Shown: piece after piece, positions 1-23,971 of the stretch
Layout: the number at the start of each line of letters is the position of its first letter
Numbering within the stretch: position 1 is the first letter of the stretch
DNA from: a virus
Direction: 5' to 3' (one strand)
Length of the DNA: 23,971 bases
Virus record (IMG/VR): IMGVR_UViG_3300044641_007032
Location: 1-23,971 of that record
Program-made: the position numbers and the translations under genes
The notes under the pieces: generated by a model
What the model saw: the letters and a program-made list of their open reading frames with translations, nothing else
Told to the model about the DNA's origin: nothing
Databases searched by the model: none

Positions 1-1
1 C

Positions 2-49
2 AGAAACGCAGCAGACAATCCCGAGCGGGATCAGGAGGGACGCAGATGA
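2..49 (+). CDS. 3' end of an upstream gene (partial)
   Basis: Frame 2 is open from the window edge to a TGA at 47-49. That stop overlaps the ATG of the next gene as ATGA, the junction type used repeatedly elsewhere in this window. Only about 15 residues, ending QEGRR, are visible, so no function can be given. The overlap is the only support. Confidence 0.35.
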   Translation, partial: RNAADNPERDQEGRR

Positions 50-207
50 ACGGCGATCCGCTGGATGAACTGGACGAGCAGGCCGACGAGATTGCCCGCC
101 TGCGGCTCACCGACGAGGAGCGGGCGGCTTTGCATTGGTTTGCCCACTACGGACTACCGGAACACCGCGCCGCCGCGCTTCGCGGTCTGCTAGAGCGGCT
201 GGCGTGA
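46..207 (+). CDS. Small hypothetical protein (53 aa)
   Basis: A short acidic protein containing LTDEERAALHWFAHYG, followed by an Ala/Arg/Leu-rich helix. A strong ribosome binding site, AGGAGGG, lies at 33-39 before the ATG. The stop overlaps a GTG in the frame of the next gene. Small proteins of this kind are common in phage early or accessory blocks. I do not recognise a family and assign no function. Confidence 0.6.
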   Translation: MNGDPLDELDEQADEIARLRLTDEERAALHWFAHYGLPEHRAAALRGLLERLA

Positions 208-233
208 CGCTCTTGAAATCAGAGAGGGACGCG

Positions 234-431
234 ATGCGTGACGTTCTCGCAAGACTAATGGAGTGGATGGAAACGTCCGAAGTGGACGACGCCCACATTG
301 TCCTGCGTAACGCGATCACCGAGATCGCTGGACTGCGGGCGCGGCTGGACGAACTGCGATCCGAGAACGCTCGCCTGCGTGGGCTGTGCGGGCTGGCCCC
401 GACGCAGCCGATACCCGACTTGCGCTCTTGA
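234..431 (+). CDS. Small coiled-coil hypothetical protein (65 aa)
   Basis: The protein is helical and contains IAGLRARLDELRSENARLRGL, typical of a short coiled coil that could dimerise. The ATG at 234 is preceded by AGAGAGGGA and the same CGC spacer seen before the gene at 46. An in-frame GTG at 204, overlapping the previous stop as GTGA, is an alternative that would add ten residues. No catalytic motif is visible and the function is unknown. Confidence 0.6.
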   Translation: MRDVLARLMEWMETSEVDDAHIVLRNAITEIAGLRARLDELRSENARLRGLCGLAPTQPIPDLRS

Positions 432-445
432 GCGAAGGGAGAGTC

Positions 446-568
446 GTGGCACAAAAGCAACTTCCTTTCATGCCGCCTGCGGCCTACTGCAATCGTTGCA
501 ACGAGCGGAAGGCCGACAACGGACCCTGCCAGCGATGCGGGTGTCCAGAGTTTCGGCTGGTTCGCTGA
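446..568 (+). CDS. Small zinc-ribbon protein (40 aa)
   Basis: GTG start at 446 with GAAGGGA at 434-440. The protein carries two pairs of cysteines, YCNRC and CQRCGC, about twelve residues apart, which is the layout of a zinc ribbon. It is too short for a catalytic domain and probably acts through DNA or protein binding. The frame is also open upstream to an ATG at 386, but that would overlap the previous gene by 46 bases without a ribosome binding site. Confidence 0.6.
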   Translation: MAQKQLPFMPPAAYCNRCNERKADNGPCQRCGCPEFRLVR

Positions 569-605
569 AAGGCCGCGTGGAATCGAGAAAAGCCCGCGTC
601 TCGTC

Positions 606-627
606 GTATACTGAATGGACGTACAGG
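606..627 (+). promoter_or_regulatory. Candidate promoter of the HNH gene
   Basis: GTATACT at 606-612 resembles a -10 box and is followed by ACGTACAGG at 619-627. The same two words recur at 9006-9022 in front of the first tail-tube gene. No clear -35 box is seen. The ATG of the HNH gene is at 635. Confidence 0.4.
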
Positions 628-634
628 TGCGTCC

Positions 635-958
635 ATGCTCCGCTGGTTGCTAGGCAAAACAGACGTTGACAAAGGCCCCGGCGATGCTGGCCGGTCGCCG
701 CAGTGGTCCGCTGTTCGAGACAGGTTCATCAAGGCGAACCCCAGGTGTGCTGCCTGCGGATCGGCAAAGCGGCTTGAGGCGCATCACGTCCTGCCGTTCC
801 ACGTCCATCCTGAGCTTGAGCTGTCTCCTGCCAACTTGGTCCCGTTGTGCCGGCCGTGTCACCTAAGCATCGGCCACGGCTACGATTGGTCTGCATGGCG
901 GCCAGACTGCCGCCGACTAGCCTCGCAAATGCTGGCAACGCCAGTGGTCCGAAAGTGA
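635..958 (+). CDS. HNH endonuclease
   Basis: This 107-residue protein has a compact HNH fold: CAACGSAKRLEAHHVLPF near residues 38-55, then NLVPLCRPCHLSIGH near 67-81. The two CxxC pairs fit a structural zinc, AHH gives the catalytic histidine, and the Asn and final His complete the motif. HNH proteins of this size are metal-dependent nucleases found in tailed phages, often beside terminase genes, where they assist DNA packaging. No terminase is visible here, so a homing-type or recombination role is also possible. A weak AGGTG precedes the ATG. Confidence 0.85.
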   Translation: MLRWLLGKTDVDKGPGDAGRSPQWSAVRDRFIKANPRCAACGSAKRLEAHHVLPFHVHPELELSPANLVPLCRPCHLSIGHGYDWSAWRPDCRRLASQMLATPVVRK

Positions 959-1000
959 TTGCAGCATTGGCAGCAAAAACGCCGCGCGTAGGCTAAGGGC

Positions 1001-1045
1001 ATGAGCTTCGACGTCGCCGCTGATTCTTCGGCAATCGCCGCCTAA
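1001..1045 (+). other. Possible 14-residue leader ORF running into a hairpin
   Basis: ATG at 1001, preceded by TAAGGGC, reads MSFDVAADSSAIAA to a TAA at 1043-1045. The stop lies inside the loop of the terminator hairpin at 1037-1052. It could be a leader peptide affecting the hairpin, or chance. There is no other gene in 959-1146. Confidence 0.25.
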
Positions 1046-1060
1046 AGGCGGCTGTTTTCT
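1037..1060 (+). terminator. Rho-independent-type terminator
   Basis: GCCGCC at 1037-1042 and GGCGGC at 1047-1052 form a 6-bp stem with loop TAAA, followed by TGTTTTCT. It lies downstream of the HNH gene and upstream of the next transcription unit. Confidence 0.6.
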
Positions 1061-1119
1061 CGCCACAACCCACCGGGCACCCAGGCAAACGCACGCGAAT
1101 GACTGTACCTGAACATTCG

Positions 1120-1125
1120 TATAAT
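1120..1125 (+). promoter_or_regulatory. Candidate -10 box of the membrane/protease operon
   Basis: A perfect TATAAT at 1120-1125, within TCGTATAATGAAGG, lies after the terminator and before the first gene of the operon. No good -35 box is spaced from it. The related string TGTAATGAAGG occurs at 5052-5062. Confidence 0.4.
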
Positions 1126-1146
1126 GAAGGCAGGCGCGGAAACGCA

Positions 1147-1392
1147 ATGCGTCGCGCGCGTGTGGAGGAAAGCCTTTTCCGACACACGGCGCGTGGCCGA
1201 GAGGCGCTCGCGCCGCCCGCAGAGGGCGGGTCGCATGTCCACTACCAACCGCTGCGACGTACCGGAATCGGGTGCATCACCAGCCGCCGCGATCCGTCTA
1301 TCGCGACACAGCAGCAGTTTCTTGAGCTTTTGGCGTTTGAGATGAAAACCGACATTGCGACCGTGAGGTCGATTTTGCAGAGGGACAGATGA
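1147..1392 (+). CDS. Hypothetical basic protein (81 aa)
   Basis: The C-terminal part, TQQQFLELLAFEMKTDIATV, is a convincing helix, and the stop overlaps the next start as ATGA. The N-terminal half is rich in Arg and Gly and is less certain. The frame is open from an ATG at 1099, but that lies upstream of the TATAAT at 1120-1125, so the ATG at 1147 is preferred. Function unknown. Confidence 0.5.
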   Translation: MRRARVEESLFRHTARGREALAPPAEGGSHVHYQPLRRTGIGCITSRRDPSIATQQQFLELLAFEMKTDIATVRSILQRDR

Positions 1393-1715
1393 GGCTTCTG
1401 GCTGCAATTCTGGTGTGCCTCGTCGCGTCGGCCCAGGCGGACGACCTGCTGGTCTTTACTCGGCCTGGTTGCCCTCCCTGCGAGGCCGCCAAGGCAGCGC
1501 TAGCGGAAGACCCGTCGATCGCGGTCGGCTACAAGCTGCAGCAGGTGGACGTCCAGCAAAACCGCGAAATGGCACGCAAGTACGGGGTTTCGTCCGTCCC
1601 TGTGTTCGTAATTGTTCGCTCCGGCAAAGAGGTCCGGCGAACCGTCGGATTCCGCTCTGTCGAGCGGCTTCGGGATTGGCTGGATTCCCCAAAACTCCGA
1701 CGGAGGTGGCGATGA
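1389..1715 (+). CDS. Secreted thioredoxin/glutaredoxin-like protein
   Basis: A 108-residue protein with an N-terminal signal peptide (MRLLAAILVCLVASAQA) followed by a thioredoxin fold. The redox motif CPPC is at residues 28-31 and the conserved cis-proline is in SSVPVF at residue 71. It should exchange or form disulfides outside the cytoplasm or in the periplasm. ATGA junctions link it to both neighbours. It lies in the same operon as a membrane-anchored cysteine protease and a Cys-containing small membrane protein, which could be substrates; that link is inferred from context only. Confidence 0.85.
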   Translation: MRLLAAILVCLVASAQADDLLVFTRPGCPPCEAAKAALAEDPSIAVGYKLQQVDVQQNREMARKYGVSSVPVFVIVRSGKEVRRTVGFRSVERLRDWLDSPKLRRRWR

Positions 1716-2053
1716 CGCCGCAGGACATCGAGGCTGAGATTCGCGCGTACATTCAGCGTGCAAAGGGGATTGCTGCGGACGGGCTGACGCTCGTGGAGTT
1801 CGCGGTGCTGACCGTGGATCTGCTCAAGCTCGCGATGAAGGCCGTAGACAGCCTGCCCACCGAGGGGGCGGCGAAGAAGGAGTTCGTACTCCAGGCCGTC
1901 GACCTGCTGTTTGCAGGCATCGCCGACAGGCTCGTGCCGTGGCCGGCCATCCCGCTCTGGTTAGTTGCAAAGCCGATTGTGAGGCAGGTGGTGCTTGCCG
2001 TCGCGTCTGGCGTGATTGAGGCAATTCTCCCAATGGTGAGGGCCGGAACATGA
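1712..2053 (+). CDS. Membrane-associated helical protein, possible holin-like
   Basis: This 113-residue protein starts at an ATG overlapping the previous stop as ATGA. It is almost entirely helical, with amphipathic helices around residues 26-45 and a long hydrophobic stretch from about residue 63, including VPWPAIPLWLVAKPIVRQVVLA. The ribosome binding site GGAGG is at 1701-1705. The composition suits a membrane-binding or pore-forming protein, and the neighbouring genes encode membrane proteins and a protease, so a lysis or envelope role is possible. I see no family signature that proves a holin. Confidence 0.65.
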   Translation: MTPQDIEAEIRAYIQRAKGIAADGLTLVEFAVLTVDLLKLAMKAVDSLPTEGAAKKEFVLQAVDLLFAGIADRLVPWPAIPLWLVAKPIVRQVVLAVASGVIEAILPMVRAGT

Positions 2054-2316
2054 TCTTGGAAATCGTCGCCCTGCTTGCGATCGCGGGGCTTGTCGTTCTG
2101 GTGTGGCCGTCGTCGTCAAAGGCGGCCCCTAGCTTGTCGGCGACGCTCACGGCCCAGCAATCTCCGCTGCCATCCACCGTCCAAACGTTCCAGGGGGCGA
2201 TGGTCTGCCTCAGCCACGTGCGATCGCGCCTGCTGGTGACAGACCAGCTTGGCGACGAGGCAAAGTCCGCAATCGAAACGCTTACTCACGCTCTCGTCGA
2301 GGCCTCCGACAAATGA
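2050..2316 (+). CDS. Small single-pass membrane protein (88 aa)
   Basis: Residues 2-20 (ILEIVALLAIAGLVVLVWP) form one membrane segment or uncleaved signal anchor. A Ser/Thr/Pro-rich linker follows, then a helical region ending SAIETLTHALVEASDK. The gene overlaps both neighbours by ATGA. One-segment proteins like this can act as spanins, holin partners or anchors, but nothing specific is visible. No lipobox is present. Confidence 0.65.
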   Translation: MILEIVALLAIAGLVVLVWPSSSKAAPSLSATLTAQQSPLPSTVQTFQGAMVCLSHVRSRLLVTDQLGDEAKSAIETLTHALVEASDK

Positions 2317-2765
2317 CACCAAGGCATACCCTCGGAGTCGGATTGCTGGCTGCGGCCGGTGTGGTGGCGATCGCCGGCAGGCAGGATCCAGGACCAGCAC
2401 CGACGCCGGGACCGGCCGACATTGTGCTCCGAGGGAAATTTGTTGGCCCGACGGCCCTCGCGGACGCCGCGGCCGTTGGTGCCCATTGGCTCGAGGTCGC
2501 GGACGAAATTGAGTGGGACGGGCTCCAGGCCGAACAGCTCTACAAGACGGGTCACTCGCTCGACGTGTTGCGTACGAGAGCCCGTGAACTGCGGTGGAAG
2601 GGGGAGCGGATCGGCGAGAGGCAGAAAGACGTCCAGCAGGCGGCCCATGACTACCTAGACCAAAAGGTTGGCCCAGACGGCGGGCCGTTGACGCCGGAGC
2701 GGCGGCGGGCGTGGGTGGAGGCCTACCGGAGCCTCGGGAGGGCGGCGGTCGATGCGGCGAACTGA
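2313..2765 (+). CDS. Membrane-anchored or secreted helical protein (150 aa)
   Basis: The protein has an N-terminal hydrophobic segment (LGVGLLAAAGVVAIAG), a Pro-rich linker (PGPAPTPGPAD), then a mostly helical domain with many charged residues (RARELRWKGERIGERQKDVQQA). It is probably exported and tethered. It begins at an ATGA junction and its end overlaps the protease gene by 14 bases. I do not recognise the family. Confidence 0.65.
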   Translation: MTPRHTLGVGLLAAAGVVAIAGRQDPGPAPTPGPADIVLRGKFVGPTALADAAAVGAHWLEVADEIEWDGLQAEQLYKTGHSLDVLRTRARELRWKGERIGERQKDVQQAAHDYLDQKVGPDGGPLTPERRRAWVEAYRSLGRAAVDAAN

Positions 2766-3834
2766 TCTTAAATGGCTGATCGTCGTCGCGATTGTTGCCT
2801 ACGCGGCCCTCGTTGCTGTTCGACGTGGCGGCCAGCAGCAGCCGGACGCCGTGCCCGTGCAGAGCGGGTACGTGCCAAACCCCGAAGGCGTGCGGCGGTT
2901 CCTTGATGAGCTTCCTCAGCCTTACTTCGCCCAGGCAGGTGCCGAGTGCATCAAGAATGCCAAATACAAGGACGTCTTTTTATATCGCCACATGCTTCGA
3001 GCCCATGAGGCGAAGTATGGGAAGCCGTTTGTCGTCGGACGGCAACAACGGGGATCGTGCGTGGCTTGGGGCGCCATGCACGCGGTCTACTGTGGCGAGT
3101 GCGTTTCGTGGGCAATCGGAGAGCGACCAGATCCGCCGCTCATGCCTGCGACCGCCCCAATTTACGGCGGAAGCCGCGTCGAATCGAGACGATCCGACCC
3201 AAGGGGTTTTGATGGGTCTTCTCCTGTTGGCGGCTTTTCCGACGGCAGTTTTGGAGCCGCGGCGGCCCGCTGGCTCAAGAACTGGGGGGTCGTCTACGCC
3301 CAAAACTATCCAGGGATATTTGATTACACCGTCGCCGGCTTCTCTGGCGATCGCGAGGGAGAGGAAGGTGCGTACGGTGCCGGCGGAAAGAACGACAACT
3401 ACCGCCTCGACACGATCGCCAAGCAGACTCCGTGTCGCCACGTCGCCAAGGTAAGCACGTGGGAGGAACTGTGCTCGGCTTTAGAGTCTGGCTTCTGTGT
3501 GACCATCGCCAGCGGACAGGGATTCTCCTCGCACGCAAACGAGTATTCGATAGCGGAGGCGAGTGGCGCCTGGGCCCATCAAATGGTGGCGTTTTCTGTA
3601 ATGCACAAAAAGAATGGGCAAGCACCGTGCGACATGGTTGCCATTTTGAATTCGTGGGGCCCGTCGTGGCTGAAATACGAAAGGAAGTTTCCGCCCGACC
3701 TTCCAAGCGGAGCGTTTTGGGCTCGCAGAGAAGTCGTTGAGCGAATGATTAGATCGGACTCGTGGGCCATCGGTGATACCGCGTTTAGGTACCGCGACGT
3801 GGACCACATGAACGTGCTAGGAACTGAACCATGA
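2752..3834 (+). CDS. Papain-like (C1A) cysteine protease, membrane-anchored
   Basis: A 360-residue protein with an N-terminal membrane anchor at residues 8-23, then a papain-type domain. The active-site block is QQRGSCVAW, with the nucleophile Cys103 and the oxyanion Gln at 98 or 99. The catalytic His276 is in AHQMVAF and Asn300 is in ILNSWGPSW, matching the family NSWG signature. The N-terminal 95 residues could act as a pro-region. C1A proteases are unusual in tailed phages. The enzyme probably faces the periplasm or cell surface and could process host envelope proteins or take part in lysis. The thioredoxin-like protein encoded upstream could handle its several cysteines. Function in this element is inferred; the fold call is firm. 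Confidence 0.88.
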   Translation: MRRTDLKWLIVVAIVAYAALVAVRRGGQQQPDAVPVQSGYVPNPEGVRRFLDELPQPYFAQAGAECIKNAKYKDVFLYRHMLRAHEAKYGKPFVVGRQQRGSCVAWGAMHAVYCGECVSWAIGERPDPPLMPATAPIYGGSRVESRRSDPRGFDGSSPVGGFSDGSFGAAAARWLKNWGVVYAQNYPGIFDYTVAGFSGDREGEEGAYGAGGKNDNYRLDTIAKQTPCRHVAKVSTWEELCSALESGFCVTIASGQGFSSHANEYSIAEASGAWAHQMVAFSVMHKKNGQAPCDMVAILNSWGPSWLKYERKFPPDLPSGAFWARREVVERMIRSDSWAIGDTAFRYRDVDHMNVLGTEP

Positions 3835-4058
3835 ATCGCAAGACAGTATTGATTTGCCTTGTTGTGGCACTGTTGGCATACACCGTCGGCTCACGTTCTA
3901 GCTCTCCAGACCGCCCGATCCTGCGATGGATCAGCCGTGCCGTCGGCGTGTGGCTCATGTTCCGCGACGAGCCTCCGCAAGAGCGCCCCAGCGACAACGC
4001 CCGGTACGTCCACGCGATCGGGCCGGCGGACGGCATCGACCACAGAAACGCACTCTAG
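3831..4058 (+). CDS. Small membrane protein (75 aa)
   Basis: The protein starts at an ATGA junction with the protease gene. Residues 4-20 (KTVLICLVVALLAYTVG) form a membrane anchor, followed by a short soluble tail including a Trp-containing amphipathic helix (ILRWISRAVGVWLMFRDE). It may partner the protease or belong to a lysis set; neither is shown by the sequence. Confidence 0.6.
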   Translation: MNRKTVLICLVVALLAYTVGSRSSSPDRPILRWISRAVGVWLMFRDEPPQERPSDNARYVHAIGPADGIDHRNAL

Positions 4059-4070
4059 GAGACGGCCGTC

Positions 4071-4274
4071 ATGCGATTCCTTCTCGGTCTTTCACTACTG
4101 CTGAACGGCCTGCTTGCGGGCCTTGTCGTCGGCCACCTGACGACGATCAGCGCCGAACGGTGCGAGTGCAGGAGGATCCGCGAGGCGGACGAGGTCGACC
4201 GAGGCCCCTTTCCGACGGGGTGGGTGGTGCCAGATGGGTCCGCGAAGCCAAGGCCCTCTGGAGACGCCCCGTGA
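4071..4274 (+). CDS. Small membrane protein (67 aa)
   Basis: Residues 2-22 are strongly hydrophobic (RFLLGLSLLLNGLLAGLVVG), followed by a short hydrophilic tail with a CEC pair. The ribosome binding site AGGAGA overlaps the stop of the previous gene. The stop overlaps the next gene as GTGA. Function unknown; the Cys pair could be redox-active or metal-binding. Confidence 0.6.
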   Translation: MRFLLGLSLLLNGLLAGLVVGHLTTISAERCECRRIREADEVDRGPFPTGWVVPDGSAKPRPSGDAP

Positions 4275-4507
4275 GCCTTCTCCGTTCCATTCTGCTCTGG
4301 ATCGCCTCCCTTTTTGCCGTGCCGGACGCGATCGACCTCGAGCACGCCAGGAGTGCGGCGGCCGTCGCCGGAGCCCGTGCCAGCATGGAGCGTGAGGACA
4401 CCCCGCCGGAGCCGGAGCCAGCGGCCTGCCAGAAATGCAACGGGCAGGGGTGGGTTCGGATTGACGCGACAACGAGACGGCGATGCGAGTGCCAGCCGAG
4501 CCCGTGA
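4271..4507 (+). CDS. Membrane-associated protein with DnaJ-type zinc motif (78 aa)
   Basis: GTG start at 4271 overlapping the previous stop. A hydrophobic N-terminus (SLLRSILLWIASLFAVP) is followed by an Ala/Glu-rich stretch and a C-terminal CQKCNGQGW...RRRCEC block. The CxxCxGxG half-motif resembles one zinc-binding unit of DnaJ-type domains. The gene is read through its junctions with both neighbours (GTGA and TGATG). It probably binds a protein partner or metal; no enzyme domain is present. Confidence 0.6.
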   Translation: MSLLRSILLWIASLFAVPDAIDLEHARSAAAVAGARASMEREDTPPEPEPAACQKCNGQGWVRIDATTRRRCECQPSP

Positions 4508-4896
4508 TGTCAACGCTGCTAGACCACCTTACGGAAAGCTGCCGCACCGCTGCCGGCGGACGGGCTAGGGTCGCCGGCAAGCGGGCGACCGCCGAGCTTG
4601 TGAAGCTCGTCGTGCGACATTGGCCGCATGCGCACCTTCGCGATCTTCTCAAAAGGGGCGGAAAGAATCACGCCACCCTTGACCATGCAATGCTGCTCGT
4701 TCGAGCCCAGGTCCGCGAACACTGGGAGGCCCGCCACGGGGTCGGCCCCATGTGGGCGATGGTGCACCAAGGGCTTGTTTCTGTCATCTGCCACGTGTTG
4801 GCCGAGTCGTGGTTTCGCGACCCGCTAGTGAGGGAGCCGATGAAGCGTCTCTCGCGTGACATATCCATGGGGCTTGATGACGAATCCGTCGAATAA
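4507..4896 (+). CDS. Hypothetical helical protein (129 aa), last gene of operon
   Basis: The ATG at 4507 shares one base with the previous stop (TGATG), implying translational coupling; in-frame starts at 4483 (ATG) and 4504 (GTG) are alternatives. The protein is soluble and helical, with His- and Arg-rich parts (RHWPHAHLRDLLKRGGKNH) and no signal peptide. No motif is recognised. The operon ends here; the next 186 bases are non-coding. Confidence 0.55.
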   Translation: MSTLLDHLTESCRTAAGGRARVAGKRATAELVKLVVRHWPHAHLRDLLKRGGKNHATLDHAMLLVRAQVREHWEARHGVGPMWAMVHQGLVSVICHVLAESWFRDPLVREPMKRLSRDISMGLDDESVE

Positions 4897-4946
4897 ACCA
4901 AAACAAAACCTAGCGGCTGCAACACGCCTCTAGGTCGCCGGCGGGA

Positions 4947-5002
4947 GCCCCCATCCACGCCGCCGCGGCCGCTGCCGGGTGGGGGCCAATCCCGGCAGCG
5001 GC
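4947..5002 (+). ncRNA. Structured non-coding element with possible pseudoknot
   Basis: A 12-bp perfect stem pairs 4968-4979 with 4991-5002 around an 11-base loop. The loop bases TGGGGGC at 4980-4986 are complementary to GCCCCCA at 4947-4953 upstream, so an H-type pseudoknot is possible. No U-run follows the stem at once; the first T-run is at 5038-5043. It may be a terminator, a 5' regulatory element of the glycan cassette, or a stabilising structure. Confidence 0.4.
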
Positions 5003-5051
5003 ACCGCACACACAGGCTTAAAGGCTCCATTACGCAGTTTTTTAAAATCAA

Positions 5052-5062
5052 TGTAATGAAGG
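5052..5062 (+). promoter_or_regulatory. Candidate -10 region of the glycan cassette
   Basis: TGTAATGAAGG at 5052-5062 matches ten of eleven bases of TATAATGAAGG at 1120-1130. It covers an in-frame ATG at 5056, which argues that translation starts later, at 5083. No -35 box is clear; an AT-rich run TTTTTTAAAA lies just upstream. Confidence 0.3.
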
Positions 5063-5082
5063 CCTCTCTGCAGGACTGCCGC

Positions 5083-6150
5083 ATGATCGACCATCTCCAC
5101 GCCATCGCTGCCCACGCCTATTACGTCGGCGAGCACGCCCTTGGACGTCGGTCGTGCGAGCGGCTGTTGCGGCACGAATTGCCCGAGAATTTGGAGCCGG
5201 TAGTCCGCCGCAACCGGACGTGGTACACGCAGCGGATTGACGAGCTGGCCGGCACCAAGTTCGTGCAAATTGATGTTGAGCCCGCCAATCCAGGTTGGTC
5301 GTTATTCAACCCCAGCGTCATCAATCACGGCGGCCGGTTTGTCGTCAACGTCCGATCCTCCAATTACCGCATTGTCGAGGGACGGTACGTCATGCCGGAG
5401 GAAGACCGCGGCGTCATTCGTACCGTCAACATTCTGGCGGATTACTCCTATTCCTTGGAGCACTGCGGCCCAACGACAACGCTCTTGGCCGAGTACGAGG
5501 CGAGCGATTACCAGGTCGACGGCCTTGAGGACGTGAGGCTCAACGGCCTGGAAGACGGCACCATTCTCGGCAGCGCCACCATCCGCAACTGGGCCGGCCT
5601 TGACGGCACCTGCCGGATCGGTGCTTGCGAAATACTCAGAGAATCCGGCAGCGTGCTCAATCTGCGGTGCCACGAAACCGCAGACGGCCAGCACGAAAAG
5701 AATTGGATGCCGATTGTCGGACGGCGGGCATGGATTTATTCGTGCTCGGCCAACGGCAAAACCTGCACGGCCGAAGAAGAACAAGGACGGTGGGCCATCA
5801 CGCCATCCGCCGACGCTCCGGCGGTTGCCCGCAGTTTCCGCGGTGGATCGCAAATCGTGCCGATCGGCTACGGCAAATGGCTCGGCCTGGTGCACGAAGT
5901 CGCCCACGACCTAGACGGCCGGCGAATCTACGAGCACCGGATGGTGCGGTTCGACGAGTCGGCCGGCTGGAGGATTGACGCGGTTTCCATGCCGTTCGCG
6001 TTTCGCGAACCGCGGGCGATTGAGTTTGCCGCTGGGCTAGCCGTCAACGGCGACCGCCTGGTGGCGTCTTTTGGCGTTCGAGACGCGGAGGCATGGTTAT
6101 GCGAAATGCGGCTAAGCGAAGTAAGCGATCTGTTGGAGCCGCTCGAATGA
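5083..6150 (+). CDS. GH130-like beta-propeller protein, glycan-active
   Basis: A 355-residue protein with a short helical N-terminus (about 60 residues) and a beta-propeller domain. Landmarks are FNPS at 75-78, GLEDVR at 147-152, EKNW at 205-208, FRGGSQ at 252-257, LVHE at 269-272, YEHRMV at 283-288, IEFAAGL at 313-319 and SFGVRDAEA at 329-337. The pattern follows the five-bladed fold of GH130 mannoside phosphorylases and related transferases, often found beside glycosyltransferases. Substrate cannot be read from sequence. The ATG at 5083 with AGGA upstream is preferred over the ATG at 5056. Its stop overlaps the methyltransferase gene as ATGA. Confidence 0.75.
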   Translation: MIDHLHAIAAHAYYVGEHALGRRSCERLLRHELPENLEPVVRRNRTWYTQRIDELAGTKFVQIDVEPANPGWSLFNPSVINHGGRFVVNVRSSNYRIVEGRYVMPEEDRGVIRTVNILADYSYSLEHCGPTTTLLAEYEASDYQVDGLEDVRLNGLEDGTILGSATIRNWAGLDGTCRIGACEILRESGSVLNLRCHETADGQHEKNWMPIVGRRAWIYSCSANGKTCTAEEEQGRWAITPSADAPAVARSFRGGSQIVPIGYGKWLGLVHEVAHDLDGRRIYEHRMVRFDESAGWRIDAVSMPFAFREPRAIEFAAGLAVNGDRLVASFGVRDAEAWLCEMRLSEVSDLLEPLE

Positions 6151-6698
6151 TGCCGGTGGATCTGTACGACCGCGTCAAGCAGGTTCTTGAAGCCAACTGG
6201 CGAGAGAACGATTGGTTTTTTTGCGACGCAACGGTCATCGGCCATTACGCCATGAAGGCCGCGATTTGCGAGAGGTTCCGCCCGCGACGGATCATCGAAA
6301 TCGGGACCCGCTGCGGCTACTCAATCTTGGCTTTTCGGCAGGTGGCTCCGAGGGCCTCGTATCTGTGCATTGATGGTTGCATGGACGACGATTCGCTGGA
6401 CTGCCTAGCTCATGCCAAGCGGCTTATCGAGCGGCACGACATCGAGGCGGATCTTGTCATCGTCGACTCGCACGCCGTCAAGAGCTTGCCGAGAGCCTGC
6501 TTTGCGCACGTCGACGGCGATCACTCGTTCGCGGGTGCGCTGGCTGATTTGCGGCTTGTCGCACACTGCAGGGGAATTCTTGCGGACGATGCCTGCAACC
6601 CAGAAGTCGCCAGGGCCGTGGAAGTGTTTTCGAAGGAAGCCAACCGCCGGGTGGAGTATTTCGAAGACGGGCTGCGTCGCGTGGCGGTGCTCACATGA
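6147..6698 (+). CDS. Class I SAM-dependent methyltransferase (Methyltransf_24-like)
   Basis: A 183-residue protein. Motif I for SAM binding is EIGTRCGYS at residues 51-59, preceded by RIIEIG. HVDGDHSF at 121-128 is the acidic strand-4 motif of the Methyltransf_24 group, and a second acidic turn is YLCIDGC. Members of this group methylate sugars and small molecules, often within glycan clusters. ATGA overlaps on both sides place it firmly in one operon with the propeller protein and the glycosyltransferase, suggesting O-methylation of the glycan they make or modify. Confidence 0.8.
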   Translation: MMPVDLYDRVKQVLEANWRENDWFFCDATVIGHYAMKAAICERFRPRRIIEIGTRCGYSILAFRQVAPRASYLCIDGCMDDDSLDCLAHAKRLIERHDIEADLVIVDSHAVKSLPRACFAHVDGDHSFAGALADLRLVAHCRGILADDACNPEVARAVEVFSKEANRRVEYFEDGLRRVAVLT

Positions 6699-7750
6699 AA
6701 ATTGGTGTTTACGCACTGGCGAAGAACGAGGCGGCAAACGTGCCGGCGTGGGAATCGTCCTGCCGCGAGGCGGACGTTCGCGTCGTCACCGACACCGGCT
6801 CGGCCGACAATACGGCAGAGCTGCTCGCCCAGGCGGGCGTCACGGTCGCCCGCGGCTGCCCTATGCCGTGGCGATGGGACGACGCCCACAACCTATCGCT
6901 TTTCCACCTGCCTGCCGACGTGGACGTGTGCGTCCGGCTCGACCTCGACGAAGTGTTTGACCCAGGCTGGCGGGAGGCCATAGAGGCCGATTGGCAGGCC
7001 GACACGACACGGCTCCGCTACTGGTATCACTGGTCGGATAGCGTCAAGTTTCTGTGCGACCGCGTTCATTCCCGCAGCGGCTATCGGTGGCAGGGAGCGA
7101 CGCACGAGGGGCTTGTCTGCTGGTCCGGCGAGGACCGACAAGCGATGAGCGATCGGCTGCGAATTCGCCATCATCGCCAGCCGGGAAAGCGGCATAGCAC
7201 GGACCTCACGCTTTTGAGGCAGGCCGTCAAGGAAAACCCGCTGGACAGCCGGATGCTCTGGTATCTGGCGAGGGAGCTGGACTACGCACGCGACCCAGAA
7301 GCCTTTGAGGCGTGGCAGCGTTACCTGCGGATGCCTGGAGGCAATCCAACGGAACGAGCGTATGCGTGCCGGATGCTCGCCAACATCGAGAAGGACAAAG
7401 CAAAGCGGCACCTGCTGACAGCCATCCTTGAAAGCCCGCTCGAGCCCGAGGCGTTTGTCGCGTTCGCGGAAATGGCCTATCGCATGGAGGATTGGGTGAG
7501 CTGCCTCTACTACGCTCGCCAAGCCTGTTCGTGCCCGGCCGGATCGCAGACCCACGCGAGCGACCCGCGGGCCTACGGAGAGCTGGCCCCAGACCTGGCA
7601 AGCGTCGCCGCTGCTCGCCTTGGGCGGGACGCGGAGGCATTGGCGTTTGCCCGCGAGGCCGTGAGGCGGTGCCCGAGCGATCCACGCCTTGTCGGCAATA
7701 TGGCTGTCCTGGAACGTAAGGCTACGGAGGTCGGCCCAAAGGCCGCGTGA
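6695..7750 (+). CDS. Family 2-type glycosyltransferase with C-terminal TPR-like repeats
   Basis: A 351-residue protein. The N-terminal GT-A fold shows YALAKNE, then VTDTGSADNT (residues 31-40) for nucleotide-sugar binding, and LDLDE with the metal-binding DxD at 83-85. HxGxxH-like and WQGATHEG blocks follow. The C-terminal half (about residues 165-350) is helical, with TPR-like pairs such as AEMAYRMEDWVSCLYYARQA and ARLGRDAEALAFAREAVRRC. Such GT2-TPR proteins occur in phages and bacteria and transfer sugars to proteins or surface glycans. The position next to tail genes suggests glycosylation of virion proteins or of host receptors. Confidence 0.82.
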   Translation: MKIGVYALAKNEAANVPAWESSCREADVRVVTDTGSADNTAELLAQAGVTVARGCPMPWRWDDAHNLSLFHLPADVDVCVRLDLDEVFDPGWREAIEADWQADTTRLRYWYHWSDSVKFLCDRVHSRSGYRWQGATHEGLVCWSGEDRQAMSDRLRIRHHRQPGKRHSTDLTLLRQAVKENPLDSRMLWYLARELDYARDPEAFEAWQRYLRMPGGNPTERAYACRMLANIEKDKAKRHLLTAILESPLEPEAFVAFAEMAYRMEDWVSCLYYARQACSCPAGSQTHASDPRAYGELAPDLASVAAARLGRDAEALAFAREAVRRCPSDPRLVGNMAVLERKATEVGPKAA

Positions 7751-7751
7751 A

Positions 7752-8219
7752 ATGGGAAGCATTGCCGTTGAGATTGCCGACGCCCTTGCGGCCGGCCTTT
7801 CTGCTTACACCTTCTCCGAACCATACGAGTCGATTACAGCCGTCCGCAGCTACGTCCCTGACTACGAGGCGACCGAGCTAAAGACGCTCAAGGTGTCGGT
7901 TGTCCCTGGACCGGTCGAGACGGAGCGTGCCAGCCGCGGGCAAGAGCTTTTTACGCAGCAGGTTTCTGTCGTCATCGGAAAGCTCGTCGACGGCACGAAC
8001 GAAGACATCGACGCCCTCACGCTCTTGGGCCAAGAGATCATCGACGCGATCCGGTCTGAGGTGCTCGTCACGACAGGAATGCCGGAGGAAGCCCACTACT
8101 TCGCGGCCTCGATGGAAGTGCAGTTTGATCGCGACTCCCTGACGAAACGGAGAATTTTCCTCGCCCAGATCGACGTCACATACCGCGTACCGCGGCCTCG
8201 CATCGAGGCACAGGAGTAG
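7752..8219 (+). CDS. Tail terminator/completion-like protein
   Basis: A 155-residue protein beginning MGSIAVEIADALAAG. It has the layout of tail completion proteins: an N-terminal helix, a beta-rich middle with KVSVVPG and QQVSVVIG strands, helices around NEDIDALTLLGQEIIDAI, and a final strand RRIFLAQIDVTYRV. It would cap or finish the tail tube at the head end. It starts 1 nt after the glycosyltransferase stop and precedes the neck-type gene, the usual order in siphoviruses. Assignment is by pattern and position. Confidence 0.65.
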   Translation: MGSIAVEIADALAAGLSAYTFSEPYESITAVRSYVPDYEATELKTLKVSVVPGPVETERASRGQELFTQQVSVVIGKLVDGTNEDIDALTLLGQEIIDAIRSEVLVTTGMPEEAHYFAASMEVQFDRDSLTKRRIFLAQIDVTYRVPRPRIEAQE

Positions 8220-8224
8220 CACTC

Positions 8225-8998
8225 ATGGTTGCTTTTATCCCGCACGCCGGGAATGTCTTGCTGCCAGGTGGCGGCCGATTCCGAATTCCAGGCGTGGCGT
8301 TTCGCGTGAACGTCAACATGTTCTTCGATAGGTCTGAAGTGAAGTCCGCGTTGACGCAAATGGAATACAAGGGGCTGTCAAAAGCCTCGATGCGAATCAA
8401 GGACTACGCGAGGAAATCCATCAAAAAGATGGGCCGCGCTCGACCCCCGCTAAAGGTCATGAAGCAGAATCCCGGCGTTCCTCTTACCGCCATTGCGGCG
8501 ATGCCTGGAATCAGCTCTCGGACGCGAAAGGCCGTGATTGACAGGATACGTGAGATCAAGACAAAGCCGCCGTCGCCGCCAGGGACGCCGCCGCATACGC
8601 ACGTTCCGTTCAGCCACATGCTCGGCTTTCGCAGAAATCTCTGGAATTTCTACGACGCCACGACGCATTCCGCCGTTGTCGGGCCCAGCCGGAAAGGGCG
8701 GATGATTCCCTATCTGCACGAGTTCGGCGGGACGGTGCAGCTCAAGACGTGGGTCTGGAGGCCAAAGTGGCAGCGGATGAAAAGCCCCATCATCTGGAAG
8801 CGTGCGGTCGGAGATCGGCCCAAGAATCCCAACCGCTGGATGGTCGCCGATGGCACCGAAACAGTCCGCTACCCAGAGCGGCCGTATATGTACCCCGCCA
8901 TGCTCAAGGCGATCGCCAGAGGCGACCTGGCAAAAGCGTTTGGGGGGCAGTTTGCCGTATCCCAAAGGAGCCGGGGAGTCTCCATTTCCGGCCGATAG
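8225..8998 (+). CDS. Neck/tail protein, HK97 gp10-like
   Basis: A 257-residue basic protein. Near the C-terminus it has IPYLHEFGGTV, then RYPERPYMYPAMLKAIARG, matching the 'hEfG...RP f.r PAl' ending of HK97 gp10 and phage virion-morphogenesis proteins, which join head and tail. The size is larger than typical gp10 (about 150 residues). The gene sits directly before the tube genes. The last bases of the gene lie just upstream of the promoter-like element at 9006. Confidence 0.6.
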   Translation: MVAFIPHAGNVLLPGGGRFRIPGVAFRVNVNMFFDRSEVKSALTQMEYKGLSKASMRIKDYARKSIKKMGRARPPLKVMKQNPGVPLTAIAAMPGISSRTRKAVIDRIREIKTKPPSPPGTPPHTHVPFSHMLGFRRNLWNFYDATTHSAVVGPSRKGRMIPYLHEFGGTVQLKTWVWRPKWQRMKSPIIWKRAVGDRPKNPNRWMVADGTETVRYPERPYMYPAMLKAIARGDLAKAFGGQFAVSQRSRGVSISGR

Positions 8999-9005
8999 CC
9001 TAGTG

Positions 9006-9022
9006 GTATACTTACGTACAGG
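9006..9022 (+). promoter_or_regulatory. Candidate promoter of tail tube genes
   Basis: GTATACT at 9006-9012, followed by ACGTACAGG at 9014-9022, repeats the element found at 606-627. TG lies one base upstream of TATACT, giving an extended -10-like form. Transcription would lead into the gene at 9063, which has CAGGAGC as ribosome binding site. Confidence 0.45.
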
Positions 9023-9062
9023 CACCTAGTTTGCCCGTCACACGCGCAGGAGCACCGCACAC

Positions 9063-9446
9063 ATGCCCGCTGTTTCACACAGGTATTTCCTCGGCAAAAA
9101 CGGAAACTTCACGTTCTCAAATGGCATCGACAACAAGGACGTCAAGACCGTCACGATCAATCAAGACACGGCTGCCGAGGCGGACGTGACGACTCGCGGG
9201 AGTGGCGACGAGCAGGAGTTCGCGTTCGTCCGCAAAAACACGACGATTGAAGTCACCGTTCTGGATCACTCGTGTTCAGTTGGCGAGACAGGAACGATTA
9301 CTCACTACATTGCGACCGGGGCCTCTGGGCCGACGATCCCGACCGGGGTGTACCAGGTCATGTCGATCAGCCAGCCAGAGGAGCTTGACGGTGCCGTGGA
9401 GTTCACGGTCAGTCTGCGGAAGACGCCGAGCACGACCGGCGCCTAA
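9063..9446 (+). CDS. Tail tube-like protein 1
   Basis: A 127-residue beta-rich protein containing RYFLGKNGNFTF, then VKTVTINQD, TTIEVTVLDH and AVEFTVSLRKT. Its size, beta composition and position before the G/GT chaperones fit a major tail tube protein. It resembles the next gene product in the N-terminal half (RYxLGK...F at the start, alternating strands and an EAD/EYD turn), suggesting duplication. It has its own promoter-like sequence, consistent with high expression. Confidence 0.6.
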   Translation: MPAVSHRYFLGKNGNFTFSNGIDNKDVKTVTINQDTAAEADVTTRGSGDEQEFAFVRKNTTIEVTVLDHSCSVGETGTITHYIATGASGPTIPTGVYQVMSISQPEELDGAVEFTVSLRKTPSTTGA

Positions 9447-9459
9447 TCGGAGATAGCCC

Positions 9460-9837
9460 GTGCCAGGCGAGCGATACGTTCTGGGCAAGAAGTGCACGTT
9501 TTCCATTGACGGCGTCTTGCTCAAGGGTGTTCGCGACATTGGCGTTCGGCGGACCGTGAGCGAGTACGACGCGACAGGGTACGGCCACACGGAGGGCTCG
9601 ACCGTAGTCGTGCGCCGGTCGTGGGAGATCGACGTCGAGGTTGTCCGGCCGGATGAAATCAAGAAGTTTGTCGATGCGGAGGCAGGGAAGGGTGTCGTCA
9701 CCGTGGCGACCGAGAAGGGAATGCGGTCCGTCTCGAGGGATTTCATGGTGTGCGACAGCGACGTTAGCGAGCCGCTCGACGACGTCGTTCGGGCCCGGTT
9801 CACGCTGAAGCAGTGGATGCACGGGAAAGACGCATGA
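9460..9837 (+). CDS. Tail tube-like protein 2 (paralogue)
   Basis: GTG start at 9460. This 125-residue protein shares with the preceding gene product the opening RYVLGKKCTFSID and strand pattern (VRDIGVRRT, SWEIDVEVVRP). The C-terminus, RARFTLKQWMHGKDA, is also strand-forming. The GTG start and lack of a strong ribosome binding site differ from the first copy. It may be a minor tube component or a second tube layer. The stop overlaps the chaperone gene as ATGA. Confidence 0.6.
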   Translation: MPGERYVLGKKCTFSIDGVLLKGVRDIGVRRTVSEYDATGYGHTEGSTVVVRRSWEIDVEVVRPDEIKKFVDAEAGKGVVTVATEKGMRSVSRDFMVCDSDVSEPLDDVVRARFTLKQWMHGKDA

Positions 9838-10391
9838 AGACGTTCCGCGACATAAACGGAACAACGTGGGACATCGTTGGCACGCTTGGGGTCTACGAGC
9901 GAGTGAGGAGCGAGACGGGTGTTGACCTGCTCGACCTGCCGACGACACAGGCGAGCCTCGCGCAACTGGGCGACCCGTTTACCCTTGGCCGCGTGCTCTA
10001 CCAACTGTGCTCGGCTCAGGCAGAGGCCCGCGGCGTCTCGCCGGAGAAGTTCTACGACCTGTTTAACGCAGACGTGCTCCACGAGGCATCGACCGCGATT
10101 CTGGAGGAAGTGATTTTTTTTTGCCGGAAAGAGATGAGGCCGGCACTGCAGATGGCTCTGGACAAGGCGAAGGAGGCCGACCGGAAGATGGTCGAGATGG
10201 TCACGGCCAAGATGGGCGACCTCGAGCTGGAGATGGATCAAGCTCTGGAAAGCCTCCAAACCTCTACCGGGTCTGCTACGAGCTTGCGGGCATCATCGGC
10301 GTCCACCCAGGGCAGTGGACGCTCCGCGGCCTCGTCTGGGCGGCAAACGCCGCGCAGAAGGAGCGGTGGGGCCACACCAGCACGCTCGTAG
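9834..10391 (+). CDS. Tail assembly chaperone G
   Basis: A 185-residue product starting MKTFRDINGTTWDIVGTLGVYERV. The first 140 residues form helices with good coding character up to about position 10258 (for example EEVIFFCRKEMRPALQMALDK). After that the frame becomes Ser/Thr/Arg-rich and looks non-coding until a TAG at 10389. The next functional domain lies in the -1 frame. Size and place between tube and tape measure match the lambda gpG family, which chaperones the tape measure protein. Confidence 0.65.
   Translation: MKTFRDINGTTWDIVGTLGVYERVRSETGVDLLDLPTTQASLAQLGDPFTLGRVLYQLCSAQAEARGVSPEKFYDLFNADVLHEASTAILEEVIFFCRKEMRPALQMALDKAKEADRKMVEMVTAKMGDLELEMDQALESLQTSTGSATSLRASSASTQGSGRSAASSGRQTPRRRSGGATPARS
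10114..10122 (+). promoter_or_regulatory. Candidate -1 ribosomal frameshift site (T9 run)
   Basis: Nine consecutive T residues lie inside the G gene. In the G frame this contains T TTT TTT in the correct phase (10115-10121) for a classic -1 slip. The -1 frame is open from here to 10528 and carries the T-like domain. No other in-phase heptamer of the XXXYYYZ type is visible up to 10270. Confidence 0.45.
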
Positions 10392-10528
10392 CGCAGCACT
10401 ATTCAATCCACAGGGATCCCAAGAAACGACGCGAGCCATACTCGCCAAACGAGTTCAACCCTTTCTACGTGCCGCCGCCCCCAAAGCCGCTCACGCAGGA
10501 AATGATGGACGAGCTTTTCAAGGACTAG
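10121..10528 (+). CDS. Tail assembly chaperone T-like domain, expressed as GT fusion
   Basis: The frame has no ATG or GTG; only a TTG inside the T9 run could start it, so expression by -1 frameshift from G is likely. The convincing domain begins near position 10259: NLYRVCYELAGIIGVHPGQWTLRGLVWAANAAQKERWGHTS, ending with EFNPFYVPPPPKPLTQEMMDELFKD. The stretch between 10121 and 10258 is Gly/Asp/Arg-rich, either a linker or a shadow of the G frame. Together with G it would make a product of about 231 residues. It directly precedes the tape measure gene. Confidence 0.6.
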   Translation: MPERDEAGTADGSGQGEGGRPEDGRDGHGQDGRPRAGDGSSSGKPPNLYRVCYELAGIIGVHPGQWTLRGLVWAANAAQKERWGHTSTLVAQHYSIHRDPKKRREPYSPNEFNPFYVPPPPKPLTQEMMDELFKD

Positions 10529-10531
10529 CCA

Positions 10532-12865
10532 ATGTCGTCAGCCGCAGGGGTCCGCGCAGGCGGGGCCTTCATCGAAATTTTTGCGAAGGACGGCCAATTC
10601 CAGCAGGCGATGCTGAGGGTCCAGGGCAAGCTCAAGGCCGTCGGCAGGATGATGCAGCAGATGGGGACGATGCTCTCCCTCGCCGGGACTGCGATCGGCG
10701 TGCCGATGGTACTCGCCGCGAGGCAGGCTGCCACGTTTGAAGACGCCTTGCTCGGTATGAAAGCCGCGGCCGGCCTGACGGACAAGCAGGTTCAGCAGTT
10801 GGCGGACGAGGCTCTGCGGCTTTCAAAGGCAATGGGAATTGACCCCGCCAAGATCGCAAATGCGTTTCTGGAGCTTACGAAGGCCGGCATGTCGGTCGAG
10901 GACGTTTTGGCAGGCGCCGGCCGGTCGGCCGTGGAATTCGCACGGGTGTCTGGCGTCGAGATGAAGGACGCCGCCGAGTTTATGAAGGTGGCGATGAACA
11001 CGTTCGGCATCTCGGCGAAGGATGCCGTCGACACGCTTTCCGCGGCGGCGGACGCCAGCGAAACGTCGATCGCTGCGATGGTCGAATCGTTTTCTCAGGT
11101 TGGTTCGGCAGGAAAAACATTTGACCAGACGCTATTCGGCGTCGCGCAGGCGATGGCGGCCCTCGCGAAGTACGGCATCTCGGGCGAGGAGGCCGGAACG
11201 GCGATCAAGACGCTACTCACAAAGCTCGTGGCCCCGACGGGCGAGGCCCACGAGGCCTTGGCGACATTGGGCCTGTCGGTGCGAGACTTTCGCGATGAGG
11301 CCGGGAAGCTGCTTCCGATCGCCCAGATCGCCGGGGTATTCGAAAAAGCGCTATCCAAGATGGGAGGCAACGCCGAGGACGTGATGATGGCCCAGGCGGC
11401 CCTCGTCGACGTGTTTGAGCAACGCGGCATCAAGGTCATCGGGGCGTTCGCGGACCTCGGCGAGAAGGGGTTTGAAGACATCGCGGCCGCCATGGAGGGC
11501 AACCTGCCAGTGGCGGCGAAGTTCGAGATCATGATGAGCGGCATCACCGGAGGATTTGAGAGGCTTTTTGCGGCGACGAAACGTCTATCCATCGCGTTCG
11601 CCGGTGCCCTTGGAAGCTCCGTATCGTCTGTCGTGAGCGGCATCGTCAAGGTGATGGATTTCATTTCTCAACTCATCGCGAAGTTTCCCATACTGAGCAA
11701 AGTGGCCGCCGGCGCTGCTGCCGTTTTGATCGGCCTAGGCGCTGCCTTGATCGTCGTGGGTCTAGGCTTGCGCGTTGTTGGGGTTGCCATCGCGGCGATT
11801 ACGAGCCCGATAGGAATTGTGGTCGCGGCTGTTGGCGGCCTTTTGGCGGTGGCCTACAAGCTGTCGCCGGCGTTCAAAGAAGCCGTCGATTCAATCATGG
11901 CGGCGTTTGCGAAGCTGGATATTGGCCTAGCCTTCCAGCAGATCAACGTCACCATTGCCATTGCACTTACTCGCATGGCGAAATTGTTTCACGTCACATT
12001 TGCCGGCGTCATGGCACGCGCCAGCGAAATGGTCGATTTCATCGTCGACCAGGTAAACAGAGCCGCGAACCAACTCAACAGATTAGTGGGCGGCAACGGA
12101 AACGAGTTTCCAGTGCTCGGCAGGGATGGTCGCCAAAAGCGAGCAGACGACCGACGCAAAGCTATCGAGGACCTCGGCAAGAAATACGACGATACCGTCC
12201 GCGAGCTGCGAGCCGAGTTGGCAGACGCCAAAAGAAAGGCGAATCGGCAGCCGGACCCAGCGCCGGCCGCCGAGGGTAACGACGCGAGGAGAGACAGGTT
12301 CCGCAAGCCGCTCGGTGGTCCAGGTGCAATGACGAAAGCCGACCCGATCGCGTCTCTTGGCACGTTCGCCAGCTCCATGCTCGGCCAGCTCGGCATCGGG
12401 CCGAAAATTGACATTCGCGAAAGGGCTGCCAAGGCACAAGAAAAGGCCGCGGACGCGATGAAGGGCCTCAATGACCGCATCGGCGGCTTCCTGGACGAGA
12501 TGAAGAAGCGAGTCGGCGACCGGCAGCCTAGCGGTGCGACCATCGACACGACGAAGGGCGACGTAAACAAGACTCCAGAGATGCAGGCCGACCCCAGCAA
12601 GCTGCCGTGGTGGGCACCGCAATCAGAGTTCGAAAAGCTCAACAAGGGGCCTGGTGGCGGGATGAGGCTGGAGGACGCCATCGAGCAGCTCAAGGTGTCG
12701 CCCAGGGCAGGCTACGGCAACGAGCCACCTAAGCCTCCGCTAGACAAAACGAGCAAAGACATGGTTTCGGCGAGCGAGCAGACGGCGGCCGCTATGCAGC
12801 GTGCAGTCGATTACCTCTCAAAAATCTACGAGCAAACAAAACGAGGTGGCGTCGCGTTCGCGTGA
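10532..12865 (+). CDS. Tail tape measure protein
   Basis: A 777-residue protein, the longest in the window. The N-terminal part carries the TP901/PhageMin tail pattern (MGTMLSLAGTAIGVPMVLAARQAATFEDALLGMKAAAGL, then repeated helices with MAKYGISGEEAGTAIKTLLTKL-like blocks). A long hydrophobic region (about residues 390-446) could insert into the host membrane during injection. The C-terminal third is charged, helical and Lys/Asp/Pro-rich. By the usual rule of about 1.5 Angstrom per residue, the tail would be roughly 115 nm. The position after G/GT is standard. Confidence 0.88.
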   Translation: MSSAAGVRAGGAFIEIFAKDGQFQQAMLRVQGKLKAVGRMMQQMGTMLSLAGTAIGVPMVLAARQAATFEDALLGMKAAAGLTDKQVQQLADEALRLSKAMGIDPAKIANAFLELTKAGMSVEDVLAGAGRSAVEFARVSGVEMKDAAEFMKVAMNTFGISAKDAVDTLSAAADASETSIAAMVESFSQVGSAGKTFDQTLFGVAQAMAALAKYGISGEEAGTAIKTLLTKLVAPTGEAHEALATLGLSVRDFRDEAGKLLPIAQIAGVFEKALSKMGGNAEDVMMAQAALVDVFEQRGIKVIGAFADLGEKGFEDIAAAMEGNLPVAAKFEIMMSGITGGFERLFAATKRLSIAFAGALGSSVSSVVSGIVKVMDFISQLIAKFPILSKVAAGAAAVLIGLGAALIVVGLGLRVVGVAIAAITSPIGIVVAAVGGLLAVAYKLSPAFKEAVDSIMAAFAKLDIGLAFQQINVTIAIALTRMAKLFHVTFAGVMARASEMVDFIVDQVNRAANQLNRLVGGNGNEFPVLGRDGRQKRADDRRKAIEDLGKKYDDTVRELRAELADAKRKANRQPDPAPAAEGNDARRDRFRKPLGGPGAMTKADPIASLGTFASSMLGQLGIGPKIDIRERAAKAQEKAADAMKGLNDRIGGFLDEMKKRVGDRQPSGATIDTTKGDVNKTPEMQADPSKLPWWAPQSEFEKLNKGPGGGMRLEDAIEQLKVSPRAGYGNEPPKPPLDKTSKDMVSASEQTAAAMQRAVDYLSKIYEQTKRGGVAFA

Positions 12866-12874
12866 CCGAGGGCA

Positions 12875-13786
12875 ATGGCAATTCCAGACGTCATCGAGCT
12901 GTTTGATTCTGGCACCGGATCGCTCACGCGATCGGACGATGGCACGTTCTCGCGAGAGGTCAGCCTGCGATGGCTGCTGAAAGACATCCCGAACTACGCC
13001 GCCGCTGAAGCGAAGGGTCGGCAGCAAGCGCCGGACGCATGGGCCGGGCACTTCAGATCCAGGCTCGACGTCCAGCCTCTTGGTTCCGGCTGGTGGCTTG
13101 CCACCGCCGTGTACGCGACTCCAACAGCGAATGATGGCAACCAGCAAGAAGGCGGCGAAGGAGAGCTTTTCCCGGCCAGTGTGGCGTTCGACACGACCGG
13201 AGGCACGGAGCACATCACGCAGGCCTACTACGACGGGGATGCGGAGTGGGGAGGCGAGGAGCGGTTCGCGAGAGAAGGCCAAGCTCCAGAGATGGAGGGG
13301 GCCATCAATGTCAACGGCGACCAGGTCAACGGCATTGATATCGTGGTCCCGGTTTTCAACTTCACCGAGACCTGGACGATTCCTGCCGCGTATATGACCG
13401 CGACCTTTGTGAATGCGCTCTATTCGTTGACCGGGAAGATTAATAACGCACGGTTTCGCGTCTTCAATCGTGGAGAGTGCCTGTTCATGGGTGCTCGAGG
13501 AGAAATGGCGAGGGGGGACTTCAAGGCCGTCATCACGTTTTCGTTCGCCGCTCGCCCAAACGAGGAAAACAAAAAGATTGGTCGCATCGACGGCATCTTT
13601 AAGGGTGGGTGGGACTATTTGTGGGTCTGGTACGAGGACACAACCGACAACGCGAACCTCATCAAGCGTCCGAAATATGTCTACGTCGACAAAATTTACG
13701 GCGAGGGGGATTTCTCTCGGCTTGGAATCGGAACGAATTTTCCGCAGCTTTACGTCCCGTCGCCGACAGGGCCAGCAATCACGTAA
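12875..13786 (+). CDS. Probable tail protein (303 aa)
   Basis: The protein begins MAIPDVIELFDSGTGSLTRSDDGTFSREVSLRWLL and is beta-rich and acidic. It contains VNGDQVNGIDIVVPVFNFTETWTIP and a C-terminal strand set (YVYVDKIYGEGDF). It lies nine bases after the tape measure gene, where distal-tail and baseplate genes normally lie. I do not recognise a named family. No enzymatic motif is visible. Confidence 0.55.
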   Translation: MAIPDVIELFDSGTGSLTRSDDGTFSREVSLRWLLKDIPNYAAAEAKGRQQAPDAWAGHFRSRLDVQPLGSGWWLATAVYATPTANDGNQQEGGEGELFPASVAFDTTGGTEHITQAYYDGDAEWGGEERFAREGQAPEMEGAINVNGDQVNGIDIVVPVFNFTETWTIPAAYMTATFVNALYSLTGKINNARFRVFNRGECLFMGARGEMARGDFKAVITFSFAARPNEENKKIGRIDGIFKGGWDYLWVWYEDTTDNANLIKRPKYVYVDKIYGEGDFSRLGIGTNFPQLYVPSPTGPAIT

Positions 13787-13792
13787 TTAACG

Positions 13793-14470
13793 ATGGCCGA
13801 CCCATTCCAGAGAGTGCGACCTGGCGAATCGCTTACGATTCACGCAACGGCGTGGAACAAGCTCGTCGATATGGCGAGGCCAAAAAGCTCGCTTTCGGCA
13901 GATACGTCGGGGTCGTTCTCCTCCCCTTATGTATGGGTCTATGCCAAGAACACGACCGGCGGCACCATTAATCGCTGGGGCGTCATGGCGATCACGGGCG
14001 TCCAGATCACGCCGACTACCTCGAGCGGAGGTGCCACGGCAGAGTTTGAGCGGATGCCTGTCCTCACGGGCGCCGCGATCACTGGCAACGAGACGAAAGA
14101 GCGGTGCGTCGCCGTCGAGCCGATTGAAAACAATAAGGTTGGTCGCGTCGCGATTGCTGGGGCCGTTCAGATTAAGGAAGCGGACCTCTCGAAGCTGCCG
14201 AATGCCAACGTCCTGTGGAAAGATTCCAACTGGGCTTTGGTGCGGCTTGCCGGAAACTCCTTGCTCCGTCTTGGAACGGTTTCCGCGACCTGGAACAAGG
14301 GCTCGAATGCCACCGTGACGCAGCTCAAGGGAGACGGATCGGCATTGTCGCCGACCGTCACGTTCACCGCCACAAACCATTTCGCAACCGTGACGGTCGC
14401 CAGCGGAACAAAAAAGGTTGCGTGCGGCAAGGTTGACGAGACGTGGATTCTGATTGCCGCGGAGTGCTGA
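13793..14470 (+). CDS. Virion-type protein, possibly tail tip or decoration (225 aa)
   Basis: The protein begins MADPFQRVRPGESLTIHATAWNKLVDMARP and is mostly beta strands with Thr-rich segments. IAGAVQIKEADLSKLPNANVLWK suggests a capped beta domain. It overlaps no neighbour; the start lies seven bases after the previous stop. Its size and composition fit a tail or decoration protein. No domain is certain. Confidence 0.5.
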   Translation: MADPFQRVRPGESLTIHATAWNKLVDMARPKSSLSADTSGSFSSPYVWVYAKNTTGGTINRWGVMAITGVQITPTTSSGGATAEFERMPVLTGAAITGNETKERCVAVEPIENNKVGRVAIAGAVQIKEADLSKLPNANVLWKDSNWALVRLAGNSLLRLGTVSATWNKGSNATVTQLKGDGSALSPTVTFTATNHFATVTVASGTKKVACGKVDETWILIAAEC

Positions 14471-14473
14471 ACA

Positions 14474-15094
14474 ATGTCGATGCTGGGGGCTTCCTGCAAC
14501 GCCTGCTGCGACAAGTGCGAGAACCGCAGTTGTTTCTTCGCGGGCGGCCTCGCAGGTCAAACCAACGCCGGCGAGTGCGAGAACAAGGCCGGCTGTCACT
14601 GCGAAACAGACCCAGAGGGCCAGTGCGTTGACCCGAGCGTTCTGGACGAAAACAACGAGCTGACTGTCCCGGTGAACGAGGCGATTCTGCGGGGGTACTG
14701 CTTCTCGTGCCCCAGCAGCGTAGTGTTCTCCATGCTCGCGTCGTTCGAGGCCCCAGGCGGCGGCGGCAGGCCGAGGTCCGAGGCGGCCGCCGAATGGGTC
14801 GAGGGAGTCGCGGCATGGCTGGAAGCGAACGGCTACACAGACGTGCGGTCGTTCAACGTGTTTTGCTCCAAGGGCGGCAGCAGCGAAGAAGAAACCAGTA
14901 ACGTCGTGTGGGTCCGTGCGTGCTGCGACGGCGAATTCTCCCAAGACACGGGCGATTGCTACGACGCCGGCGCTGCGGAGCCTGCTGACAGCTTCAACCT
15001 CGCGCCGCAGGTGCCGGTGCCGGCCGTCGGCAACCCGTGCGCAGGTCTTTTCGCCTATGGAATCCCGCTGTGCGTACCCAACCCGCTTCCCTAG
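14474..15094 (+). CDS. Cysteine-rich virion-associated protein (206 aa)
   Basis: The protein contains 17 cysteines, including CNACCDKC, CENRSC, CHC and the CC pairs near residue 154, with no signal peptide. It is acidic and begins MSMLGASCNACCDKCENRS. The cysteines could bind zinc or form disulfides in a secreted, virion-surface protein. It lies within the tail block between a beta-rich protein and a protein with Cys pairs. No family is recognised. Confidence 0.5.
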   Translation: MSMLGASCNACCDKCENRSCFFAGGLAGQTNAGECENKAGCHCETDPEGQCVDPSVLDENNELTVPVNEAILRGYCFSCPSSVVFSMLASFEAPGGGGRPRSEAAAEWVEGVAAWLEANGYTDVRSFNVFCSKGGSSEEETSNVVWVRACCDGEFSQDTGDCYDAGAAEPADSFNLAPQVPVPAVGNPCAGLFAYGIPLCVPNPLP

Positions 15095-15456
15095 TCCGCT
15101 GCCACGCTAGGCACCTGGAGGCCCGTTGCCGCGAGCGCGGCTACACGCTTGCGCAGGTCATGGGGTGCGTTGTCATGAAAGATGGTGATCGCTGGACGAT
15201 CGACACGAACCACCCCGACTACCCAAGGCCGCGTCCTGGATGGAGGCCGCTGATGATCGGCGACATCGTGGAAAAAGCCCTCACGGCCATTGGCATCACC
15301 CAGGAGCGCGTCGAGCGGCTTACTCGCACGCAAGGCAAGCCCGGCGGGTGCGGCTGCCAGCAGCGCAAGCGTTGGCTTAACGAGGTTGGGATAAGACTGC
15401 AGATCAAAGTGACAAACGCCTTAATTTCGGCCAAGCGATTCTGCGTTGGTGACTGA
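15070..15456 (+). CDS. Small protein with Cys-rich ends (128 aa)
   Basis: The well-formed part is RCHARHLEARCRERGYTLAQV, then DGDRWTIDTNHPDYPRPRPG, then CGCQQRKRWLNEVG. The two Cys-containing ends could form a zinc site. A GTG at 15070 is the preferred start; another GTG in frame is at 15037. It overlaps the previous gene's end by 25 bases. The same layout occurs, to my knowledge, in small proteins beside phage tail genes; the function is unknown. Confidence 0.55.
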   Translation: MRTQPASLVRCHARHLEARCRERGYTLAQVMGCVVMKDGDRWTIDTNHPDYPRPRPGWRPLMIGDIVEKALTAIGITQERVERLTRTQGKPGGCGCQQRKRWLNEVGIRLQIKVTNALISAKRFCVGD

Positions 15457-15498
15457 TAGTTACTGCCTGCCTCTGTGTTGCTTGGCAGAAAATCGGTA

Positions 15499-15526
15499 TT
15501 GACGGTTATTTCAGTCTTGCAACACT
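15499..15526 (+). promoter_or_regulatory. Candidate sigma70-type promoter
   Basis: TTGACG at 15499-15504 is a good -35 box. A weak -10 (AACACT at 15521-15526) follows after 16 bases. Transcription would start near 15533, directly before the metalloprotease gene. The 15457-15536 gap has no gene. Confidence 0.4.
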
Positions 15527-15548
15527 AGGCTTAGGCATGGAGGCAGCC

Positions 15549-15839
15549 GTGGCTCGCGATCGTCACACCGTCAGGAGCCGTCGCGTCTACATCGGCGAAA
15601 AACGCTGGCAGATCAATCACGTCCGCTACCCTCGCGATCGCGACGGCGATTGCAACTGGTCTAAGCGTGTTATTCGCGTCGCGGCAAACCTTCGCGGCGC
15701 GTCGCTTGCAGACGCCCTCATCCACGAAATCACGCACGCACGCTTTCCCGATCTTTCCGAGGAGACGGTCGACGAATTCGCGAGCACCGTGGCCGGGATC
15801 CTCGCGGCAGAAGGACTCTTAACGGAGGAGTATGACTGA
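15549..15839 (+). CDS. Small zinc metalloprotease-like protein (HExxH)
   Basis: The protein has the zinc-binding motif HEITH at residues 59-63 within ALIHEITHARF, with Glu at about residue 76 as possible third ligand (TVDEFAS). It is 96 residues long from a GTG preceded by GGAGG at 15539-15543. An ATG at 15537 without a ribosome binding site would add four residues. It resembles minimal zincins of the phage/ImmA-like kind, which can cleave regulators, but the substrate is unknown. It ends at a TGATG junction with the next gene. Confidence 0.7.
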   Translation: MARDRHTVRSRRVYIGEKRWQINHVRYPRDRDGDCNWSKRVIRVAANLRGASLADALIHEITHARFPDLSEETVDEFASTVAGILAAEGLLTEEYD

Positions 15840-16102
15840 TGAGCAAGTCGTTGAATTTGCTTGCGACCGTCCAGGCGAAGGCCCGGTCGAATCCGCCGGG
15901 TATTCGGCCGTGGTATCAACGGATGCCGGAGCACGTCCAGCAAGAGCTGGAGTCGGTTCGCGCGTGGTTTCGTCGGCCTGGAAATCAATCGCAGACGCGA
16001 GCCGTGGCACGCCAAGTACGCGACCACCTGCTTGCAAACAATCTGAAATGCCCAACCCTCCAAACGGTTGAAACATGGCTAAGAGAAAAAGAAGCCTCGT
16101 AG
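15839..16102 (+). CDS. Hypothetical helical protein (87 aa)
   Basis: The ATG shares a base with the previous stop (TGATG), with GGAGGAG at 15824-15830 as ribosome binding site. The sequence RMPEHVQQELESVRAWF followed by TRAVARQVRDHLLANNLKCPTLQTVETWL suggests a helical DNA- or protein-binding fold of terminase-small-subunit type, which I cannot confirm. It overlaps the start of the phosphoesterase gene by 28 bases. Confidence 0.45.
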   Translation: MSKSLNLLATVQAKARSNPPGIRPWYQRMPEHVQQELESVRAWFRRPGNQSQTRAVARQVRDHLLANNLKCPTLQTVETWLREKEAS

Positions 16103-17295
16103 AAGCCGTGGCCGCAAACGTCGGCGTCCAGGCGGCAGCCGCATATGGCGGTCCGCCGAAAGACGCCGAGCAGGTCACGCAGAAGCGAGATGGCAACGTG
16201 CTCGAGGCGCGTAGCGTGTCCGCACGCATTCGCACCGTCGAGGATTTGCTGCGGCACATAGAGGCCGACCTGGAGCGGTACGAGGTCGCGGCCAGCGAAG
16301 CCACGAAATGGGAGGTTGGGGCCGCTGACGAAGACGGCAATCTATCGGTTGTCGAGCTGCATCGAGTGTTTGTAAGGCTCAAGCCCCGAGCCGGTCCTGG
16401 AGTAGCCGAGTGCGTGTCGGCGATGATCGACGCCGCCAAGAAGGAGATCCGCCGGCCCGTCAAGCCGAAGCCCAAGCGGCGTGAAGGGCCGTGGCAGGTG
16501 CTCGTGGTCGCCGACACGCACTTCGGCAAATACTGCTGGCAGGCCGGCACGGGCGATGCCGACTACGACCTGTCAATCGCCGAGCAGCTCGTGGGCCAGG
16601 CCGGGGCCGACCTCATCGGCAACGGCGACGCGATCTACAAGCCAGCCAGGCGGTCGATCCTGTTCGTTGGCGACCTGTTCCATTTCGACACGGTGGCCGG
16701 CACGACAACCGGCGGCACCGGCCTCGCCGGCAGCATGGACGGCCGGCTGCAGAAGATGATTCAAGTCGGAGCGGATTGCCTGCTGGGGCTCATCGAGCAG
16801 TCTGCGGCAACCTGCCCGACGGACGTGCATCTCGTCCACGGCAATCACGACGAAACGCTGTCGTGGGCCTTCCAGCGGATCATGGTCGAGAGGTTCCGGC
16901 GGGATCGTCGGGTGAGTATTTCGGAACGGTTCACCGGCCGGCAGTACCTCCATCACGGCGGGAACCTTATTGGGATTGCCCACGGGCACCGGGCCAAGCG
17001 CCGCCTGCCGCAACTCATGGCGATCGAGGCGGCCGACCTGTGGGGGAAGACCGCGTACCGCGAGATCCATACCGGGCACTTCCACTCCCAGGCCGCGGAA
17101 TGGTCGCTGCCGATCGAGACGGTCGATTCGGTGCTCGTGCGGGTCGCTCCGAGCCTCGGGCCGGCCGACGATTGGCACGCCCAAATGGGCTTCGTTGGGG
17201 CCCGTCGGGCGATGGAGACTTTTTTCTACGACCCTGCCGGGGGTCTGGTTGGCATGTTTGCAAGCGGTCCGAGGCCAGAGCGGCGGACGGCGTGA
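16075..17295 (+). CDS. Metallophosphoesterase
   Basis: A 406-residue protein. The C-terminal calcineurin-like domain shows VVADTHFGK (Asp147, His149), FVGDLF (Asp200), VHGNHDE (Asn257, His258, Asp259), IAHGH and HTGHFH (335-337), all the metal-binding blocks of the family. The first 135 residues are a helical, charged N-terminal region ending in a Lys-rich linker (KPKPKRRE), not part of the enzyme domain. Such phage enzymes hydrolyse phosphodiesters in nucleic acids or nucleotides, but the substrate is not evident. It forms an operon with the two genes before it. Confidence 0.88.
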   Translation: MAKRKRSLVEAVAANVGVQAAAAYGGPPKDAEQVTQKRDGNVLEARSVSARIRTVEDLLRHIEADLERYEVAASEATKWEVGAADEDGNLSVVELHRVFVRLKPRAGPGVAECVSAMIDAAKKEIRRPVKPKPKRREGPWQVLVVADTHFGKYCWQAGTGDADYDLSIAEQLVGQAGADLIGNGDAIYKPARRSILFVGDLFHFDTVAGTTTGGTGLAGSMDGRLQKMIQVGADCLLGLIEQSAATCPTDVHLVHGNHDETLSWAFQRIMVERFRRDRRVSISERFTGRQYLHHGGNLIGIAHGHRAKRRLPQLMAIEAADLWGKTAYREIHTGHFHSQAAEWSLPIETVDSVLVRVAPSLGPADDWHAQMGFVGARRAMETFFYDPAGGLVGMFASGPRPERRTA

Positions 17296-17305
17296 GGGGT
17301 GAGCA

Positions 17306-18085
17306 TTGGCAGAATCTCAGGCGTTGATAGAAGGAAGGTTGCCGGACAATTACATCGCTGAAATAAGGCGGCGAAAAAGTCGGTTTATCGGACAGTGGCA
17401 TGGAACGTCGGGGTCGCTCGCCGCAGACTGCCATTGGCTCCTTGTAGAGCGTGAACAATTACTAGAGGAGATTGCAACGATGACGGAAGCACTGCAGGAG
17501 GCAAATTCGAAGCTACGGCAGGCCGTCGAGGCTAGGATCGCCGCGAAGGCGGCCGGCTGCTGCGACGGTGGGCGGTGCCATCCGCGGGCGATCGACACGT
17601 CCGGCCCGATGGTCGACGTCGACCAGGCCATCGCCGAGGAGGACGAACGGACGCCCGATCACCCGTTTGAGCAAGTTGCGGGCATGTCGATGCCGCAGAT
17701 GGAGGCGGCATGGGCTGGCGTTAAGGCCCGCGTGGCTGAAATGCAGGAGCGAATCCGCGAGCCGGCCAGCACCAACGTTTACGCGGCTGCCCCGCAATCC
17801 TCGAGCGGGACCCCAGAGGCCGAGAGGCTGCTGGGCGACGTGCTTGGGATCGTCCGCGATCGTCGAGCAAAGTACGGGCCACCTAGCGAGCATTTCGCCC
17901 GCACCGTCGGGGCTATAAACGCCATTTTCGCCCACAAGCTCAAGGAACCTCTGACGCTTGGCGATTGGGCTCAGATCATGATTCTCGACAAGCTGGCGCG
18001 GCACCAGGAGAAGCCACAGCGGGATAACCCGGCCGATACGGCCGGCTATGCGGGGTGTTGGGCCGAGGTCGAGCCAGGTCTGTAG
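17306..18085 (+). CDS. DUF6378-type protein with coiled-coil N-terminus
   Basis: A 259-residue protein. The C-terminal domain has RRAKYGPPSEHF (186-197), DWAQIMILDKLAR (220-232) and RDNPADTAGYAG (239-250), the conserved pattern of DUF6378, which resembles MazG-type helical proteins. The N-terminal part is coiled-coil (EREQLLEEIATMTEALQEANSKLRQAVEAR) and contains CCDGGRC. TTG start at 17306 with GAGGGGTGA upstream; an ATG at 17480 with AGAGGAG is the alternative. Possible role in nucleotide metabolism is inferred only from the resemblance. Confidence 0.65.
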   Translation: MAESQALIEGRLPDNYIAEIRRRKSRFIGQWHGTSGSLAADCHWLLVEREQLLEEIATMTEALQEANSKLRQAVEARIAAKAAGCCDGGRCHPRAIDTSGPMVDVDQAIAEEDERTPDHPFEQVAGMSMPQMEAAWAGVKARVAEMQERIREPASTNVYAAAPQSSSGTPEAERLLGDVLGIVRDRRAKYGPPSEHFARTVGAINAIFAHKLKEPLTLGDWAQIMILDKLARHQEKPQRDNPADTAGYAGCWAEVEPGL

Positions 18086-18098
18086 CCTTACAATGGGG

Positions 18099-18104
18099 GT
18101 ATAC
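18099..18104 (+). promoter_or_regulatory. Candidate -10 box GTATAC
   Basis: GTATAC at 18099-18104 in the gap between the DUF6378-type gene and the next gene repeats the core of the elements at 606 and 9006. The following sequence differs (GAGCGCC), so the evidence is weaker here. Confidence 0.3.
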
Positions 18105-18150
18105 GAGCGCCTCCCTATTGGCCGCTCGCAATCCCCATGAGGAATCGCTG

Positions 18151-18657
18151 ATGCCCACTACCCTGTCCGGCTCGCGTTCGGCGTCGCTCTCCTGGTCGTT
18201 TTCCGACGCCCCGTCGATTGGCAGCCTTTCAGAATCCGCGAGTATCTCCACGTCGCGGAATATCGCGAACGGCACGGGCGAGGGCCAGGCGAACGTCGCG
18301 TGGCGGAATCGCGTCACGATCGCGAGCGGCGATACCTATTCGGTGTCGCTCGACAACCTCGGAGCGACGGCGTTCGCGTTCGGCGGCAAGGTCGTCATGA
18401 CAAAGCTCAAGGAGATGCGGGTCGCCGTCAACACGACGGCGGCCGGCCGCTACGTTCTCGTCGGGGTCATCGGGCCGGGCGATACGACCGGCTACTCCGC
18501 TCGAGTGAACCGCGGCGGCGACTATGCCGTGGCGGACTACCTGGACGGCTGGCCGGTCACGAACACGAATAAGACCGTCTACATCGCCAACCCCTCGGGC
18601 GGCAGCGTCGAGATTGATATTGCGTTCGTCGGCGTCGGCTCGACGGTCGACACTTAA
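18151..18657 (+). CDS. Beta-rich virion-type protein (168 aa)
   Basis: The protein is rich in Ser, Thr, Gly and beta strands, for example SGSRSASLSWSFSDAP and VTIASGDTYSVSLDNLGATAFAFGG. It lacks Cys and resembles structural or tail-associated proteins. It ends with a TAA that overlaps the stop of a minus-strand gene at TTAA (18654-18657). It is the last plus-strand gene. Confidence 0.5.
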   Translation: MPTTLSGSRSASLSWSFSDAPSIGSLSESASISTSRNIANGTGEGQANVAWRNRVTIASGDTYSVSLDNLGATAFAFGGKVVMTKLKEMRVAVNTTAAGRYVLVGVIGPGDTTGYSARVNRGGDYAVADYLDGWPVTNTNKTVYIANPSGGSVEIDIAFVGVGSTVDT

Positions 18658-18917
18658 CGCACGACGTTGATGGCAGCATCCGCCACGTCAAGGATCGAAC
18701 GGCCGAGGCGTCGCAGCCGGCCGGGATCCTCGGGCACGCGGGCGGGCGCGGGCGGCTCCAGGCGCGCGACCGGGCCGGGCATCGTAGAGCACGCGCGGGC
18801 GGCGGCCTCGATCGCAGCCAGTTGGTAGCGTGTTTCCACGAGCAAGCCGGCCGCCGCGGCCATAACGGCCACGGCGAGCACGGCCCGCACGATGTCGCGG
18901 ATGCTGGCGGCGATCAT
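18654..18917 (-). CDS. Single-pass membrane protein (87 aa)
   Basis: Residues 1-30 include a hydrophobic anchor (IRDIVRAVLAVAVMAAAAGLLVE), followed by a Pro/Arg-rich tail and a C-terminal helix (GRSILDVADAAINVV). The ATG overlaps the stop of the gene before it as ATGA. It may be a membrane anchor; function unknown. Its stop codon overlaps the convergent plus-strand stop. Confidence 0.55.
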   Translation of the reverse strand: MIAASIRDIVRAVLAVAVMAAAAGLLVETRYQLAAIEAAARACSTMPGPVARLEPPAPARVPEDPGRLRRLGRSILDVADAAINVVR

Positions 18918-19198
18918 GTGCCGCCCCCCGCGGGGCAGAAGTCTCCGAAGCACTCGACAAAGTTCTGAATCTCGGGGTTGGCGATCCCCTCAGCCACGAG
19001 CCGGCGGGCGGATTCCATCGTGATGCAATCCTCGACGTAGAGCTGGCCGTCGCGGCCGACGTAGTCGTGCTCGCAATAGCCGATCCAATCCAGGTCGAGC
19101 AGGCACTCCATATCGTCGAGATAGTCGAACGTCTCTCGCGACAGCGGGCAGCGGCCGGCCTCGGCACAATCCTCGTAAAAACGCTTAACGGCTCCCAT
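18914..19198 (-). CDS. Acidic Cys-containing hypothetical protein (94 aa)
   Basis: The protein has seven Cys (CAEAGRC, MEC, YCEHD, EDC, ECFGDFC) and many acidic and aromatic residues. Its good ribosome binding site AAGGAGAC is the reverse complement of 19202-19209. It is the second gene of the first operator-headed unit (19516 to 18654). No family is recognised. Confidence 0.55.
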   Translation of the reverse strand: MGAVKRFYEDCAEAGRCPLSRETFDYLDDMECLLDLDWIGYCEHDYVGRDGQLYVEDCITMESARRLVAEGIANPEIQNFVECFGDFCPAGGGT

Positions 19199-19228
19199 GA
19201 TCGTCTCCTTCTGGTGGTGGTGGTGAAA

Positions 19229-19516
19229 TCAACCCTGGTAGTCGGCGAGCCATACGATCTCGTCGAGCAGTTCGTTTTGCCCCATGCGGTAAAGGGCGGC
19301 GTGAGCGAATTCGTCGAGCGGTTGACCGGCGGCGGCGTACTCGGCCGCCACGTAGGCGGGCGAGAGCGAACCGTGTCGGGCAAGCTCCTCGGCGCGGGCC
19401 AGGCCGTCGAGCGGATAATCGTCGAGCACGCGGGCGATGTCCGTCTCGAGTAGGCCGTGGGCGGCCTCGTGAGGCGGGCAGGCGTCGAGCACAATATCGT
19501 CGGCATCGGGTGTCAT
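19229..19516 (-). CDS. Hypothetical acidic protein (95 aa)
   Basis: The protein begins MTPDADDIVLDACPPHEAAHGLLETDIARVLDD and is acidic and helical, ending GQNELLDEIVWLADYQG. The start has the shared leader GAGGAACCCGACCGATG. It is the first gene of the unit whose promoter and operator lie at 19563-19591. Unknown function; acidity could fit a DNA-mimic or regulatory role but no motif shows that. Confidence 0.55.
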   Translation of the reverse strand: MTPDADDIVLDACPPHEAAHGLLETDIARVLDDYPLDGLARAEELARHGSLSPAYVAAEYAAAGQPLDEFAHAALYRMGQNELLDEIVWLADYQG

Positions 19517-19562
19517 CGGTCGGGTTCCTCGGGTTATGTCGGGCGGCGTGCCCAACGGGGTG

Positions 19563-19591
19563 ATATTACCGATCGGATACAACAAAGGCAA
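19563..19591 (-). promoter_or_regulatory. Promoter with operator palindrome (unit 1)
   Basis: Minus strand: -35 TTGCCT (19586-19591), 17-base spacer, -10 TAATAT (19563-19568). The 16-base operator-like site is at 19565-19580 (plus-strand form ATTACCGATCGGATAC). A TSS near 19556 would give a leader of about 40 bases to the ATG at 19516. Confidence 0.5.
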
Positions 19592-19620
19592 GAGTTGAAA
19601 CAAAAACATTCCTCGGGCAA

Positions 19621-19836
19621 TCAGCCGGCGACGCTTCCGCGGGGGCGGCCGCGTCCGGCTGGAGTCTTCGCGTAAGCCGCGACGCTAGAGCGTTCGGCGA
19701 AAAACACGCCGTCGATCTCGATGCCGCCGATCTTCCCCTCCTTGACCTGGGTGCGCATCCACAAGCGGGACACGCCGGCCAGTTTGGCGGCGTGGCCGAT
19801 CGTGAGATAGCGGGAGGGGTCGATTCTCGGGGGCAT
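19621..19836 (-). CDS. Helix-turn-helix (excisionase/MerR-like) protein with GRGRPRG tail (71 aa)
   Basis: YLTIGHAAKLAGVSRLWMRTQVKEGKIGGIEIDGVFFAERSSVAAYAK is a typical winged-helix segment of excisionase-type DNA binders. The C-terminus GRGRPRG resembles an AT-hook. The ATG at 19836 is preferred, because the promoter -10 (19843-19848) places the transcription start almost on it; an upstream ATG at 19863 lies within the promoter. It is a candidate regulator of the operator set. Confidence 0.65.
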   Translation of the reverse strand: MPPRIDPSRYLTIGHAAKLAGVSRLWMRTQVKEGKIGGIEIDGVFFAERSSVAAYAKTPAGRGRPRGSVAG

Positions 19837-19842
19837 GTCGTG

Positions 19843-19870
19843 ATTATTGCCGAACGGTTGCATTGGTCAA
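19843..19870 (-). promoter_or_regulatory. Promoter with operator palindrome (unit 2)
   Basis: Minus strand: -35 TTGACC (19865-19870), 16-base spacer, -10 AATAAT (19843-19848). The operator-like site is at 19846-19861, plus-strand form ATTGCCGAACGGTTGC. Start of transcription would fall on or near the ATG at 19836. Confidence 0.55.
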
Positions 19871-19892
19871 GGCTCATCGGGCAAGGCTCCAA

Positions 19893-19942
19893 AAATCCTA
19901 GAACACGCGGGCGCGGGAAATCCTAGAACACGCGGGCGCGGG
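19893..19942. repeat. 25-bp perfect tandem repeat, two copies
   Basis: The copies are 19893-19917 and 19918-19942, each containing TCCTAGAACACGCGGGCG. The second copy overlaps the end of the gene at 19923-20150. A related degenerate pair lies at 22753-22805. In both places the repeat lies just past the stop codon of a minus-strand gene. Confidence 0.7.
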
Positions 19943-20150
19943 GCATCCTCGAGCGGCGGCCGGCCCGGTCGCGGCGGGCAAGCTCGGCGGCGGCGTAGGA
20001 AATTTCGTCTTGGTAGCGGCCGGCGTTCGGAGAGTCCGGCCAAGCCGTCAGCGATTCCCGGCAGTCCGAAATAGTGTAGGCCAGTTCGGCGTCGGTCATC
20101 CGGCGGCAGCGGCGGGGGTATTCGGCGTGGTCAATCTCTCGGGTCGTCAT
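19923..20150 (-). CDS. Small conserved-type hypothetical protein (75 aa)
   Basis: The protein contains YPRRCRRMTDAELAYTISDCRESLTAWPDSPNAGRYQDEISYAAAELARRDRAGR, a helical pattern. It has the leader GAGGATTCCACGCCATG and its C-terminus (MPRARVF) is coded within the 25-bp repeat. It closes the ArdA unit. Function unknown; it may be a regulator or an inhibitor, as with other small accessory phage proteins. Confidence 0.55.
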   Translation of the reverse strand: MTTREIDHAEYPRRCRRMTDAELAYTISDCRESLTAWPDSPNAGRYQDEISYAAAELARRDRAGRRSRMPRARVF

Positions 20151-20201
20151 GGCGTGGAATCCTCGGGTAAATGGTCGGGCGTCGTGCGACGTGCTCGGCG
20201 T

Positions 20202-20242
20202 CCCCCTGGCCGGCCGCGGCGTGGCCGGGGCCGGCGTGGGGG
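20202..20242 (-). terminator. GC-rich hairpin after the 20252 stop
   Basis: CCCCC (20202-20206) can pair with GGGGG (20238-20242), and GCCGGCC (20209-20215) with GGCCGGC (20229-20235). No T-run follows, so it may be an attenuator, a processing or a stability element rather than a full terminator. First of five comparable hairpins. Confidence 0.4.
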
Positions 20243-20251
20243 CAGCCGCGG

Positions 20252-20551
20252 CTAGACTGCGGCGGCGACGTTCGAGGCGAACGGTAGCGGGCCCTCGGCG
20301 ATCGCCTGAAGCCGCGTGCGGCCGGTGTAGCGGATTCTCCACTCGCCATAGCTGCAGGCGGGGTAGGTGCCGCCGATCCAGTTCTCGACACGCTCGGCCC
20401 GGTGGCCGGTGGCGGCGGCGATAGTTTCGTAGCGTTCGCGGATGATTTCCACGAGGCGGCTTTTTGTTTTCCTCGCGGCGTAGACCACGAGCAAGCGCCG
20501 GCCGTCGGGGTGCTCGGCGGCAATTTCGTAGGTGGTATGGAGCTGGGGCAT
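20252..20551 (-). CDS. Hypothetical protein (99 aa) with conserved WIGGTYPACSYGEW block
   Basis: The protein begins MPQLHTTYEIAAEHPDGRRLLVVYAARKT, then RLVEIIRERYETIAAATGHRAERVENWIGGTYPACSYGEWRIRYTGRTRL. It looks mixed alpha/beta and soluble, with a Cys and several aromatic residues near the middle. Leader GAGGAACCCAACCGATG matches its neighbours. I recall this sequence type in small phage proteins but know no function. Confidence 0.55.
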   Translation of the reverse strand: MPQLHTTYEIAAEHPDGRRLLVVYAARKTKSRLVEIIRERYETIAAATGHRAERVENWIGGTYPACSYGEWRIRYTGRTRLQAIAEGPLPFASNVAAAV

Positions 20552-20615
20552 CGGTTGGGTTCCTCGGGTTGGGGTTTGGGATTGCGTGGCCGCGTCGACC
20601 ACGCCGGACCCGGTG

Positions 20616-20638
20616 CCGCCGGCCTCGGGCGCCGGCGG
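20616..20638 (-). terminator. GC-rich hairpin after the 20656 stop
   Basis: CCGCCGGC (20616-20623) pairs with GCCGGCGG (20631-20638) around a 7-base loop. It lies 17 bases past the stop of the gene at 20656-21021. Confidence 0.4.
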
Positions 20639-20655
20639 GGGCGGGGGCGGCCGGG

Positions 20656-21021
20656 TTATCGGGCGTAGTCGGCGGTTTGGTCGAGTTGGTCGAGCACTTC
20701 GCCGGCGATGTCGTCGGCTGCCTGTCCGGCATCGAAGTCGTGCGGGTCGAAGCACACCCGCACCTCATGCACCGGCCAGCGGCTGCGCGTGGCGTCAAGG
20801 TCGATCGCGACGCGGACCACCCCGCGGGGTATGTTCGGGTACTTGTGGCCTAGATACGGAATGTCGGCGAAGCACACCCGAACGCTCGGCCGATAGGCTC
20901 CGTCGGCCGATTGGGAGTTGTAATCGCGGCGGGGGGCGTGCCCGTCTTCGATCTGCGCGAGGACAGAATCGGCGACATACTGCACGGCCTCGGCGTAGCT
21001 CATGGTGGCGGTAGTGTTCAT
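20656..21021 (-). CDS. Hypothetical protein (121 aa)
   Basis: The protein has a helical N-terminus (SYAEAVQYVADSVLAQIEDG), then a beta-strand region with VRVCFADIPYLGHKYP and VHEVRVCFDPHDFDAGQAADDIAGEVLDQLDQTADYAR. It is acidic at the C-terminus. The leader CAGGAGCCCAAACCATG is shared with neighbouring genes. No family is recognised; its place beside ArdA suggests an accessory or anti-defence role by association only. Confidence 0.5.
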   Translation of the reverse strand: MNTTATMSYAEAVQYVADSVLAQIEDGHAPRRDYNSQSADGAYRPSVRVCFADIPYLGHKYPNIPRGVVRVAIDLDATRSRWPVHEVRVCFDPHDFDAGQAADDIAGEVLDQLDQTADYAR

Positions 21022-21074
21022 GGTTTGGGCTCCTGGAGTTGTCGGGCGTCGTCGACGTGACGGCATCCCCGGTG

Positions 21075-21097
21075 CCGGCGTCCACGAGCGACGCCGG
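21075..21097 (-). terminator. GC-rich hairpin after the 21112 stop
   Basis: CCGGCGT (21075-21081) pairs with ACGCCGG (21091-21097), with a 9-base loop. It lies about 14 bases past the stop of the gene at 21112-21348. Confidence 0.35.
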
Positions 21098-21111
21098 GGG
21101 CGGGGCGGCCG

Positions 21112-21348
21112 TCACAAGCCGCAAGCGCGGGCGCAAGCGTCCTCGTAGAGCATGTCGAACCGATCGCCGCCGCGGTCCTGTTGGGCGGCAAGTTTCGCGG
21201 CGGTCGTCGAGTCGACGGCGTAGGCTTTGGAGGTCGAGTAGACGTACCAGGCGGTCGAGCCGGCCGGCAGTCGGCGGCCGGTTTCGGCACAAGTGGCGGC
21301 ATACTTCAAGGTCAACACGCGGGGCGGGCAGTAGTTGCGGCGTTTCAT
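21112..21348 (-). CDS. Small Cys-containing protein (78 aa)
   Basis: The sequence MKRRNYCPPRVLTLKYAATCAETGRRLPAGSTAWYVYSTSKAYAVDS has the pattern of a short zinc- or nucleic-acid-related domain (C..T..GxxLxxG...WY). It ends DMLYEDACARACGL. Leader GAGGAGCCCAAACAATG fits the series. Function unknown. Confidence 0.5.
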   Translation of the reverse strand: MKRRNYCPPRVLTLKYAATCAETGRRLPAGSTAWYVYSTSKAYAVDSTTAAKLAAQQDRGGDRFDMLYEDACARACGL

Positions 21349-21415
21349 TGTTTGGGCTCCTCGGGTCTAGGGTTTCGGGTTGTCGAGCTGGCGGCGTGCC
21401 AGGTCGGCCCGGTGC

Positions 21416-21438
21416 CCCCTGCCGGCGAGCGGCAGGGG
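21416..21438 (-). terminator. GC-rich hairpin after the 21456 stop
   Basis: CCCCTGCCG (21416-21424) pairs with CGGCAGGGG (21430-21438), a perfect 9-bp stem with a 5-base loop. It lies 17 bases past the stop of the gene at 21456-21794. Confidence 0.45.
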
Positions 21439-21455
21439 TGGCCGGGGCGGCCGGG

Positions 21456-21794
21456 TTACGCGATGCCCACGTAGGCGACGCCGGCGCGGATCGGCCGGAC
21501 GTCGGCGGCGGCTCCCCGCGTCGCGGCGTGGTGGCGGTTCGCGGCCTCGATGCCGGCGAGCACCAACGACGCCTTGAAGGTCTGCTCGGCGACGGCCGGC
21601 ATTCCGGCGGCGATCGCTTCGCGTGCGTCGCCGAAGGCCGTGTCGAGCACCTCGGCGGCGGCCTCAAGGACGGCGTGCGCGATCGGCTCGGCGTCGGCCG
21701 CGATGTAGTCGGGCTGCCATCCGAGGGCCTCGAGTCGGCGGCGGGCGGCTCGGGTCATGATCTCGCCGGCGGCGGCGGTAAGGGCTGCGGTCAT
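21456..21794 (-). CDS. Ala-rich helical protein (112 aa)
   Basis: The protein is Ala-rich and helical: MTAALTAAAGEIMTRAARRRLEALGW, then AEPIAHAVLEAAAEVLDTAFGDAREAIAAG. The leader AGGAGATCCCAGACCATG is related to its neighbours' but with an 11-base gap between AGGA and ATG, unlike nine in the others. Its function is unknown. It may bind DNA or another protein through its helical bundle. Confidence 0.5.
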   Translation of the reverse strand: MTAALTAAAGEIMTRAARRRLEALGWQPDYIAADAEPIAHAVLEAAAEVLDTAFGDAREAIAAGMPAVAEQTFKASLVLAGIEAANRHHAATRGAAADVRPIRAGVAYVGIA

Positions 21795-21845
21795 GGTCTG
21801 GGATCTCCTGGGGTTGCGGTCGGTCGGAAGTCGGCCGGCCCGTCG

Positions 21846-21870
21846 CCCCACGGCCGCGGGCGCCGTGGGG
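21846..21870 (-). terminator. GC-rich hairpin after the 21885 stop
   Basis: CCCCACGGC (21846-21854) pairs with GCCGTGGGG (21862-21870), a perfect 9-bp stem with a 7-base loop. It lies 14 bases past the stop of the ArdA-type gene. Confidence 0.45.
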
Positions 21871-21884
21871 GTGCGGGCGGGCCG

Positions 21885-22424
21885 TCAGTTGGTCGCGAAC
21901 ACGTAGACGCCGCGGGGGGCGTCGTGAACCTCGACGTCGCCGGAAAGCCGCAGGTCGTTTGCCATGCGGTCCCAGTCCACGTATCGGGCCGGGTGCCACC
22001 AAGAGCCGCCGGCGGCCTTGTCGGCGTCGTAGCCGACGTCGTCCCAAAAGCTCTCGACGTACTCGGCCAGCGTCCGCCATTCGCCGCGGTAGACGTCGGC
22101 GAATTCCGACGGGTCGCGGCCGGCCTCGGCGTCGAGCCAGGCGAGCAACGCGGGCGCGGCGTCGCCGGCCTCGGCGACGGCCTCGCCGATCTCGGCGACG
22201 CGGTCGAGGTCTTCGTACTCGCCGATGTCGCCTAATCCCTCGTGGTCGTGGATGGCGAATTCCTCGGCGCCGGGCTCGGGGCTCTCGGCGAGCATCGCGG
22301 CGATTTCATCGCGGATGGCGTCGGCCCCGATCGTGGCGTCGATCCATCGGCCGTGGAGCCGGCCGGCGTTGTAGGCGGCAAGGCAGGCGGCGTAGATGCG
22401 GGGCGTGGTGTTGGTGGCGTTCAT
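21885..22424 (-). CDS. ardA: ArdA-type antirestriction protein
   Basis: A 179-residue, strongly acidic protein. The opening TPRIYAACLAAYNAGRLHGRWID (residues 7-29) and EEFAIHDHEG (54-63) match the ArdA family, whose members mimic DNA and block type I restriction-modification enzymes. Length agrees with the usual 165-180 residues. The C-terminus (WHPARYVDWDRMANDLRLSGD) is the familiar final domain. ArdA is common on conjugative elements and some phages; here it heads the six-gene ArdA unit (22424 to 19923). The promoter and operator B lie upstream at 22492-22520. Confidence 0.88.
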   Translation of the reverse strand: MNATNTTPRIYAACLAAYNAGRLHGRWIDATIGADAIRDEIAAMLAESPEPGAEEFAIHDHEGLGDIGEYEDLDRVAEIGEAVAEAGDAAPALLAWLDAEAGRDPSEFADVYRGEWRTLAEYVESFWDDVGYDADKAAGGSWWHPARYVDWDRMANDLRLSGDVEVHDAPRGVYVFATN

Positions 22425-22491
22425 CGTTTGGGTTCCTCGGTTCAAGTGGTTTCCGCCGATTGACCGCGGCGGCGTCGGTTGTTTCGTAGGT

Positions 22492-22520
22492 GTTATATCC
22501 AATCGGCAACAAGTGGGGAA
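22492..22520 (-). promoter_or_regulatory. Promoter-like -10 with operator palindrome (ArdA unit)
   Basis: Minus strand: TATAAC at 22492-22497 is a good -10 box. The 16-base operator-like site is at 22495-22510 (plus-strand form ATATCCAATCGGCAAC). The -35 region (TTCCCC at 22515-22520) is poor, so activation or a different upstream element is possible. Confidence 0.45.
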
Positions 22521-22524
22521 GGGC

Positions 22525-22725
22525 TCACAATTTTTTTTCGGCGTCGGCGGCTTTCGCGGCCTCGGCGGCCTCCAGGTGGCGGACAAGCTCGCGGGCCTCT
22601 TGGCGGTCGTCGCACGTGGCGACCCACGAGCGGCGGCCGTCGGCCTCCAGGGCCTCGACCTCGAACCAGTAGCAAGCGCCGCGGCTGCGGGGGTCGGAAA
22701 TTTTTCGGATTAGATAAGTGGGCAT
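22525..22725 (-). CDS. Hypothetical protein (66 aa)
   Basis: The sequence MPTYLIRKISDPRSRGACYWFEVEALEADGRRSWVATCDDRQEARELVRHLEAAEAAK forms an antiparallel beta sheet followed by a helix, like a small single-domain fold. The leader is CAGGAGCCCCGACGATG. It follows the gene at 22809-23066 in the same unit. Function unknown. Confidence 0.5.
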   Translation of the reverse strand: MPTYLIRKISDPRSRGACYWFEVEALEADGRRSWVATCDDRQEARELVRHLEAAEAAKAADAEKKL

Positions 22726-22752
22726 CGTCGGGGCTCCTGTGGTTGGGGTTGA

Positions 22753-22805
22753 AAATCCTGGAACACGTGGGCGGGCGATAATTCCTGGAACACGCGGGCG
22801 GGGGG
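22753..22805. repeat. Degenerate pair of the 25-bp repeat
   Basis: Copies begin near 22753 and 22780, sharing TCCTGGAACACG and a GGGCG tail with the perfect pair at 19893-19942. The spacing here is 27 bases rather than 25. They lie between the stop of the gene at 22809 and the start of the gene at 22725. Confidence 0.6.
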
Positions 22806-22808
22806 CGT

Positions 22809-23066
22809 TTACTCCGCGAATAGGTCAAGGGTCCGCGGCTTTGCGGCCGGCAGTGTGCTGGTGAATCGCGGCGGCTCGGTTGCTCCGTGGTCGGCGAGTT
22901 TCTTCACGAAGAATTCCGCCGTCCACCAGCAATCGGAACCGCGGCCGCCGGCAATGTCTGCGGCTCGGCTCAATTCGCCGGCAGCCATTGTTTCGACGAC
23001 GCGGCGGACGTCCGCCGGCATGGCGGATAGTTCGGCGGACAGTCTGCAGAATTGATTAAACGTCAT
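22809..23066 (-). CDS. Hypothetical helical protein (85 aa)
   Basis: The protein begins MTFNQFCRLSAELSAMPADVRRVVETMAAGELSRAADIAGGRGSDCWWTAEFFVKKLADHG and is helical with two Trp in the middle. It follows a promoter with operator (unit E) by about 7 bases, with GGAG in the short leader. Function unknown. Confidence 0.5.
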   Translation of the reverse strand: MTFNQFCRLSAELSAMPADVRRVVETMAAGELSRAADIAGGRGSDCWWTAEFFVKKLADHGATEPPRFTSTLPAAKPRTLDLFAE

Positions 23067-23079
23067 GGCAGGGGGCTCC

Positions 23080-23108
23080 GTTGTAGTCGTTCGGCAACAA
23101 AGGGTCAA
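23080..23108 (-). promoter_or_regulatory. Promoter with operator palindrome (unit 4)
   Basis: Minus strand: -35 TTGACC (23103-23108), 17-base spacer, -10 TACAAC (23080-23085). The operator-like site is at 23083-23098 (plus-strand form GTAGTCGTTCGGCAAC), sharing the right arm TCGGCAAC with the sites at 22495 and 23726. Confidence 0.5.
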
Positions 23109-23716
23109 AAAGGAACAACGCGACGCGGCCGGCCCATAGTGGGGTGACGGCGAAAGTTTTCGGCGGCGGACCTTGAAACGAGATAGCAGCGGCCGACGCG
23201 GACGGCCGGCAGGCGGCCGGCCTTGACGAGTTGCCGCAACCATTGTTCGGTTACGTCCGCGAGGCCGGCGGCCTCCGGCAGCGGCACCAGGTCCGACACG
23301 TCGCCGACGGCTGGCACGGCGGCCGCCGGTGCTTCTGCGGCGGCCTTGTCGATCGCCTTTCGCATAGTCTCATCGGCCGTCGGCAAAACTGGTGCAGGAG
23401 CCGTCACAAGGTCCCACAATGCGGCGGCCGGGTCGTCGGCTCCTAATTCGGGAATTTCGCCGGCCGCGAGTTCGCGGGCGATGTCGTCAAAGCCTCGAAC
23501 GTTCGTCGCGTCGCCGGTCGTCGTGGCGTGCCGGTTTTTGAATTGGAACTGGCCGGCGTGTTTGACGCCCAAATAGGCGAAAGCAATTTTTCGAGCTTCA
23601 AGCGTACGGGCGATCGCGGCCGTTTCGAATTCGCGAAGCTCAGCATAAATCGCCCGGACGGCCGACCATTCAAGGCCTAATTCCGCGGCGGCGTTTTTGT
23701 GCTCCGTTGTTCTCAT
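23105..23716 (-). CDS. Helix-turn-helix protein with GRPR tail (203 aa)
   Basis: The N-terminal 65 residues are helical (TEHKNAAAELGLEWSAVRAIYAELREFETAAIARTLEARKIAFAYLGV). The middle is Pro/Ala-rich. The C-terminal 55 residues form an excisionase-type winged helix: LVPLPEAAGLADVTEQWLRQLVKAGRLPAVRVGRCYLVSRSAAENFRRH, followed by GRPRRVV. The shape resembles the 71-residue protein at 19621-19836. The ATG at 23716 lies at the predicted transcription start, so the mRNA may be leaderless. It is a candidate master regulator of the minus-strand units. Confidence 0.6.
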   Translation of the reverse strand: MRTTEHKNAAAELGLEWSAVRAIYAELREFETAAIARTLEARKIAFAYLGVKHAGQFQFKNRHATTTGDATNVRGFDDIARELAAGEIPELGADDPAAALWDLVTAPAPVLPTADETMRKAIDKAAAEAPAAAVPAVGDVSDLVPLPEAAGLADVTEQWLRQLVKAGRLPAVRVGRCYLVSRSAAENFRRHPTMGRPRRVVPF

Positions 23717-23722
23717 GCTTGT

Positions 23723-23751
23723 ATTGTTACCTATCGGCAACAACCGAACAA
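23723..23751 (-). promoter_or_regulatory. Promoter with operator palindrome (unit 5)
   Basis: Minus strand: -35 TTGTTC (23746-23751), 17-base spacer, -10 AACAAT (23723-23728). The operator-like site is at 23726-23741, GTTACCTATCGGCAAC, the best palindrome of the set. This would be autoregulation if the protein it drives is the repressor. Confidence 0.55.
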
Positions 23752-23904
23752 GGGGGTTAAAAATAAAAAAAGTTTTTCGGTCAAATTGGCGGCCGAATTT
23801 TCTGCTTTTCAGTATTTCGAGGCCGAAATATCTAATTGGACAGTTTGGTGAAATCGAATTTCGGCAACCCGAATTCCCCCCATACGTGGGGGGTCTCGAG
23901 GCCG
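23752..23904. other. AT-rich gap with no gene
   Basis: This stretch has A- and T-runs (AAAAAAAGTTTTT near 23764) in a G+C-rich sequence. A half-site TCGGCAAC occurs at 23861-23868. No convincing ORF is present on either strand. It may be a control or origin region at the end of the early block. Confidence 0.35.
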
Positions 23905-23971
23905 TCACGGGCTCCAGGCCTCACGGGCTCCAGGTCTCACGGTTTCCAGGTCTCACGGTCTCACGGTCTCA
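23905..23971. repeat. Tandem repeat: 16-bp units shifting to 8-bp units
   Basis: Units of TCACGGGCTCCAGGYC begin at 23905, 23921 and 23937, the third with GGTTTCC in place of GGGCTCC. Then TCACGGTC occurs at 23953 and 23961, and a partial unit ends the window. The array runs off the edge. Confidence 0.8.

Follow-up and report, generated by a model that had tools for sequence, protein, structure and literature searches.

A mobile cassette of planctomycete viruses joins a membrane-anchored papain-like protease to a thiol partner and may breach the host envelope

Genes of the locus

The window, i.e. the whole 23,971-nt stretch of viral DNA analysed here (positions 1 to 23,971 of IMG/VR record IMGVR_UViG_3300044641_007032), carries ten overlapping or nearly abutting genes, all on the (+) strand, which span positions 1099–4896. 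We describe them together with their occurrence in 80 protease-encoding loci, many of them on short contigs, in which the protease forms 31 clusters at 90% identity. The first gene, orfA (1099–1392), encodes a small conserved protein, an optional member of the block with homologues in the same order in genomes G001, G002 and G003. It is followed by a gene for an exported thioredoxin (1389–1715), assigned to this family by its Thioredoxin domain (Pfam, 3.4e-11) and CPPC motif; the protein has a signal-like N-terminus and a homologue in L010. The next three genes are orfB (1712–2053; 77 of 80 loci), a small protein with hydrophobic segments that is holin-like by eye only; orfC (2050–2316), with a membrane segment at its N-terminus and homologues in G001, G002, L010 and L090; and orfD (2313–2765), a helical, membrane-anchored protein and the protease's constant partner (79 of 80 loci). 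The protease gene itself (2752–3834) encodes 360 amino acids, and its assignment as papain-like and membrane-anchored rests on fold and residue conservation. Downstream lie orfE (3831–4058; one membrane segment; 74 loci) and orfF (4071–4274; one membrane segment), the latter found only in the window and L010, that is, in one of the 80 loci. F2 (4271–4507; 67 loci) has a GTG start and a hydrophobic N-terminus and is rich in cysteines arranged as CxxCxGxG...CxC. The block closes with orfG (about 4507–4896), a soluble, conserved and optional protein detected in 14 of 80 loci by BLAST and in more by HMM.

Adjacent genes overlap by 1–14 nt, the sole exception being a 12-nt gap between orfE and orfF. 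The preliminary description, in which all genes were joined by overlapping start and stop codons, was therefore slightly too strong, although it was right for most gene pairs. When a hydrophobic segment was defined as 19 residues with a Kyte-Doolittle value of at least 1.6, such segments were present in the thioredoxin, orfB, orfC, the protease, orfE, orfF and F2 of the window; orfD falls under this threshold, whereas its homologues in G001 and G002 pass it. The setting described earlier, a protease lying among small membrane proteins and a CPPC redox protein, is thus what is encoded here. In a comparison of the window with L010, pN was well below pS in all eight genes compared (0.142 versus 0.753 for the protease). 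Together with the conserved gene order, this indicates that the cassette is more than a chance arrangement.

The protease and its anchor

Residues Cys103 (TGC, 3058–3060), His276 (3577–3579) and Asn300 (3649–3651) occupy the papain catalytic positions and, like Gln98, do not vary among the 83 viral homologues. Among 40 homologues from planctomycete genomes the cysteine is kept in 39 (one is truncated), the histidine in all 40 and the asparagine in 36, with glutamine in the other four. An AlphaFold model built from 34 sequences (pLDDT 84.8, pTM 0.83) replaced a poor earlier one from three sequences (pLDDT 38.9), which was set aside. The papain fold covers residues 31–344 of the model; its best structural match by VIA-align is xylellain (3ois; Z 22.1, rmsd 3.3 over 241 residues), and cathepsin proenzymes (Z 17–19) and Cwp84 (Z 17.3) match as well. 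With its Gln-Cys-His-Asn set intact and in order and with a predicted papain fold, the enzyme is papain-like, as the preliminary description had proposed. It shares with xylellain and other C1A proteases (cathepsins, Cwp84) the fold, the catalytic set and a pro-like N-terminal segment, and differs from them in its low identity (≤17%), its N-terminal membrane anchor and its place in a phage operon that also encodes membrane proteins and a thiol partner. Three members of the family gave no match to the Pfam C1 profile at E ≤ 5, so we call the protease papain-like and do not place it in any named C1A subfamily. Single-sequence searches of viral contigs, phages, PDB, PHROGs and Pfam were empty, and profile searches of PDB sequences brought up one papain-like protease (E 0.87) and otherwise noise.

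The N-terminal anchor, also noted earlier, is present in 83 of 83 viral sequences, while no anchor was detected in 22 of the 40 genome-derived homologues. It is strongly hydrophobic (mean Kyte-Doolittle 2.34, Gly+Ala 0.29; found in all 34 members of A2). An N-terminal anchor on a hydrolase is likewise a feature of SAR endolysins, in which the anchor is weakly hydrophobic and Gly/Ala-rich; one of them, P1 Lyz, has its activity controlled by thiol chemistry. The enzyme described here differs from SAR endolysins in being a papain-like protease with a strongly hydrophobic anchor, and its thiol chemistry would be supplied by a separate protein. Both the strength of the anchor and its apparent lack in those 22 homologues are observations that do not favour a role in lysis.

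Distribution, genomic position and hosts

The protease family is widespread among environmental virus sequences (335 IMG/VR stretches, confirmed in one pattern scan) and was undetected in Pfam, PHROGs and 50,697 records of a cultured-phage collection. The earlier statement that such enzymes are rare in tailed phages thus holds for the cultured-phage collection but not for IMG/VR, where this one is abundant. The search for the gene set in other phages revealed that the neighbours form a conserved set: the order orfB-orfD-protease-orfE-F2 is retained in most of the 80 loci, and one genome (G486) carries two copies.

Its location, on the other hand, varies. By eye, the cassette lies just upstream of terminase-like genes in L090, G010, G346 and G352; in G001, G002 and G003 it stands where the run of tail genes ends. 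In all of these it has the same direction as the late genes. In G005 and G006 it is flanked by prohead-protease and capsid genes, in G334 by head genes and tail genes, and in the window it precedes glycan and tail genes. The positions in G005, G006, G334 and the window are not lysis-like, which is a point against a lysis function. The location within the head gene cluster of G005 and G006 might suggest a virion or head-maturation protease. We consider this highly improbable, because G006 has its own, separate S78 prohead protease and an N-terminal membrane anchor, found in all viral forms, is ill-suited to a head protease. (The S78 match is the G006 protein; a candidate protein in G334 gave no S78 match at the E-value seen for G006.) The outcome that the preliminary description had set against its own proposal, a protease confined to head maturation and lacking these neighbours, is not what we see, given this separate S78 protease and the neighbours that travel with the papain-like one.

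To follow relatives of the tail protein, 42 of 80 tail-protein loci were searched, leaving out the known positives G001, G002 and G003 and records shorter than about 15 kb. The protease was present in 14 of the 42 searched records with a related tail protein, and several of the negatives exceed 30 kb; this low share, too, speaks against lysis. When the gene order of the window was traced through its glycan gene, no cassette gene was found in L165–L168. Variable position and frequent absence from distant tail relatives keep one alternative a serious rival, if not a very likely one: the cassette could be a late or lysogenic moron for surface remodelling, in which the anchored protease, kept active by the thiol partner, trims or disables an envelope protein such as a receptor, so that other phages are excluded or host behaviour is altered. 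The two copies in G486 would fit, and permanent anchoring would be appropriate for a surface enzyme that persists for long. Yet a near-constant block with five conserved partners exceeds the usual need of a single exclusion gene, and no other lysis gene set was recognised in the complete genome G003.

In the genome collection four loci matched, all from MAGs or isolates, three titled planctomycete and one 'bacterium RI_54'; cultured Blastopirellula marina is among the carriers. With matches in 13 of 392 genomes of the phylum, the planctomycete host suggested earlier is borne out. All 13 also encode YTV, a cysteine-rich wall-protein domain found in 42 of the 392 (hypergeometric 3.8e-14). Within the order, 292 of 296 genomes are YTV-positive; the association is thus owed to clade no less than to the wall, and we do not count it as independent proof. 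Two published reports describe a disulfide-bonded protein sacculus for planctomycetes (PMC2754498) and Cys-rich YTV proteins in wall preparations (PMC8567305). Planctomycetes also possess a lysozyme-sensitive, DAP-containing peptidoglycan (PMC4432640), so that a peptidoglycan hydrolase is still to be expected in their phages.

Among virus contigs it is unusual to find the thioredoxin encoded by a gene of its own, as in the window (one of 80 loci); the usual counterpart there is the Cys-rich F2 protein. In several planctomycete genomes F2 is fused to thioredoxin, so that a thiol partner recurs next to the protease; among the 40 genome-derived loci a thioredoxin lies 3′ of the protease in 11 (HMM) and an F2 relative in seven more. 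Because thioredoxin fusions or genes recur in this way, a chance neighbour was ruled out. The pairing of a secreted thioredoxin with the protease, proposed from the window, thus appears to extend, as judged from sequence, to an exported thioredoxin or Cys-rich protein at other protease loci.

Lysis genes and a possible role in envelope breaching

The cassette is present in three genomes whose terminal repeats are exact; no peptidoglycan hydrolase was recognised in any of them, one of the three having been scanned broadly. In G003, a complete genome with an exact 127-bp terminal repeat, 60 proteins matched 24 Pfam families, none a peptidoglycan hydrolase; its 40 unassigned proteins matched seven PHROGs, none with a lysis function. 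Forty G006 proteins and three others gave 20 Pfam families, again with no hydrolase. Single-family searches, in which the positive controls worked, were negative for PF01510 (0 of 11), PF00959 and PF05257 (0 of 10 each) and PF01464 and PF08291 (0 of 16 each). An undescribed hydrolase could be missed by such searches, and for the regions of G312, G402 and G334 (70 proteins), where only 25 of 42 Pfam families were seen, absence is not established. Searches for holins and spanins gave only weak PHROG matches, which weighs against lysis, and small membrane proteins are present in the cassette. Among eight long records that encode a related tail protein and lack the cassette, inspection by eye of three gene lists (G715, G723 and G710) revealed no canonical endolysin; several of the records look like fragments ending near tail genes.

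Two further functions have to be weighed against these data. The protease could itself be a peptidoglycan endopeptidase, an anchored papain-fold endolysin released or activated by its holin-like neighbours and cutting peptide cross-links rather than proteins. Papain-superfamily peptidoglycan hydrolases (CHAP, NlpC/P60) exist, endolysins too are split into anchored and anchorless forms, as is this family (all 83 viral forms versus 22 of 40 genome-derived ones), and the host peptidoglycan contains DAP. The active-site set and best structural matches are nevertheless those of protein-cutting C1A proteases, CHAP was undetected in 10 records and the anchor is of high hydropathy, making this function improbable. 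Still less probable is a host-takeover protease in the membrane, which would degrade or mature particular membrane proteins of the infected cell and take no direct part in lysis. The anchor and membrane-protein neighbours agree with it, and a late-gene neighbourhood does not prove late timing; but an exported thiol partner suggests that the site of action is extracytoplasmic, and the cassette contains no regulator.

We tentatively favour, as quite possible, an envelope-breaching (lysis) cassette of planctomycete phages that combines proteolysis with thiol chemistry, which may suit the disulfide-bonded protein wall reported for these hosts. This reading builds on the observed catalytic set, predicted fold, anchor, gene order, exported thiol partner and planctomycete hosts, and on the failure to recognise a peptidoglycan hydrolase in those cassette-bearing genomes that were examined. 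The cassette would be mobile, probably expressed late, and would breach the envelope when infection ends. The small membrane proteins orfB, orfC, orfE and orfF would act on or gate the inner membrane, and the anchored protease, with orfD as its membrane partner, would be active on the outer face of this membrane. Thiol-disulfide chemistry would be the task of the exported thioredoxin or F2, which could either maintain the catalytic cysteine in its reduced state despite oxidising surroundings or break disulfides in wall proteins and so make these accessible to cleavage by the protease. Expression late in infection, the topology of export, proteolytic activity, a wall substrate and lysis itself are what we infer here, and sequence by itself does not separate lysis from exclusion. 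An enzyme tethered to the inner membrane may fail to reach an outer protein wall, a consideration against lysis. A stricter form, which we regard as rather unlikely, would do without any endolysin: an exported thiol reductase would loosen cystine-rich wall proteins, the anchored protease would digest them, and the small membrane proteins would control release.

Like phage lysis cassettes composed of holin, endolysin and spanin, the set places small membrane proteins beside an anchored hydrolase, and in many genomes it lies by terminase-like genes or after tail genes. Unlike them, it has a protease in place of the endolysin and, in addition, a thioredoxin or Cys-rich partner, and neither a holin, a spanin nor a peptidoglycan hydrolase was recognised in it. 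In the titles and opening parts of abstracts found, no phage system uniting a papain-like protease with a holin or endolysin came up; the literature searches also returned nothing joining peptidase C1 with thioredoxin and holin, and nothing on thiol/disulfide control of the SAR endolysin Lyz. Planctomycete phages are scarcely studied, and whether the planctomycete wall is held together by protein, by peptidoglycan or by both has been a matter of dispute for decades. If the proposed function is true, viral enzymes that have evolved for opening this envelope would show directly what is mechanically important in it, the cassette could yield a tool for lysing planctomycetes, and a widespread protein family would receive a name. 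Among viral proteins, C1 peptidases of uncultured Caudovirales in BFVD share the papain fold with the protease (Foldseek E about 1e-8 to 1e-7), a likeness judged on fold at 10–17% identity.

A ten-gene block around a papain-like protease

The cassette occupies positions 1099-4896 of the 23,971-base virus record and consists of ten plus-strand genes (orfA, thioredoxin, orfB, orfC, orfD, protease, orfE, orfF, F2 and orfG) that overlap by 1–14 nt, with a single gap of 12 nt. Hydrophobic segments are present in the products of orfB, orfC, orfE, orfF and the Cys-rich protein gene F2 (4271-4507) as well as in the protease (2752-3834). When the window was compared with the viral locus L010 (protease 82% identical over the codons compared), pN was well below pS in all eight genes compared, indicating that the small genes of the block are real.

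The protease is 360 aa long, with its N-terminal hydrophobic segment at residues 5-23. As a single-sequence query it gave no matches to Pfam C1, PHROG, PDB or the cultured-phage collection. Homologues with 45–46% identity are encoded by G001 and G002, phage records tied to the window via the tape measure, and a profile built from these three sequences confirmed 335 protease-encoding stretches in IMG/VR, the best 80 of which make up our viral locus set. An AlphaFold model from a 34-sequence alignment (pLDDT 84.8, pTM 0.83) has xylellain as its top solved-structure match (Z 22.1, rmsd 3.3, 241 residues, 17% identity); cathepsin proenzymes also match (Z 17–19), their alignments starting at model residue 37, ahead of the mature domain. 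We compared 123 homologues, drawn from the 80 viral loci, from the window, from G001 and G002 and from 40 loci of planctomycete genomes. Of these, 122 retain the catalytic Cys (the remaining one is truncated), all 123 the His, 119 the Asn and 116 Gln98. Gln replaces Asn in four homologues, all genome-derived (L098, L099, L100, L155). The N-terminal anchor was found in 83/83 viral proteases compared with 18/40 genome-derived ones. The protein is accordingly a papain-like enzyme whose active site is intact and which is probably catalytically active.

Conservation and position of the cassette

The partners of the protease recur across the 80 loci (orfD in 79, orfB in 77, orfE in 74, F2 in 67) in the order orfB-orfD-protease-orfE-F2. 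Many of the contigs are short, and there is much redundancy among them, the proteases forming 31 clusters at 90% identity. The short and divergent orfC was detected by sequence in few of them. The block of G001 and G002 comes after the exonuclease and DUF6378 genes and is followed by a minus-strand cluster; the order in the complete genome G003 is identical. In the window the block is relocated to a site ahead of glycan genes. Relative to G001, G002, G003 and L010 the whole block (1099-4896) is shifted, and the gene at 18055-18657 now directly abuts the minus-strand cluster; misassembly may be the source of this altered place. The genes at 5056-7750, ahead of the tail genes, encode an unknown protein, a methyltransferase (Methyltransf_24) and a glycosyltransferase (phrog_13126), are ~70–80% identical in relatives and possibly serve glycan modification.

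Elsewhere, the block is found immediately upstream of terminase-like genes in planctomycete genomes (L090, L093/G010, G346, G352; judged by eye), between prohead-protease and capsid genes in G005 (21080-27408) and G006 (1447-7805, L129), and between head and tail genes in G334. Since its content is constant though its position shifts, the block behaves as one functional unit. The prohead-protease/capsid site is an odd one for lysis genes.

Two different cassette copies (L143, L163) are carried by the planctomycete genome G486. A small membrane protein is encoded between protease and orfE in G709 (31000-31227) and G004 (12092-12319), and a like one near the cassette in the G165 region (17905-18156); these presumably resemble YeaQ/YmgE ‘transglycosylase-associated’ proteins.

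Hosts, wall type and the thiol partner

A genome-collection scan revealed four protease loci, in a Pirellulales MAG, a Planctomycetaceae MAG, ‘bacterium RI_54’ and Blastopirellula marina DSM 3645. Matches were obtained in 13 of 392 genomes of a phylum sample (two of them, G296 and G386, with E values no better than 5.5e-5 and 1.4e-4) and in 28 of 296 of an order sample. YTV, a cysteine-rich wall-protein domain of planctomycetes, is present in all 13 protease genomes of the phylum sample (42/392 overall) and in 292/296 genomes of the order sample, so host clade and wall type are inseparable in these data.

The Rhodopirellula wall, in the words of an excerpt from PMC2754498, ‘comprises a protein sacculus with disulfide bonds’. 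Excerpts from PMC8567305 report Cys-rich YTV proteins in planctomycete wall preparations and describe most species as being without peptidoglycan genes. According to a section of PMC3422733, the protein wall, drawn as the outermost layer, withstands boiling SDS; yet a section of PMC4432640 reports DAP in four planctomycetes and lysozyme-sensitive cells. A protease together with a disulfide reductase would be the expected pairing for a disulfide-bonded protein wall.

The window thioredoxin (1389-1715) has a signal-like N-terminus and a CPPC motif (Pfam Thioredoxin, 3.4e-11); as a separate gene it is shared with L010 only among the 80 loci. On the 3′ side of the protease, B. marina DSM 3645 and genomes like it (G010, G134, G346, G352) encode an exported thioredoxin-domain protein. 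So do the RI_54 genome (L092), G312 and G165; in the last two, an F2-like Cys-rich region precedes the thioredoxin domain. By HMM, 11 of the 40 genome-derived loci have thioredoxin 3′ of the protease and seven more an F2 relative; some of the remainder have, by eye, short proteins ending in C-x-G-x-C. Our conclusion is that the protease regularly has an exported cysteine protein as its partner, whether or not that protein contains a thioredoxin domain.

A possible role in lysis and the alternatives

The cassette parts are known folds, and no description of the gene set was found in the literature searched. Judged from sequence, the cassette is a putative envelope-breaching system of phages. 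A role in envelope breaching or lysis is the best fit, held tentatively and at slightly less than an even chance. Counting for lysis is that no peptidoglycan hydrolases were recognised. G003 has an exact 127-bp terminal repeat and was counted as a complete genome; 60 of its proteins, a set leaving out tape measure, exonuclease, portal and the shortest ORFs, gave 24 Pfam families with no such hydrolase, and 40 otherwise unassigned proteins gave seven PHROGs, likewise with none. A further scan of forty G006 proteins, together with three taken from G334 and G003, matched 20 Pfam families, including one S78 prohead protease and no peptidoglycan hydrolase. Single-family searches, with positive controls, were negative for Amidase_2 (0/11 records), phage lysozyme (0/10), CHAP (0/10), SLT (0/16) and M15_3 (0/16). 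G697 and G709, with exact terminal repeats of 127 and 102 bp, respectively, were covered only by the SLT and M15_3 searches and by a reading by eye. Counting against lysis, no holin or spanin was recognised beyond weak hits, the positions of the cassette vary, and of 42 records that share a related tail protein only 14 carry the protease; surface remodelling or exclusion is the next most probable role.

A separate gene of the window (15537-15839) encodes a 100-aa protein with HEITH, by eye like a mini zinc metalloprotease, which is 77% identical in G001 and 89% in G002.

Follow-up and report, generated by a model that had tools for sequence, protein, structure and literature searches.

Putative dyad operators at the promoters of an ArdA/ArdC gene block in related temperate phages, most likely bound by a small Xis/BldC-like protein

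We have analysed here a 23,971-nucleotide stretch of viral DNA (the window), the minus strand of which carries a block of genes that includes an anti-restriction gene, ardA, and genes for two helix-turn-helix proteins, HTH203 and HTH71. The genes are as follows:

23105..23716, minus: HTH203, 203 aa (HTH_17, PF12728, E=2e-6)
22809..23066, minus: 85-aa protein resembling, by eye, conserved cluster c15; no Pfam or PHROG match
22525..22725, minus: 66-aa conserved protein, cluster c11
21885..22424, minus: ArdA anti-restriction protein, 179 aa (PF07275, E=8e-31; phrog_2059, E=2e-25)
19923..20150, minus: 75-aa conserved protein, cluster c2 (19 members), the gene preceding HTH71 at the end of what is probably the ArdA unit
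19621..19836, minus: HTH71, 71 aa (weak PF12728 match)
19229..19516, minus: 95-aa protein, cluster c78, heading the last unit and followed by genes at 18914-19198 and 18654-18917

The corresponding blocks of related phages consist of small genes and contain ardA or ardC (PF08401 plus PF18818), two HTH genes, prim-pol, and many genes of no assigned function; both ArdC and Prim-Pol were identified in these relatives. HTH203 has a helical N-terminal part followed by a C-terminal HTH_17 winged helix and a GRPR tail, and the fold neighbours of its AF2 model are Xis, BldC and TraN. HTH71 is predicted to consist of an Xis/BldC-like winged helix (residues 10-57) and a GRGRPRG tail; its AF2 model has a pLDDT of 79. 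Pukovnik Xis (4j2n) and BldC (6ama) are among its solved fold neighbours; Foldseek matches these two with E values of 0.025-0.1, none below 0.001, a probability of about 1.0 and target-normalised TM scores of 0.71-0.74. Profile comparison shows the C-terminal domain of HTH203 to be a homologue of HTH71 (E about 1e-10 to 1e-14). Searches of PDB sequences with both HTH families gave nothing meaningful, and in NCBIfam the only relevant match was a sub-threshold one to the excisionase-type domain TIGR01764, with no anti-CRISPR-associated model matched. Relatives of HTH203 are found in viral contigs (8 close, 20 in a wider set), with none in GTDB genomes and none among 50,697 phage records, and a search of 392 Planctomycetota genomes matched the HTH domain only.

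The earlier note on this DNA placed a 16-base element at five positions (19565, 19846, 22495, 23083 and 23726), each over or between a -35/-10 pair, and we find all five where it placed them. Minus-strand pairs of -35 and -10 boxes can be read at every one, with the putative operator lying within the 17-bp spacer, on the -10 box, or both. Scores in bits are from a matrix trained on 48 promoter sites of related phage contigs, with the window excluded:

23723..23751, minus: promoter P1, -35 TTGTTC (23746-23751), 17-bp spacer, -10 AACAAT (23723-23728); putative operator O1, GTTGCCGATAGGTAAC, 23726-23741, 22.7 bits
23080..23108, minus: promoter P2, TTGACC, 17 bp, TACAAC; putative operator O2, GTTGCCGAACGACTAC, 23083-23098, 17.9 bits; predicted to drive the 85-aa gene starting at 23066
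22492..22520, minus: promoter P3, TTCCCC, 17 bp, TATAAC; putative operator O3, GTTGCCGATTGGATAT, 22495-22510, 27.3 bits, the best score in the window; predicted to drive the ArdA gene starting at 22424
19843..19870, minus: promoter P4, TTGACC with either ATAATC at 17 bp or AATAAT at 16 bp; putative operator O4, minus-strand GCAACCGTTCGGCAAT, 19846-19861, 12.7 bits
19563..19591, minus: promoter P5, TTGCCT, 17 bp, TAATAT; putative operator O5, minus-strand GTATCCGATCGGTAAT, 19565-19580, 22.2 bits; predicted to drive the 95-aa gene starting at 19516 and, probably, the next two genes

Four of the five -35 boxes are good, as had been claimed, the poor one being that of the ArdA unit (TTCCCC, 22520-22515). 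P1 and P4 each place the -10 box 6 nt from an ATG (HTH203 at 23716 and HTH71 at 19836, respectively), and both mRNAs are predicted to be leaderless. Scanning the block alone with a plain sigma-70 consensus finds only the promoter at 19870, no more than in shuffles, and the promoter calls therefore rest on conservation. A P1-type promoter precedes the orthologous HTH203 gene in most relatives, and the sites at the O2 and O5 positions, directly downstream of the HTH203 and HTH71 genes, are likewise kept in most of them. Spacers in the relatives, measured by eye, are 16-18 bp long. MerR-type activation, which would call for an overlong spacer of 19-20 bp, was rejected because of these lengths.

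The element is not visible as a family by simple searching because the individual sites diverge. GTTACCTATCGGCAAC, the 16-mer of the earlier note, occurs exactly once in the window (at 23726), and the other four sites depart from it at more than three bases, so that a three-mismatch search returned one site only and was uninformative. Ranked by the matrix over both strands of the window, however, the five sites all fall within the top six places, the remaining one being a 13.2-bit match within a coding region at 5856. At a cut-off of 12.5 bits the window has six places, against a mean of 0.41 (maximum 3) in 200 dinucleotide-shuffled windows; at 17.5 bits it has four, against a mean of 0.01, and the reversed matrix finds none. 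A blind repeat finder also puts 19562, 22492, 23080 and 23723 into one group, and the right arm TCGGCAAC is present at 22495, 23083 and 23726, in agreement with the earlier report of its conservation at three of the five sites. The HTH71 site at 19846 has the lowest score of the five. We do not read this weakness as a matter of design, of the kind seen at the promoter of p576 Reg, since the relatives are inconsistent and the -10 box biases the matrix.

The idealised operator is a 5-4-5 dyad, TTGCC-GATC-GGCAA, in which overlap with the -10 box has eroded the right arm. The dyad looks real because, in variant operators, a change in one arm tends to be matched in the other. The arms read TATCC/GGATA in L078, L139, L140, L146 and L147, TTACC/GGTAA in L112 and L115, and resemble TTGTC/GACAA in L135 and L136. 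Among 168 sites, an average of 1.33 of the three outer pairs are complementary, compared with 1.03 +- 0.055 when the right arms are re-dealt, and the maximum reached in 1000 rounds of re-dealing (1.20) is below the observed value. In L011 and L012 a perfect dyad, GTTGCCGACCGGCAAC, follows the HTH203 gene at a place where the downstream arm forms no recognisable -10 box. Half-sites may differ between promoters of one phage, as with CTATCC and GTTGCC in L094-L104. In an attempt at a formal helix/half-site code, SRLHLR proteins occur mainly with TTACC or TGACC arms and most others with TTGCC, in a tally of small counts from which phylogeny was not removed and to which many subfamilies contributed no sites under the filter of the script.

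The element recurs at two to six promoters per contig in most of approximately 60 IMG/VR contigs of related temperate phages. The earlier note held that a lack of enrichment at gene starts elsewhere would speak against a regulon; across these contigs the promoters of the homologous block are where the element is strongly concentrated, and it is nearly absent from the rest of the four nearly whole phage contigs (G001 and G005-G007), which have three to five sites each in the block and only four weak places in the 88 kb scanned outside the loci. The pattern TTGAC-N5/7-TTGCCGATNGG-N-TANNAT has 12 matches in 2.9 million viral contigs, ten of them in this phage family (seven already found and three newly recognised) and two in contigs with no match to block genes. 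The proposal of a repressor regulon covering nearly the whole minus-strand block, including ArdA, is supported by this; some genes of the block have no operator of their own, so that the five units cover it only if several genes are co-transcribed.

Both HTH proteins were put forward earlier as candidate regulators, and their DNA-binding domains are indeed homologous, but of the two HTH71 is the better fit. An HTH71 gene is present in 20/20 of the operator-bearing loci first examined, and all 20 of the first-collected HTH71 genes have the element, in a weaker form in some, in what seems to be a leaderless promoter of their own, within the arrangement TTGAC - ~11 nt - (C)CGAYCGGCAAYAAT - 6 nt - ATG or variants of it; this P4-type arrangement also lies upstream of the HTH71 gene in most of 64 later loci. 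L035 encodes two HTH71 domains in a tandem fusion, and in the TATCC group the HTH71-type gene sits downstream in the block with no operator directly before it. The co-occurrence of HTH71 and the operator is confounded by synteny of the gene block and by shared ancestry. These associations point to HTH71 as most likely the operator-binding repressor. HTH203, with its homologous domain, could also bind these sites, either by itself or competing with HTH71.

Repression of the same operators by HTH203, or a two-protein switch in which HTH203 and HTH71 compete, is an explanation that we regard as unlikely. In its favour, the HTH203 gene is the first of the putative regulon, is conserved along with the block, and carries the operator at its own promoter, here and in most relatives, and its binding domain is homologous to HTH71. 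Set against this, L028 and L030 encode an HTH203 that is about 60% identical and has a closely similar HTH, and they have neither an HTH71 gene nor an operator, a comparison resting on two related and incomplete contigs, and L078, L127/128, L139/140, L146 and L147 have an HTH71-type gene and operator-like sites without HTH203. It is quite improbable that the lysogeny repressor is the binder, in the person of a CI-like XRE/HTH_3 protein. In the first set, every one of the four nearly whole phage contigs encodes a short HTH_3 protein beside the integrase, and lysogeny repressors with multiple operators exist, but a different dyad, probably the natural operator of the XRE protein, lies over a leftward promoter directly downstream of its gene (AGAAAACT-N11-AGTTTTCT in L002 and CCTAAAAACT-N11-AGTTATTAGG in L006-L008). 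We set this reading low because of that probable operator and because the 41-kb L038 record has several operator sites and no HTH_3 match.

LexA boxes have a geometry similar to the 5-4-5 dyad, and phages often use host regulators, so that recognition by a LexA-like or another host protein has to be considered, although we think it very improbable. Across 84,980 species genomes of bacteria and archaea the promoter-plus-operator pattern gives only 13 scattered single matches, about what chance would give, while the same pattern marks this phage family among viral contigs, and the operator variants track the HTH71 subfamilies of the phages, which argues against a host factor. We give the least credence to the reading that the element is a promoter signature and no operator, belonging to early promoters served by a phage factor or to a promoter that was copied; its constant position in the spacer and over the -10 box means that copying of whole promoters would spread it. 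Yet the -35 and -10 boxes are already sigma-70-like, the dyad arms co-vary, and the perfect dyads of L011 and L012 are at odds with a promoter motif. The preferred assignment to HTH71 has difficulties of its own. BldC-like proteins bind direct repeats rather than dyads. Xis/RDF-type fold neighbours also bind direct repeats (PMC7498355), and a single HTH71 binder would have to tolerate the different half-sites within one phage in L094-L104.

On balance we consider it probable that the element is the operator of an autoregulated phage repressor, most likely HTH71, acting at two to six promoters of an anti-restriction and early-gene block. HTH71 would act as a dimer on the 5-4-5 dyad, and occupancy of the spacer and -10 box would exclude RNA polymerase, at its own promoter as well, bringing two to six separate sigma-70 promoters under one phage-encoded repressor. 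On DNA entry ArdA or ArdC and other block products would be made in a burst because no repressor is yet present, and the block would be shut off as HTH71 builds up. What the sequences show is the sites, their place in the promoters, the symmetry of the dyad, its conservation in the phage family and the association with HTH71 genes; from these we infer binding by HTH71, repression, and the timing. A broader proposal, which we put forward tentatively and at somewhat under even chances, is that HTH71-type proteins are an undescribed class of dedicated repressors of anti-defence regulons, with leaderless mRNAs, an Xis/BldC-like winged helix, a GRPR tail, half-sites that diversified with the recognition helices, and an operator that marks many anti-defence genes in uncultured temperate phages. 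One operator tagging several promoters of the ArdA/ArdC block would permit direct listing of anti-defence and early genes in such phages, and the apparent joint change of repressor and operator within the family makes DNA recognition on dyads by very small Xis/BldC-like proteins directly testable.

The use of an operator as a tag has a precedent in archaeal viruses, where a conserved early-gene regulatory motif was used to find anti-defence genes (PMC11065993). The two are alike in that a common regulatory sequence marks many small early or anti-defence genes, although the promoters there are archaeal, whereas those described here are bacterial, of the sigma-70 type, and contain a dyad operator for which there is a candidate repressor. 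Apl of phage 186 represses early promoters, and its binding sites, at att and in the pR-pL interval, are direct repeats spaced by one helical turn (PMC7498355); HTH71 is predicted to share the winged-helix fold class of Apl, Pukovnik Xis and BldC, but its putative sites are single dyads in dispersed promoters rather than direct repeats, and no matrix sites lie between the XRE and integrase genes in L002 and L006-L008. Multi-operator lysogeny repressors, such as the phiC31 CIRs and P1 C1, resemble the system proposed here in having one repressor and many dispersed operators at early promoters, although the present phages encode an XRE repressor as well, which probably has a different operator. 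The many dispersed operators of the mycobacteriophage L1 and L5 repressors are asymmetric (PMC1934351), whereas those described here are dyads and are confined to one block.

The closest parallels are with regulators of anti-defence genes. Aca autorepressors are small HTH proteins encoded with anti-defence genes, with an inverted repeat inside the core promoter, and are predicted to autorepress following an early burst from consensus-like promoters (PMC9410906). The dyads described here likewise lie in the spacer and -10 box, at five promoters and in the relatives, and the regulator genes are under the same operator (20/20 of the first-collected HTH71 genes, and most HTH203 promoters). The differences are that ardA and ardC are the only anti-defence genes recognised in the block, none of its annotated genes being identified as an anti-CRISPR, that one operator family extends over two to six separate promoters rather than a single acr-aca operon, and that the candidate is an Xis/BldC-like winged helix by its predicted structure. 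Reg of p576 and other clade II pLS20-family conjugative plasmids governs the EGeRS2 establishment regulon, in which one autoregulated plasmid repressor controls several strong promoters of establishment and anti-restriction genes, expressed transiently after DNA entry; it is a ribbon-helix-helix protein, and the dual heptamers to which it binds (TTATCCCnnTTATCCC) lie outside the promoter core (PMC8708921). The system here is similar in that several promoters of an anti-restriction block, including the regulator's own, share one operator family, but it is a phage and not a plasmid system, HTH71 and HTH203 are predicted HTH_17-type winged helices, and the 14-bp dyad lies inside the promoter core. 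The operator regulon most likely works in the manner of the Aca repressors or the p576 Reg regulon, but would be built from an Xis/BldC-like winged helix-turn-helix.

A short palindrome, of ideal form TTGCC-GATC-GGCAA, lies inside five promoters (P1-P5) of the minus-strand block, and we favour the product of a gene in that block, HTH71, as the repressor that binds it. The block (18654-23716) has about 13 small genes, among them those for ArdA and two HTH_17-type proteins; structural and other genes lie on the plus strand. The principal features are:

10532-12862, plus strand, tape measure gene
within the minus block, minus strand, ArdA (PF07275, E=8e-31)
19621-19836, minus strand, HTH71, the 71-residue HTH_17-type protein
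23105-23716, minus strand, HTH203, the 203-residue HTH_17-type protein
19511-19541, 20546-20576, 21343-21373, 22419-22449 and 22720-22750, minus strand, copies of a start-associated leader

The earlier note had proposed a shared element at 19565, 19846, 22495, 23083 and 23726. Because the 16-mer given there matches only itself in the window at up to three mismatches, relatives were gathered first: eight close viral contigs through HTH203 and three more through ArdA, with an HTH203 alignment search giving 20 loci at identities down to about 40%. Nearly every HTH203 ortholog is preceded by one arrangement, exemplified by TTGACC-CGTTG-TTGCCGATAGG-C-TACAAT-6 nt-ATG. A matrix trained on 48 promoter sites, all from relatives, was then run on the window, and its top six places are the five proposed sites and one coding place, 5856. 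Shuffled windows gave a mean of 0.41 places at the cut-off yielding six in the window and 0.01 at that yielding four, and the five-site element is thus confirmed.

A 17-bp spacer is readable at all five window promoters (at P4 also one of 16); much of it, together with the start of the -10, is overlain by the dyad. On the -10 side, the overlapping hexamer has usually reduced the arm to GGATA, GGCTA or GGTAA; at HTH71 promoters the arrangement is reversed, with the better arm on the -10 side (CGGCAAYAAT) and the weaker on the -35 side. The HTH203 and HTH71 mRNAs of the window are predicted to be leaderless, with 6 nt from -10 to ATG, as are those of the HTH71 genes, and many of the HTH203 genes, of the first-collected relatives. 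Perfect dyads occur in L011 and L012 (GTTGCCGACCGGCAAC), L110 (GTATCCGATCGGATAC), L112 (TTACCGATCGGTAA), and L139 and L140 (GTATCCATTCGGATAC), all loci of related uncultured phage contigs, and half-site variants tend to alter both arms (TATCC/GGATA, TTACC/GGTAA, TTGTC/GACAA). In a set of 168 promoter-embedded sites, an average of 1.33 of the three outer pairs are complementary per site, compared with 1.03 ± 0.055 (maximum 1.20 in 1000) when right arms are re-dealt; because some members of the set are spurious and the contigs are relatives of one another, this co-variation supports a dyad but is not proof of one.

In the first set, 20 contigs bear operators, and their sites recur at five block positions. 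Two flank HTH203, one before it and one directly after; two flank HTH71 in the same way; and the fifth precedes a mid-block unit (ArdA, ArdC or other genes). The 88 kb fetched outside the loci in four nearly whole phage contigs (L002, L006, L007 and L008; 40-44 kb) hold four weak places. A promoter-plus-operator pattern matched 12 of 2.9 million viral contigs, ten of them in this phage family (seven known from the relative searches, three recognised afterwards). The same pattern gave 13 scattered single matches in 84,980 species genomes, near chance expectation, which counts against a host regulon. Several relatives have a second operator-like site (TTGCCGANNGGACA), in opposite orientation and about 70-80 bp upstream of the HTH203 promoter (L035 7909, L036 180, L038 7873, L040 7876, L089 141), possibly a cooperative or looping site. 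One 77-kb contig, G412 (IMGVR_UViG_3300042453_002958), contains two related elements about 30 kb apart, each with an integrase and an HTH71-type gene, and with an operator variant of its own.

Both HTH proteins had been put forward as candidate regulators, and their DNA-binding domains are homologous, the HTH71 profile matching the HTH203 C-terminus at about 1e-10 to 1e-14. Gene content separates them. L028 and L030 encode HTH203 at about 60% identity and with a very similar HTH, yet they lack both the HTH71 gene and the operator, which tells against HTH203. Conversely, an HTH71-type gene and operator-like sites persist without HTH203 in L078 (a second element within L040's 77-kb contig), L127/L128, L139/L140, L146 and L147. 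L078 has TATCCAGTCGGATATCAT and TATCCAATCGGATATCAT behind TTGACG in its two promoters, and most HTH203-less loci pair a TATCC operator variant with a distinct HTH71 subfamily (TRAY helix, GRPR tail absent). A single L035 ORF contains two HTH71 domains, which fits a protein acting as a dimer. From these comparisons HTH71 is probably the operator-binding repressor, and we hold the model as a whole with fair, not high, confidence. AF2 models have a winged helix in both HTH71 (pLDDT 79) and HTH203 (82), and the nearest solved structures, at weak E-values, are TraN, Pukovnik Xis, BldC and other MerR-superfamily domains. Apl and other RDF proteins bind direct repeats (PMC7498355), so dyad-mode binding by HTH71 is only a prediction.

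The element could instead belong to a lysogeny repressor, as a short HTH_3 (XRE) protein adjoins the integrase in the nearly whole contigs, with a tRNA-Arg-like 3' end. However, immediately downstream of the HTH_3 gene a dyad of different sequence (L002 ~7935-7970, AGAAAACT-N11-AGTTTTCT; L006-L008 ~7355-7450, CCTAAAAACT-N11-AGTTATTAGG) covers a TTGACY-17 bp leftward promoter and is the probable lysogeny operator; moreover, L038's record has operator sites but no HTH_3 match. The element is therefore probably not the operator of that protein, and HTH71 remains our preferred candidate. By eye, the leftward operon also encodes a CsrA-like small protein (L002 7037-7282; L007 6390-6653).

Other features of the block were also recorded. 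The leader, roughly AACCCGAGGAACCCAANCGATG (minus strand), was grouped by a repeat finder and is common to many block genes directly 5' of their ATGs; it resembles start-associated sequences of some mycobacteriophages. The repeat finder also gave, at 19888-19944 and 22748-22806, a ~25-27 bp repeat (minus strand CCCGCGTGTTCTAGGATTT) present each time as a tandem pair. The first pair looks as if the final codons of the c2 gene (PRARVF*) had been duplicated, and L004 and L005 have a similar motif 5' of HTH71. Very G+C-rich inverted repeats between block genes (20599-20658, 21058-21117, 21399-21458, 21840-21890) are possible attenuators or terminators without a T-run. A 385-residue block protein of relatives (L011 2747-3904, L029 2821-3978) resembles, by eye, TGT-like DNA-modification (DpdA-type) proteins, with no Pfam match. 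The window is an entire IMG/VR virus record, linear at 23,971 bases and probably a fragment; short direct repeats (TCACGGKYTCCAGG-like) occupy its end (23890-23971), so the contig probably stops at a repeat on the upstream side of HTH203, the place of the integrase region in relatives.

L031 encodes a tRNA-Arg(ACG) that, over its last 50 nt, matches a tRNA from one Planctomycetota genome at 98% and tRNAs from others at 90-96%. The comparison was made within Planctomycetota alone and is at most compatible with a host in that phylum, 392 genomes of which yielded no recognisable prophage of the kind.

We infer an order of events in which DNA entry would let the near-consensus promoters fire, ArdA/ArdC and the uncharacterised block genes would then be produced, and HTH71, itself under the operator, would build up, bind and block all promoters, its own included. 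No description of this operator/repressor system was found in the limited set of open-access literature searched. As far as our searches went, four things are new: the operator family, its occurrence at several promoters of one anti-restriction block in a phage, a candidate repressor of Xis/BldC-like type, and operator variants that track HTH71 subfamilies. The kind of system, an autoregulated repressor of anti-defence promoters, is already known, and the proposed regulatory logic is that of the Aca proteins (PMC9410906) and of the p576 Reg establishment regulon (PMC8708921).
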